Positions 1 to 44,618 of a DNA stretch of 44,618 nt are shown piece by piece. The translations under genes and the position numbers were made by a program. The DNA is from an uncultured Pseudomonadota bacterium (GTDB lineage: Bacteria > Pseudomonadota > Gammaproteobacteria > Burkholderiales > Burkholderiaceae): assembly GCA_946480245.1 (NCBI GenBank), contig CAMLIZ010000015.1, forward strand, positions 1 through 44,618. The letters run 5' to 3'. The notes below the pieces were generated by a model that saw nothing but the letters and a program-made list of their open reading frames with translations, was not told the DNA's origin and made no database searches. Numbering within the stretch: the first letter of the stretch is position 1; the number at the start of each line of letters is the position of its first letter.

Positions 1-803
1 AGAAGTGCATCTTCTGCTACCCGCGCATCGAGGCCGGCCAGCCCACCGTGTGCAGCGAAACCTGCGTCGGCCGCATCCGCTACCTGGGCGTGCTGCTGTA
101 CGACGCCGACCGCATCGAGGCCGCGGCCAGCGTGGAGCGCGACCGCGACCTCTACCAGGCGCAGCTGGACATCTTTCTCGACCCGCACGACCCCAAGGTG
201 ATCGCGCAGGCGCGGGCCGATGGCATTCCCGAGGCCTGGCTCGAAGCCGCACGCAACAGCCCCGTCTACAAGATGGCGGTGCAGTGGAAGGTGGCGCTGC
301 CGCTGCACCCCGAGTACCGCACGCTGCCGATGGTCTGGTACGTGCCGCCGCTGTCGCCCATCACCAGCGCGGCGCAGGCCGGCCACGTGGGCACCAATGG
401 CGAGATCCCCGACGTGGAGCAGCTGCGCATCCCCGTGAAGTACCTCGCCAACCTGCTCACCGCCGGCGACACCCTACCCGTGGTGCGCGCGCTGCAGCGC
501 ATGCTGGCCATGCGCGCCTACCAGCGCGGCAAGCATGTGGAGGGCACCGAGAACCTGGCCGCGCTGCAGCAGGTGGGCATGAGCGTGCCCGAGGTGCAGG
601 AGATGTACCGCGTGATGGCGATCGCCAACTACGAGGACCGCTTCGTGATCCCCAGCACGCACCGCGAGTACGCCGAGAACACCTTCGACGTGAAGGGCGG
701 CTGCGGCTTCTCGTTCGGCAACGGCTGCTCCGACGGCAGCAGCGAGACCAGCCTGTTCGGCAGCAAGAAGCGCCGCACGATTCCGATCAAGGCCAACGTG
801 TGA
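1..803 (+). CDS. narH: Nitrate reductase beta subunit, C-terminal part (partial)
   Basis: This is the iron-sulfur subunit of membrane-bound respiratory nitrate reductase, which passes electrons from NarI hemes to the molybdenum subunit NarG on the cytoplasmic side. The reading frame is open from base 3, so the N-terminal part and most cluster-binding cysteines lie outside the window. What remains, about 266 residues, begins with a cysteine cluster region (KCIFCYPRIEAGQPTVCSET) that matches the last ferredoxin-like motif of NarH and continues with CVGRIRYLGVLLYDAD, which is almost diagnostic for the family. The stop is 13 bases before narJ, in the usual narGHJI order. narG must lie upstream of the window. 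Confidence 0.96.
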   Translation, partial: KCIFCYPRIEAGQPTVCSETCVGRIRYLGVLLYDADRIEAAASVERDRDLYQAQLDIFLDPHDPKVIAQARADGIPEAWLEAARNSPVYKMAVQWKVALPLHPEYRTLPMVWYVPPLSPITSAAQAGHVGTNGEIPDVEQLRIPVKYLANLLTAGDTLPVVRALQRMLAMRAYQRGKHVEGTENLAALQQVGMSVPEVQEMYRVMAIANYEDRFVIPSTHREYAENTFDVKGGCGFSFGNGCSDGSSETSLFGSKKRRTIPIKANV

Positions 804-816
804 CGGAGGGCGAGCG

Positions 817-1491
817 ATGAGTACCCAGGCAACTACCTTGCGCGCGCTGGCGCGCCTGCTGTGCTACCCCGATGCCGAGGTGATCGAGCAACTGCCCGAC
901 GTGGTGAACGCACTGGCCGCCGATCGCGCCTTGAGCACCGCCACGCGCACTGCGCTGCTCGACTTGGCGCAGGCCCTGCAAGCCGACCACTGGCTCGAAG
1001 TGGAGGCCCGCTACGTGGACACCTTCGACCGTGGCCGCCGCACCAGCCTGCACCTGTTCGAGCACGTGCATGGCGACTCGCGCGAGCGCGGGCCCGCCAT
1101 GGTCAGCCTGCACGAGCACTACGCCGCCGCCGGCCTGCAACTGGCCGAGCACGAGCTGCCCGACTACCTGCCCGCGGTGCTGGAGTTTGCGAGCACGCAG
1201 CCGCCCGAGGCCGCGCGCGAGTTTCTGGCGGAGATGGCGCACATCCTCAATGCGCTGCACACCACGCTGCGCGAGCGCGCCAGCCCCTATGCCGCACCGC
1301 TGGCCGCCGTGCTGGAGCTGGCGGGCGAGGCACCGCATGCGGTGGCCGTGCCGGCCGACGAGCCGCTGGACGCCAGCTGGGCCGAGCCCGAGCCCTTCGG
1401 CGGCTGCAATGCCGCAGGTCAGCAGGCACCGGGGCAGGCGCAGCCGGTGCAGATCCACCGCAAGACCCCCCAACCGGGAGCCGCCGCATGA
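817..1491 (+). CDS. narJ: Nitrate reductase assembly chaperone NarJ
   Basis: A 224-residue cytoplasmic chaperone of the NarJ/TorD-like family. It holds the NarGH precursor and helps insert the molybdenum cofactor before the complex docks on NarI; it is not part of the final enzyme. The family signature is visible at about residues 65-100 (YVDTFDRGRRTSLHLFEHVH, then GDSRERGPAMVSL). The protein is alpha-helical in character, with a Pro/Gln-rich tail. The start follows a GGAGGG ribosome site shortly after the narH stop. Its stop codon overlaps the narI start (ATGA), which suggests translational coupling. Position and sequence agree, so the call is firm. Confidence 0.95.
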   Translation: MSTQATTLRALARLLCYPDAEVIEQLPDVVNALAADRALSTATRTALLDLAQALQADHWLEVEARYVDTFDRGRRTSLHLFEHVHGDSRERGPAMVSLHEHYAAAGLQLAEHELPDYLPAVLEFASTQPPEAAREFLAEMAHILNALHTTLRERASPYAAPLAAVLELAGEAPHAVAVPADEPLDASWAEPEPFGGCNAAGQQAPGQAQPVQIHRKTPQPGAAA

Positions 1492-2288
1492 ACGCGCTCG
1501 ACACCTTTTTGTTCGGCCTGTACCCGTACATCTGCCTCACCGTGTTTCTGGTGGGCAGCCTGATCCGCTTCGACCGCGACCAGTACACCTGGAAGAGCGA
1601 CTCCTCGCAGATGCTGCGCACCGGCAGCCTGCGCTGGGGCAGCAACCTCTTTCACGTGGGCGTGCTGTTTCTCTTCTTCGGCCACGCCTTCGGCATGCTC
1701 ACGCCGCATGCGCTGTACGAGCACTTCATCAGCGCCGGCAACAAGCAGCTGCTGGCCATGGTGAGCGGCGGCATTGCCGGCACGCTGGCCTTCGTCGGCG
1801 TCACGCTGCTGCTGGCCCGCCGCCTGGGCGACGAGCGCATCCGCCGCAACAGCAAGCCCAGCGACATTGCGCTGCTGGCGGTGCTGTGGCTGCAGCTCGC
1901 GCTGGGCCTGGCGACCATTCCGCTCAGCGCGCAGCACCTGGACGGCAGCATGATGCTCAGGCTGGCCGGCTGGGCCCAGGCCATCGTGAGCTTCCAGCCC
2001 GGCGCGGTGGCGCTGCTGGCCGAAGCGAGCTGGGTATTCAAGCTGCACATGTTCCTGGGCATGACCGTGTTCCTGATCTTCCCGTTCACGCGGCTGGTGC
2101 ACATCTGGAGCGGCTTTGCCTCGGTGCTGTACGTGCTGCGCCCGTACCAGGTGGCGCGCAGCCGGCGCCTCAACCTGCCGGCCGGCCACCTACAGCCTGC
2201 GGCTGCGCCCGAGCCCGCCGCGGTGATCGCCGCGCCGCCGCGCGAGCCGGTGCCGCCCGCCGTGCCCACCGCGCACCGCCACGCCTGA
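1488..2288 (+). CDS. narI: Nitrate reductase gamma subunit, cytochrome b NarI
   Basis: A membrane cytochrome b of 266 residues that oxidises quinol and passes electrons to NarH. About five membrane helices are visible. The four histidines that bind the two b hemes are present as H56 and H66 (FHVGVLFLFFGHAFGM) and H187 and H205 (KLHMFLG and RLVHIWS), at the same numbers as in the E. coli protein. The start ATG overlaps the narJ stop. Unusual is a C-terminal extension of about 40 residues rich in Pro and Ala after the last helix, probably a disordered cytoplasmic tail. Confidence 0.95.
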   Translation: MNALDTFLFGLYPYICLTVFLVGSLIRFDRDQYTWKSDSSQMLRTGSLRWGSNLFHVGVLFLFFGHAFGMLTPHALYEHFISAGNKQLLAMVSGGIAGTLAFVGVTLLLARRLGDERIRRNSKPSDIALLAVLWLQLALGLATIPLSAQHLDGSMMLRLAGWAQAIVSFQPGAVALLAEASWVFKLHMFLGMTVFLIFPFTRLVHIWSGFASVLYVLRPYQVARSRRLNLPAGHLQPAAAPEPAAVIAAPPREPVPPAVPTAHRHA

Positions 2289-2307
2289 ACGCGCAGGAGC
2301 AAACACC

Positions 2308-3015
2308 ATGAACCTCAGCACCACCGAAGCCGAGACCGACGTGGAGCGCGAACAGCGCATCACCGAGCTGCTGCGCCGCGAAGCGCAGCGCCAAGGCCTG
2401 CTGGCCCACGACGACCCGGCCAGCGCCGACGGCGTGATCAGCCAGGCCGCCGTGCGCGCCATCGAGGCGCTGCTGCAGCGCGAGGTGCAGCCGCCCGAGC
2501 CCGACGACGCCGCCTGCCGCCGCCACCACGCCGCCAATACCGCGCGCTACAGCACCGGCGAACGCGTGCTGGCGCGGCACATCCTCTTTGCCGTGACGCC
2601 CGGCGTGAACCTCAACGCGCTGCGCCAGCGTGCCGAGCAAACGCTGCTGGACCTGCGCGCCGAGCCCGAGCGCTTTGCCGAGCAGGCGCGTGCCTTGAGC
2701 AACTGCCCCACCGGCCAGGCCGGCGGCGATCTGGGCTGGCTCACGCAGCACGACTGCGCCGAGGAGTTTGCGCGCGAGCTCTTTGCGCACCCCGAGGTGG
2801 GCGTGCTGCCGCGCCTGGTGCTCAGCCGCTACGGCCTGCACGTGGTGGAGGTGCAGGCCCGCGAGCCCGGCCAGGCGCAGCCCTACGAGCAGGTGAAGGG
2901 CGCGGTGGCGCTGGCGCTCCAGCAGCGCAGCTACGTGACCGCGTTGCGCCAGTACCTGCAGCGCCTGGAGGCCGCGGCCGACGAGGGCGCAGCCGCCAGC
3001 CCGCTGCTGCGGTAG
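2308..3015 (+). CDS. Parvulin-type peptidyl-prolyl cis-trans isomerase of the nar operon
   Basis: A 235-residue protein with a helical N-terminal region (about 1-80) and a parvulin/PpiC domain at about 85-188. The domain shows ARHILF near its start, GGDLGWL in the middle and RYGLHVVEV at its end, all typical of the family. No signal peptide is seen, so it should act in the cytoplasm, like NifM-type isomerases. It starts 19 bases after narI. Prolyl isomerase genes next to narGHJI are common in betaproteobacteria, where a role in folding or maturing the nitrate reductase is presumed. The fold call is strong; the link to Nar maturation is inferred from position. Confidence 0.88.
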   Translation: MNLSTTEAETDVEREQRITELLRREAQRQGLLAHDDPASADGVISQAAVRAIEALLQREVQPPEPDDAACRRHHAANTARYSTGERVLARHILFAVTPGVNLNALRQRAEQTLLDLRAEPERFAEQARALSNCPTGQAGGDLGWLTQHDCAEEFARELFAHPEVGVLPRLVLSRYGLHVVEVQAREPGQAQPYEQVKGAVALALQQRSYVTALRQYLQRLEAAADEGAAASPLLR

Positions 3016-3099
3016 CGTGGGCGAAGCGCTGCTTCCACGCCGACGACTTTCCGAAGCGAGCCCCACCGGCTGGAGCTGGCGCGCGAAGCCACGCTACCG

Positions 3100-3393
3100 G
3101 TGCAAGCCTGCGAAGACGCGCTACGCCGCACCGAGCAGCGCGCCCTGGTGCTGCAGCTCGAACGCCTGATGGGCTACCCGATCGTGCGCAGGCAGGTGGA
3201 GGCCGGCAAGTTCTTTCTGCATGGCTGGCACTCCGTGATCGAGGAGGGCGAGGTACACGTGTTCGACGTGGAGCGCGGCCGCTTCGTGCCGGCCAGCGAG
3301 GCGGAGCGCAGCGGCACCGGGCCGTATCGCAGCGGGCCGGTGGAGAAGGGGATCTTCAATGAGATTGCGGAGGTGTTTGGGTCGGTGGGGTAA
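3100..3393 (+). pseudogene. Beta-carbonic anhydrase remnant (C-terminal end only)
   Basis: The 97 residues from a GTG codon match only the end of beta-class carbonic anhydrases: a helix (LVLQLERLMGYPIVRRQVEAG), then FFLHGWHSVIEEGEV and a final FDVERGRFVP, as in the C-terminus of CynT-like enzymes. The zinc-binding Cys and His-Cys residues of the active site lie upstream in the family and are absent here. The 84 bases before the start do not encode them in any recognisable way. The piece could be translated but cannot be an active carbonic anhydrase. The missing N-terminal part faces the nar operon, so a deletion between the isomerase gene and this remnant is the simplest explanation. Confidence 0.7.
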
Positions 3394-3520
3394 TAGTTGC
3401 CGACCGAATGCAGCATTTAACGAGACGTGTTTATCGCCCTGCCCAAGCGGAGTGACTGGCTCGCGTCTCGCGGGTACGACTGGCGCAGCTTGGTCATCGC
3501 CGCTGGCGCAGGTGGCCTGA

Positions 3521-4150
3521 CTACCCGGAAGACCCTTGCGACGGCACTCGCGCCGGGGTACCGATTCCGCAATCAGGTTCAAGGTGAGCCGCCAGCTCGA
3601 TCCAATCGTCAACCCATGTGACTCGATCCATCGCTGGACAATCGGCGTTCCATGGATGACGAAGGAGATAGCAAGTGGTCCCGCCCAGCGCGAAAGCCTT
3701 TGCTTGCTCGTAGTCATCCTCCACCGCCGCGTCGAAATGGCGTAGATGGCTATGCTTTTCGCCGTGCTTCAGGAAGTGCAGATCAAGTGTGCCCAGGCCA
3801 ATCGAATCCAGCCACTCAACAGTGGTTCGACGAGCGATGGGGAGGCGTGCAGTCGCTAAGTGCACGCTGTGGGTATGAGCCAACTGCTGAAGTACACCTA
3901 CCGCGCCAGGTAGCGGCTCGATTCGCCAAAGAAAGCGGGGGTGCGAGAAGAGCTCATGAACTTCCTTCCATTCGACCTTGCTGATCGTGTTGCCCAAAGC
4001 GTCAGGGCACTCGCTGTAATTGAATCGTCTGATGTCCTCGTATCTGAGAGTCACGCGGCCGCCCGTGTACTCAGCGATCACGTCCCGCATGACACGATCG
4101 GTCTGTCCAATCACATTGTCGATATCCACGCAGAAGTGAAGCTTGCCCAT
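3521..4150 (-). CDS. HAD-superfamily 5'-(deoxy)nucleotidase-like protein
   Basis: A 209-residue HAD phosphatase resembling the 5'(3')-deoxyribonucleotidase (NT5C) group, which removes phosphate from nucleoside monophosphates. HAD motif I is seen as D9-I-D11-N near the N-terminus. A motif II region follows at LATARLP, a motif III lysine in FLKHGEKHSH and the acidic motif IV in VEDDYEQA, so the catalytic set looks complete. The chosen ATG has GGGGTG just upstream; an in-frame GTG lies two codons earlier. It is the last gene of the island operon, 13 bases after the GAF-like gene. With the cytidine deaminase it suggests control or depletion of pyrimidine nucleotides. The substrate is not known. 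Confidence 0.72.
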   Translation of the reverse strand: MGKLHFCVDIDNVIGQTDRVMRDVIAEYTGGRVTLRYEDIRRFNYSECPDALGNTISKVEWKEVHELFSHPRFLWRIEPLPGAVGVLQQLAHTHSVHLATARLPIARRTTVEWLDSIGLGTLDLHFLKHGEKHSHLRHFDAAVEDDYEQAKAFALGGTTCYLLRHPWNADCPAMDRVTWVDDWIELAAHLEPDCGIGTPARVPSQGSSG

Positions 4151-4163
4151 TGGCACCCCGGGG

Positions 4164-5153
4164 CTACGCCCGATATTCCTCTACAGCTATGGAAATCCGG
4201 TTCTTGTCGACCCTCCACACGTCGGCAGCAAACTTCTTCACGTCAATAGCGAGGTGATTGAAGAGCGCTTGCATTTCCTCCCCCGTCAGTGGCTCGACAA
4301 GACCATCGACATTGAGAACACCGAACGTTTGTGTCGCGTTGCTCACCGACGCGCTCAAGGGAAACCCGACAATCCAACGCAGTGCCGGATTGATCAGTTT
4401 CACCTGCGTCACTGTGAGCTGAAACGTCTCGTCCCCCTTGCCACCCGGTCCTTGAAGAAGTATCAGGTCCCACTGGGCGTCTTCTGCCTGCCGTAGAGCG
4501 CCAAACGCCTTCTCCAGCGTGAAGACGCGACCCGTCAGTCCCTCGTTTGGCCTGAATCGAATGCGGCGCTCGTCTTCGTCCGTCATGCCATGGTGCAAGC
4601 TCACGGGAATGTGCATGCCGCAGACTTCTCCTTGGAGGGCGCTTTGCGAGTCAGGTAGGAATACGTTCACCCGAAGATTGTTGGCGTCGATTGCGGCCGG
4701 CTGACTCTGCCTGGCTCGCAAGAGAGCCTCGTACTTTCCCTGCGCGAGCGACCGAATGCTGTGCAGCGCATCGGAAAGCTCCTGCAAGGGGCCCGGTGGC
4801 ACCGGAAGCTTGACGGTCACTCGCGACCAGTCAGCAAGCGGCTTGGCTGCCGCCGCACTCGGTCCTGTGATCGCATGCCCTTGCGGACGAACTAGGTACA
4901 TGCCGATTGCTGCCAAGACCATGGCGGCGAGGAGCACAATGACACCGGCCGCGGAGTTGCCCATGTAGATGACATAGCCGCCGCCCAACAGGCCCAATCC
5001 GGCGACCACTACAAAGACCATTTGTAGTATCGCGACATGCGGTTGAGGAGCGAGACCAAGCGCGGTGGTCTGAGTCCGTTCACCGGCCTGGATCAACTTG
5101 CCGGCGATATCGGATCCGGTGGGCTTTCGAGCCGCATGCCTATTTGGTGTCAT
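4164..5153 (-). CDS. Membrane protein with two TM helices and a GAF-like domain
   Basis: A 329-residue protein with a polar N-terminus, two membrane helices at about residues 40-63 and 68-88, a linker with a helical stretch (about 120-150), and a GAF-like ligand-binding domain at about 155-315. The GAF-like features are LRVNVFLP, FRPNEGLTGRVF and, near the end, IVGFPL followed by FGVLNVDG. No enzymatic output domain is attached. The ATG is preceded by GAGGGGGG; the TGA of the deaminase gene overlaps that region, giving a 14-base gap. It may sense a small molecule, perhaps a nucleotide, or act at the membrane as the effector of the island. Function is not established; the domain call is by eye. 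Confidence 0.6.
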   Translation of the reverse strand: MTPNRHAARKPTGSDIAGKLIQAGERTQTTALGLAPQPHVAILQMVFVVVAGLGLLGGGYVIYMGNSAAGVIVLLAAMVLAAIGMYLVRPQGHAITGPSAAAAKPLADWSRVTVKLPVPPGPLQELSDALHSIRSLAQGKYEALLRARQSQPAAIDANNLRVNVFLPDSQSALQGEVCGMHIPVSLHHGMTDEDERRIRFRPNEGLTGRVFTLEKAFGALRQAEDAQWDLILLQGPGGKGDETFQLTVTQVKLINPALRWIVGFPLSASVSNATQTFGVLNVDGLVEPLTGEEMQALFNHLAIDVKKFAADVWRVDKNRISIAVEEYRA

Positions 5154-5167
5154 TGGATTGACCCCCC

Positions 5168-5578
5168 TCAATTTGAATTCAGAGCGTCACTGCCAAACGA
5201 ACACGGCAGCAGGTCAGACAAGCGGTTGCGCAGAATTGAATCTCCGTCGCACACACTAACAACGAGCGCATCAACGCCAAACTCTGCGATTACCTGCCGA
5301 CAGGCCCCGCACGGCGCAGAGGGAGCTTCAGTCGGCGTGTAGATCACGAGTGCCTCGATCGTCTTCTCGCCGTCCGCGACCATCTGAAAGATCGCGTTCC
5401 GCTCAGCGCAGATGGTCAAGCCGTAAGAAGCGTTCTCAACGTTGCAGCCCTGGTAGACGTTCCCCGAAGGCGTCACCAACGCGGCTCCTACCGGAAAATG
5501 GCTGTAGGGAGCGTATGCGGCCTCGGATACGCGTTTAGCGCGAAGTACCAACTCCTGCAAAGACCTTTCATTGGCCAT
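5168..5578 (-). CDS. Cytidine deaminase
   Basis: A 136-residue zinc hydrolase that deaminates cytidine or deoxycytidine to uridine or deoxyuridine, of the usual short tetrameric (CDD) type. The active site is complete: C57-A-E59 in TICAERNA, and C90 and C93 in APCGACRQV. The substrate-binding region (SHFPVGAALVTPSGNVYQGC) is also typical. The ATG is preceded by TTGGAG, the last unit of a triple 7-base tandem repeat. In most bacteria cdd sits with nucleoside salvage genes; here it lies between a nuclease and a GAF-like membrane protein in a low-G+C operon. That suggests a specialised copy rather than the household enzyme. Enzyme class is certain; the role in defence is inference. Confidence 0.9.
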   Translation of the reverse strand: MANERSLQELVLRAKRVSEAAYAPYSHFPVGAALVTPSGNVYQGCNVENASYGLTICAERNAIFQMVADGEKTIEALVIYTPTEAPSAPCGACRQVIAEFGVDALVVSVCDGDSILRNRLSDLLPCSFGSDALNSN

Positions 5579-5584
5579 TTGATT

Positions 5585-5605
5585 CTCCAACCTCCAACCT
5601 CCAAG
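5585..5605 (-). repeat. Triple 7-base tandem repeat carrying ribosome-site-like units
   Basis: Three head-to-tail units of CTCCAAC/G on the plus strand read as GTTGGAG-type units on the coding (minus) strand, ending 6 bases before the ATG of the cytidine deaminase gene. Each unit contains a GGAG core. The repeat fills much of the 59-base gap after the NurA gene. Change in unit number by slippage could alter the number or spacing of ribosome sites; this is an inference. Confidence 0.6.
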
Positions 5606-5637
5606 ATCCTGGACGTTCTGCGGACACCTGACTTCAG

Positions 5638-7020
5638 TCAGCGCCCCTTCTTGTCCCCACCAAGCCCACTGCGTACCAGTAGATCGAGCACCTTGCCACC
5701 AGGCACGAGGCTGATGGACGCGTGTCGATGGGCCAGCGCCACCGGCACAAGTGCGTTGTCGTAGAGATCCATCTCGAAGTGACGAATCAGGTCGCAGGCT
5801 CGCCCGATGAGTGACCCATAGCGGTCGAATTCGACCTTCGCCTCAGCGAATGCCTTACCACCGCCGCCGAAGGCCTTGTCCTCGAACGGGTACGGAATCG
5901 CGAAGTTGAAGATGCGCCCGCGTTCAGTCTTGAAGAGGAAGTCCTGCCCGTAGTAGGTTTCGTTGCCGAAGTTGGCGGCCGGCGAGTCGGCGCCCGTGAT
6001 GTACTGGTTGCGATAGTCGTCGTCGATCACGCGAAGCACTCCGGCCGGAAGAAAGCGCTCCAGCAGCAACGCGTGATCCATGACACCGCCGGACTTTTGC
6101 AGACCCAGAACCAGCATCGGCTGCAATCCCATCCGCGCAAGGCGCTCGTTCACCCGGAAGATGAGCCTTTGCAGTCGCGGATGCAGCTTGGCCGGCTCGC
6201 CGAACAGCGCGAGCGGGCCGTCGAGCATGAACGCGATGTCAGCCAGCGCCTGTGGCTGCGCTTCAAAGACTTGAAGGATGAACCCTGCGAGCATGAGGTG
6301 CTCCATGGCGTTCATCATCCGCGTCATCGCGCTTGCGTTGTCGCCAAAGTCACTGATGCCTTCGTGCAGACGAAGGAAGTCAGTAGCGTAAACCTCGGCA
6401 CCGCAGGCGCCACACTGCTGGAGGAGCGTGTTGCAATCGAACGTCGGGCCAGGTGCTGCATCGCAACGTGGGCAGTCCGGAAGAGTCAGCGTGTTGTCGT
6501 TCAGCGCTACTAGCATTCGTGCCAGCACCTGGCCGGTCTGGGATTCACTGCGATCGATGCTCAGCTGATCGAATAGCGCGCGACGGAAGCCGTCCCGCAC
6601 GTTGTTGATGCCGCGGTACCGGATGTTGCTGCCCGGCATCGTGAAAGTGACGGGCGAGGCCGAGCGGTGCATTTCAGCAACCTTGAACGGATCGACAAAG
6701 CGATTGACCGGATCGACCAAGTCAGCGTACTTTTGCATGTCGATCAGCACGTGGCTGACCTTCAGAAAGCCGATCTGTGTGCTCGGCAGCTTGTCGTTGA
6801 TAGGTGCGTCGCTCTTACTTGCATCGGAGGCCACCACATAGCGCGGCAACTTCGGCGGATCACCGGCAGGCGCGCCCACGAAGCGCGATGCAAGTTCCTT
6901 AGCCTCCGCGTCGGAGGGCTCGCGCAGATACGTGCAGTTCTCGAGAAAACCCTGGACATCGGGGTTGCGGACGAAGTCAGCGTGACCACCCTTGCCCGCC
7001 GTCTCGCGGCTGTATGGCAT
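5638..7020 (-). CDS. NurA-family nuclease with internal zinc ribbon
   Basis: A 460-residue protein of the NurA nuclease family, partner of HerA-type ATPases in DNA end processing. The first metal-binding segment is seen at about residues 60-70 (RYVVASDASKSD, D66) and a second at about 263-280 (FMLDGPLALFGEPAKL, D267). A later KSGG segment and a C-terminal beta-rich end follow. Between the two acidic motifs lies a four-cysteine zinc ribbon (C183, C186, C203, C206), which is not a standard part of archaeal NurA. The start ATG shares one base with the HerA stop (TGATG), so the two are very likely co-translated. Within the island it is the most likely DNA-cutting component. Family call is good; activity and target are inferred. 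Confidence 0.8.
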   Translation of the reverse strand: MPYSRETAGKGGHADFVRNPDVQGFLENCTYLREPSDAEAKELASRFVGAPAGDPPKLPRYVVASDASKSDAPINDKLPSTQIGFLKVSHVLIDMQKYADLVDPVNRFVDPFKVAEMHRSASPVTFTMPGSNIRYRGINNVRDGFRRALFDQLSIDRSESQTGQVLARMLVALNDNTLTLPDCPRCDAAPGPTFDCNTLLQQCGACGAEVYATDFLRLHEGISDFGDNASAMTRMMNAMEHLMLAGFILQVFEAQPQALADIAFMLDGPLALFGEPAKLHPRLQRLIFRVNERLARMGLQPMLVLGLQKSGGVMDHALLLERFLPAGVLRVIDDDYRNQYITGADSPAANFGNETYYGQDFLFKTERGRIFNFAIPYPFEDKAFGGGGKAFAEAKVEFDRYGSLIGRACDLIRHFEMDLYDNALVPVALAHRHASISLVPGGKVLDLLVRSGLGGDKKGR

Positions 7021-9137
7021 CAACGTTGCCCCGCCTTCGTCACTGCCGCCCGCGGAGCGCTGGCAGCTAGGCCAAGCGCCTGCATCTCGGCGATGATGGC
7101 CGCCGGAGTGAACCTGTTGATCTGGGTAGGTATGACGAATGGCGCGGAAAGGGTCTTGATGCGCGCGAAGCCCACATCCTGGGCCGACTTGAGCGACGCG
7201 AGGAAGTCGCCGAAGTCGTAGAACTTGCCCAGCGTCTTGAGCTCGTCATCGTTGTTGAGGTGGGTGACGAACCAGTTCTCGGTATTTGCGAGGATGTTCG
7301 GATGCACAGACGAAGGCTCCTGCGTGGCGTAGACAAACGCAATCTTGGCCTTCGCCCCTTCCTTGGCGATACGCGGCCATGTTGCCGTCAGGTCGGTCTT
7401 CTTGCCTACCAGGTTGTGCGCCTCCTCGACATAAAGCACCACGTTCTGAGGCACCTCCCCAGCATTAAGCTTGCCCATCTGGCGCTCGAAGATCTGGCGG
7501 GCGATGCGCTCGGAGAGGACCTCGCGGATCTCGACCGGGCCGGCTGAGAGGTCGAGGATCACGATCTTGCCGGCGTCAAGGTGGCCGATGATTTCGGTGG
7601 TCACATCCCCGGCGCGACGAGCGGAGTGATACGAGCGGTACTTCTGGATGGCGCGCCAGCCGCCAAATGGCTGCTTGCGACTGGTCTCCCGCGCCAGCAT
7701 ATTCAACAACGCCTCCAGCATGGGATCAACCCAGGAATTGCCGCGAGTTGACGACTGCAAGCCGATCGTCGGTTGGTTATTTGCTGCCTGGGTCTCTTTG
7801 AGGCCCAGGTTGATCGAGCGAATTTGCTCGAACCAGCCGCATGCCTCGGGCAGCGCGACACGGTCGTCAGAAGGAGCCTGCACACCCTGCGAATTCCCTT
7901 GTTGCTGGGCATACGCGTTCATCTGGTCCAAAAGCTGCTTCGATCGTGGCAGCTCCACCCTGAAGCCGGCAGGTGCGGGGTACCCGGCGCGATGCAAGAT
8001 GCACTGGAACACGGCAACGTGACGCTCCCATCGCAAATGCTCACTGCGCTCACTGACGTCCGGCTCCTCCAGGGTGGCGCCCATGAATGCGTCCAGGTCT
8101 TGTCCACCGAAGGGCGAAGTGTCCCGTTTGTGCAGTGCCTGGATGAGATTTAGGCCTTGTGCCGGCTCCTGGTAGAAGTTCGCGCGCAGGTCTTGAAAGT
8201 TCGGCGTCTCGATGGCCCGGTATCGCACGACGCGATCGATGAACACTTCAGCGATGGAGCTGCCGTCGTCTTGATGGTTGGCGTTCGCATATTCGCCGTT
8301 GACATCAAAGATCAACTGTCCAACGCGGATGTCAGATTTCATCGCGGCCAGCGCCACGGCTGACACCGTCGTCTTCACAGTGTTCGACTTACCTGTGCGA
8401 GTCATGCCAAGCACTGCTGTACGCCGCGCCAGGAAGTCGGCTGGCTGAATCTGCACCTTCACCAACGGTTCGCTGTCGCCTCTATGCAGGCGCGCAGTGG
8501 AGGTGTAGCGCACAGTCCCCATATCGATCGGTTTGGGCGTGTCCTTGAATCCTGCCTTGATTGCCTCGTCGCGCGCCTTGGCACGCACCTCTGGATTCAC
8601 GTGATTTACGATCAACTCGAGAGCCGTGTCCCGAGGTTTGAATGCGCGCATGCGCGACAGACTCATGAAGTTCTCGATGTCACTGCCGAGTCGCAGCTCG
8701 CCGCACTCCATGAAGAACGTGCCAAGCACGCGGCAGCGCATGCCGCCCCATTGCAGCTCGCTGGCCGTCATTGGGTCCAACCCGTCGTTCACGTCGCCAG
8801 GTAGGCGCTCGGTCTCGCGCCGTCGTTGATGGTGTTCGATCCGTGTGCGAACCATGTCGCCGTCCTGTGGCAAAGGCGCCGGGCCCAACACGCGCAGCAG
8901 TACGACCTCCTGGTCGATAGGTGACGCTGCGTCGAAACGCCCAGGGTCGAACCCCGCCGCCAACAGGAATGAGTTGTGGGGCAAACCGTTGACAGCGTGT
9001 TTGAAGGCATCGTTCGTTTGAACGAAACACTCGTCGTACTTGAGGTTGTAGACGTAGCCCACAAACGATTTCCCGACATCTCCGATTAGCCGCGTCAGCG
9101 GGTTGTCGGAGATGATCGTGCGCAAAACAGTGTCCAT
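7020..9137 (-). CDS. HerA-type hexameric ATPase/DNA translocase
   Basis: A 705-residue ATPase of the HerA/FtsK superfamily (DUF87 type). An N-terminal beta-barrel-like region of about 230 residues precedes the Walker A motif GMTRTGKSN at about 244-252. Further motifs are LIFDVNGEYAN near 276-285 and the Walker B motif VVLYVEEAHN at about 566-575. Such proteins form hexameric rings that pump DNA into the nuclease NurA. The ATG has GGGAGG five bases upstream and starts 30 bases after the methyltransferase stop. Its end overlaps the NurA start by one base. Known bacterial defence systems use HerA with SIR2 or DUF4297 partners; pairing with a methyltransferase and NurA here points to a related role. 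Confidence 0.85.
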   Translation of the reverse strand: MDTVLRTIISDNPLTRLIGDVGKSFVGYVYNLKYDECFVQTNDAFKHAVNGLPHNSFLLAAGFDPGRFDAASPIDQEVVLLRVLGPAPLPQDGDMVRTRIEHHQRRRETERLPGDVNDGLDPMTASELQWGGMRCRVLGTFFMECGELRLGSDIENFMSLSRMRAFKPRDTALELIVNHVNPEVRAKARDEAIKAGFKDTPKPIDMGTVRYTSTARLHRGDSEPLVKVQIQPADFLARRTAVLGMTRTGKSNTVKTTVSAVALAAMKSDIRVGQLIFDVNGEYANANHQDDGSSIAEVFIDRVVRYRAIETPNFQDLRANFYQEPAQGLNLIQALHKRDTSPFGGQDLDAFMGATLEEPDVSERSEHLRWERHVAVFQCILHRAGYPAPAGFRVELPRSKQLLDQMNAYAQQQGNSQGVQAPSDDRVALPEACGWFEQIRSINLGLKETQAANNQPTIGLQSSTRGNSWVDPMLEALLNMLARETSRKQPFGGWRAIQKYRSYHSARRAGDVTTEIIGHLDAGKIVILDLSAGPVEIREVLSERIARQIFERQMGKLNAGEVPQNVVLYVEEAHNLVGKKTDLTATWPRIAKEGAKAKIAFVYATQEPSSVHPNILANTENWFVTHLNNDDELKTLGKFYDFGDFLASLKSAQDVGFARIKTLSAPFVIPTQINRFTPAAIIAEMQALGLAASAPRAAVTKAGQR

Positions 9138-9167
9138 TGTTCCTCCCAATTCTTGGCATCAAGCGCG

Positions 9168-10115
9168 TTACACAGAGGCCAGAAACTGCGTCGAAGCAGT
9201 GCGTGAGGCCGTGCGTTTCTTGGGCAACTGAGTGCCCCTGGTCAGCTTCGGTGGCGCCGGCAGCTTCAGGTTTGCGTAGAACATCACCTCATTGGCCATC
9301 GGCCGCGCGAGATGGGTCGAGTATTGGAGCGAGAAGTTTGACCGCGTCATTTCGCTGTACAGGCCCCGGATCTCGGGGACATCATCGTAGGTAATCAGCA
9401 GGGGGTGAACCGTGACCTGAGCACAGCGCGCGATGGCCTCGTGGTCTGCGTGCTGGTAGTGATTGCGATATAGCTGGCTGCCCTTCACGTAGTACGGCGG
9501 ATCCAGGTAGATCAGCGTCTTTTCGGGGAAGCCGGGACTGCAGTCGATAAGCAGGTCTAACGCATCTATGCCGAGCACGGTGATGCGGTCCCGCACGGCG
9601 CCAATGGCGCGCACCCGCGCAATCAAATCGTCGGGCTTGTAGCGGGCGTCGAGCTTGTATGCGCCAGCCTGTTCTTTGCCTCCGATGACGCCACCGGCGA
9701 GAATGCCGGAGCGGCTGGTTCGGTTGAGGAAGAATGCAGCGAAACCGAGCTCGAGCTGCGAATGCCTTTCTGGGTCGGCAACCATCGCCTGAAAGCGCGA
9801 TCGCGACTCCATGGTGACCGGAGTCTCGCGGATCATGCCGGCGAATGCCACGGATTCGCGAACGACAGATTGCCAGAAGGCGTAGATCAGGGGGTCGGCA
9901 TCGTTGATTACGATGTGCTCGACGTAGCCTTGCAGCAGTAAATAGAGTGCCGCACCGGCGCCCCCAGCGTATGGCTCGACATACCAGCCGCCCTTCAGGT
10001 CGTTGTTCTCGATGACGCTGGCCAGCCATGGCCCCAGACGCCCTTTCCCACCGGGATAGCGAAGCGGGCTGGCGAAGTAGCCGGAGAATCGGCTCGGCTT
10101 GCCTGGACGTCGCAT
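9168..10115 (-). CDS. D12-class (Dam-like) DNA adenine N6-methyltransferase
   Basis: A 315-residue S-adenosylmethionine-dependent enzyme that methylates adenine in DNA. Motifs follow the D12/alpha-type order: SPLRYPGGKGRLGPW at about 16-30, the cofactor-binding motif EPYAGGAGAAL at 47-57, FFLNRTSRSGI at about 128-138 and the catalytic DPPY at 205-208. The variable region in the middle should set target specificity. The chosen ATG is preceded by GAGGAAAAC; an earlier in-frame start at 10172 would run into the M48 reading frame and is less likely. As the first gene of the operon it probably marks host DNA so that the HerA-NurA pair attacks only unmarked DNA. That role is inference. Confidence 0.88.
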   Translation of the reverse strand: MRRPGKPSRFSGYFASPLRYPGGKGRLGPWLASVIENNDLKGGWYVEPYAGGAGAALYLLLQGYVEHIVINDADPLIYAFWQSVVRESVAFAGMIRETPVTMESRSRFQAMVADPERHSQLELGFAAFFLNRTSRSGILAGGVIGGKEQAGAYKLDARYKPDDLIARVRAIGAVRDRITVLGIDALDLLIDCSPGFPEKTLIYLDPPYYVKGSQLYRNHYQHADHEAIARCAQVTVHPLLITYDDVPEIRGLYSEMTRSNFSLQYSTHLARPMANEVMFYANLKLPAPPKLTRGTQLPKKRTASRTASTQFLASV

Positions 10116-10141
10116 GTGTATGTTTTCCTCAAGGGCTGTGT

Positions 10142-11327
10142 TCACGTCGGTATTCTCTGCAGGAGCGACCAAGCGGCATCGGTCATTCGACTGCAGGAGT
10201 GTCGCTCAGCATGTAGCGCTGTAAGACGGTGCAGCGCCTTGCAGAGTTGCAGGCCCAGCACGTACGTCACCACTTCCGGTCGGCGGGCAACTTGCGCTGC
10301 GCCAATCGCGCGCTCGAAGCGTTCGCGCAGCGGCGGGTGCATGTCACCCAACCCGCCCTCGGCGGCCAGCGCGTTGCGAAGCCAGCCGTGCGCTTGGTCG
10401 CTCTCGGCCTGGTGGGCCACCTCGGCCCAGCGGGCTGCAAAGTCCGGCGGCGGGGCGGGCCGGGTGGCTGCCTGGTGAAACGTGTGCTGCACATAGCGGC
10501 TGTAGTGCGCAGTGGTCAGGTTGGTGCGCTTGAGCGCCGATGCGGCCACATCAGCGCCCACCTGTTCGGCCGCTGCAGCATCGGCCCGGTACTCGTTGGC
10601 GCGTGCCAGCACGAACGAGTAGGCATTGAAGTAGGGCGCATACCAGCCCACCCTGCGTTGCAGGGCTCGGCCCGCTGCGCCTTGCCACTGCTGCGACATG
10701 CCCTGCACGGTGCCCCACCCGGCGCGCAGGCGGTAGATTAACGCGGCAAACCGGCTGTGCGAGCCCCCCAGGTGGCCGTATTCATGCGCCACCACGGCCA
10801 GCGCCTCTTGCTGGGCCAGGCTGTCGAGCAGCGGCACGCCCAGGATCAGGTGGTTGCGTGAAGGGCCCACCAGGCCAAAGGCAGGCCGCTGCAACACGGC
10901 CGCGTTCAGGTCATCGGTGACCAGCACGTGGTGAAAGCGGGGCCCGTTCATGCGGCGGCGCATGTCGTCCATGGCCTCGAACAGTGCCGGCGCGCACACG
11001 AGTCAGTGCCAGGCCTTGAGGCTTGGGAAGGCGGGTAAGCAACGCCGACATCGACGACTTCACCAGCAGCCACAGCGGCACTGCCGCCAGCACCGTCGCC
11101 TTGCCCACGCCGGCCAGCAGGCCCAGCGAGTGCAGGTCGCCAAACCACAATGCAAAAGGCAGGGCCACGAGCGCCAGCGCACTGGCGCCGGCGGTACCGA
11201 TCACCAGCGCGAGGATCAGAAAGCCCAGTGCGGCAAGCAGGGCCACATTGATCTTGTAGGCCAGCGGCGCCTCGCGGCTCTTGGCTTCAAGCCGCGCCAC
11301 CATGCGTTCGAATTCGGGCAATTCCAT
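10142..11327 (-). pseudogene. M48-family metallopeptidase gene, frameshifted
   Basis: Two adjoining reading frames together make one M48-type membrane zinc peptidase. The first (from ATG 11327, after GGAGGAG) gives about 112 residues with two membrane helices and ends in sense at LPKPQGLALTR near 10995. The second continues at once with CAPALFEAMDDMRRRM and carries the zinc motif HEYGH (about 10774-10786) and the domain that follows. The two frames meet at about 10990-11000, where one extra base (or two missing) would explain the shift; the spot is GTGTGCGCGCC. Either the gene is broken or the read has an error there. The last 25 residues next to the island look unlike typical M48 ends and may be replaced sequence. 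Confidence 0.72.
10157..10199. repeat. Pair of 9-base direct repeats upstream of the island operon
   Basis: CTGCAGGAG occurs at 10157-10165 and again at 10191-10199, 34 bases apart from start to start. Both copies lie about 40-85 bases upstream of the methyltransferase start, inside the tail of the M48 frame. They could be operator half-sites for the island operon or the trace of a duplication at the island edge. The match is short, so chance is not excluded. Confidence 0.35.
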
Positions 11328-11343
11328 GGATGCGGTCTCCTCC

Positions 11344-12228
11344 TCATGGCGGCGCCTGCACTGCGCCGGCTAGTTTCTTGAACAGCTTCTTCCGGCACCG
11401 CGGAAAGTTCACGCATCCCCAAAACGCAGTGCCGTCCTTGCCCGCCGTGCGCTCCACCATCTTCACGCCGCAGCTCACGCACGTGGGCCGCCAGTACTCG
11501 CCCTCCAGCGCCACCTGCAGCAGCGCCTGCTGCTGCTCGGGCGTGCGGGTGTCGATCAACTCCAGCAGCCGCCTCACGTCCAGCAGGTGCACTCCGTTGT
11601 CGCGTGCAAAGGCCTGCGCGTCGTCGCTGAAGGTGGAGGTGGTGGCGAACTGGCCGCGCTTCACGTTGTGCGCGGCCATCACGCCGCGCAGCTCGCGGAT
11701 CTTGTCCACGCCCACCTGCCTGCCTTGCCAGTGCTTGCATTGCACCAGGCTCGCGGGGCGGCCGGGCTGGTGGCGGCTGTAGAGCCAGATGTCCACGCCG
11801 CCGTCGGCGCCGTGCGATTGCGCCTGGGTCACAAAGCCGGCTTGCTGGAAGAGCGCTTCCACCACCGCTTCGAAGCGGCGCCACTCGATGACGTGGAACA
11901 CGGCCTTGCTCCAGGCGGTGGGCCGTGCGGGCGGTGAGGTGGTCTCGCGTGGCGCAGGCTGCGCCGGCGGCCTGGCGCCGCGGTGCATGCGCGGCTCGGG
12001 CATGGCGGTGCCTTCAAGGGGCTGGCGCCGGTGCCACCACAGCAGCGCACCGCCAATGGCCAGCAGCACCAGGCCCACGGGCACCATGCCGCCCAGCGCC
12101 TTGCCAAGCGGCGAGCCGCGCAGCAGCAGCGGCGCCATGGCCAAGCCCGCGCCCAGCAGCATCAGCTGCAGTGCCTTCTCCTGCGTGCGACGCAGCGCAC
12201 GCGTCTGCCGCTTGCTGGGCCGTGCCAA
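11344..12228 (-). CDS. Membrane-anchored Mrr-type endonuclease with topoisomerase zinc finger
   Basis: A 294-residue protein with two membrane helices (about 22-37 and 48-66), a Pro-rich linker, an Mrr-like restriction endonuclease domain (about 108-225) and a C-terminal topoisomerase-type zinc finger (C250, C253, C272, C278). The nuclease core is clear: HGADGGVDI with D146, then LVQCKHW with the Q163-C-K165 triad. Proteins of this build are widespread and often labelled restriction endonuclease, but their membrane anchor makes a true restriction role uncertain. I chose a TTG start at 12228 after GGAGGGAG because the protein then begins with a typical charged stretch. Another TTG lies at 12267 and an ATG at 12162. 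The M48 gene follows 16 bases later, probably in one operon. Confidence 0.78.
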   Translation of the reverse strand: MARPSKRQTRALRRTQEKALQLMLLGAGLAMAPLLLRGSPLGKALGGMVPVGLVLLAIGGALLWWHRRQPLEGTAMPEPRMHRGARPPAQPAPRETTSPPARPTAWSKAVFHVIEWRRFEAVVEALFQQAGFVTQAQSHGADGGVDIWLYSRHQPGRPASLVQCKHWQGRQVGVDKIRELRGVMAAHNVKRGQFATTSTFSDDAQAFARDNGVHLLDVRRLLELIDTRTPEQQQALLQVALEGEYWRPTCVSCGVKMVERTAGKDGTAFWGCVNFPRCRKKLFKKLAGAVQAPP

Positions 12229-12558
12229 GGTCTGCCGTCTCCCTCCGAGGTGACGTGGGCGCGGCAACGTCGTGTGGTGTGGTGTGGGCCCGCGCTTGGC
12301 CGAGCAGCGTAGCGGCCCAGGCGCCGCGTGGCGAGTGGCGTATTCACGTTGACGCTAACCCTTGAGCAGCAGTGCGTGAACGGCGCTGGCGGATTCGCAT
12401 GCGCGGCAAAACCACGCGCGCCTCAGGGCGCATCCGATCGGCACCGGCCTTCGTATAGGTCACGGACGGCCGGCATCCGAAGCGGTGGCGGGCGTCGAGA
12501 CCGCCCGGGCTTGGCTCGCTGCGCCCGGGCTTTGCTGAACCGCCAAGGAGACACACGC
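12229..12558. promoter_or_regulatory. Divergent intergenic region
   Basis: About 330 bases between the Mrr-like gene (leftward) and the DUF4331 gene (rightward) hold no gene I can support. Promoters for both directions should lie here. A pair CATCCG (12431-12436) and CGTATA (12452-12457), 15 bases apart, has the spacing of an ECF-type promoter and would face the DUF4331 gene, which fits the ECF sigma factor encoded downstream. This is a weak, by-eye candidate. AAGGAG at 12545-12550 is the ribosome site of the DUF4331 gene. Confidence 0.3.
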
Positions 12559-14082
12559 ATGACCTGCCCTTCTGCCATGCGGCGACTGCCGCTGCACCTT
12601 GCCGTGGCCGCCGCCAGCGCGCTCGCGGCCGCCACCCCATCCTGGGCGTCGAGCCATCGCGAGGCTCCGTCGATCACGATGCACCCCAAGGTCGACGCCA
12701 CCGATTTCTACATGTTCGCCAGCTACGAGTCTGGCCGCGACGGCTACGTGACCTTGCTGGCCGACTACGTTCCGCTGCAGGACCCTTACGGTGGGCCGAA
12801 CTACTTCATGCTCGATCCGGATGCGCTGTACGAGATCCATGTCGACAACAACGGCGACGCCAAGGAAGACCTGACCTTCCAGTTCCGGTTCAACCAGAAG
12901 CTCGAGGGCGTGACCCTGCCCATCGGCGGCAAGAACGTGGCGATCCCCCTGTTGCAGGCGGGCACGATCAGCCAGGTCAGGGATCCGTCGCTGAACGTCA
13001 AGGAGACCTACACGGTCGACATCGTGCGCGGCGACCGGCGCACAGGCTCCCGCACAGCGCTCACCAACGCCAGCGGTGGCGGCACCACCTTTGACAAGCC
13101 GGTCGACAACATCGGCACCAAGACCATCCCGGATTACGCGGCCTACGCGGCCAAGCACATCCATACGGTCAACATCCCCGGCTGCTCGATGCCCGGGCGC
13201 GTGTTCGTCGGGCAGCGCAAGGATCCGTTTGCGATCAACGTCGGCGCCATCTTCGATCTGGTCCACGCGCCGGTGTCCTTCATCACCGACCCGACCAAGA
13301 TCAATGCCGCGCACGACGACCTGGCCGACAAGAACGTCACCACGCTGGCGCTCGAGGTGCACAAGAGCTGCCTGACCAACGGCAGCGACCCGGTGATCGG
13401 AGCGTGGACCACCGCGAGCCTGCGGCAGGGCCGGCTGATCGACCCGGCACCGCGCTCCGGCCTCGGTACCGCCAGCCGCTCGGGCGGTGCCTGGGCGCAG
13501 GTGTCACGCCTGGGCATGCCGCTGGTCAACGAGGTGGTCATCGGCCTGCCCGACAAGGACCGCTTCAACGCGAGCAAGCCGAAGGACGACGCGCAGTTTG
13601 CCGACTACGTCACCCACCCCACGCTGCCCGCGCTGATCGAGATCGCGCTGGGCCTGCCGGGCACTGCGCCGACCAACCTGCCCCGCACCGACCTGACCAC
13701 CGTTTTCCTCACCGGCATCCCCGGCGTCAACCAGCCGGCGCAGCCCACGGCCTCGGAGATGTTGCGCCTGAACACCGCCACGCCGGCCACGCCGCTGGCG
13801 CAGCAAAAGCGCCTTGGCCTCGTCGCCGGGGACGCGGCCGGCTTCCCGAACGGGCGGAGGCCGCACGACGACGTGGTCGACGTGTCGCTGGCTGCCGTGA
13901 TGGGCGGCTTGTGCGTGCTCAACGGCGACACCGACGCGCTGCACCTGGGCGCCAGCTGCAAGCCCTCGGCGGTGCCGTTGGGCGACACCGCGCTCAAGCT
14001 GCACGACGGCGTCGACCAGGCCCAGGTGCCGCTGCTGCCCGGCTTCCCATACCTCAACACGCCGCTGCCCGGCGCGCAGTGA
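12559..14082 (+). CDS. DUF4331 family secreted protein
   Basis: A 507-residue exported protein of the DUF4331 family. A signal peptide occupies about residues 1-31 (basic MTCPSAMRRLP, hydrophobic stretch, then SWASSHREAP). The family hallmark follows at once: SSHREAPSITMHPKVDATDFYMF, and then DPDALYEIHVDNNGDAKEDLTFQFRF. The start ATG has AAGGAG 8 bases upstream; the longer open frame back to 12328 has no support. Four further genes follow in the same direction up to the HupE-like gene and then the sigma and anti-sigma genes. Its biochemical function is not known; it is probably periplasmic or surface-exposed and part of the ECF-controlled group. Confidence 0.88.
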   Translation: MTCPSAMRRLPLHLAVAAASALAAATPSWASSHREAPSITMHPKVDATDFYMFASYESGRDGYVTLLADYVPLQDPYGGPNYFMLDPDALYEIHVDNNGDAKEDLTFQFRFNQKLEGVTLPIGGKNVAIPLLQAGTISQVRDPSLNVKETYTVDIVRGDRRTGSRTALTNASGGGTTFDKPVDNIGTKTIPDYAAYAAKHIHTVNIPGCSMPGRVFVGQRKDPFAINVGAIFDLVHAPVSFITDPTKINAAHDDLADKNVTTLALEVHKSCLTNGSDPVIGAWTTASLRQGRLIDPAPRSGLGTASRSGGAWAQVSRLGMPLVNEVVIGLPDKDRFNASKPKDDAQFADYVTHPTLPALIEIALGLPGTAPTNLPRTDLTTVFLTGIPGVNQPAQPTASEMLRLNTATPATPLAQQKRLGLVAGDAAGFPNGRRPHDDVVDVSLAAVMGGLCVLNGDTDALHLGASCKPSAVPLGDTALKLHDGVDQAQVPLLPGFPYLNTPLPGAQ

Positions 14083-14093
14083 AGGAGCACACG

Positions 14094-14369
14094 ATGAAAC
14101 GCCATGCCTTCTCTCTGGCTGCCCTCGTTGCCGTCTCCGGCGCGCTCGTGGGCTGTGGCGGCGGTGGCGGCAGCGACGGCTCGCAAGAGCCGGGCGCACC
14201 CGCCCCAGGGCCGCTGGAAGCGGTGCCTCCCAGCGCCAGCGCGTCCAGCGGGGGCCTCGTGGCCTACCTGCTCGCGCTGGTGGCGCAGGCGCCTGACGAC
14301 CGCGAGCCGGTCTCGCTGCAAGGCTTCGAGCCGCCGCTGCCAGATGACCAGGAACCGCAGTCGCTCTAG
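14094..14369 (+). CDS. Small secreted lipoprotein, unknown function
   Basis: A 91-residue protein starting 11 bases after the DUF4331 stop, with GAAGGAG upstream of its ATG. It has a clear lipoprotein signal: MKRHAFSLAALVAVSGALVGC, with the lipobox cysteine followed by a run of glycines. The mature part is short and rich in Pro, Ala and acidic residues, with one hydrophobic stretch (GGLVAYLLALVAQA). I do not recognise a family. The position suggests it works with the DUF4331 protein. A role as membrane-attached partner is only a guess. Confidence 0.75.
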   Translation: MKRHAFSLAALVAVSGALVGCGGGGGSDGSQEPGAPAPGPLEAVPPSASASSGGLVAYLLALVAQAPDDREPVSLQGFEPPLPDDQEPQSL

Positions 14370-14376
14370 CCGCGCG

Positions 14377-15507
14377 ATGCGCAGCCCGCGCCGCTGGCTG
14401 GTGGCCCTGGCCTGCGTGGCGGGTGCGCTCGCGGCCGGCCACGCGCTGGCCGTGCCGCTGGTGCCGGCTGCCGACGACGAGGTCGTCGAGCGGCTGCCGG
14501 CGTGGCGCGTCGGCAGCCGCGCGGCCGTGCCGCTGGATGCAACGGCCGCGCTGGCGCAGGCGCGAACGCTGATGCGCGACGCGCGCGAGCGCGGCGACCC
14601 GCGCCCGGTCGGCCGGGCGATCGCGCTGCTGGCGCCCTTCGCCGACGGCGCGGCCGCCCGTCCCGAGGTGGTGTTGGCGCTGGCCGGGGCGCTGGACTAC
14701 CTGCACGACTTCGACGGCGCCATGCAACGCCTGCGCGCACTGGTGGCTCGCGACCCGGCCCAGCCGCAGGCGCGGCTGATGCTCGCCACGCTGGAGCGGC
14801 TCAAGGGCCGCTACGACGCCTCCGACCAGCAATGCCGAGCCCTGCTTGCGGCGGGCGCGATGCTGCATGGCCAGGCCTGCCTGGCGGAGAACCTCTCGTT
14901 GCGCGGCGACAGCGAGCGCGCCCGCGCGCGGCTGGAAACCCTGCTGCCGGCCGCCCGAGGCGACGAGCCGGCCTGGCTGCTGACCTCGCTGGCTGAAATG
15001 GCCGAGCGTGATGGCCGCGACGACGACGCGGAGCGCCGCTGGCGTCAGGTGCTGGCACTGGCGCCCGACGCGTATGCCCGCCTGGGCTTGTGCGACCTGC
15101 TGCTTCGCAAGGGGCGCGGCAACGAGGCGCGCGCGCTGCTGGCAGGCCAGCCCGACAGCGACGCAGCGCTGCTGCGCATGGCGGAAAGCGCAGACGACGA
15201 GACCGGCCGCCAGGCGGCAGCGACCCTGCGCGCGCGCTTCGCCCAGGCCGCGCTGCGGCCGGGCGCTGCCGTGCTGCATGCGCGTGAGCGAGCACGCCTG
15301 GCCCTGCACGTCGACCACGACCCGGTGGCTGCGCTGAAGTGGTCACTGGCCGATCTGACGCTGCAGCGCGAGCCGGCGGACCTGGTGTTGCTGGCCGAGG
15401 TGGCGCGCGCCAACAGCGGCGCCGCAGCGGCGCAGGCGCGGCAGGCACTCCAGTCGGCCTTGAACGAAAGCGGACTCCATGACGCACGCATCGATCGCCT
15501 GCGCTGA
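14377..15507 (+). CDS. Periplasmic TPR-repeat protein
   Basis: A 376-residue protein with an N-terminal signal sequence (MRSPRRWLVALACVAGALAAGHALA) and a mature region made of repeated helical pairs of TPR type, for example around GALDYLHDFDGAMQRLRALV, and AEMAERDGRDDDAERRWRQVL. Such scaffolds bind protein partners. The ATG lies 7 bases after the lipoprotein stop; no strong ribosome site is visible, so it may be translated by coupling. Its end overlaps the HupE-like gene by 29 bases. It is specific to this DUF4331-HupE type of cluster as far as the context shows; the partner is not known. Confidence 0.75.
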   Translation: MRSPRRWLVALACVAGALAAGHALAVPLVPAADDEVVERLPAWRVGSRAAVPLDATAALAQARTLMRDARERGDPRPVGRAIALLAPFADGAAARPEVVLALAGALDYLHDFDGAMQRLRALVARDPAQPQARLMLATLERLKGRYDASDQQCRALLAAGAMLHGQACLAENLSLRGDSERARARLETLLPAARGDEPAWLLTSLAEMAERDGRDDDAERRWRQVLALAPDAYARLGLCDLLLRKGRGNEARALLAGQPDSDAALLRMAESADDETGRQAAATLRARFAQAALRPGAAVLHARERARLALHVDHDPVAALKWSLADLTLQREPADLVLLAEVARANSGAAAAQARQALQSALNESGLHDARIDRLR

Positions 15508-16681
15508 CCTCGCGCGGGCCAAGCGCCCGCCATGCGCCAACCGTGGCGCACGCCTTGCCGCCTGCGCCTTGTGGGCCGCCGGCCTGCTGCTGGCGCTGGC
15601 CCCGGCGCAGGCGCACCAGTCCAGCGACGCCTACCTGCAGGTGAAGGCCGCGCCCGCGGGCCTGACCGTGCGCTGGGACATCGCATTGCGCGACCTGGAC
15701 GCGCTGGTCGACCTGGACGCCGACGGCGACCGCCAGCTCACATGGGGCGAGGTGCGCCACGCGTGGCCGCGCATCGACGCCTTGGCGCTCGCCAACTTGT
15801 CCGTGCCGCGCTGCCCGCTTGCCGTCACCGGCCACGCGCTGGAACGTCGCGCCGATGGCGTCTACGTGGCGCTGTCAATGCATGCCGCGTGCCGGCCGCC
15901 GGCGGCGCTGCCGTTGCGCTACACGCTGTTCGCCGGGGTGGACGCCAGCCACCGCGGCATTGCCCAGCTGGCGTATGCAGACGGGCGGCAGGAACTGCGG
16001 CTCCTCGATCCGCAGCACGCCATCGATGCCACGCTGCGGCCGGCCGACGCGGCGCCGATCGCGTCGGCGTCGTTTCTGTACGCGGGAGTGCATCACATCC
16101 TCACCGGGCTGGATCACCTGCTGTTCCTGTTGTGTCTGCTGATCCCGGCGGTGCTGCGACGCGATGCAGCCGGCTGGCAGCCGGTGCGCAGCCCCCGCGA
16201 AGCACTGCTGCCCGTGCTGCGCGTCGTCACGCTGTTCACGCTGGCCCACTCGATCACGCTGACGCTGGCCGCACTCGGTCGTGTGGACCTGCCGCCGTCC
16301 GTGATCGAGCCGGCGATCGCCGCGACCATCGTGCTGGCCGCTGTCGACAACCTGCGGCCGGTGTTCGGGCGCTGGCGCGGCGCGGTGACCTTCCTGTTCG
16401 GCCTGGTGCACGGCTTCGGCTTTGCCAGCGCGCTGCACGAGCTCGAGCTGCCGCCGGCGGCGTTCGCGTGGGCGCTCCTGCGCTTCAACGCCGGCATCGA
16501 ACTCGGCCAGCTCGCTGTGGTGCTGTCCGTCGTGCCGCTGTTGTATTGGCTGCGGCGCCGCCCCGCCTATCGCGTTTGGGGCCTGTCGGCCGGCTCGCTC
16601 GCGGCAGCGGCCGTCGCCGCCGTGTGGTTCGTCGAGCGCACGGCCCACGTGTCGATCCTGCCGGCGCTGACGCTGTCGTGA
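15479..16681 (+). CDS. HupE/UreJ-like membrane protein
   Basis: A 400-residue protein with a signal sequence (about 24-45), a periplasmic beta-rich domain (about 46-185) and a C-terminal membrane domain of about six helices. The membrane part opens with a His-rich signature (YAGVHHILTGLDHLLFLLCL) typical of the HupE/UreJ_2 group, which includes proposed nickel or cobalt permeases. An EF-hand-like loop is visible in the periplasmic domain (D80-A-D82-G-D84 to E91), suggesting calcium binding. It overlaps the TPR gene by 29 bases. No hydrogenase or urease genes are near, so metal uptake for those enzymes is not supported; a role with the DUF4331 and TPR proteins is more likely. Confidence 0.8.
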   Translation: MTHASIACADLARAKRPPCANRGARLAACALWAAGLLLALAPAQAHQSSDAYLQVKAAPAGLTVRWDIALRDLDALVDLDADGDRQLTWGEVRHAWPRIDALALANLSVPRCPLAVTGHALERRADGVYVALSMHAACRPPAALPLRYTLFAGVDASHRGIAQLAYADGRQELRLLDPQHAIDATLRPADAAPIASASFLYAGVHHILTGLDHLLFLLCLLIPAVLRRDAAGWQPVRSPREALLPVLRVVTLFTLAHSITLTLAALGRVDLPPSVIEPAIAATIVLAAVDNLRPVFGRWRGAVTFLFGLVHGFGFASALHELELPPAAFAWALLRFNAGIELGQLAVVLSVVPLLYWLRRRPAYRVWGLSAGSLAAAAVAAVWFVERTAHVSILPALTLS

Positions 16682-16724
16682 ACACCATAATGCGCCGCTG
16701 CCTACTGCGCCGATCGGAGCGCCC

Positions 16725-17372
16725 ATGTCTGCGTTGAACACGGAGCACTGGCCCGCCGCCAGCCACGAGCTCGCCCAGCTGCTGTCGCGCAGCGCGCTCG
16801 GCGACCGCCGCGCGTTCGCCGACCTGTACCGCCGCACCAGCGCCCACCTGTTCGCCGTGGTGCTGCGCATCCAGCGGGACCGGGCGGTGGCCGAGGACGT
16901 GCTGCAGGACGTCTTCGTCGGCCTGTGGCGCATGGCGGGGAGCTACGACGGGCGGCAGGGCCAGCCGATGACCTGGCTGACCAGCATCGCGCGTCACCGC
17001 GCGATCGACAGCCTGCGGCGTCAGCAGGCGCAGCCGGCGACGCAACCCTTGGAGCGTGACGACGACGATGACAGCGGCTCTGCCGGCCCGCAGTGGCCCA
17101 GCGAGGCACCGGGGCCGGTGGAACTGCTGGACCGTGCGGGCCAGGCGCGCCAGCTCGGCGAATGCATGGCCGGGCTGACGGCCGAGCAACGGCAGTGCAT
17201 GGCGCTCGCGTTCTACGACGGCCTGAGCCAAAGCGAAATCTCCGCGCACCTGCGGGCGCCGCTGGGCAGCGTGAAGTCGTGGATCCGCCGGGCGCTGGGC
17301 ACGCTGCGCCGGTGTCTGGACCGGGCGGTGCAGCACGACGAGGCGGCCGATCTGAGCCGCGGGAGGGCCTGA
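16725..17372 (+). CDS. ECF-type RNA polymerase sigma factor
   Basis: A 215-residue sigma-70 family factor of the extracytoplasmic function type, which directs RNA polymerase to a small regulon. Region 2 is seen at about 30-100 (DLYRRTSAHLFAVVLRIQRD, then AEDVLQDVFVGLW and SIARHRAIDSLRR). Region 4 lies at about 145-200 (LTAEQRQCMALAFYDGLSQS, then SAHLRAPLGSVKSWIRRAL). A poly-Asp linker joins them. The ATG has CGGAG upstream. The gene for an RskA-like anti-sigma factor begins 2 bases after its stop, so the pair forms a SigK/RskA-type switch. The upstream DUF4331-to-HupE genes are the likely targets, as partner and target genes usually lie together; this is inference. Confidence 0.92.
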   Translation: MSALNTEHWPAASHELAQLLSRSALGDRRAFADLYRRTSAHLFAVVLRIQRDRAVAEDVLQDVFVGLWRMAGSYDGRQGQPMTWLTSIARHRAIDSLRRQQAQPATQPLERDDDDDSGSAGPQWPSEAPGPVELLDRAGQARQLGECMAGLTAEQRQCMALAFYDGLSQSEISAHLRAPLGSVKSWIRRALGTLRRCLDRAVQHDEAADLSRGRA

Positions 17373-17374
17373 CG

Positions 17375-18076
17375 ATGGACTATGCGCGCGACAAGCGGGC
17401 CGATGCTCTGGCCGCCCAGTTCGTGACCGGCACGCTGCGCGGCGGCGCGCGCCGCCGCTTTCAAGCGCTGCTGCCGTCCCACCCGGCACTGCAGCGCGCG
17501 GTGGCCGAGTGGGAGGCGCGGTTGATGCCGCTGACGGCGGCCGTGCAGCCCGTCGAGCCACCGCAGGCGGTGTGGGCCGCTGTCGAACACCGGCTGTGGG
17601 GCGCGCCGGCGCGGCCGCAGCGCTGGTGGCAGCGCGTGGCCGCATGGCAGGCCACCACCGCGGCCGCGCTCGCGCTCGCCCTTGCCATCGGGGTGCAGCG
17701 GCTGGTGCCGCCGCCCGCGAACGCGCCGATCGTCGTCGTGCTGCAGGCCACCGGCGCCGCACCCGGCACGCCGGCCTCGTTCATCGCCAGCCTCAGCGCT
17801 GACGGTCGCGCCATGGTCACCCGGCCGGTGCAGCCGGTGTCACTGAGCCGGCCCGACGCCGTGCTGGAACTGTGGGCCGTGCCTGCGGCCGGACGCCCCC
17901 GCTCCCTGGGCCTGGTATCGGCCACGGGCGTGACGGTGATCGAGCGGCAGCGCCTGGAGGCGTCCGGCCTGCGCTCCGACAACGCGGGCCTCGCCGTCTC
18001 GGTCGAGCCCCCCGGAGGCTCGCCCACGGGTGCACCGACGGGTCCGGTGATCTACAGCGGTGCCTTGAGGCTCTGA
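17375..18076 (+). CDS. RskA-like anti-sigma factor
   Basis: A 233-residue single-pass membrane protein. The N-terminal cytoplasmic part (about 1-85) would hold the sigma factor; a membrane helix lies at about 92-112 (WQATTAAALALALAIGVQRL). The C-terminal extracytoplasmic domain matches the RskA family (VLELWAVPAAGRPRSLGLV and a final VIYSGALRL). It starts 2 bases after the sigma gene. Its N-terminal zinc-binding motif is not obvious, as in other RskA-type proteins. Its last 25 bases overlap the convergent propeller gene. Release of the sigma factor by proteolysis after a signal at the envelope is the family model. Confidence 0.87.
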   Translation: MDYARDKRADALAAQFVTGTLRGGARRRFQALLPSHPALQRAVAEWEARLMPLTAAVQPVEPPQAVWAAVEHRLWGAPARPQRWWQRVAAWQATTAAALALALAIGVQRLVPPPANAPIVVVLQATGAAPGTPASFIASLSADGRAMVTRPVQPVSLSRPDAVLELWAVPAAGRPRSLGLVSATGVTVIERQRLEASGLRSDNAGLAVSVEPPGGSPTGAPTGPVIYSGALRL

Positions 18077-19866
18077 CTCGTGCGCCCCATCACCCACGCG
18101 GCCGCGGATCGGTGCGGCGTCTGCGCGCGCGCCGGCTTGTAGGCTTCACGCAGGGCGGCGTCAGCCAACTGTTGCGCCACGCGCTGTGCCACCGTGGGCG
18201 CCGTCACGGCACCGGCCAGCACGTGGCCGTCGCGCAGGCGCAGCTCGAGCCAGCCGCCCGGGCTCAGCAGCTGCTTCAGCGCGCCGCCCAGGCCGCTGTT
18301 GCGCAGTGCGCCGCGCCGCGCGGAGGCGCCCACGATGTCGGCGCGCGCGTGCACGCTGCCGGGCCGTTGTTCCAGCAGGTTGGCCTTGAACAGCAGCAGG
18401 CGGTGGTCGGTGAGCACCGCCCACTGCGGCAGCGGCCGCGCCCACATGAAGGTCTCCTGCACCTGCTCGCCGGGTTGCAGCGCCAGCAGCGCCGGGTCGG
18501 CGCGGCGCAGCTTGCGCAAGGCCAGCTCGTTGAACAGCGGCTCGAAGCGCGGTTGTTGCGCCAGGCGCCTGATGCGCTGTGTCATCACGATCGACAGCAG
18601 CACGGTCAGGACCGAGAAGCCCAGCATCAGCCCGAGGGCGCCGCGTGCGCCCAGCGCTTCGCGCAGTGCGCGCTGCGCGCCGGGCCACTGCAGCGGCGCG
18701 AGCGGAATCACGCACAGCAGCAGTGGCCAGAAGGCTTGCACGCGCAGTTGCAGCTGGGCGCGCCAGTGCAGCGGCATTGCGCCCGCCGGCAGCGCCACGG
18801 GCGCACGCGTGGCCCGCTGCTCGCGCTGCGCCCACAACGCCAGCGCGAAGGCCAGCACGAACAGCGCCACGCCGGCCCCCAGGCCGATGTGATGCTGGCG
18901 CGTGAGCGCCGCGCGCGCATCGAAGCGCTCACGCAGCAGGGCATGCAGTTGCGCGTCGCCGAAGTCCGGCTGCGCCGCGCCCTGCGCAGACCACCGCCGC
19001 AGCGTGAACGAGGCCGCGTCCGGCACGACGATCGTGCCGTCCACCCATTCCAGGTCGGCCGGCTCCATCGGCGCGCTGCCCGGCAGTGCGTGCTCGTGCC
19101 CGTCCACGCTCACCAGCACCACGCGCCCGGCGAGCATGCCGTTGCGCATGCGCAGCAAGGCGGCCAGCGGCGCCTCGGGTGAGGCCGGGCCGGGCCACGG
19201 GCGTGCACTGCCGAGAAAGCGCGCGGCGTCGCCGGCCGGCAGCGTGAGCGTGTGCTGAACCGCCAGCGTGCGACCGTCCAGCTGGTTGAGCTGGAAGCGG
19301 TTGGTATCGGTGGTCCACAACGCGTCGCCGCTCCACCACAGGCCGTTGGTGAAGCGGTAGGTGTCGGGCGCGGTGCGCGCCTCGAAGCGGCCCTGGGCGT
19401 CGAACAGCGCCACGGCATGCCCGCCAGCGGTGGCGATGGCGAGCCGGCCGTCAGGCGCGAACGCGATGTCGATCGCGCGGCCGCCGTGGCGCGCCAGGTC
19501 GGCCGGCCATTGCGGCGCCAGCGTGTGCGTCACGTGCGCCGTGGCGGGGTCGAGAAAGTACAGCGTGGCATCGTCGCGCACCGTGGCCACGATGGCGCCG
19601 CCCGGGTGGCGCACCAGGTGCGACGGCGGCGCCGGCAGGCCGAGCGCGGCGATGTCCATCACCTGCTGGCGATGGCCGCTGCGGTCGAGCCGCCACAGCT
19701 CGCGGTCCACCTGCAGCCACACCTCGTCGGCCGGTGTGCGCACGATCGTCGCCGGGCCGTTGATCTTGCCGGCCTGCAGCGTGGCCTGGATGGCGCCGGC
19801 CACCAGCACGATGGCGCCCAGCAGGCCGGCCACGGCCAGCCCCTGGAGCACACGCATCTTGTTCAT
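18052..19866 (-). CDS. Membrane protein with beta-propeller and PH-like domain, unknown function
   Basis: A 604-residue protein with no family I recognise with certainty. It has an N-terminal membrane helix (about 9-31), an extracytoplasmic region of about 290 residues with NHL/propeller-like strands (IDIAFAPDGRLAIATAGGHA; FTNGLWWSGDALWTTDTN), then three membrane helices (about 332-355, 385-402, 415-440). The C-terminal cytoplasmic domain (about 475-590) has the look of a bacterial PH domain (EQVQETFMWARPLPQWAVLT, then DHRLLLFKANLLEQRPG). The gene overlaps the end of the anti-sigma gene by 25 bases on the other strand. Anchoring a surface propeller to a cytoplasmic PH-like domain would suit a sensor or scaffold; this is a guess. 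Confidence 0.72.
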   Translation of the reverse strand: MNKMRVLQGLAVAGLLGAIVLVAGAIQATLQAGKINGPATIVRTPADEVWLQVDRELWRLDRSGHRQQVMDIAALGLPAPPSHLVRHPGGAIVATVRDDATLYFLDPATAHVTHTLAPQWPADLARHGGRAIDIAFAPDGRLAIATAGGHAVALFDAQGRFEARTAPDTYRFTNGLWWSGDALWTTDTNRFQLNQLDGRTLAVQHTLTLPAGDAARFLGSARPWPGPASPEAPLAALLRMRNGMLAGRVVLVSVDGHEHALPGSAPMEPADLEWVDGTIVVPDAASFTLRRWSAQGAAQPDFGDAQLHALLRERFDARAALTRQHHIGLGAGVALFVLAFALALWAQREQRATRAPVALPAGAMPLHWRAQLQLRVQAFWPLLLCVIPLAPLQWPGAQRALREALGARGALGLMLGFSVLTVLLSIVMTQRIRRLAQQPRFEPLFNELALRKLRRADPALLALQPGEQVQETFMWARPLPQWAVLTDHRLLLFKANLLEQRPGSVHARADIVGASARRGALRNSGLGGALKQLLSPGGWLELRLRDGHVLAGAVTAPTVAQRVAQQLADAALREAYKPARAQTPHRSAAAWVMGRTSQSLKAPL

Positions 19867-19907
19867 CTCGCGCTCCCTCCCTTGCGTGGAGCGCGATCAT
19901 GCCAGCG

Positions 19908-21971
19908 TCAGTCCTCGTCCTTCAGCTTGTACTGCGACGCCAGCTGCTGCTGCACCGTGGGCGGCACCGGGTCGTAGTGCGAGAACTCGATGGCGTAGCG
20001 GCCCTGGCCGCTGGTCATCGCGTTCAGGCGCGACTGGTAGCCCGACAGCTCCGACAGCGGGGCCTGGCCGCGCACCACCATCATGCCGGCCGCGCCGTTG
20101 GTAGTACCGCTCACCAGGCCACGGCGCGCCGACAGGTCGCCGGTGATGTCACCCATCGCGGCGTCGGGTGCGGTGATCTCGATGTGCACGATCGGCTCCA
20201 GCACGATCGGGCGCGCCTCCTTCACCGCGGCGATGAAGGCCTTCTTGCCGGCGGTGACGAAGGCCACTTCCTTGCTGTCCACGCTGTGGCTCTTGCCGTC
20301 GAACACGGTGCAGCGCACGTCCATCATCGGCGCGCCGGCCAGCACGCCGGCGGCCATCGCCTCGCGCACGCCTTTTTCCACCGCGGGGATGAACTGGTTC
20401 GGGATCGCGCCGCCCTTCACCTGGTCCAGGAACTCGAAGCCGGCGCCGCGCGGCAGCGGCTCGATGCGCAGGAACACCTCGCCGAACTGGCCGGCGCCGC
20501 CGGTCTGCTTCTTGTGGCGGTGGTGGCCTTCACTGGGCGAGGTGACGGTCTCGCGGTACGCGATGCGCGGCGGCCGCGTGTTCACGTCGAACTTGTAGAC
20601 CTCGCGCAGGCGCTCCAGCAGCACGCGCAGGTGCAGCTCGCCCAGGCCGTACACGATGGTCTCGTTGGTGCTGGCCACGTGCTCCACCTTCAGGCACGGG
20701 TCTTCGTCGACCAGCTTGGTGAGGATCTCCCACATGCGCTGCTCGTCGCCATGGCGCTTGGGCTCGATGGCCAGGCCGTGCACCGGCACCGGAAACTCCA
20801 GCGGCTTCAGGTGGATGTGGTCGTCTTCGGCGGCGTCATGCAGCACCGCGTCGTAGTGCAGATCCTCCACCTTGGCCACGGCGCAGATGTCGCCGGGCAG
20901 CGCCTGCGGCACCTCCACATGCTCCTTGCCCTGCAGCATGAACAGGTGCCCCACCTTGAAGGGCTTGCGGCCGTCGCCGATGTACAGCTGCGAGTCCTTG
21001 CTCAGCGTGCCCTGGTGCACGCGGAAGATGCCCATCTTGCCGACGTACGGGTCCACGGTCACCTTGAACACATGCGCCAGCACGTGCTGCGCCGGGTCGG
21101 GCACGGCGTCGATCGGCACCGCGGCCGCGCCTTCGCCGCGCAGGAACTCGGGCGGGTTGCTCTCGGTGGGGTTGGGCAGCAGCTTGACGATCACGTCCAT
21201 CAGCTGGTCGATGCCGGCGCCATTGCGCGCCGACACGAAGCACACCGGGATCAGGTGCCCTTCGCGCAGCGCCTGCTCCAGCGGCGCATGCAGCTCGCTC
21301 GGGTCCACGTCGCCATCGTTGAGGTAGCGCTCGACGAACTCGGCGTCCACCTCCACCACCTGTTCCACCAGCGCGCGATGCGCGGCCTCCACCGACGAGA
21401 AGTCGGCGCTGCCTTCGCGGTTGTAGAAGCAGTCGACCACGCGCGTGCCGCCATCGGCCGGCAGGTTGAGCGGCAGGCATTCAGTGCCGAAGGCCTCGCG
21501 CAGCTGCTGCAGCAGCGCCTGCAGGTCGGCGCCCTGCGCGTCGATCTTGTTCACGATGATCATGCGGCACAGGTGGCGCCGCGCGGCCCAGTCCATCATG
21601 CGCGTGGCCATCATCTCGATGCCGGTCTGCGCGTTGATCACCAGTGCCGCGGTTTCCACCGCCTCCAGCGCGGGCAGCGACTGGCCGAGGAAGTCGGGCG
21701 CCCCCGGCGTGTCGATCAGGTGGATGCGCGTGCCGGCGTGCTCCAGATGCATCAACGCCGCATTCAGCGAGTGCTGCATGCGGCGTTCGAGGGGATCGAA
21801 GTCGCTCACCATGGTGCCTCGGTCAAGGCTGCCTGGTGCGCCGATCACACCGGCTTTGACGAGCAGCGCCTCCGCGAGGCTGGTCTTGCCGGCTGCGGCG
21901 GGCCCCACCAGGGCCAGGGTTCGCAGGGCTGCGGTGGCGCTGCTCGCGCCACCTGTGCTTGAGCTTGGCAT
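19908..21971 (-). CDS. Elongation factor G-like GTPase (non-canonical EF-G paralog)
   Basis: A 687-residue translational GTPase with the full EF-G domain order: G domain with P-loop GPAAAGKT (23-30), G3 motif DTPG (87-90) and NKID (141-144), then domains II-V. In canonical EF-G the DTPG motif is followed by His-Val-Asp-Phe; here it is DTPGAPDF, so the histidine needed for fast GTP hydrolysis is Ala91. The switch I region (GTMVSDFDPLERRMQHS) also differs from fusA. It is therefore a member of the EF-G-like paralog group common in proteobacteria, not the household EF-G. The ATG has GAGGAG 6 bases upstream; a longer frame reaching 22133 lacks support. Its task may be in ribosome rescue or recycling; this is not known. 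Confidence 0.88.
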   Translation of the reverse strand: MPSSSTGGASSATAALRTLALVGPAAAGKTSLAEALLVKAGVIGAPGSLDRGTMVSDFDPLERRMQHSLNAALMHLEHAGTRIHLIDTPGAPDFLGQSLPALEAVETAALVINAQTGIEMMATRMMDWAARRHLCRMIIVNKIDAQGADLQALLQQLREAFGTECLPLNLPADGGTRVVDCFYNREGSADFSSVEAAHRALVEQVVEVDAEFVERYLNDGDVDPSELHAPLEQALREGHLIPVCFVSARNGAGIDQLMDVIVKLLPNPTESNPPEFLRGEGAAAVPIDAVPDPAQHVLAHVFKVTVDPYVGKMGIFRVHQGTLSKDSQLYIGDGRKPFKVGHLFMLQGKEHVEVPQALPGDICAVAKVEDLHYDAVLHDAAEDDHIHLKPLEFPVPVHGLAIEPKRHGDEQRMWEILTKLVDEDPCLKVEHVASTNETIVYGLGELHLRVLLERLREVYKFDVNTRPPRIAYRETVTSPSEGHHRHKKQTGGAGQFGEVFLRIEPLPRGAGFEFLDQVKGGAIPNQFIPAVEKGVREAMAAGVLAGAPMMDVRCTVFDGKSHSVDSKEVAFVTAGKKAFIAAVKEARPIVLEPIVHIEITAPDAAMGDITGDLSARRGLVSGTTNGAAGMMVVRGQAPLSELSGYQSRLNAMTSGQGRYAIEFSHYDPVPPTVQQQLASQYKLKDED

Positions 21972-22223
21972 GGCCGTCTCCTCAGCGGGAACGTCAGTGC
22001 CGCCCCGCGGTTGATGGGTTGGGGTCGCACCAGCGTATGCCAACGCAGGGCGCTCCACAAGCCGCCAGCGCAAGGAGTTGCCCGCACGCGCATGGGCGCG
22101 CCGCTTGCTGATGCTGCGCAATTGTTCGTACAAACCCTCATGGCTGCGAGGGTGGTGGGCGGGCGGTCGGGGCTAACCTTGCGGCCTTCGCATTGCCGCA
22201 GGTCAACAACAGGAGGAGCCGCC

Positions 22224-23129
22224 ATGCGCCCCATTCACCGCCCTTGGTTGGCAGCGCTGCTGCTGGCGCTGTGCCACGCCGCCGCGCAGGCAGCCTGCCC
22301 ACCCGAAGGCAGCAGCGTGGAGTCGCTGCGCCAGCTGAAGGCACAGCACTGGGTAATGGCCGATCCGATGGCAGTCGAGCCGCTTGCCTTCGGCCTGCTC
22401 GACTGCCTGGCCGACCCCAACCCCGAGCTGCGAGACGACCTTGCGTTCGACGCACTCAGCACGTGGATGCGCGGCGACAAGCTCAGCCCCGACGCGGTGC
22501 GCCGCATCGGCGCCAGCCTGCTGCCCTGGCTGGAGCCGGCCCTGCCCGATGCGCAGGGCGTGACCAAGCCGTTTGCCGCGCTCACGCTGTCGGAGGTGGC
22601 GCGCTACGACCGGCTGCGTCCGGTGTTCACCACCGAGGAGCGCGACCAACTCGTCAGCGCTGCGGCCACGTACCTGGCCGGTGTGCGCGACTACCGCGGC
22701 TTCGACGAACACGACGGCTGGCGCCATGCCGTGGCGCACGGTGCCGACCTGGCACTGCAGCTCGCGCTCAACCCCGCGCTCGACGGCGCGCAGCTCGACC
22801 GCCTGCTCGACGCCATCGGCCAGCAGGTGCTGCCGCAGGGCGCGGTGTTCTACCACTACGGCGAGGGCGACCGCCTGGCGCGCCCGGTGCTCTTCATCGC
22901 GCGCCGCGGCCTGCACGATGCGGCGTTCTGGGACCAGTGGCTGGGCCGCATCGCCACTGCGGCCATGCCCGCAGCCGGCGTGCCGCAGACGCAGGCCTCG
23001 CTGGCGCGGCTGCACAACGCCAAGGCGTTCCTGTGGCCGATGTATGCGGCCGTGCAGCAGGGGCACGACGACACGCTGAACCGGCTGTTGCTGGGGCCGC
23101 TGCTGGCGGCATTGCGGCAGCTGCCGTAG
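22224..23129 (+). CDS. DUF2785-like exported protein
   Basis: A 301-residue protein with a signal peptide (MRPIHRPWLAALLLALCHAA, cleavage near AQA-AC) and an all-helical mature part. The segments RDDLAFDALSTWMRG, VARYDRLRPVFTTEE and RGFDEHDGWRHAVAHGADLA resemble the DUF2785 family, in which the last of these is the best conserved. The ATG follows an AGGAGGAG site. The gene stands alone, divergent from the EF-G-like gene. Function of the family is unknown. Its stop codon forms one arm of a hairpin with the next gene. Confidence 0.72.
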   Translation: MRPIHRPWLAALLLALCHAAAQAACPPEGSSVESLRQLKAQHWVMADPMAVEPLAFGLLDCLADPNPELRDDLAFDALSTWMRGDKLSPDAVRRIGASLLPWLEPALPDAQGVTKPFAALTLSEVARYDRLRPVFTTEERDQLVSAAATYLAGVRDYRGFDEHDGWRHAVAHGADLALQLALNPALDGAQLDRLLDAIGQQVLPQGAVFYHYGEGDRLARPVLFIARRGLHDAAFWDQWLGRIATAAMPAAGVPQTQASLARLHNAKAFLWPMYAAVQQGHDDTLNRLLLGPLLAALRQLP

Positions 23130-23142
23130 CGCAGGCGCGCTA
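23127..23142. terminator. Stop-to-stop hairpin between convergent genes
   Basis: TAGCGC (23127-23132), a four-base loop AGGC, and GCGCTA (23137-23142) form a perfect 6-base inverted repeat. Its outer triplets are exactly the stop codon of the DUF2785 gene and, on the other strand, that of the small membrane protein gene. It could serve as a bidirectional terminator, although the stem is short and no T-run follows. Confidence 0.5.
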
Positions 23143-23343
23143 TTCCTTGATGACGAACGGCACGACGACGAGCGCCGCGCCGATCGCGACGAGCAGCGCC
23201 GTGTTGGACACGAAGTACGGAAAGACCATCAGGCCCAGCCCGCACAACAGCGGCACCAGGCGCTGCTGCTTCTTGCCGTAGACGACGAAGCCCGCGCCGA
23301 TCGAGCCGAACAGCACACCCCAGAGCAGCAACGCCGTGCTCAA
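23140..23343 (-). CDS. Small two-helix membrane protein
   Basis: A 67-residue protein, almost wholly hydrophobic, with helices at about 4-22 and 32-64 separated by a basic loop (YGKKQQRLVP). Proteins of this size and pattern (GVLFGSIGAGFVVYGKKQQR) are conserved hypothetical membrane proteins in Burkholderiales. It lies 9 bases downstream of the AMP nucleosidase gene on the same strand and may share its transcript. No function is assigned. Confidence 0.72.
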   Translation of the reverse strand: MSTALLLWGVLFGSIGAGFVVYGKKQQRLVPLLCGLGLMVFPYFVSNTALLVAIGAALVVVPFVIKE

Positions 23344-23352
23344 GGCACACCG

Positions 23353-24906
23353 CTACTGGAACGCCACTTCCGCAAAGCTGCGCAGCTTGCGGCTGTGCAG
23401 CTGATCCTGTCGCTGCTGGCGCAGGATGTCGACCGCGCGGATGCCGATGCGCAGGTGCTGGTCCACGCGGTCGCGGTAGAACTGGTTGGCCATGCCCGGC
23501 AGCTTGATCTCGCCGTGCAGCGGCTTGTCGCTCACGCACAGCAAGGTGCCGTAGGGCACGCGAAAGCGGAAGCCGTTGGCGGCGATGGTGGCGCTTTCCA
23601 TGTCGAGCGCCACCGCGCGGCTCTGGCTGAAGCGGCGCTCGGGCGAACTGGCCATGCCGCGCGAGGGCAGCAGCTCCCAGTTGCGGTTGTCGGTGGAGGC
23701 CACGGTGCCGGTGCGCATCACGCGCTTGAGCTCGTAGCCCTGCAGCTGCGTGATGTCGGCCACCGCGGCCTCCAGCGCCTGCTGCACCTCGGCCAGCGGC
23801 GGGATCGGCACCCACAGCGGCAGCTCCTCGTCGAGCACGTGGTCCTCGCGCACGTAGCCGTGCGCCAGCACGTAGTCGCCCAGCTGCTGCGTGTTGCGCA
23901 GGCCGGCGCAGTGGCCGAGCATGATCCACGCGTGCGGGCGCAGCACCGCGATGTGGTCGGTGATGGTCTTGGCGTTGCTGGGGCCCACGCCGATGTTGAC
24001 CATCGTGATGCCGGTGCGGTCGGCGCGCATCAGGTGGTAGGCCGGCATCTGCGGCATGCGCGGCGGCTGCGCGCCGTAGTCGTCCTCCGGCTCGGTGGCC
24101 AGGCCGGCGCGGCGCGTCACCAGGTTGCCCGGCTCCACGAACGCGATGTAGCCGTCGTCGCCGGCAGGGTGGGTGTGCTGCGGCTGCTCGTCCAGCAGGC
24201 CGCCTTGCGCGGGTTTGCTCATCAGCTCATGGCCCAGGCGCACGAACTCGTCGATGTAGAACTGGTAGTTCGTGAACAGCACGAAGTTCTGGAAGTGCTC
24301 GGGCGCGGTGCCGGTGTAGTGGCGCAGCCGGTGCAGCGAGTAGTCCACGCGCGGCGCGGTGAACAGCGCCAGCGGCAGCGGCTCGCCGGCCGCCGGCTCG
24401 TAGGTGCCGTTGGCGATGCCGTCGTCCATCGCGGCCAGGTCGGGCAGGTCGAACAGGTCGCGCAGCAGCATGCGGCGCTGCGGCGTCAGCGCGCCCTCGA
24501 TGTGGTCGTGCTCGGCAAAAGAAAAGTGCAGCGGGATCGGCTGGCTGGACAAGCCCACCTCCAGCGCCACGGCGTGGTTCTGCAGCAGCAGGCGCAGCTG
24601 CTCGGCGTAGTAGTTGCCGAACAGGTCGGGCCGCGTGATCGTGGTCTCGTAGGTGCCCGGCCCCGCCACGAAGCCGTAGCTCAGGCGCGAGTCGGCGCGC
24701 GCCACGGTGTGCGTCTGGATGCGCACGAACGGGTAGCAGGCGCGCACGCGCTGCGTGAAGTCGCGCCCGGCCACGAATTCGTGCAGCGCCTGGCGCAGGT
24801 GCTGGATGCCGCTGTCGTAGATCGTGCTGGCGTACCGCAGGGCGGCGTCGGCATCGGTGAAGGATTGGGTGGTGATGACGGTGGGGGCGGTGGACGTGGC
24901 GCTCAT
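23353..24906 (-). CDS. amn: AMP nucleosidase
   Basis: A 517-residue enzyme that cleaves AMP to adenine and ribose 5-phosphate, adjusting adenylate levels in the cytoplasm. The N-terminal regulatory domain (about 10-190) contains FGNYYAEQLRLLLQNHAVAL and, near its end, VPLHFSFAEH-like sequence. The C-terminal catalytic domain of the purine nucleoside phosphorylase fold has MVNIGVGPSNAKTITDHIAV, IMLGHCAGLR and the AVALDMESATIAANGFRFRV segment. Length and motifs fit Amn. The ATG at 24906 is the last plausible start; the open frame extends 185 codons further without support. A 30-base element shared with the gene at 30126 lies just upstream. Confidence 0.93.
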   Translation of the reverse strand: MSATSTAPTVITTQSFTDADAALRYASTIYDSGIQHLRQALHEFVAGRDFTQRVRACYPFVRIQTHTVARADSRLSYGFVAGPGTYETTITRPDLFGNYYAEQLRLLLQNHAVALEVGLSSQPIPLHFSFAEHDHIEGALTPQRRMLLRDLFDLPDLAAMDDGIANGTYEPAAGEPLPLALFTAPRVDYSLHRLRHYTGTAPEHFQNFVLFTNYQFYIDEFVRLGHELMSKPAQGGLLDEQPQHTHPAGDDGYIAFVEPGNLVTRRAGLATEPEDDYGAQPPRMPQMPAYHLMRADRTGITMVNIGVGPSNAKTITDHIAVLRPHAWIMLGHCAGLRNTQQLGDYVLAHGYVREDHVLDEELPLWVPIPPLAEVQQALEAAVADITQLQGYELKRVMRTGTVASTDNRNWELLPSRGMASSPERRFSQSRAVALDMESATIAANGFRFRVPYGTLLCVSDKPLHGEIKLPGMANQFYRDRVDQHLRIGIRAVDILRQQRQDQLHSRKLRSFAEVAFQ

Positions 24907-24920
24907 GCCGCTATTCTGGC

Positions 24921-24950
24921 CCCCGCATCCGGTGTAGGCGGCGACCCACA
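24921..24950 (-). promoter_or_regulatory. Conserved 30-base upstream element, copy 1 (amn)
   Basis: Read on the minus strand: TGTGGG, five bases, then GCCTACACCGGATGCGGGG, ending 14 bases before the amn ATG. The same arrangement occurs at 30072-30101; 25 of 30 positions agree and the final 19-mer differs at one base. It could be a promoter, operator or 5'-leader element. Confidence 0.5.
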
Positions 24951-25056
24951 AGCACGGGCGCGGCCGGCCGACCCGCAAACGCGGCCCTGAACGGCAGCAG
25001 CCCGAGCGCCCGGCCGCCAGCATGAAGACTCTTTGCAGACACAAGGAGTGAATGAC

Positions 25057-25509
25057 ATGAGACGCATGCTGACCCTCACTGCCGCCGCCTCGACGCTCGT
25101 CATGGCGGTGGGCTGCGCCAGCCCCGGCGCGCGCGAAGTGGCGCCGGTGACGCAATCGCCCTCGATCGCGCAGGCCACGCGCTATGGCGAAGTGCGCTCG
25201 ATCCAGGTGGTCGATCGGCCGGGTACCTCCTCCGGCGCCGGCGCCGTGCTGGGCGCGGTGGTGGGCGGTGTGCTGGGCCACCAGGTGGGTGGCGGCAGCG
25301 GCAAGACGGCCGCCACGGTGGGCGGCGCGGTGGCCGGCGGCATCGCCGGCAACGAGATCGAGAAGCGCCGCTCGAGCAGCAGCGAGGTGTACCGGGTGGA
25401 GGTGCAGTTCGACAACGGCGAGACCGGCACCTACGACTTCCAGGACATCAACGGCCTGCACGTGGGCGACCGCGTGCGCTGGCAGGACGGGCAGCTGTAC
25501 CGCATGTGA
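25057..25509 (+). CDS. Glycine-zipper outer-membrane lipoprotein (SlyB/Pcp-like)
   Basis: A 150-residue lipoprotein with signal MRRMLTLTAAASTLVMAVGC (lipobox VGC at about 19-20). A double glycine-zipper region at about 58-95 (GAGAVLGAVVGGVLGHQVGG, and GGAVAGGIAGNEIEKR) can insert in or span a membrane, followed by a small beta domain (EVYRVEVQFDNGETGTYDF). This is the pattern of SlyB/Pcp-type envelope proteins, which stabilise the outer membrane. AAGGAG lies 8 bases before the chosen ATG; an ATG five bases earlier reads into an immediate stop. Gene stands alone, convergent with the M61 peptidase gene. Confidence 0.85.
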   Translation: MRRMLTLTAAASTLVMAVGCASPGAREVAPVTQSPSIAQATRYGEVRSIQVVDRPGTSSGAGAVLGAVVGGVLGHQVGGGSGKTAATVGGAVAGGIAGNEIEKRRSSSSEVYRVEVQFDNGETGTYDFQDINGLHVGDRVRWQDGQLYRM

Positions 25510-25551
25510 TCGCGCGCGGCCCCGGCGCGTGCCGGGGCCGCGTGGCGATCA
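25507..25551. terminator. Long stop-to-stop hairpin, bidirectional terminator
   Basis: TGATCG (25507-25512) pairs with CGATCA (25546-25551), and inside it CGCGGCCCCGGC (25515-25526) pairs perfectly with 25531-25542 around a GCGT loop. The outermost triplets are the stop codons of the lipoprotein gene and of the M61 peptidase gene. The stem is strong enough to act as a terminator in both directions even without a T-run. Confidence 0.72.
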
Positions 25552-27489
25552 CCGCGCGGCCTGGATCGCGCTCAGCCGGTCGGGCGTGCCGTCGATGCGC
25601 TCGAGCTTGGGGTAGCGCAGGCCGCCGCGGTAGTCGACCTTCACCGTGCGGTACTGGTCGCCGTCGCGCAGCAGCAGCTCGATCGGGTGCGTGCCGTCCT
25701 TGGCGGCCGTGATGGCGGCGGCCAGGCGCTCGGGCTTGTACGCCGTGCCGTTCACCGCCACCAGCTTCACACCCGGCGCCATGCCGGCACGGAACGCCGG
25801 GCTGTCCCAGGCCACGTCCTTCACGACGTTGTCGTTCCCGGTGCCGATGCGCAGGCCGACCGAGTAGCTGAAGTCGCTGGCCTTGTCCTTCTCGTCGTAA
25901 GCCTTGGCGCTGTCGCTCTGCTGCTCCGTGTACACGAGCTTCCAGCCGCTGCGCGCCAGGCCGTCCAGCGGCGCGCGCTCGTGGTTGTCCAGACGCTCAC
26001 GCAGGAAGCGCGCCCAGTCGTGCGGCCACACCGCGTTGAGCGCGTTCACCACGTCGTCGAAGGTGTAGGTGAGCGGCTGCACGCGGCCTTCGTCCACGCC
26101 GAAGAAGCGGGCGGCAAAGTCGTCCAGCGAGCGCTTGCCCTGGCTCTGCTCGCGGATCAGCGTGTCGGCGTCGAGCCAGATCAGCGCCGATTCGTCGTAG
26201 TAGTCCCAGGCGCGCTGCCAGTCACGCCAGTCCTTGTGCGCCTCGCGCGCTTCCAGGTGCGCCTCGTTGGTGGTGTCCTGCAGGTTGCGCCAGCTCCGGC
26301 CGGCGCGGTGCTCGGCCGATGCCGCTGCATAGGCCAGCCCTTCGCGCGCCTGCTCGGGCGTGACCAGGCCGCTGCGCGCGGCCAGCATGCGGCCCCAGTA
26401 CTGCGTCTGGCCTTCGTACACCCACAGCAGGCTGTCGCGCATGGGCTGGCTGTTGTAGTCCGGCGTCCACAGGTCGGCCGGGCGGCGGAACTTGCCGTTC
26501 CACGAGTGCGTGTACTCGTGCGGCAGCAGCTCGCGCTCGAGCACGGCCTTGTCCCAGTCCTTGAAGTAGTTGGGCTTGACCGCGTTCTCGCTCGACTCGT
26601 GGTGCTCCAGCCCGATGCGGCCGAAGGTGTCGCTGATCGCGAGCAGGAAGTCGTAGTGCCGGTAGTGGCGCGAGGCGAACAGCTGGTCGGCCTGGTGCAC
26701 CAGCGCGCGGTGCGCCGCGATCTGCGCTTCGCTGGCCTGCAGCTGCTCGGGCGCGTCGGCCATCAGGTTCAGCACCACCGGGCGCGCCACGTCGGCCGCG
26801 TCCAGCGGCACCTGCTTCATGTAGTGGCCCGCGTACACCGGCGAGTCGATCAGCGTCTCCAGCGACACCGGCTCGTACTGCCAGGCGCCGCCCTGCAGGT
26901 GGCCGCGCAGCGCGCTCGCGCTCTGCCAGCCGTCGGGCAGCTTCAGGCGCGGCGCCATGCGGATCGCGCTGGCGTCATGGCCCGCTGGGTACAGCAGCAT
27001 CGCGTCCCACTGCACCTCGAGCATCTGCGGCGTCATCACGACGCGGCCGCTGTGGTTGGTGGTGGGCGACAGGTATTGCAGCTCGATCGTCAGCGTGTCG
27101 GCGCCGGGCGGCACTTGGATGTGGAATGCGTACGGGTCGGCCGGGTCGCGCTGCCACGCCACGGCTTGCGTGCCGGCGCGCAATTGCAGGCCGGCCAGGG
27201 CGTTGGGGTCGCCGTAGGCGCCGTGCGTGCCGGGCAGCCAGCGCGGCTGCACGAGCGTGAGCGGCCCGGGGCGCACCGGCAGCGTCTGCCGCACGCGGAA
27301 GATCTTGTGCGCAAGGTCGGTGGCATCCACGTCGATGCCGATCACGCCCGGGTAGGGGCTGCGCGGCGCGGTGGTGGTGGCGCGGGTGGGTGTGGGGGCT
27401 GTCTGTGCGGTGGCGGCCACGGGCCCGATCAGGCCGGCGAGCGCAACGACGGGCACGAGGGCCTTGTGGGCCAGGGTGCGGGTGGGCAT
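25549..27489 (-). CDS. M61-family metallopeptidase with PDZ domain
   Basis: A 646-residue exported peptidase of the glycyl aminopeptidase (M61) family. A signal peptide covers about 1-29 (ending VAATAQT). The N-terminal domain (about 45-240) is followed by the catalytic domain with GLEHHESS (about 293-300), the zinc motif HEYTH (324-328) and the third ligand region WVYEGQTQYWG (E359). A PDZ domain lies at about 535-625 (VGLRIGTGNDN; SPAFRAGMAPGVKLVAVNG). It likely cleaves peptides in the periplasm. The ATG at 27489 has CGGAGG about 11 bases upstream. It follows the small gene at 27572 on the same strand. Confidence 0.92.
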   Translation of the reverse strand: MPTRTLAHKALVPVVALAGLIGPVAATAQTAPTPTRATTTAPRSPYPGVIGIDVDATDLAHKIFRVRQTLPVRPGPLTLVQPRWLPGTHGAYGDPNALAGLQLRAGTQAVAWQRDPADPYAFHIQVPPGADTLTIELQYLSPTTNHSGRVVMTPQMLEVQWDAMLLYPAGHDASAIRMAPRLKLPDGWQSASALRGHLQGGAWQYEPVSLETLIDSPVYAGHYMKQVPLDAADVARPVVLNLMADAPEQLQASEAQIAAHRALVHQADQLFASRHYRHYDFLLAISDTFGRIGLEHHESSENAVKPNYFKDWDKAVLERELLPHEYTHSWNGKFRRPADLWTPDYNSQPMRDSLLWVYEGQTQYWGRMLAARSGLVTPEQAREGLAYAAASAEHRAGRSWRNLQDTTNEAHLEAREAHKDWRDWQRAWDYYDESALIWLDADTLIREQSQGKRSLDDFAARFFGVDEGRVQPLTYTFDDVVNALNAVWPHDWARFLRERLDNHERAPLDGLARSGWKLVYTEQQSDSAKAYDEKDKASDFSYSVGLRIGTGNDNVVKDVAWDSPAFRAGMAPGVKLVAVNGTAYKPERLAAAITAAKDGTHPIELLLRDGDQYRTVKVDYRGGLRYPKLERIDGTPDRLSAIQAAR

Positions 27490-27512
27490 CGAGGAAGGTC
27501 CTCCGGTGGTGG

Positions 27513-27541
27513 CAAGGCTGCGCACGATAGCGCAGGCCTTG
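27513..27541 (-). terminator. Hairpin between the small Arg/Gln-rich gene and the M61 gene
   Basis: CAAGGCTGCGC (27513-27523) can pair with GCGCAGGCCTTG (27530-27541) with a single bulged base and a six-base loop. It lies after the stop of the small gene at 27572 and before the M61 start, in the 82-base gap. It may end or attenuate the upstream transcript. Confidence 0.4.
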
Positions 27542-27571
27542 CGCGCGCGCCGCAGGGCCGCAGCGCGCCCG

Positions 27572-27805
27572 TCAGCCGCCGCGGTTTTGCTGGCGCTCGC
27601 GCGCGGCGGCTTCGCTGTCGGTGTCCGGCACCGTCTGGTTGCGCGGGTTCGGCGAGGGCTCGTTGCGCGTGGGCACCTGGCCGTCACGCTGCAGGCGCTC
27701 GGCCTGCGGGTTCAGGATCTCGTTGACCTGCTCGCGCAGGTCTTCTTGGTCGCGCTTCTTGGCAAGGGGGTTGCCGGGGCCGCTGGGGCCGGTGCTGTTC
27801 TTCAT
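27572..27805 (-). CDS. Small hydrophilic protein, unknown function
   Basis: A 77-residue protein, strongly polar and probably disordered, with one likely helix (KKRDQEDLREQVNEILNPQA) and a tail rich in Asn, Pro, Arg and Gln. The ATG has AGGAG 7 bases upstream, better than the in-frame ATG/GTG further out at 27844. I do not recognise a family beyond similar short hypothetical proteins of the group. It lies between the isochorismatase-like gene (54 bases upstream) and the M61 gene. Confidence 0.6.
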   Translation of the reverse strand: MKNSTGPSGPGNPLAKKRDQEDLREQVNEILNPQAERLQRDGQVPTRNEPSPNPRNQTVPDTDSEAAARERQQNRGG

Positions 27806-27859
27806 CGCGTGCTCCTGGGGGGATGGAGCCTGCAGTGCCGGCAATCCCCGTTCCCCGCG

Positions 27860-28489
27860 CTACATCAGGCCGCGGCCGCGGCGGTTGGAGGCCACCACGT
27901 TGTCGATCGGCAGCGCGATCTTGTCGCGCAGCGCAGCGATCCAGGTGGCGGTGTCGGCCACCGCGGCGAAGTTGCTGTGGAACACCACGCTGAACACGCG
28001 GTGCACCTCCTCGGCGCTCACGCGGCCGGCCGCGTTGGCATACGGCAGGGCGCCGCTGGCGTCGGCGAGGAACTCCACCTTCAGCCCGCGGTGCATCGCC
28101 TCGTACACGGTGCCGGCGCCGCAGTTGTGCGTCATGTAGCCCGCCACGGTGAGCGTGTCGATGGCGTGCGCCGCCAGCCAGTCGGCGAAGCCGGTGCCGG
28201 CGAACACGCTGGGCAGGTGCTTGGTGATGAAGTGATCGCGCGGGCGCCGTGCCACCTCCGGGTGCAGCTGCCAGCGCGCGCTGCCGGGCACGAACACCGG
28301 CGCGCCGGCCGGCGCATCGTGCTGCACCACCACCACCGGCACGCCGGCCGCATGCGCCGCGTCCATCGCGCGGGCGATGTTGGGCAGGGTCTGTGTCACC
28401 GGCGGGTGCTCGATCGGCAGGCCGCCGCCTTCGAAGTACTCGTTCTGCACGTCGATCACGACGAGTGCGCGGCGCGGTGCGTTGTTCAT
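27860..28489 (-). CDS. Isochorismatase-family cysteine hydrolase
   Basis: A 209-residue hydrolase of the isochorismatase/nicotinamidase superfamily. The catalytic triad is visible as D13 (LVVIDVQNEY), K90 (FITKHLPSVF) and C123 (GYMTHNCGAGTV). Such enzymes cleave amide or ester bonds of small molecules; the exact substrate cannot be read from sequence. AAGGAG precedes the ATG. The gene is divergent from a GlxA-type AraC regulator 95 bases away, a common pairing in which the regulator controls the hydrolase gene. Confidence 0.87.
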   Translation of the reverse strand: MNNAPRRALVVIDVQNEYFEGGGLPIEHPPVTQTLPNIARAMDAAHAAGVPVVVVQHDAPAGAPVFVPGSARWQLHPEVARRPRDHFITKHLPSVFAGTGFADWLAAHAIDTLTVAGYMTHNCGAGTVYEAMHRGLKVEFLADASGALPYANAAGRVSAEEVHRVFSVVFHSNFAAVADTATWIAALRDKIALPIDNVVASNRRGRGLM

Positions 28490-28555
28490 GCGGGGCTCCT
28501 TGCGGGTTGCGATGAGCGGCATTCTTCGCGCCTCGGTGCCGCCCGGCCAGTGGCC

Positions 28556-28568
28556 TGAATGCCATTCA
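28556..28568. promoter_or_regulatory. Palindromic operator candidate in the divergent promoter
   Basis: TGAATG-C-CATTCA is a perfect inverted repeat with a one-base centre. It lies 16 bases before the regulator ATG and 67 bases before the hydrolase ATG. Its place between regulator and presumed target suggests an operator; no footprint consensus is known to me for it. Confidence 0.4.
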
Positions 28569-28584
28569 TCGATAAGATCGGGCC

Positions 28585-29559
28585 ATGCGCTCACCTCCTG
28601 CGGAAACCGTTGCCGTGGTCGCCTTCGACGGCATCAGCCCGTTCCACCTCGCCGTGCCCTGCCTGGTGTTCGGCGAGGACCGGCAGGCCGACGGCTCGCC
28701 GCGCTTGCGGCTGCGCGTGTGCGGCGTGCAGCGCGGTGTGCTGCGCACCAATGCCGGCTTCACGATCGACGCGCCGTGCGGCTTGCAGGCGCTGCGGCAC
28801 GCTCACACCATCGTCGTGCCCTCCTGGCATGACGACGGCACCCCCGCGCCGCCGGCGCTGCTGCGCGCGCTGCGCCTGGCGCACCGGCGCGGCGCGACCA
28901 TCGTGGGGTTGTGCCTGGGCGCCTTCGTGCTGGCCGAAGCCGGCCTGCTCGACGGCCGGCCCGCCACCACGCACTGGCATCTCGTGCCCGAGTTCGCGCG
29001 CCGCTTTCCGCAGGTGCGGCTGCAGCCCGAAGTGTTGTACGTGGACGATGGCAGCGTGCTCACCTCCGCAGGTACGGCGGCGGGCATCGATTGCTGCCTG
29101 CACCTGCTGCGCAGGCGCTACGGCGCAGAGGCCGCCAATCGCGCGGCGCGCCGCATGGTGGTGGCGCCGCACCGGCAGGGCGGGCAGGCGCAGTACATCG
29201 AGCAGCCGGTGCGTGCCGCGCCCGAGCGCGACCGCCTGGCGCCCCTGCTCGACTGGCTGGGCCGCCGCCTGCACGAGGACCACAGCCTCGATGCGCTGGC
29301 GCGGCGTGCGCTGATGAGCCGGCGCAACTTCACGCGCCGCTTTCGAGAGGCCACCGGCACCACGGTGGGCCAGTGGCTGCAGAACCAGCGCCTGGCGCTG
29401 GCGCAACGGCTGCTGGAGACCAGCGAGCGTTCGGTGGAGGAGGTGGCCGCGGCCTGTGGATTCGGCTCGGCGGTGTCGCTGCGCCAGCACTTCGGCGCCG
29501 CGTTCAAGGTGTCGCCCAGCGCGTACCGGCGCCAGTTTTCGCAGCAGCTGCGGACGTAG
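28585..29559 (+). CDS. GlxA-type transcriptional regulator (DJ-1/PfpI plus AraC domains)
   Basis: A 324-residue regulator with an N-terminal DJ-1/PfpI (amidotransferase-like) domain at about 8-190, including the nucleophile-elbow cysteine C110 in VGLCLGAFVLAEAG and THWHLVPEFARRFP. A C-terminal AraC helix-turn-helix pair follows at about 220-320 (RRALMSRRNFTRRFREATG; VEEVAAACGFGSAVSLRQHF). The group usually senses a small metabolite and activates nearby catabolic genes. It is divergent from the isochorismatase-like hydrolase gene, the likely target. The inducer is unknown. Confidence 0.9.
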   Translation: MRSPPAETVAVVAFDGISPFHLAVPCLVFGEDRQADGSPRLRLRVCGVQRGVLRTNAGFTIDAPCGLQALRHAHTIVVPSWHDDGTPAPPALLRALRLAHRRGATIVGLCLGAFVLAEAGLLDGRPATTHWHLVPEFARRFPQVRLQPEVLYVDDGSVLTSAGTAAGIDCCLHLLRRRYGAEAANRAARRMVVAPHRQGGQAQYIEQPVRAAPERDRLAPLLDWLGRRLHEDHSLDALARRALMSRRNFTRRFREATGTTVGQWLQNQRLALAQRLLETSERSVEEVAAACGFGSAVSLRQHFGAAFKVSPSAYRRQFSQQLRT

Positions 29560-29568
29560 CGGAGGGAG

Positions 29569-29781
29569 TCAGTCGTCGGCCGCGGCCAGCACCGCGGAGC
29601 GCAGGCGCAACAGGCAGAGCTGGCGCTGGCCGATGTCGGCGATGGTGCTGCACGCGGGCTGCGCCTTGGCGGGCGACAGGGCCTGGTGCTGCTGTGCATG
29701 CGCCTGCTGCACGGCGCCGCTCACCACCTGGTTCAGGCAGAGCAGCAGCAAGGTGGCTGCCACGGCGGCCGGGCCGATCAT
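29569..29781 (-). CDS. Small exported protein, unknown function
   Basis: A 70-residue protein with a signal-like N-terminus (MIGPAAVAATLLLLCLNQVV) and a short mature part with two cysteines (PACSTIADIGQRQLCLLRLR) that could form a disulfide. No family is recognised and the ribosome site is weak. It starts 18 bases after the stop of the 57-residue gene upstream on the same strand and is convergent with the regulator gene (9-base gap). Confidence 0.5.
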   Translation of the reverse strand: MIGPAAVAATLLLLCLNQVVSGAVQQAHAQQHQALSPAKAQPACSTIADIGQRQLCLLRLRSAVLAAADD

Positions 29782-29799
29782 GCGGCGCGGCGCCTGGGG

Positions 29800-29973
29800 T
29801 CACCCGCGCTCCCAGGCCGTGATGGTGTCTCCCCACAGCCGGGCCTGCAGCGACGGGTCGGCCGCCTCGTAGCCCAGCGCCTGCATGGGGTCGAGGCCGT
29901 CGACGAGGCGGCGCAGCGCCTCGGCGTTGTCCTGGGCGCGCGCCTCGATGGCGCCGTTCGGCTCGTCGCTCAT
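29800..29973 (-). CDS. Very small acidic protein, unknown function
   Basis: A 57-codon gene from ATG 29973 to TGA 29800, with GAGGAG about 6 bases before the start. The product begins MSDEPNGAIEARAQDNAEAL and continues with RRLVDGLDPMQALGYEAAD and a Trp-containing end (RLWGDTITAWERG). It looks helical and soluble. The good ribosome site and the protein-like residue use favour a real gene; no family or function is recognised. The gene at 29781 follows in the same direction. Confidence 0.55.
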   Translation of the reverse strand: MSDEPNGAIEARAQDNAEALRRLVDGLDPMQALGYEAADPSLQARLWGDTITAWERG

Positions 29974-30071
29974 GTGCGTCTCCTCGGTGTGCTGGCCCGC
30001 AGCAGGCCGTCGATGGAGTCCATGCTGCCTCCATCCGCGCGCTGCGCCTATCAGTGATTCAGGGGGGTGGG

Positions 30072-30101
30072 TGTGGGGCTTTGCCTACACCGGCTGCGGG
30101 G
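30072..30101 (+). promoter_or_regulatory. Conserved 30-base upstream element, copy 2
   Basis: TGTGGG, five bases, then GCCTACACCGGCTGCGGGG, ending 24 bases before the ATG of the binding-protein gene. It matches the element upstream of amn in 25 of 30 positions. No cobalamin riboswitch box is recognisable here. Confidence 0.5.
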
Positions 30102-30125
30102 TGGTGCTTCGGCGACACTGCCTTC

Positions 30126-30938
30126 ATGAGCGCGACCGCCGATCCGTTTCCGCAGCGCATCGTCTGCCTCACCGAGGAGACCACCGAGACGCTGTACCTG
30201 CTGGGCGAGCAGCACCGCATCGCCGGCATCTCCGGCTACACGGTGCGCCCGCCCGAGGCGCGGCGCGACAAGCCCAAGGTCTCGGCCTTCATCAACGCCA
30301 AGATCGACAAGATCCTCGCGCTCGAGCCCGACCTCGTGCTCGGCTTCTCCGACATGCAGGCCGAGATCGCGGACCGGCTGATCCGCGCCGGCCTGCAGGT
30401 GCACGTGTTCAACCAGCGCAACGTGGCCGGCATCCTGCGCATGATGCGCACGCTGGGCAGCCTGGTGGGTGCCGACGCGCGCGCCGCCGCGCTGGTGCAG
30501 CAGCTGCAGGCCGGGCTGGACGCGATCGCGCAGCAGGCGCAGGCGCTGCCGCGCCGCCCGCGCGTGTACTTCGAGGAATGGATGGAGCCGCTGATCTCCG
30601 GCATCGGCTGGGTCAGCGAGCTGGTCGGCATCGCCGGCGGCGACGACGTGTTTCCCGAGCTGGCGCGGCAGGCCGCGGGCAAGGACCGCATCGTGCACGA
30701 CCCGATGGAGGTGGTGCGGCGCGCGCCGGAGATCGTGCTGGGCTCGTGGTGCGGCCGCAAGTTCCGCCCCGAGCAGGTGGCCGCGCGCCCCGGCTGGCAG
30801 GCGCTGCCTGCGGTGCGCACCGGCAGCCTGCACGAGGTGAAGAGCAGCGAGATCCTGCAGCCCGGCCCGGCCGCGCTGACCGACGGCGTGCGCGCGCTGC
30901 AGCAGCGCGTGCGCGAGTGGGCCGAGCGCAACGCCTGA
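30126..30938 (+). CDS. Cobalamin-type ABC binding protein (BtuF-like), no signal peptide
   Basis: A 270-residue protein of the BtuF/FecB periplasmic-binding fold: RIVCLTEETTETLYLLGEQH at the start, KIDKILALEPDLVLGFSDMQ in the first lobe, a long helix region (about 105-140), and VYFEEWMEPLISGIGWVSEL opening the second lobe. The family normally delivers cobalamin or a siderophore to an ABC permease. Here the first residues are polar with no signal sequence, and no permease or ATPase gene is adjacent, so a cytoplasmic relative is likely. Many such proteins are annotated cobalamin-binding in Burkholderiales. The ligand is unproven. Confidence 0.78.
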   Translation: MSATADPFPQRIVCLTEETTETLYLLGEQHRIAGISGYTVRPPEARRDKPKVSAFINAKIDKILALEPDLVLGFSDMQAEIADRLIRAGLQVHVFNQRNVAGILRMMRTLGSLVGADARAAALVQQLQAGLDAIAQQAQALPRRPRVYFEEWMEPLISGIGWVSELVGIAGGDDVFPELARQAAGKDRIVHDPMEVVRRAPEIVLGSWCGRKFRPEQVAARPGWQALPAVRTGSLHEVKSSEILQPGPAALTDGVRALQQRVREWAERNA

Positions 30939-30983
30939 GGGCGGGCCACCGGGAATCCCCGCAATGCCGGGCGTGGGCCCGAG

Positions 30984-30998
30984 TCATATGATGACCTG
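30984..30998 (+). promoter_or_regulatory. Possible operator of the GntR regulator
   Basis: TCATATGATGACCTG lies directly before the regulator ATG. It contains the palindrome TCATATGA (30984-30991) and the arms TCAT and ATGA around three bases. Self-repression by binding here would be typical for a FadR-type regulator, but the repeat is short. Confidence 0.3.
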
Positions 30999-31748
30999 AT
31001 GATTGGTGCCGCCGTCGCCCCGCGCCTCGTGCCCGAGCGCCTGTCGGACCGGCTGGCCGCGCTGCTGGCGGGGCAGCTCGACAGCGGCGCGCTGAAGCCC
31101 GGCGACCGCCTGCCCACCGAGCCGCAGCTGGCGCGGGCGCACGGCGTGTCGCGCACCGTGGTGCGCGAGGCGGTGCACCAGCTCAAGTCGCAGGGGCGGC
31201 TGGTGTCGCGCCAGGGCTCCGGCGTGTTCGTGGCGCCCGACGGCACGCGCCGCCCGCTGGCCTTCGACCCCACGGTGGTGGGCTCGCTGCAATCGGTGGT
31301 GCAGATCGTCGAGGTGCGGCGTGCGCTGGAGGGCGAGGTGGCGGCGCTGGCCGCCGAGCGCGCCACGCGCGCGCAGGTGGCGGCCCTGCGTCGCGCGCTG
31401 CAGGCGATCGACCGCGCGGTGGCGGCCGGCGGCGATGGCGTGGCCGAGGACTTGGCCTTTCACCGGGCCATCGCCGAGGCCACCGGCAACCAGCAGTTCA
31501 CCTGCGTGCTCGGCTTTCTGGAGCAATACCAGCGCGAGGCGATGAAGGTCACGCGCGACAACGAGGCGCGCCGCGCCGACTTCATGCAGGCGGTGCGCGC
31601 CGAGCACCGCGCGATCTTCGAGGCCATTGCCGCGCGCGACGCGGCCGCCGCGCGCCGCCACGCCACGCGGCACTTGGCGCTGGCTGCGCGCCGGCTGGAG
31701 GTGGGCGGGCTGATCGTGCCGCAGCAGGCGGCGAGGGCGACGCGGTGA
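30999..31748 (+). CDS. FadR-subfamily GntR transcriptional regulator
   Basis: A 249-residue regulator: winged helix-turn-helix at about 10-80 (LKPGDRLPTEPQLARAHGVS, then RTVVREAVHQLKSQGRL) and an FCD-type all-helical ligand domain at about 98-235 (VVQIVEVRRALEGEVAALAA; DLAFHRAIAEATGNQQF; MQAVRAEHRAIFEAIAARD). The metal-binding His and Asp positions of the FCD domain are present in these segments. It heads the tetronate operon, and its stop overlaps the GTG start of the kinase gene. It is most likely the repressor of this operon, released by the imported acid or an intermediate. Confidence 0.9.
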   Translation: MIGAAVAPRLVPERLSDRLAALLAGQLDSGALKPGDRLPTEPQLARAHGVSRTVVREAVHQLKSQGRLVSRQGSGVFVAPDGTRRPLAFDPTVVGSLQSVVQIVEVRRALEGEVAALAAERATRAQVAALRRALQAIDRAVAAGGDGVAEDLAFHRAIAEATGNQQFTCVLGFLEQYQREAMKVTRDNEARRADFMQAVRAEHRAIFEAIAARDAAAARRHATRHLALAARRLEVGGLIVPQQAARATR

Positions 31749-33013
31749 GCCGGCTGCACCTGGGCTGCATCGCCGACGACTTCACCGGCGCCACCGACCT
31801 GGCCAGCACGCTGGTGCGGCAAGGCCTGCGCGTGGTGCAGGCCAATGGCGTGCCGCAGCAGCCGCTGGCCGGCGAGGCCGACGCGGTGGTGGTGGCGCTG
31901 AAGACGCGCACGGCGCCGGTGGCGCACGCGGTGGCGCAGTCACTGGCGGCGCTGCAGTGGCTGCGCGCGCACGGCGCGGCCACCATCTACTTCAAGATCT
32001 GCTCCACCTTCGACAGCACCGCGCAGGGCAACATCGGCCCGGTGGCCGAGGCGCTGCTGCAGGCGCTGGGCGCCGACTTCGCGCTCGTCACGCCGGCCTT
32101 TCCGGAGAACGGGCGCACCGTCTACAAGGGCCACCTCTTCGTGGGGGACGCGCTGCTCAGCGAATCGAGCATGCGGCATCACCCGCTCACGCCGATGCTC
32201 GATGCGAACCTGGTGCGCGTGCTGCAACACCAATGCCGCGGCAAGGTGGGCCTGATCGAGCACCGGCTGGCCGCGGCCGGCGCCGAGGCGGTGCGCGCGC
32301 GCATCGCGGCGCTGCGCGCGCAGCGCGTGCGCTTCGCGATCGCCGACGCGGTGGACAACGACGAGCTGTTGAGCCTGGGCGCGGCGGCCAACGGGCTGCC
32401 GCTGCTGGTGGGTGCATCCGGCCTGGCCTACGGCGTGGCGCGTCACCTGGGGCCGGCGCGCCCAGGCCGCGCGCCGCGCCTGCCAGCGGTGGACGGATAC
32501 GCCGCGGTGGTGAGCGGCAGCTGCTCGCAGGCCACGCTGCGCCAGGTGGGCGCCTTCGTCGCGGCCGGCCTGCCCGCACTGGCCATCGACCCGCTGCGCC
32601 TGGCCCAGGGCGAGCCGGTGGTGCAGGAGGCGCTGGCCTGGGCCGACACGCGCCTGGGCAAGGCGCCGCTGCTGCTGTATTCATCGGCCGGCGCCGACCC
32701 GCTGCGCATCGTGCAGGGCCGGCTCGGCGCGGAGCATGCCGGCGCACTGGTCGAGCAGGCGCTGGCCGCCATCGCGCTCGGCCTGGTGGCGCGCGGCGTG
32801 CGGCGCCTGGTGGTGGCCGGCGGCGAGACCTCGGGCGCCTGCGTGCAGGCCCTGCAGATCGAGCAGATGCAGATCGGCACGCAGATCGACCCCGGTGTGC
32901 CCTGGTGCCACGCCAACTGCGCGCCCGCGCCGGGCGGGCTGCACCTGGCGTTGAAGTCCGGCAACTTCGGGCAGGACGATTTCTTCGTGCGCGCCTTCGG
33001 GGTGCAACCATGA
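31745..33013 (+). CDS. otnK: 3-oxo-tetronate kinase (OtnK)
   Basis: A 422-residue four-carbon acid sugar kinase (DUF1537 family). It phosphorylates 3-oxo-tetronate at C4 using ATP. The N-terminal substrate domain begins GCIADDFTGATDLASTLV and includes YFKICSTFDSTAQGNIGPVA; the C-terminal nucleotide domain has VVAGGETSGACVQAL and ends LALKSGNFGQDDFF, all typical of the family. It starts with GTG overlapping the regulator stop (GTGA) and ends overlapping the aldolase start (ATGA). Between OtnK and DenK naming, the neighbouring OtnC and OtnI favour this pathway, but the stereochemistry of the substrate is not readable. Confidence 0.92.
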   Translation: MSRLHLGCIADDFTGATDLASTLVRQGLRVVQANGVPQQPLAGEADAVVVALKTRTAPVAHAVAQSLAALQWLRAHGAATIYFKICSTFDSTAQGNIGPVAEALLQALGADFALVTPAFPENGRTVYKGHLFVGDALLSESSMRHHPLTPMLDANLVRVLQHQCRGKVGLIEHRLAAAGAEAVRARIAALRAQRVRFAIADAVDNDELLSLGAAANGLPLLVGASGLAYGVARHLGPARPGRAPRLPAVDGYAAVVSGSCSQATLRQVGAFVAAGLPALAIDPLRLAQGEPVVQEALAWADTRLGKAPLLLYSSAGADPLRIVQGRLGAEHAGALVEQALAAIALGLVARGVRRLVVAGGETSGACVQALQIEQMQIGTQIDPGVPWCHANCAPAPGGLHLALKSGNFGQDDFFVRAFGVQP

Positions 33014-33678
33014 GCGCGTGCCTCGCCGAGCAGGATGCACGCCATGAGGTCTGCCGCATCGGGCGCTCGCTGTTCGAGCGCGGCTACGTGCACGGCACCG
33101 CCGGCAACATCAGCGTGCGGCTGGCGCAGGGGGTGCTGATCACGCCCACCGACGCCTGCCTGGGGCATCTGCAGCCGGAGCGCCTGGCGTATGTGGATGC
33201 GAGCGGGCAGCCGCAAGGCCAAGAGCGCCCGAGCAAGACGCTGGCGCTGCATCGCCGTGTCTATGCCGCCGACCGCGCTGCAGGCTGCGTGCTGCACACG
33301 CACAGCACGCACCTGGTGGCGCTCACGCTGGCCGGCGTGTGGCGCGCCGAGGCCGTGCTGCCGCCGATCACGCCGTATTCGGTGATGAAACTTGGGGCCG
33401 TGCCGCTGGTGCGCTACCGCCGCCCCGGTGACCCGGCGGTGGCTGGCGAGGTGGCGCAGCACATCGCCACCGCAAGCGCTCGCGGCGCCACCCTGCGCGC
33501 CGTGCTGCTCGACCGCCTGGGGCCGCTGGTGTGGCATGCGTCGCCAGCGCAGGCGATGGCCGCGCTGGAGGAGCTGGAAGAGACCGCACGCCTGTGGCTG
33601 ATGGGCGGGCGCAGCGCCACGCCGCTGAGCGCCGAGCAGATCGACGAGCTGCAGCAGGCCTTTCGCGTGCGCTGGTAG
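33010..33678 (+). CDS. otnC: 3-oxo-tetronate 4-phosphate decarboxylase (OtnC)
   Basis: A 222-residue class II aldolase/adducin-fold enzyme that would decarboxylate 3-oxo-tetronate 4-phosphate to dihydroxyacetone phosphate. Visible are the phosphate-binding region HGTAGNISVRL (about 30-40), PSKTLALHRRVY with the acidic/His region near 75-90 and the metal-binding HTHSTHLVAL (about 97-106). It overlaps the kinase stop by four bases and ends 24 bases before otnI. The family also contains fuculose-phosphate aldolases and ribulose-phosphate epimerases; the operon context decides for OtnC. Confidence 0.9.
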   Translation: MSACLAEQDARHEVCRIGRSLFERGYVHGTAGNISVRLAQGVLITPTDACLGHLQPERLAYVDASGQPQGQERPSKTLALHRRVYAADRAAGCVLHTHSTHLVALTLAGVWRAEAVLPPITPYSVMKLGAVPLVRYRRPGDPAVAGEVAQHIATASARGATLRAVLLDRLGPLVWHASPAQAMAALEELEETARLWLMGGRSATPLSAEQIDELQQAFRVRW

Positions 33679-33702
33679 ACACGAGAGGACGCGCACACGC
33701 CG

Positions 33703-34494
33703 ATGCCCCGCTTTGCCGCCAACCTGTCGATGCTCTACACCGAGCATCCCTTTCTCGATCGCTTCGAGGCCGCCGCGCGCGACGGCTTTCGCGCGGTGGA
33801 GTTCCTGTTCCCGTACGAGCACCCGCCCGCCGACCTGGCCGCGCGGCTGCTGGCGCAGGGCCTGCAGCAGGTGCTGTTCAACGCGCCGCCGGGCGACTGG
33901 CAGCGCGGCGAGCGGGGGCTGGCCGCACTGCCGGGGCGCGAAGCCGAATTCCGTCGCGGCTTCGAGCAGCAGGCACTGCCGTATGCGCAGGCGCTGCTGT
34001 GCCCGCGCGTGCACCTGATGGCCGGCGTGCTGCCGCCCGGCGAGGACGCGCAGCGTTGCCGCGCCACCTATCTCGACAACCTGGCCTGGGCCGCGCGGCA
34101 GGCGCCCGAGCTGGAGCTGACGATCGAGCCGATCAACCCGCGCGACATTCCCGGCTACCTGCTGAACCGGCAAGACGACGCGCATGCCATCGTGCAGCAG
34201 ATCGGTTTGCCCAACCTGAAGGTGCAGATGGATCTCTACCACTGCCAGATCGTCGAAGGCGACCTGGCGATGAAGCTGGGCCAGTACATCCCCACCGGCC
34301 GCGTCGGGCACCTCCAGATCGCCGGCGTGCCCGAGCGCCAGGAGCCGGACGTGGGCGAGCTGAACTACCGCTACCTGTTCGACCTGCTGGACACGCTGGG
34401 CTACTGCGGCCACGTGGGTTGCGAGTACCGGCCACGCGCCGGCACCAGCCTCGGCCTGGGCTGGTTCCACCGCTACCGGAGAACCCATCCATGA
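33703..34494 (+). CDS. otnI: 2-oxo-tetronate isomerase (OtnI, hydroxypyruvate isomerase family)
   Basis: A 263-residue TIM-barrel isomerase of the AP-endonuclease-2/Hyi family. It starts [20 protein letters not shown], contains the metal-site strands [15 protein letters not shown] (about 132-146) and [14 protein letters not shown] (about 174-187), and ends [12 protein letters not shown]. OtnI converts 2-oxo-tetronate into 3-oxo-tetronate for the kinase. The same family holds hydroxypyruvate isomerase; the neighbours make the tetronate assignment more likely. The ATG follows GAGAGGA; the stop overlaps the next start (ATGA). Confidence 0.92.
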
Positions 34495-35465
34495 AGCTGC
34501 TGATCACCGGCGGCGCCGGCTTCCTCGGCGCGCGCCTGGCGCGCACGCTGCTCGCGCGCGGCCAACTGCGCGGCCAGCCGATCGAGCAACTCGTGCTGGC
34601 CGACCTGGTGGAGCCGCCGCCCGACCTGCTGGCCGACACGCGCGTGCGCTCGCTCGGCGGCGCGCTGCTGACGCAATGCGCGGCGCTGGCGCAGCAGCAC
34701 TTCGACGGCGTGTTCCACCTGGCGGCCGCGGTGTCGGCCGAGTGCGAAGCCGACTTCGAGCTCGGCCTGCGCTCCAACCTGGACACCACGCGCGCCTTGC
34801 TCGACGCGCTGCGCGGGGCCGGCAACGCGCCGACGCTGGTGTTCGCCAGCTCGGTGGCCGTGTTCGGCAGCGACCCCGCCCTGCCGCTGCCCGCGGTGGT
34901 GCGCGACGACACGCTGCCCACGCCGCAGTCGTCCTACGGCATCCACAAGTTCATCGGCGAGCAGCTGGTGGCCGACTACACGCGCAAGGGCTTCATCGAC
35001 GGCCGCAGCGCGCGCCTGATGACGGTGGCGGTGCGCCCCGGCCGGCCCAACGGCGCGGCCTCCAGCTTCGTGAGCGGCATCATCCGCGAGCCGCTGGCCG
35101 GCATCGACGCGGTGTGCCCCGTGCCGCCGCACACGCTCATCGCGCTGGCCTCGCCGGCGCGCACCATCGATGGCCTGATCGCCTGCTTCGAGGCGCCGCG
35201 CGAGCGCTTCGGCGGCCGCACCGCGCTCAACCTGCCGGCGCTCACGGTGAGCGTCGAGCAGATGCTGCAGGCCCTGCAGGCCGTGGCGGGCGCGGCGGTG
35301 CGCGAGCGCGTGCGCTTCGTGCCCGACGCGGCCATCGAGCGCATCGTCGGCGGCTGGCCGGCGCGCTTCGAGCCCGGCCGCAGCCGCGCGCTCGGGCTCA
35401 CTCCCGATACCGACTTCCGCAGCATCGTGCTGCAATTCCTCGACGACACCCGGAGACAACCATGA
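34491..35465 (+). CDS. denD: D-erythronate dehydrogenase-type SDR (DenD)
   Basis: A 324-residue extended short-chain dehydrogenase with the NAD-binding motif [12 protein letters not shown] at the N-terminus (about 6-17), the active-site serine in [10 protein letters not shown] (about 119-128) and the catalytic YxxxK in [14 protein letters not shown] (about 145-158). In tetronate operons this family oxidises D-erythronate to 2-oxo-tetronate, feeding OtnI. That product, with OtnK and OtnC, leads to dihydroxyacetone phosphate. The start overlaps the otnI stop, and its end overlaps the TRAP binding-protein start. General epimerase function is excluded mainly by context. Confidence 0.88.
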
Positions 35466-36439
35466 CGCAACGCCCCCTCGTGCCCACTCTCGTCGCTGCC
35501 GCGCTGTGCGCGCTGGCCGCATCCGCGTCCGCGCAGACGGTGCTGAAGATCGGCTATGCCACCGCCAAGGATTCCCACTACGGCGTGGGCTCCACGGTGT
35601 TCTGCGACGAGGTCGAGAAAGGCACGCAAGGCCGCTACAAGTGCCAGCACTTCCCCAACTCCGCGCTCGGTGGCGAGCGCGAGGAGATCGAGGCCGTGCA
35701 GCTGGGCACGCAGGATGTGGTGAACACCTCCACCGGCCCGCTCGGCAACTTCGTGCCCGACGTGAAGATCTTCGACATCCCGTTCCTGTTCCGCGGCTAC
35801 GACCACGCGCGCAAGGTGATGGACGGCCCGATCGGGCAGGATGTGCTGCACAAGATGCAGGCCAAGGGCCTGATCGGCCTGGCGTGGACCGAGAACGGCT
35901 TCCGCCACATGACCAACAACAAGCACCCGATCGTGACCGCCAGCGACGCCGCCGGCCTGAAGATGCGCACGATGGAGAACAAGGTGCACATGGAGGGCTA
36001 CAAGACCTTCGGCATCCTGCCCACGCCGATGGCCTTCCCCGAGCTCTTCACCGCGCTGCAGCAGGGCACGGTGGACGGCCAGGAGAACCCGATCCCCGTG
36101 ATCCTGTCGGCCAAGTTCGCGCAGGTGCAGAAGTACCTGTCGCTCACCGGCCACGTGTATTCGCCGGCCGTGCTGATCCTCAGCCCCAAGGTGTGGAACC
36201 AGCTGTCCGACGCCGACAAGCGCGTGTTCGTCGAGGCCGCCAAGAAGGGCGGCGCGGCGCAGCGCAAGAAGGTGAACGACGACGAGGCCAACGGCATCGC
36301 CGAGCTGAAGAAGCAGGGCATGCAGGTGGTCGAGCACGTGGACGGTGAAAGCTTCCGCAAGGCCGTGGCGCCCGCGTACGCCAACTTCGCCAAGGAGTTC
36401 GGCGCCGACAAGATCGCGGCCATTCAAGCGGTCAAGTGA
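35462..36439 (+). CDS. TRAP transporter solute-binding protein (DctP family)
   Basis: A 325-residue periplasmic binding protein with a signal peptide (about 1-24, ending SASAQT). The family pattern is clear: VLKIGYATAKDSHYGVGS, then FPNSALGGEREEIEAVQLG, MRTMENKVHMEGYKTFG with the Arg that binds the substrate carboxylate, and FTALQQGTVDGQENPI. It should capture a sugar acid, here probably erythronate or threonate, for the DctQM permease encoded next. Its start and stop both overlap neighbouring genes, so the whole operon is tightly coupled. Confidence 0.94.
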   Translation: MTQRPLVPTLVAAALCALAASASAQTVLKIGYATAKDSHYGVGSTVFCDEVEKGTQGRYKCQHFPNSALGGEREEIEAVQLGTQDVVNTSTGPLGNFVPDVKIFDIPFLFRGYDHARKVMDGPIGQDVLHKMQAKGLIGLAWTENGFRHMTNNKHPIVTASDAAGLKMRTMENKVHMEGYKTFGILPTPMAFPELFTALQQGTVDGQENPIPVILSAKFAQVQKYLSLTGHVYSPAVLILSPKVWNQLSDADKRVFVEAAKKGGAAQRKKVNDDEANGIAELKKQGMQVVEHVDGESFRKAVAPAYANFAKEFGADKIAAIQAVK

Positions 36440-36930
36440 TCCGCCGCGCCATCCTCGCCGCCGACCGCTGGGTCACGGGCCTGTCGCTCGCACTGGCGTG
36501 CGCGCTGCTGGTGATCGTCAGCGTGCTCGGCATGTGGCAGGTGCTGGCGCGCTTCATCTTCGAGCAGCCGTCCACGTGGACCGAGGAGGCCATGCGGCGG
36601 CTGCTGATCTGGATGGTGATGTTCGGCGTGGTGGTCTCGTTCCGCCGCGGCGCCCTGGTGTCGGTGGACCTGATGCTGCGCACCTCGCGCGGCACCTGGC
36701 GCGAGGTGGTGCGCGGCGTGATCACGGTCAGCGCGCTGGCGTTCCTCGGCGTGCTGCTGTGGTTCGGCATCGACCTCGTCACGCGCGTGCGCTTCCAGAC
36801 CTTTGCGAGCATGGAGCTGTCGATGGGGTGGGCGTATGGCGCCTTGCCCGTGGGCGCTGCACTGTCGATCGTGGCGGTGCTGGGCCATCACGTGGATCCC
36901 GTGAACCTCGAGCTCGAGACGGCTGCATGA
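36436..36930 (+). CDS. TRAP transporter small permease (DctQ family)
   Basis: A 164-residue membrane protein with four helices, the small subunit of a TRAP carrier. It starts with GTG inside the overlap with the binding-protein stop (GTGA). The family segment FIFEQPSTWTEEAMRRLLIW (about 38-57) is clear, followed by FRRGALVSVDLM. It joins the large subunit to the binding protein in sodium-driven uptake. The 60-base gap to the large-permease gene is the widest in the operon and shows nothing notable. Confidence 0.92.
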   Translation: MIRRAILAADRWVTGLSLALACALLVIVSVLGMWQVLARFIFEQPSTWTEEAMRRLLIWMVMFGVVVSFRRGALVSVDLMLRTSRGTWREVVRGVITVSALAFLGVLLWFGIDLVTRVRFQTFASMELSMGWAYGALPVGAALSIVAVLGHHVDPVNLELETAA

Positions 36931-36990
36931 CGCACCCAGCTGCGTGCCGCCTTCCGTGATGCGCCAACGCGAAGACCCACACGACAACGA

Positions 36991-38304
36991 ATGCCGCTGA
37001 CCCTTCTCCTCACGATGCTGCTGGCCTTCGCCTTCAGCATCTCCATCGCGGTGGCCATCGGCGGGGCGGCGATGCTCGGCATCGCCATTCACCAGCCTGG
37101 CCTGCTGATCCTGGCGCCCAAGGAGATGTTCACCGCGATCGACAAGTTTCCGCTCGCGGCGATCCCGTTCTTCATCCTCGCCGGCAACCTGATGGAAACG
37201 GGCGGCATTTCGCGCCGGCTGGTCGACTTTGCCAAGAGCCTGGTCGGCGGGGTGCAGGGCGGCCTGCCGATGACCTGCGTGCTCACCTGCATGATCTTTG
37301 CGGCGGTGTCGGGCTCGTCGGTCGCCACCACGTTTGCGATCGGCTCCATCCTGATCCCGGCGCTCGTGAAGCACGGCTACCCGAAGGAGTACGCAGCGGC
37401 GCTGCAGGCCACCAGCGCTGAGCTCGGCGTGATCATTCCGCCGTCGATTCCGATGATCCTGTTCGGCGTGTCGGCCGAGGTGTCGATCGGCGAGCTGTTC
37501 ATCGCCGGATTCGGCCCGGGCCTGCTGATCGGCGGCGCGCTGATGCTGTTCGTGCACCTGTGGTGCCGCTACAAGGGCTGGGGCCTGCGCGACGGCGACG
37601 GCCGGCTGCCGGTGCATCGCGCGGCGCTGCGTGCCGGCTGGGCGCTGCTGATGCCGGTGATCATTCTCGGGGGCATCTACGGCGGCATCTTCACGCCCAC
37701 CGAGGCCTCGGTGGTGGCGGTGTTCTACGCGCTCATCGTGGGCCTGGTGGTGCACCGCGAGCTCTCGCTGCGCGACCTGGCGGCGGTGCTGAAGAAGTCG
37801 GTGATCTCCAGCAGCGTGATCATGTTCATCATCGCCAACGCCGGCCTGTTCGCGTTCCTGATCACGCGCGCCGGCGTGCCCGACGCCATCGGCGCCTGGC
37901 TCACGCAGGTGCTGCAGTCGCCCGCGTGGTTCCTGCTCGGCGTGAACGCGGCGCTGTTCGTGATCGGCATGTTCATCGAGACCTCGGCCGCCATCATCGT
38001 GCTCGCGCCCATCCTGGTGCCGGTGGCGCGCCACTTCGGCGTGGACCCGGTGCACTTCGGCACGATCATGGTGGTCAACCTCGCGCTCGGCATGATCACG
38101 CCGCCGTTCGGCGTGAACCTGTTTGCCGCCTGCACCGTGGCCAACATCTCGCTGGACCGCATCGTGCGGCACCTGCTGCCGTTCGTGCTGGTGGTGCTGG
38201 GCTGCCTGATGGTGATCACCTACGTGCCCGGCGTGAGCCTGTGGCTGCGTGATCTCGTGTTCGCCGCGCCGCCCGTGGTGGCACCGGCCATCGGCCCACA
38301 ATGA
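36991..38304 (+). CDS. TRAP transporter large permease (DctM family)
   Basis: A 437-residue membrane protein with about 12 helices, the transport channel of the TRAP system. Typical segments are PLAAIPFFILAGNLMETGGI (about 52-71), SGSSVATTFAIGSILIPAL, LGVIIPPSIPMILFGV and, in the second half, GGIYGGIFTPTEASVVAVFY and NLALGMITPPFGVNLF. It works with the DctQ and DctP proteins encoded just before. It ends the tetronate operon; the M28 peptidase gene begins 4 bases later and may share the transcript. Confidence 0.94.
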   Translation: MPLTLLLTMLLAFAFSISIAVAIGGAAMLGIAIHQPGLLILAPKEMFTAIDKFPLAAIPFFILAGNLMETGGISRRLVDFAKSLVGGVQGGLPMTCVLTCMIFAAVSGSSVATTFAIGSILIPALVKHGYPKEYAAALQATSAELGVIIPPSIPMILFGVSAEVSIGELFIAGFGPGLLIGGALMLFVHLWCRYKGWGLRDGDGRLPVHRAALRAGWALLMPVIILGGIYGGIFTPTEASVVAVFYALIVGLVVHRELSLRDLAAVLKKSVISSSVIMFIIANAGLFAFLITRAGVPDAIGAWLTQVLQSPAWFLLGVNAALFVIGMFIETSAAIIVLAPILVPVARHFGVDPVHFGTIMVVNLALGMITPPFGVNLFAACTVANISLDRIVRHLLPFVLVVLGCLMVITYVPGVSLWLRDLVFAAPPVVAPAIGPQ

Positions 38305-38308
38305 CGCG

Positions 38309-39628
38309 ATGAACCGCACGCTGCTGCTGCTCGCGCTGCTGCCCGCCTGGGCCGGCGCCGCGCCCCGTCTCGACGAACTGCCGCCGCAGGTGGACGAAGC
38401 GCAGCTGCGCGCCACCCTCACCGCGCTGGTCGGCTTCGGCACGCGCCACACGATGTCGGACACCGCGAGCGCCACGCGCGGCATCGGCGCGGCGCGGCGC
38501 TGGGTGCAGCAGCGCTTTGCGGCCATCTCCAGCGACTGCCACGGTTGCCTGCAGGTGCAGACGCCGGCGCAGACCTTCACTGCCAAGCGCCTGCCGCAGC
38601 CGACCGAGGTGATGGACGTGATCGCGGTCCAGCGCGGCAGCACCGACCCCGAGCGCGTGATCCTGATCACCGGCCACCTCGACTCGCGCGTGAGCGACGT
38701 GATGAACGCCACCAGCGACGCGCCCGGCGCCAACGACGACGCCTCCGGCGTGGCGGCGCTGATCGAGGCGGCACGCGTGCTGTCGAAGTACAAGTTCGCC
38801 GCCACGCTGGTGTACGGCGCACTGAGCGGCGAGGAGCAAGGGCTGTACGGCGGCAAGGTGCTGGCCGACCACGCCAAGGCGCAAGGCTGGCAGGTGGAGG
38901 CCGACCTCAACAACGACATCGTCGGCAACAGCCATGGCGGTGACGGCGTGAACGACAACAGCACGGTGCGCGTGTTCTCCGAAGGCACCAAGGCCACCGA
39001 GACCGAGAAGCAGGCCACGCGGCGCCGCTACAACGGCGGCGAGGTCGATTCACCGTCGCGCAACCTGGCGCGCTACATCGCGCGCCTGGCCGACGAGCAC
39101 CTGCCCAACCTGAAGGTGCAGATGGTCTACCGCACCGACCGCTACGGCCGCGGTGGCGACCAGGTGGAGTTCCTGAACGCAGGCTACCCGGCGGTGCGAG
39201 TGACCGAGGCGCACGAGGACTACACGCGCCAGCACCAGGACCTGCGCACCGAGAACGGCATCCGCTATGGCGACACGATAGACGGCGTCGACTTCGGCTA
39301 CCTGGCGCAGGTGACGCGCCTGAACGTCATCGCGCTGGCGTCGCTGGCCGCCGCGCCCGCGCCGCCGCGAGGCGTGGCGATCGAAGGCGCCGTGTCGCCC
39401 GACACCCTCGTGAAATGGCAGCCGGTGCCCGGTGCCGCCGGCTACCGCGTGTGGTGGCGCGGCACCACCGAACCGCAGTGGCAGCACCACCGCGACGCGC
39501 CCGCCAGCAGCACGCAAACGAGCCTGAAGAACGTCGTGATCGACGACTGGTTCTTCGGCGTGTCTGCCGTGTCGGCCGATGGCTTCGAGTCGCCGGTGGT
39601 GTTTCCGGGCGACGCCGGCGCGTTCTGA
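38309..39628 (+). CDS. M28-family zinc aminopeptidase with C-terminal beta domain
   Basis: A 439-residue exported peptidase (signal peptide about 1-18, ending AGAAP). The M28 two-zinc site is seen as H123 (ITGHLDSR), the bridging Asp in GANDDASGVAAL (about 140-151), E175-E176 (LSGEEQGLYGG), D203 (DLNNDIVGN) and a late His in TEAHEDYTRQHQ. Residues from about 350 on form a fibronectin-like domain (VKWQPVPGAAGYRVWW). It would trim N-terminal residues from peptides in the periplasm. The ATG lies just after the DctM stop, without a strong ribosome site, so coupling is possible. Confidence 0.9.
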   Translation: MNRTLLLLALLPAWAGAAPRLDELPPQVDEAQLRATLTALVGFGTRHTMSDTASATRGIGAARRWVQQRFAAISSDCHGCLQVQTPAQTFTAKRLPQPTEVMDVIAVQRGSTDPERVILITGHLDSRVSDVMNATSDAPGANDDASGVAALIEAARVLSKYKFAATLVYGALSGEEQGLYGGKVLADHAKAQGWQVEADLNNDIVGNSHGGDGVNDNSTVRVFSEGTKATETEKQATRRRYNGGEVDSPSRNLARYIARLADEHLPNLKVQMVYRTDRYGRGGDQVEFLNAGYPAVRVTEAHEDYTRQHQDLRTENGIRYGDTIDGVDFGYLAQVTRLNVIALASLAAAPAPPRGVAIEGAVSPDTLVKWQPVPGAAGYRVWWRGTTEPQWQHHRDAPASSTQTSLKNVVIDDWFFGVSAVSADGFESPVVFPGDAGAF

Positions 39629-39643
39629 GCGCGCCCGCGCTCA
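39626..39643. terminator. Stop-to-stop hairpin between convergent genes
   Basis: TGAGCGC (39626-39632), loop GCCC, and GCGCTCA (39637-39643) form a perfect 7-base inverted repeat. Its ends are the stop codons of the M28 peptidase gene and, on the other strand, of the PEP-CTERM gene. A short bidirectional terminator is likely. Confidence 0.55.
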
Positions 39644-40216
39644 GGCGGTCGCCAGGCCGCCCTGGCCGACCAGGCGCCGCCCGCGCCAGCCCAGCAGCGC
39701 CAGGCCCGCGCTCAGCAGCGCCCAGCTGCCGGGCTCGGGCACGGGCACGGGGTTGGACTGCACCACCGAGGTACCGTCCAGCTGCTGCACTTGCAGCTGT
39801 GCGTCGGCGAGGTCGAAGCTGAAGTCGCCGATGCCGGTGGCGTACAGCAGCGTGGTGTCGGTCTTCACGTAGGCGTCGTGCCAGCTGCCGGCGTGGCCGG
39901 TGAAGCTGAGCGCGCTGCTGCCGATGTTGAAGTCGAAGCTCGACAACGCCGACATGTCACTGCCGGGCGGCAAGCCCGGCGTGCCCATGTCCGCGGCGGG
40001 CGCCATGCGGTAGCCGAAGAAGTCGAGCTGCTGTACCTCGTTGCGAGTGATGTAGCCGTCGCCATTGAGGTCGTTCGCACTGAACTGGCCGTCGATGGAG
40101 GGCAGCGTGAACGGGGCGTCGGTGGAGGTGGCCCCGGTGTAGCTGAAGGACCAGGTGGAGGCCTGGGCGGAGGTGGCGCCGGCCAGTACGGCGGCGGCGA
40201 TGATCAGGTGACGCAC
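39641..40216 (-). CDS. PEP-CTERM sorted protein with an EF-hand loop
   Basis: A 191-residue exported protein. It starts with GTG after AAGGGAG; the signal peptide covers about 1-19 (AGATSAQAS). A perfect EF-hand loop is seen at 49-60 (D-L-N-G-D-G-Y-I-T-R-N-E), which should bind calcium. The C-terminus is a PEP-CTERM sorting signal: VPVPEPGSWALLSAGLALLG followed by WRGRR, used by the exosortase system to process proteins for the cell surface or biofilm matrix. No exosortase gene is in the window. The fine function of the mature domain is unknown. Confidence 0.87.
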   Translation of the reverse strand: MRHLIIAAAVLAGATSAQASTWSFSYTGATSTDAPFTLPSIDGQFSANDLNGDGYITRNEVQQLDFFGYRMAPAADMGTPGLPPGSDMSALSSFDFNIGSSALSFTGHAGSWHDAYVKTDTTLLYATGIGDFSFDLADAQLQVQQLDGTSVVQSNPVPVPEPGSWALLSAGLALLGWRGRRLVGQGGLATA

Positions 40217-40286
40217 GGCAACACTCCCTTTACTGCAAATGCCGAGCCACAAGCGTGCCCGGATTCGGGTGCCGTGTCGCTCCCAC

Positions 40287-40895
40287 TCACGGGGGACAGG
40301 GTACGTACCGATGCGCTCGATCTGCTTGCGGCGGGCCCGCCGACAACCATTCGTCATCGTCGATGCGCGCAAAGCGGCCGGCGTACAGCGCGAGCAGGCT
40401 CGCGATCGCCGAGGCCTTGTCCGGCTCGCGCCGTGTCGCGGCTTCGAGGCGGCTCATTTCCGCTTCCAGGCGGTATTCCACGCTCTCGATGATCTCGTTG
40501 TCGCGCCCTTCGTAGGCGGCCACGGCCGACGACACGCCCTCCAGCCGCTGGGCCGCCACGTCGAGGAAGAAGCGCCGGTTCGGATGGGCGATGCGGTACA
40601 CGAACTGAGGTCCGAAGTACACGCAGGCGTCGCCTTGCGGGCCCATCACCACCACGGTCTGGCCGTCGTGCGCGACGTCGCCACTGTCTTCACGGAACCC
40701 GATGTCGCGGTCCGACCAGCACTGGCTGAACATCGTGACGTCGCATTCGTCGGGCCGTGGCCGGCGGCGCCTGGGCCCGCAAGGCGTGGTGCCGAGCAGG
40801 TGGGTGGCCTCGGGGCTCGGTACGCCGTCCAGCCCGCCTTCGCACGAATGCATCATCGCGAAGGTGAGGCTCACGAGTGGGTTGCGCAGATTCAT
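40287..40895 (-). CDS. Hypothetical protein
   Basis: A 202-residue protein I do not recognise. It has no signal peptide or membrane helix. The middle part looks folded (DGQTVVVMGPQGDACVYFGP, QFVYRIAHPNRRFFLDVAAQ) and is followed by a long helix (ESVEYRLEAEMSRLEAATRR). The ATG has GGGAGA about 7 bases upstream, which supports a real gene. It lies between the PEP-CTERM gene and the oxygenase-like gene, all on the minus strand, with gaps of 70 and 103 bases in which I see nothing else. Confidence 0.58.
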   Translation of the reverse strand: MNLRNPLVSLTFAMMHSCEGGLDGVPSPEATHLLGTTPCGPRRRRPRPDECDVTMFSQCWSDRDIGFREDSGDVAHDGQTVVVMGPQGDACVYFGPQFVYRIAHPNRRFFLDVAAQRLEGVSSAVAAYEGRDNEIIESVEYRLEAEMSRLEAATRREPDKASAIASLLALYAGRFARIDDDEWLSAGPPQADRAHRYVPCPP

Positions 40896-40998
40896 GGCAC
40901 TTCTCCCGCCGTCCTGTTGAAGACTCCTCTGCCGTGAGTGCGGAGTGGCGGGCCGTGCGGTTGCGAGCGTTACATCGCCAGGGGGTGAACCCCGGCGT

Positions 40999-41850
40999 TC
41001 AGGGGATCATCGTCGGCCAATGGAACATGAAGTTGGCCGTCAGTCGGCTGTTGTCGGGCGTGTTGCCGAACCAGTCGTTCCTGAAGTGACCCGAGTGAAG
41101 CATGAAGCCCGGATAGAGCACGAGGCGGTTGTACTTCATCTCCAGCACCCGCGTGAGCTCCCAGCCGCCGCAACTGCTCACGATGTTGTCGTGCTCGTCA
41201 CCCGGCGTGTCGCGGATCATCTTCCAGTACTCGGCATAGGTGCCGGCCAGCCCGGTTTCGCGCGCCCGGTCGAAGGGCCGCCGCGCGCCCCGCCCCCACA
41301 TGCGGTCTCGCACGCTGAGATCCAGCGGGCGGTTGCCGGTGAACACCTTGTCGGGCGACTGGCCTGCCACCACCTCTTTAGGGAACAGCTCTTCGGTGCC
41401 GGTTTGGGTGTGTCGCCAGAACGAGGTGCCGCCACGGCAGTGCTCCGGCTTGTTCAGGTACACCAGTCCGACCAGCAAGCCCAGGTCCGCGTGGGGTGAG
41501 CGCGATGCCGGGCGCGGGGGATCCCACTTCTGCTGCTCGACGCGGAAGAACTGCCACGAGTTGGCGTGCCTTTCCATCGCTTCGGCCGACGCGTAGAACT
41601 CCTTGGCGTACACCTCGAAGACGAACGCGGCCACCGCCGCCATGCTCAGGCTCGCGACCGCAAAGTACCCCGGGTGCAGCGACGGCGGGATCTTGTACCG
41701 CAGCGTCGCGGCGAACTCGCGCACGTGTTCCGGGTCGCGAAAGAAGTTGTCGACCACCAGGGCGGGATACCGGTGGTCTCCCAGCTCGATGAGTTCGATG
41801 TCGGCGTCGTCCGGCCGATTGGGAAGCAGTCTGTCGAGGTCGAGTTTCAT
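40999..41850 (-). CDS. DUF6445-like 2-oxoglutarate/iron oxygenase-fold protein
   Basis: A 283-residue protein resembling the DUF6445 group, which has the double-stranded beta-helix fold of iron/2-oxoglutarate oxygenases. The likely iron ligands are the His and Asp of SPHADLGLLVGLVYLN (about 120-135) and a late His in LYPGFMLHSGHF (about 250-261); the basic residue that binds 2-oxoglutarate may be in SRLTANFMFHW near the end. GGTSFWRH follows the first motif, as in prolyl-hydroxylase-like proteins. An alternative GTG start lies three codons upstream; neither has a strong ribosome site. In other bacteria such genes lie with tryptophan-halogenase-like genes, absent here. Substrate unknown. Confidence 0.68.
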   Translation of the reverse strand: MKLDLDRLLPNRPDDADIELIELGDHRYPALVVDNFFRDPEHVREFAATLRYKIPPSLHPGYFAVASLSMAAVAAFVFEVYAKEFYASAEAMERHANSWQFFRVEQQKWDPPRPASRSPHADLGLLVGLVYLNKPEHCRGGTSFWRHTQTGTEELFPKEVVAGQSPDKVFTGNRPLDLSVRDRMWGRGARRPFDRARETGLAGTYAEYWKMIRDTPGDEHDNIVSSCGGWELTRVLEMKYNRLVLYPGFMLHSGHFRNDWFGNTPDNSRLTANFMFHWPTMIP

Positions 41851-41891
41851 GGGCTGCACCGCAGGCTCTGAGTTGATGAGCGCAAGTGCAG

Positions 41892-41921
41892 GATGCCGAC
41901 CCGGGGCAGCTGGTCGGCATC
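41892..41921 (-). terminator. Terminator hairpin after the MBG/subtilisin gene
   Basis: GATGCCGACC (41892-41901) and GGTCGGCATC (41912-41921) form a perfect 10-base stem with a 10-base loop. On the minus strand it lies 40 bases after the stop of the large secreted-protein gene and 41 bases before the next ATG. Only a poor T-run follows, so termination efficiency is uncertain. Confidence 0.55.
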
Positions 41922-41961
41922 AGAGATAACCCGCGGTCGGACCGCGCGAATCGAGGGGGGC

Positions 41962-44618
41962 TCAGCGCGCGAGGGCCTGCTGCCGGCGTTGCGTCAGCAG
42001 CGCGACCGCATTGCCGACGTTGATCGAACCGTCGGCGCTGCCTTGCGCAGACGCGGCCAGCAGCGACCGGATGTCGGCGGTGCCGAGCCCAGGGTCGAGC
42101 GACAGCAGCAGCGCGATCGCTCCGCTCACGTGCGCCGCCGCCAGCGAGGAGCCGCTGTCGAAGTCGTAGCTGTTGCCAGGGGTCAGCGTCAGCACGTCCT
42201 TGCCCGGTGCGGCCAGCACACCTTCAGGCATGCGGTGCCCGTCGCTGCTGCCCACGGCGATGACGCCGGGAACGCCGGCCGGAAAGCCCTCCACCCGTCC
42301 ACTCGGCGGAAGCGCCGCCACCACGGTGCGCCCTTGTTGCAGCAGGCGTTGCATCAGCATGGTCAGCAACGCGTCGTCGGGGCCACCGAGGCTCATGTTC
42401 ACCAGCCTCGCGTTCGACTCCATCACGGCGCTCAGTGCCTTCGCGAGCGTGAAGGTGTTGCAGCGCGCCGCCGGGCTCTCCGCGTGGTACCAGCAAGCGC
42501 GGTAGACGCGCAGCTGCGCGCTCGGCGCCACGCCGACGATGCCCTGCCCGTTGTTGGCCGATGCGCCGATGATGCCGGCCACCTCGGTGCCGTGCCGCGC
42601 CTGCACCTTGGCGGCCAGCGTGCCGGCGGGGGAGATCATGTCCTCCTGCGTGGCCAGGCGGCCGAGCAGGTCGGGATGGGCGGCATCGGCAGCCGTGTCC
42701 ACGATGGCCACCGACACGTCGCGGCCGACCGTGGTGCGATGGGCACGCGCGGCCTGAATCTCCACGAAGCCGCGTTGCAGCGGCGCATACGGATCGTTGT
42801 AGCGCGGCAGTCCATCGTCGGCGAGCGGCGAGAACTCCTGCAGCGGCCCTGCGGCGCGCACATGAGGATGGTGGCTCAAGGTGTCGATGATCGATTCGCG
42901 GCGCATGCCTTCGGGCAGTCGGTACAGCACGAACAGCATCTGCATCGGCCTGGCCGGCCAAACCGCCACGCGCCGCAGGCCATGCTCGCGCTCCAGCGCG
43001 GTCATCAGCTGCTGCGCGGTGCCGGACAGCAGCGGCTGCAGCGTGGTGTCGTCGCTCGCGTCACTGTGCTGCGTCGGCACGGCAGCCTGCGCATAGTCGT
43101 CCAGCGCAAGAACGATGTAGCGCTCCGGATCGGAGGGCGTGATGCTGGACAGCGCCTGCACGGCCTTCGCGTCCTGCGCGGCGTCGCTGTCGAGACCGGG
43201 CAAGGTGCCCGGGTCCGTGGACAAGCGCCCGGGCGCTGGCACCGGCGAGCGCAGCGGCGCCTGCGCCACCGTGAGGCTGGACGGCGTGAAGGTGAGCGTG
43301 TAGTTGCCGCTGGCGCCGAGCGTGCCCTGCGCGATCGCATAGCTGCCCGGCGCCGAGCCGGCCGTCGCGTTCGTCGCCAGGCTGCCGGACAGCGTATCGC
43401 CGTTGACCAGGCTGCCGCTGGTGACCTGGTAGGTCAGCGGCGGATTCGGATCGCCGAAGGAGCGGATCTGCGCGTCGGCAGTCACGGTGATGGGCCGCGG
43501 CGTCACGGTCAGCGAGGCCGGTGCGGCGAAGCTCATCGCATAGCCGGTGCCGCTGGTCGCGCTGCCGGCGCCTACCGTGATCGCGTAGGGCGCGCCGGCC
43601 ACGCCGGCCGTGGCGGCCGCGCCGGCCGAGGCGAGCAGCGGTGCACCGGAAAACGCAGTGGCCGCCGTGTCGCCGAGGAAGGCCGCGGCCACGCCGGGTT
43701 GCAGGCCGCTCAAGGCGAAGTTGGACTGCAGCAGCGCGGTGAGGTCGGTGCCGTACACCTTGCTCGCATTCAGCGGCGTGAAGCTGAGCGTGGGCTGCAG
43801 CGCGAACAGGTAGCGGTTGCCCGCTGCACTCACGCTGCCCGGCGGCAGCGTGGCATAGGTGGCGTTCCACAGCGCGGTGTTGCCGCTGTCCAGGCCGCCG
43901 AAGCTGCTGGTGGCAGGGTCGGCGGCGTAGATCAGCCAGCGGCCCGCGGTGGCTGTGACGGCAGAAGCGCCTGCGCCGTTGATGAAGTTGGCCCCGGCCG
44001 ACAGCACCGGGTTCGTGGCGCTGACCTGCGCGCCCGTGGCGATCGAGAGATTGCCGTCGCTGAGCAGCGTGGTCGCCGCCGTGGTGCTGACGCCGGAGGT
44101 GGACAGCACGGTGCCCACCGTCAGGTCGGTGGTGCTGTGCGCCAGCAGCGAGCCGGTGTTGGCCGCCAGCGTCTGCAGCTGGTTCGCGGCGGCGCCGAGC
44201 GTGTAGCTGCCGGTGCCTGTGAGCTGCAGCGCGGGCGCGCTGATGCTGCCCGAGGGTTGCGTGACCGCGCCGCCCGCCGACAGCCACAACGCGCCGCTGG
44301 GCGACGACAGCGTGCCGTCGAGCACCATGCCGGTGGTGGCATCGAGGTGCAGCGTGCCGCTGCCGAGGTTCGACACCGCGCTGCCTGCAGTCATCTGTAG
44401 GCTGGTTGCGGTGCCCGAGCTGGCCGCCAGCAGCAGGTCGCCCGACGTCTGGCTCAGCAGCGCGCCGCCGGCCAGCTGCAGGCCTGCGGCGCTGGCGCTG
44501 CTGCCGTTGAGCGCCAGCGCGCCGCTGCCCGACTGCGTGAGCGTGTAGGCGCCTGCAGAGAAGTCCACGCCGTCGAAGTTCGTGGAGTTGCCCGTGATGC
44601 TGAAGGTGCCGTTGGTCG
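41962..44618 (-). CDS. Large secreted MBG-repeat protein with C-terminal subtilisin domain (partial)
   Basis: The frame is open to the window edge, so only the last 884 residues or so are seen. The visible N-terminal part is a beta-helix-like repeat region rich in Gly, Ser, Thr and Leu (LALNGSSASAAGLQLAGGAL; TGTGSYTLGAAANQLQTLAA), as in filamentous-hemagglutinin-type exoproteins. At least two MBG-like domains follow (LNASKVYGTDLTALL; PRPITVTADAQIRSFGDPNP). The C-terminus is an S8 subtilisin domain with an intact triad: Asp in VAIVDTAAD (codon 42697-42699), His in RHGTEVAGIIGA (42592-42594) and Ser in DSGSSLAAAHVSGA (42145-42147), plus NMSLGG with the oxyanion Asn. Such a fusion suggests a surface protein that processes itself or others. 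The terminal export signals are outside the window. Confidence 0.85.
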   Translation of the reverse strand, partial: TNGTFSITGNSTNFDGVDFSAGAYTLTQSGSGALALNGSSASAAGLQLAGGALLSQTSGDLLLAASSGTATSLQMTAGSAVSNLGSGTLHLDATTGMVLDGTLSSPSGALWLSAGGAVTQPSGSISAPALQLTGTGSYTLGAAANQLQTLAANTGSLLAHSTTDLTVGTVLSTSGVSTTAATTLLSDGNLSIATGAQVSATNPVLSAGANFINGAGASAVTATAGRWLIYAADPATSSFGGLDSGNTALWNATYATLPPGSVSAAGNRYLFALQPTLSFTPLNASKVYGTDLTALLQSNFALSGLQPGVAAAFLGDTAATAFSGAPLLASAGAAATAGVAGAPYAITVGAGSATSGTGYAMSFAAPASLTVTPRPITVTADAQIRSFGDPNPPLTYQVTSGSLVNGDTLSGSLATNATAGSAPGSYAIAQGTLGASGNYTLTFTPSSLTVAQAPLRSPVPAPGRLSTDPGTLPGLDSDAAQDAKAVQALSSITPSDPERYIVLALDDYAQAAVPTQHSDASDDTTLQPLLSGTAQQLMTALEREHGLRRVAVWPARPMQMLFVLYRLPEGMRRESIIDTLSHHPHVRAAGPLQEFSPLADDGLPRYNDPYAPLQRGFVEIQAARAHRTTVGRDVSVAIVDTAADAAHPDLLGRLATQEDMISPAGTLAAKVQARHGTEVAGIIGASANNGQGIVGVAPSAQLRVYRACWYHAESPAARCNTFTLAKALSAVMESNARLVNMSLGGPDDALLTMLMQRLLQQGRTVVAALPPSGRVEGFPAGVPGVIAVGSSDGHRMPEGVLAAPGKDVLTLTPGNSYDFDSGSSLAAAHVSGAIALLLSLDPGLGTADIRSLLAASAQGSADGSINVGNAVALLTQRRQQALAR

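Follow-up and report, generated by a model that had tools for sequence, protein, structure and literature searches.

The six minus-strand open reading frames at positions 3521-10172 of the window (the whole 44,618-nucleotide stretch analysed) are probably best explained as a horizontally acquired defence island with two modules: a methylation-guided HerA-NurA restriction core, and an independent nucleotide cassette encoding a deaminase, a GAF-domain protein, and a HAD-family protein. Chance does not account for the gene set, since homologues exist for every protein and the methyltransferase-HerA-NurA arrangement is found repeatedly.

Layout, composition and flanks of the island

The genes run in one direction with tight spacing (Table 1). 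Counted from the ATG starts on the translations, the intergenic gaps are 30, -1, 59, 14, and 13 nucleotides, exactly as described in the initial annotation, which had been made from the sequence and its open reading frames without database searches. The protein identities proposed there were also confirmed. Four proteins were matched above the Pfam cut-off (D12 DNA methyltransferase, HerA central domain, cytidine deaminase, and NT5C-type HAD), and the NurA-like and GAF-like proteins, for which no Pfam match was found, have predicted structures that match the NurA/TdpB and GAF folds, respectively. Catalytic motifs were found in the five enzymes.

Table 1. Genes of the island, with positions in the window
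Product	ORF	Strand	ATG start
D12-class DNA adenine methyltransferase, PADLOC PD-Lambda-5_B family	9168..10172	-	10115
HerA-type DNA-translocating ATPase, TdpA-like	7020..9149	-	9137
NurA/TdpB-like nuclease	5638..7023	-	7020
Cytidine deaminase, tetrameric Cdd type	5168..5590	-	5578
Membrane-anchored GAF-domain protein, two predicted N-terminal hydrophobic helices	4164..5171	-	5153
HAD-family NT5C-type 5'(3')-deoxyribonucleotidase-like protein	3521..4156	-	4150

The G+C content, calculated in 1-kb bins, is lowest at 4-10 kb (0.59-0.61), reaches 0.63 at 3-4 kb, and is 0.66-0.76 everywhere else. GC3 values of 0.64-0.67 were obtained for the cassette and 0.74-0.76 for the core; eight flanking genes span 0.71-0.94, and the value of 0.71, as low as that of the core, belongs to one small ORF. 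No empty insertion site was found (of 11 genomes with a match to the Mrr-like gene, 6 were compared, and none has a further flanking gene in common with the window), and acquisition by insertion at this position is therefore suggested by composition. No repeat pair bracketing the island was found, and the promoter-like and terminator-like counts were at chance level (1 versus 1.8, and 6 versus 6.3, respectively).

The island is flanked on one side by nitrate-reductase genes, a PpiC-type isomerase, and a carbonic-anhydrase-like fragment, and on the other side by an M48 peptidase and an Mrr-like endonuclease gene. The fragment, at the island edge (3100-3393, plus strand), matches, below cut-off, no more than the C-terminal part of a carbonic-anhydrase profile, and is perhaps a gene that was cut by the island insertion. 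The Mrr-like gene (11344-12267, minus strand) lies near the methyltransferase gene and codes for an Mrr-like endonuclease domain; it also matches, below cut-off, a zinc ribbon of the topoisomerase type. Its position beside a PD-Lambda-5_B-type methyltransferase is noteworthy, because Mrr-type enzymes can attack methylated DNA.

The methyltransferase-HerA-NurA core

The methyltransferase was matched by PF02086 (3.7e-11) and by the PADLOC PD-Lambda-5_B model PDLC04018 (6.1e-103), and contains the motifs DPPY and YVEPYAGGAG. HerA was matched by PF01935 (1.5e-11) and carries the Walker A motif GMTRTGKS; the pattern used for Walker B gave no match in HerA, where the sequence reads YVEEAH. Its best PDB sequence match was TdpA (8wet_A, 2e-22), and the next, a different protein, scored 4e-11. 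HerA was also matched by PADLOC HerA models, and it scored 61 and 45 bits against the NCBIfam antiphage HerA models, which have cut-offs of 800 and 850. The best fold match of the predicted NurA structure was chain G of TdpAB, which we take to be TdpB, a remote match with 12% identity. The NurA-like protein contains the motifs DAS, DGPL, and HRHAS, and an insert rich in cysteines that resembles a zinc ribbon.

Self DNA is protected in the Tdp system by phosphorothioation through TdpC, whereas in the six genes of the window DNA modification is represented by the D12 methyltransferase alone. A HerA-type ATPase and a NurA-like nuclease are common to Tdp (TdpAB nuclease complex; PDB 8wet, 8wfd) and the window.

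Sixteen HerA-NurA loci were examined (L001-L005, L011-L016, L042-L044, L063, and L064). A DNA methyltransferase was found within ~2 kb at 12 of the 15 assessable loci, so that methyltransferase and nuclease are recurrently encoded together, as in restriction-modification systems. The enzymes belong to three subfamilies: PD-Lambda-5_B-type D12 (L002, L011, L013, L014, and L015 by PADLOC; L001 and L016 by similarity), Dam-type D12 (L043 and L044), and N6_N4 (L003, L005, and L042). That this position is taken by different methyltransferases suggests that they mark self DNA. L013 and L016, in which the sequence starts at NurA and HerA is not in view, are near-copies, and counting them once gives 11 of 14 loci. 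L012 stands outside the assessable 15, as its contig ends just upstream of HerA; it has a D12 methyltransferase ~2 kb downstream, among phage genes. No methyltransferase was found at L004 by search, or at L063 and L064 by annotation only. These three loci, on cyanobacterial plasmids, consist of a small HTH regulator-HerA-NurA set with no listed methyltransferase adjoining.

The closest whole core is that of L001, with proteins that are 80, 90, and 84% identical to those of the window. In a Vibrio phage record (PQ189353; L011, 1309-3502), HerA is represented by two overlapping ORFs beside an integrase, and genes noted as Shedu and Gabija are ~7-8 kb away. In a Deferribacter megaplasmid (L005, 5141-8939), HerA is interrupted by an IS200/IS605 transposase and a TnpB gene. 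A Schlafen AlbA_2 protein is encoded directly before the methyltransferase-HerA-NurA genes of a virus-like contig (L015, 6097-7038).

A total of 684 NurA homologues (E up to 0.001) were obtained among 7998 scored candidates. The best 120 of these 684 are 66-100% identical to the window protein, and match sources include Klebsiella grimontii, Pseudomonas psychrophila, Luteibacter, and Pontibacter. Two genome samples were centred on Paraburkholderia adhaesiva (G002), which carries the core. NurA relatives turned up in 4 of the 369 genomes sampled from its class (G002 and three remote ones) and, by profile search, in 1 of the 398 sampled from its phylum (G002 alone). In a plasmid collection, HerA matches (E limit 1e-40) and NurA matches (1e-5) came from the same five records, which hold remote relatives (NurA 23-29% identical). 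Core carriers include archaeal and Deferribacter plasmids and phage-like contigs, and the core is also present in 2 Vibrio phage records and 5 virus-like contigs. A DNA-level search of E. coli genomes, with the window HerA-NurA DNA and L013:1-3000 as queries, found no core relative. This patchy distribution speaks against a housekeeping role.

It is very improbable that HerA-NurA serves in repair by resecting DNA ends, as its counterparts in archaea and Deinococcus do, with an incidental methyltransferase beside it. Adjacent HerA and NurA genes and the NurA fold are common to those systems and the window, and NurA and HerA-NurA of known repair systems rank directly after TdpAB in the fold search. 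The window is, however, set apart by its methyltransferase linkage, which recurs at other loci, by patchy presence with plasmid and phage carriage, and because both proteins find their closest match in TdpAB.

The methyltransferase also links the core to the PD-Lambda-5 system. The B gene (methyltransferase family) is common to both, but in PD-Lambda-5 it lies next to an A gene, whereas in the window it lies next to HerA-NurA; no PD-Lambda-5_A match was found at E 0.1 among the six island proteins and two flanking ones. The PD-Lambda-5_B family (E up to 1e-40) was found in 13 of the 398 phylum-sample genomes, G002 included, and in none of 14 control genomes. A PD-Lambda-5_A match lies within ~1 kb in 9 of the 13 carriers (L002, L030-L035, L037, and L038), where the calls at L031 and L038 are partial matches on the opposite strand and that at L035 was made by phmmer only. 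As for the remaining carriers, L036 has an AAA ATPase neighbour, L039 is at a contig end, and L040 and L041 had neither type of neighbour in the phmmer scan. Among the 13 carriers, HerA-NurA is present in L002 only, where PD-Lambda-5 A and B both adjoin it. At this Paraburkholderia adhaesiva locus (5210-11374), the A and B genes are divergent from HerA-NurA, with transposase genes nearby and, by reading of translations, lipA/lipB-like genes. For PD-Lambda-5, Vassallo et al. 2022 (PMC9519451) worked with a host from which an mrr-containing region had been deleted, and they state that a predicted methylase is present in only one of their DNase-like systems.

A methyltransferase tree of 18 rows was built (window, L001, L002, L011, L013-L015, L030-L038, L040, and L041), leaving out the near-copy L016, the truncated L039, and the other methyltransferase subfamilies. 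The HerA-NurA-linked rows need 3 changes on this tree; a single change was obtained in 0% of 200 bootstrap trees, and 22 of 500 shuffles were as low as 3. The strongly supported branches do not require the HerA-NurA linkage to have arisen more than once. The tree is compatible with, but not proof of, partner exchange by these methyltransferases. If the reading of the core given below is right, PD-Lambda-5_B methyltransferases would work with more than one type of effector.

The deaminase-GAF-HAD cassette

The deaminase scored 138.5 bits against TIGR01354 (cut-off 113.65), the model for the ordinary tetrameric Cdd enzyme, and only 16.5 bits against the antiphage_deaminase model NF041025 (cut-off 400). 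PDB cytidine deaminases were matched down to 1e-33, and the motifs CAE and PCxxC are present. The HAD protein was matched by PF06941 (1.3e-7) and contains the motifs DxD and EDD; its family profile matches 3bwv, a putative 5'(3')-deoxyribonucleotidase (8.4e-6), and residues D11, D13, T102, K134, E146, and D147 are invariant across the 20 rows of the alignment. A hydrophobic stretch at the N terminus of the GAF protein is split into two helices in the predicted model.

Relatives of the cassette proteins were collected by a search that finds only proteins sharing short exact words. It returned 21 GAF proteins including the window's own (20 non-self) among 7998 scored candidates, and 157 HAD proteins including the window's own (156 non-self) among 401. 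Ten of the 20 non-self GAF homologues are on contigs of identical length to those of HAD homologues, with overlapping sources, compared with a mean of 0.17 and a maximum of 1 in 102 shifted controls. The comparison used 21 GAF, 119 HAD, and 120 NurA values, window included, taken for the latter two from the best 120 of 157 HAD and the best 120 of 684 NurA matches. GAF and NurA shared no identical contig size beyond the window's own among the 120 listed NurA matches, and HAD and NurA shared one (4038) among the matches listed, a coincidence that involves different sources and lies in the range of chance (0.46 expected). The identical lengths provide indirect evidence of GAF-HAD linkage; the metagenome contigs behind the pairs include lengths of 13827, 8393, 18576, 42677, 7273, and 6708. 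At least five deaminase-HAD fusion proteins, three of which were rescanned, were found among the best 120 of the 157 HAD matches; in these five, the deaminase half is 46-63% and the HAD half 48-55% identical to the window's proteins. Such natural fusions argue that both enzymes act in one pathway.

Deaminase, GAF, and HAD genes were found at none of the 14 scanned HerA-NurA loci (all those examined but L063 and L064), some of whose contigs end soon after NurA. The proposal that the six genes form one system is therefore not supported. It is unlikely that modification, DNA degradation, and nucleotide removal act jointly in a single six-gene system gated by the GAF protein. The tight one-strand spacing and the catalytic motifs of the five enzymes are in keeping with such integration, and a nucleotidase and a deaminase could plausibly process the nucleotides freed by the neighbouring nuclease. 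However, besides the absence of the cassette from the scanned loci, which at L001 extends to the lack of a deaminase match in the 0.7 kb of contig after NurA, the GAF contigs match those of HAD and not those of the listed NurA proteins in length, and GC3 differs between the modules. On these sequence comparisons, deaminase-GAF-HAD is a separate rare cassette, apart from the core. With its natural fusions, it would seem to be a unit that converts nucleotides in two steps and carries a sensor in the membrane.

No PADLOC 2.0.0 model matched the deaminase, GAF, or HAD protein better than E 0.03, and none matched five cassette homologues or fusions at E 0.1. In viral contigs, GAF and HAD searches gave pattern matches and no confirmed relative. 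HAD was not found in plasmids and phages, nor GAF in plasmids; HAD was found in 0 of 398 and 0 of 130 genomes, in runs without a positive control that make this absence weak. One possibility, which we hold to be real if somewhat doubtful, is that the cassette is a non-defence operon for pyrimidine salvage or nucleotide cleaning that landed by chance beside the restriction module. An ordinary Cdd-type deaminase, as the score above the tetrameric cut-off indicates, could serve salvage, the HAD protein resembles deoxyribonucleotidases, and the lack of PADLOC matches points the same way. The small number of GAF and HAD relatives would, however, be odd for housekeeping proteins, within the reach of a search based on shared short exact words, and the composition of the island also speaks against a salvage role.

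Proposed mechanism and relation to known systems

In the two-module reading, the PD-Lambda-5_B-type methyltransferase would place N6-methyladenine on host DNA, and the HerA ring and NurA would load on unmarked incoming DNA, pump it, and cut it. Specificity could reside in the HerA-NurA complex, sensing the mark during translocation. The core would then be the base-methylation counterpart of the phosphorothioate-protected TdpAB nuclease. It most likely restricts DNA that lacks host adenine methylation, a reading suggested by the folds, the motifs, and the TdpAB precedent; the methyltransferase may nevertheless provide an orphan mark that is not read by HerA-NurA. This part of the mechanism, a self-marking methyltransferase with HerA-NurA attack, had been put forward in the initial annotation and is supported by analogy, because three methyltransferase subfamilies are linked to HerA-NurA, plasmids and phages carry the core, and TdpAB is the closest match; its extension to all six genes is not.

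In the cassette, HAD would dephosphorylate deoxycytidylate, and the deaminase would then turn the nucleoside into deoxyuridine (dCMP -> dC -> dU). The membrane GAF protein is a likely sensor or membrane anchor that would control HAD and the deaminase; we infer that GAF gating and nucleotide depletion, both proposed earlier, may occur. A layered form of immunity, in which HerA-NurA degrades unmarked phage DNA and the GAF sensor then unleashes HAD and the deaminase to convert freed or pooled dCMP to deoxyuridine, appears quite unlikely. If it operated, it would deprive phages of cytosine nucleotides, among them the dCMP from which some make the modified cytosines that evade restriction.

In HerA-SIR2 and HerA-DUF4297 defence, a HerA ring is paired with an effector enzyme. 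The window is alike in this respect and differs in that the partner is a NurA-like nuclease, joined by a methyltransferase; no Pfam match to SIR2 or DUF4297 was found in the six genes. Deamination of cytosine nucleotides as a possible weapon recalls the anti-phage dCTP deaminase, but the window enzyme is of the ordinary Cdd type, far below the cut-off of the curated model. To our knowledge, the anti-phage dCTP deaminase system has no HAD or 2TM-GAF partner.

No description of a methyltransferase-HerA-NurA system or a deaminase-GAF-HAD cassette was found among titles and abstract openings, with subscription journals mostly uncovered. Early comparative genomics of HerA reportedly may mention methyltransferase neighbours. 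Related thinking, on defence systems with varied modifications that capture HerA/FtsK pumps, is present in the accessible part of PMC10853773, where this gene set is not described and NurA does not occur.

The core would thus be a methyltransferase-marked relative of the known HerA-NurA/TdpAB machines, with an uncharacterised cassette attached. If this is true, HerA-NurA would be a general restriction engine that accepts different self-marks, extending beyond repair or phosphorothioate-gated nucleases. The three methyltransferase subfamilies found beside HerA-NurA make the idea of a general engine testable, with one module and swapped methyltransferases.
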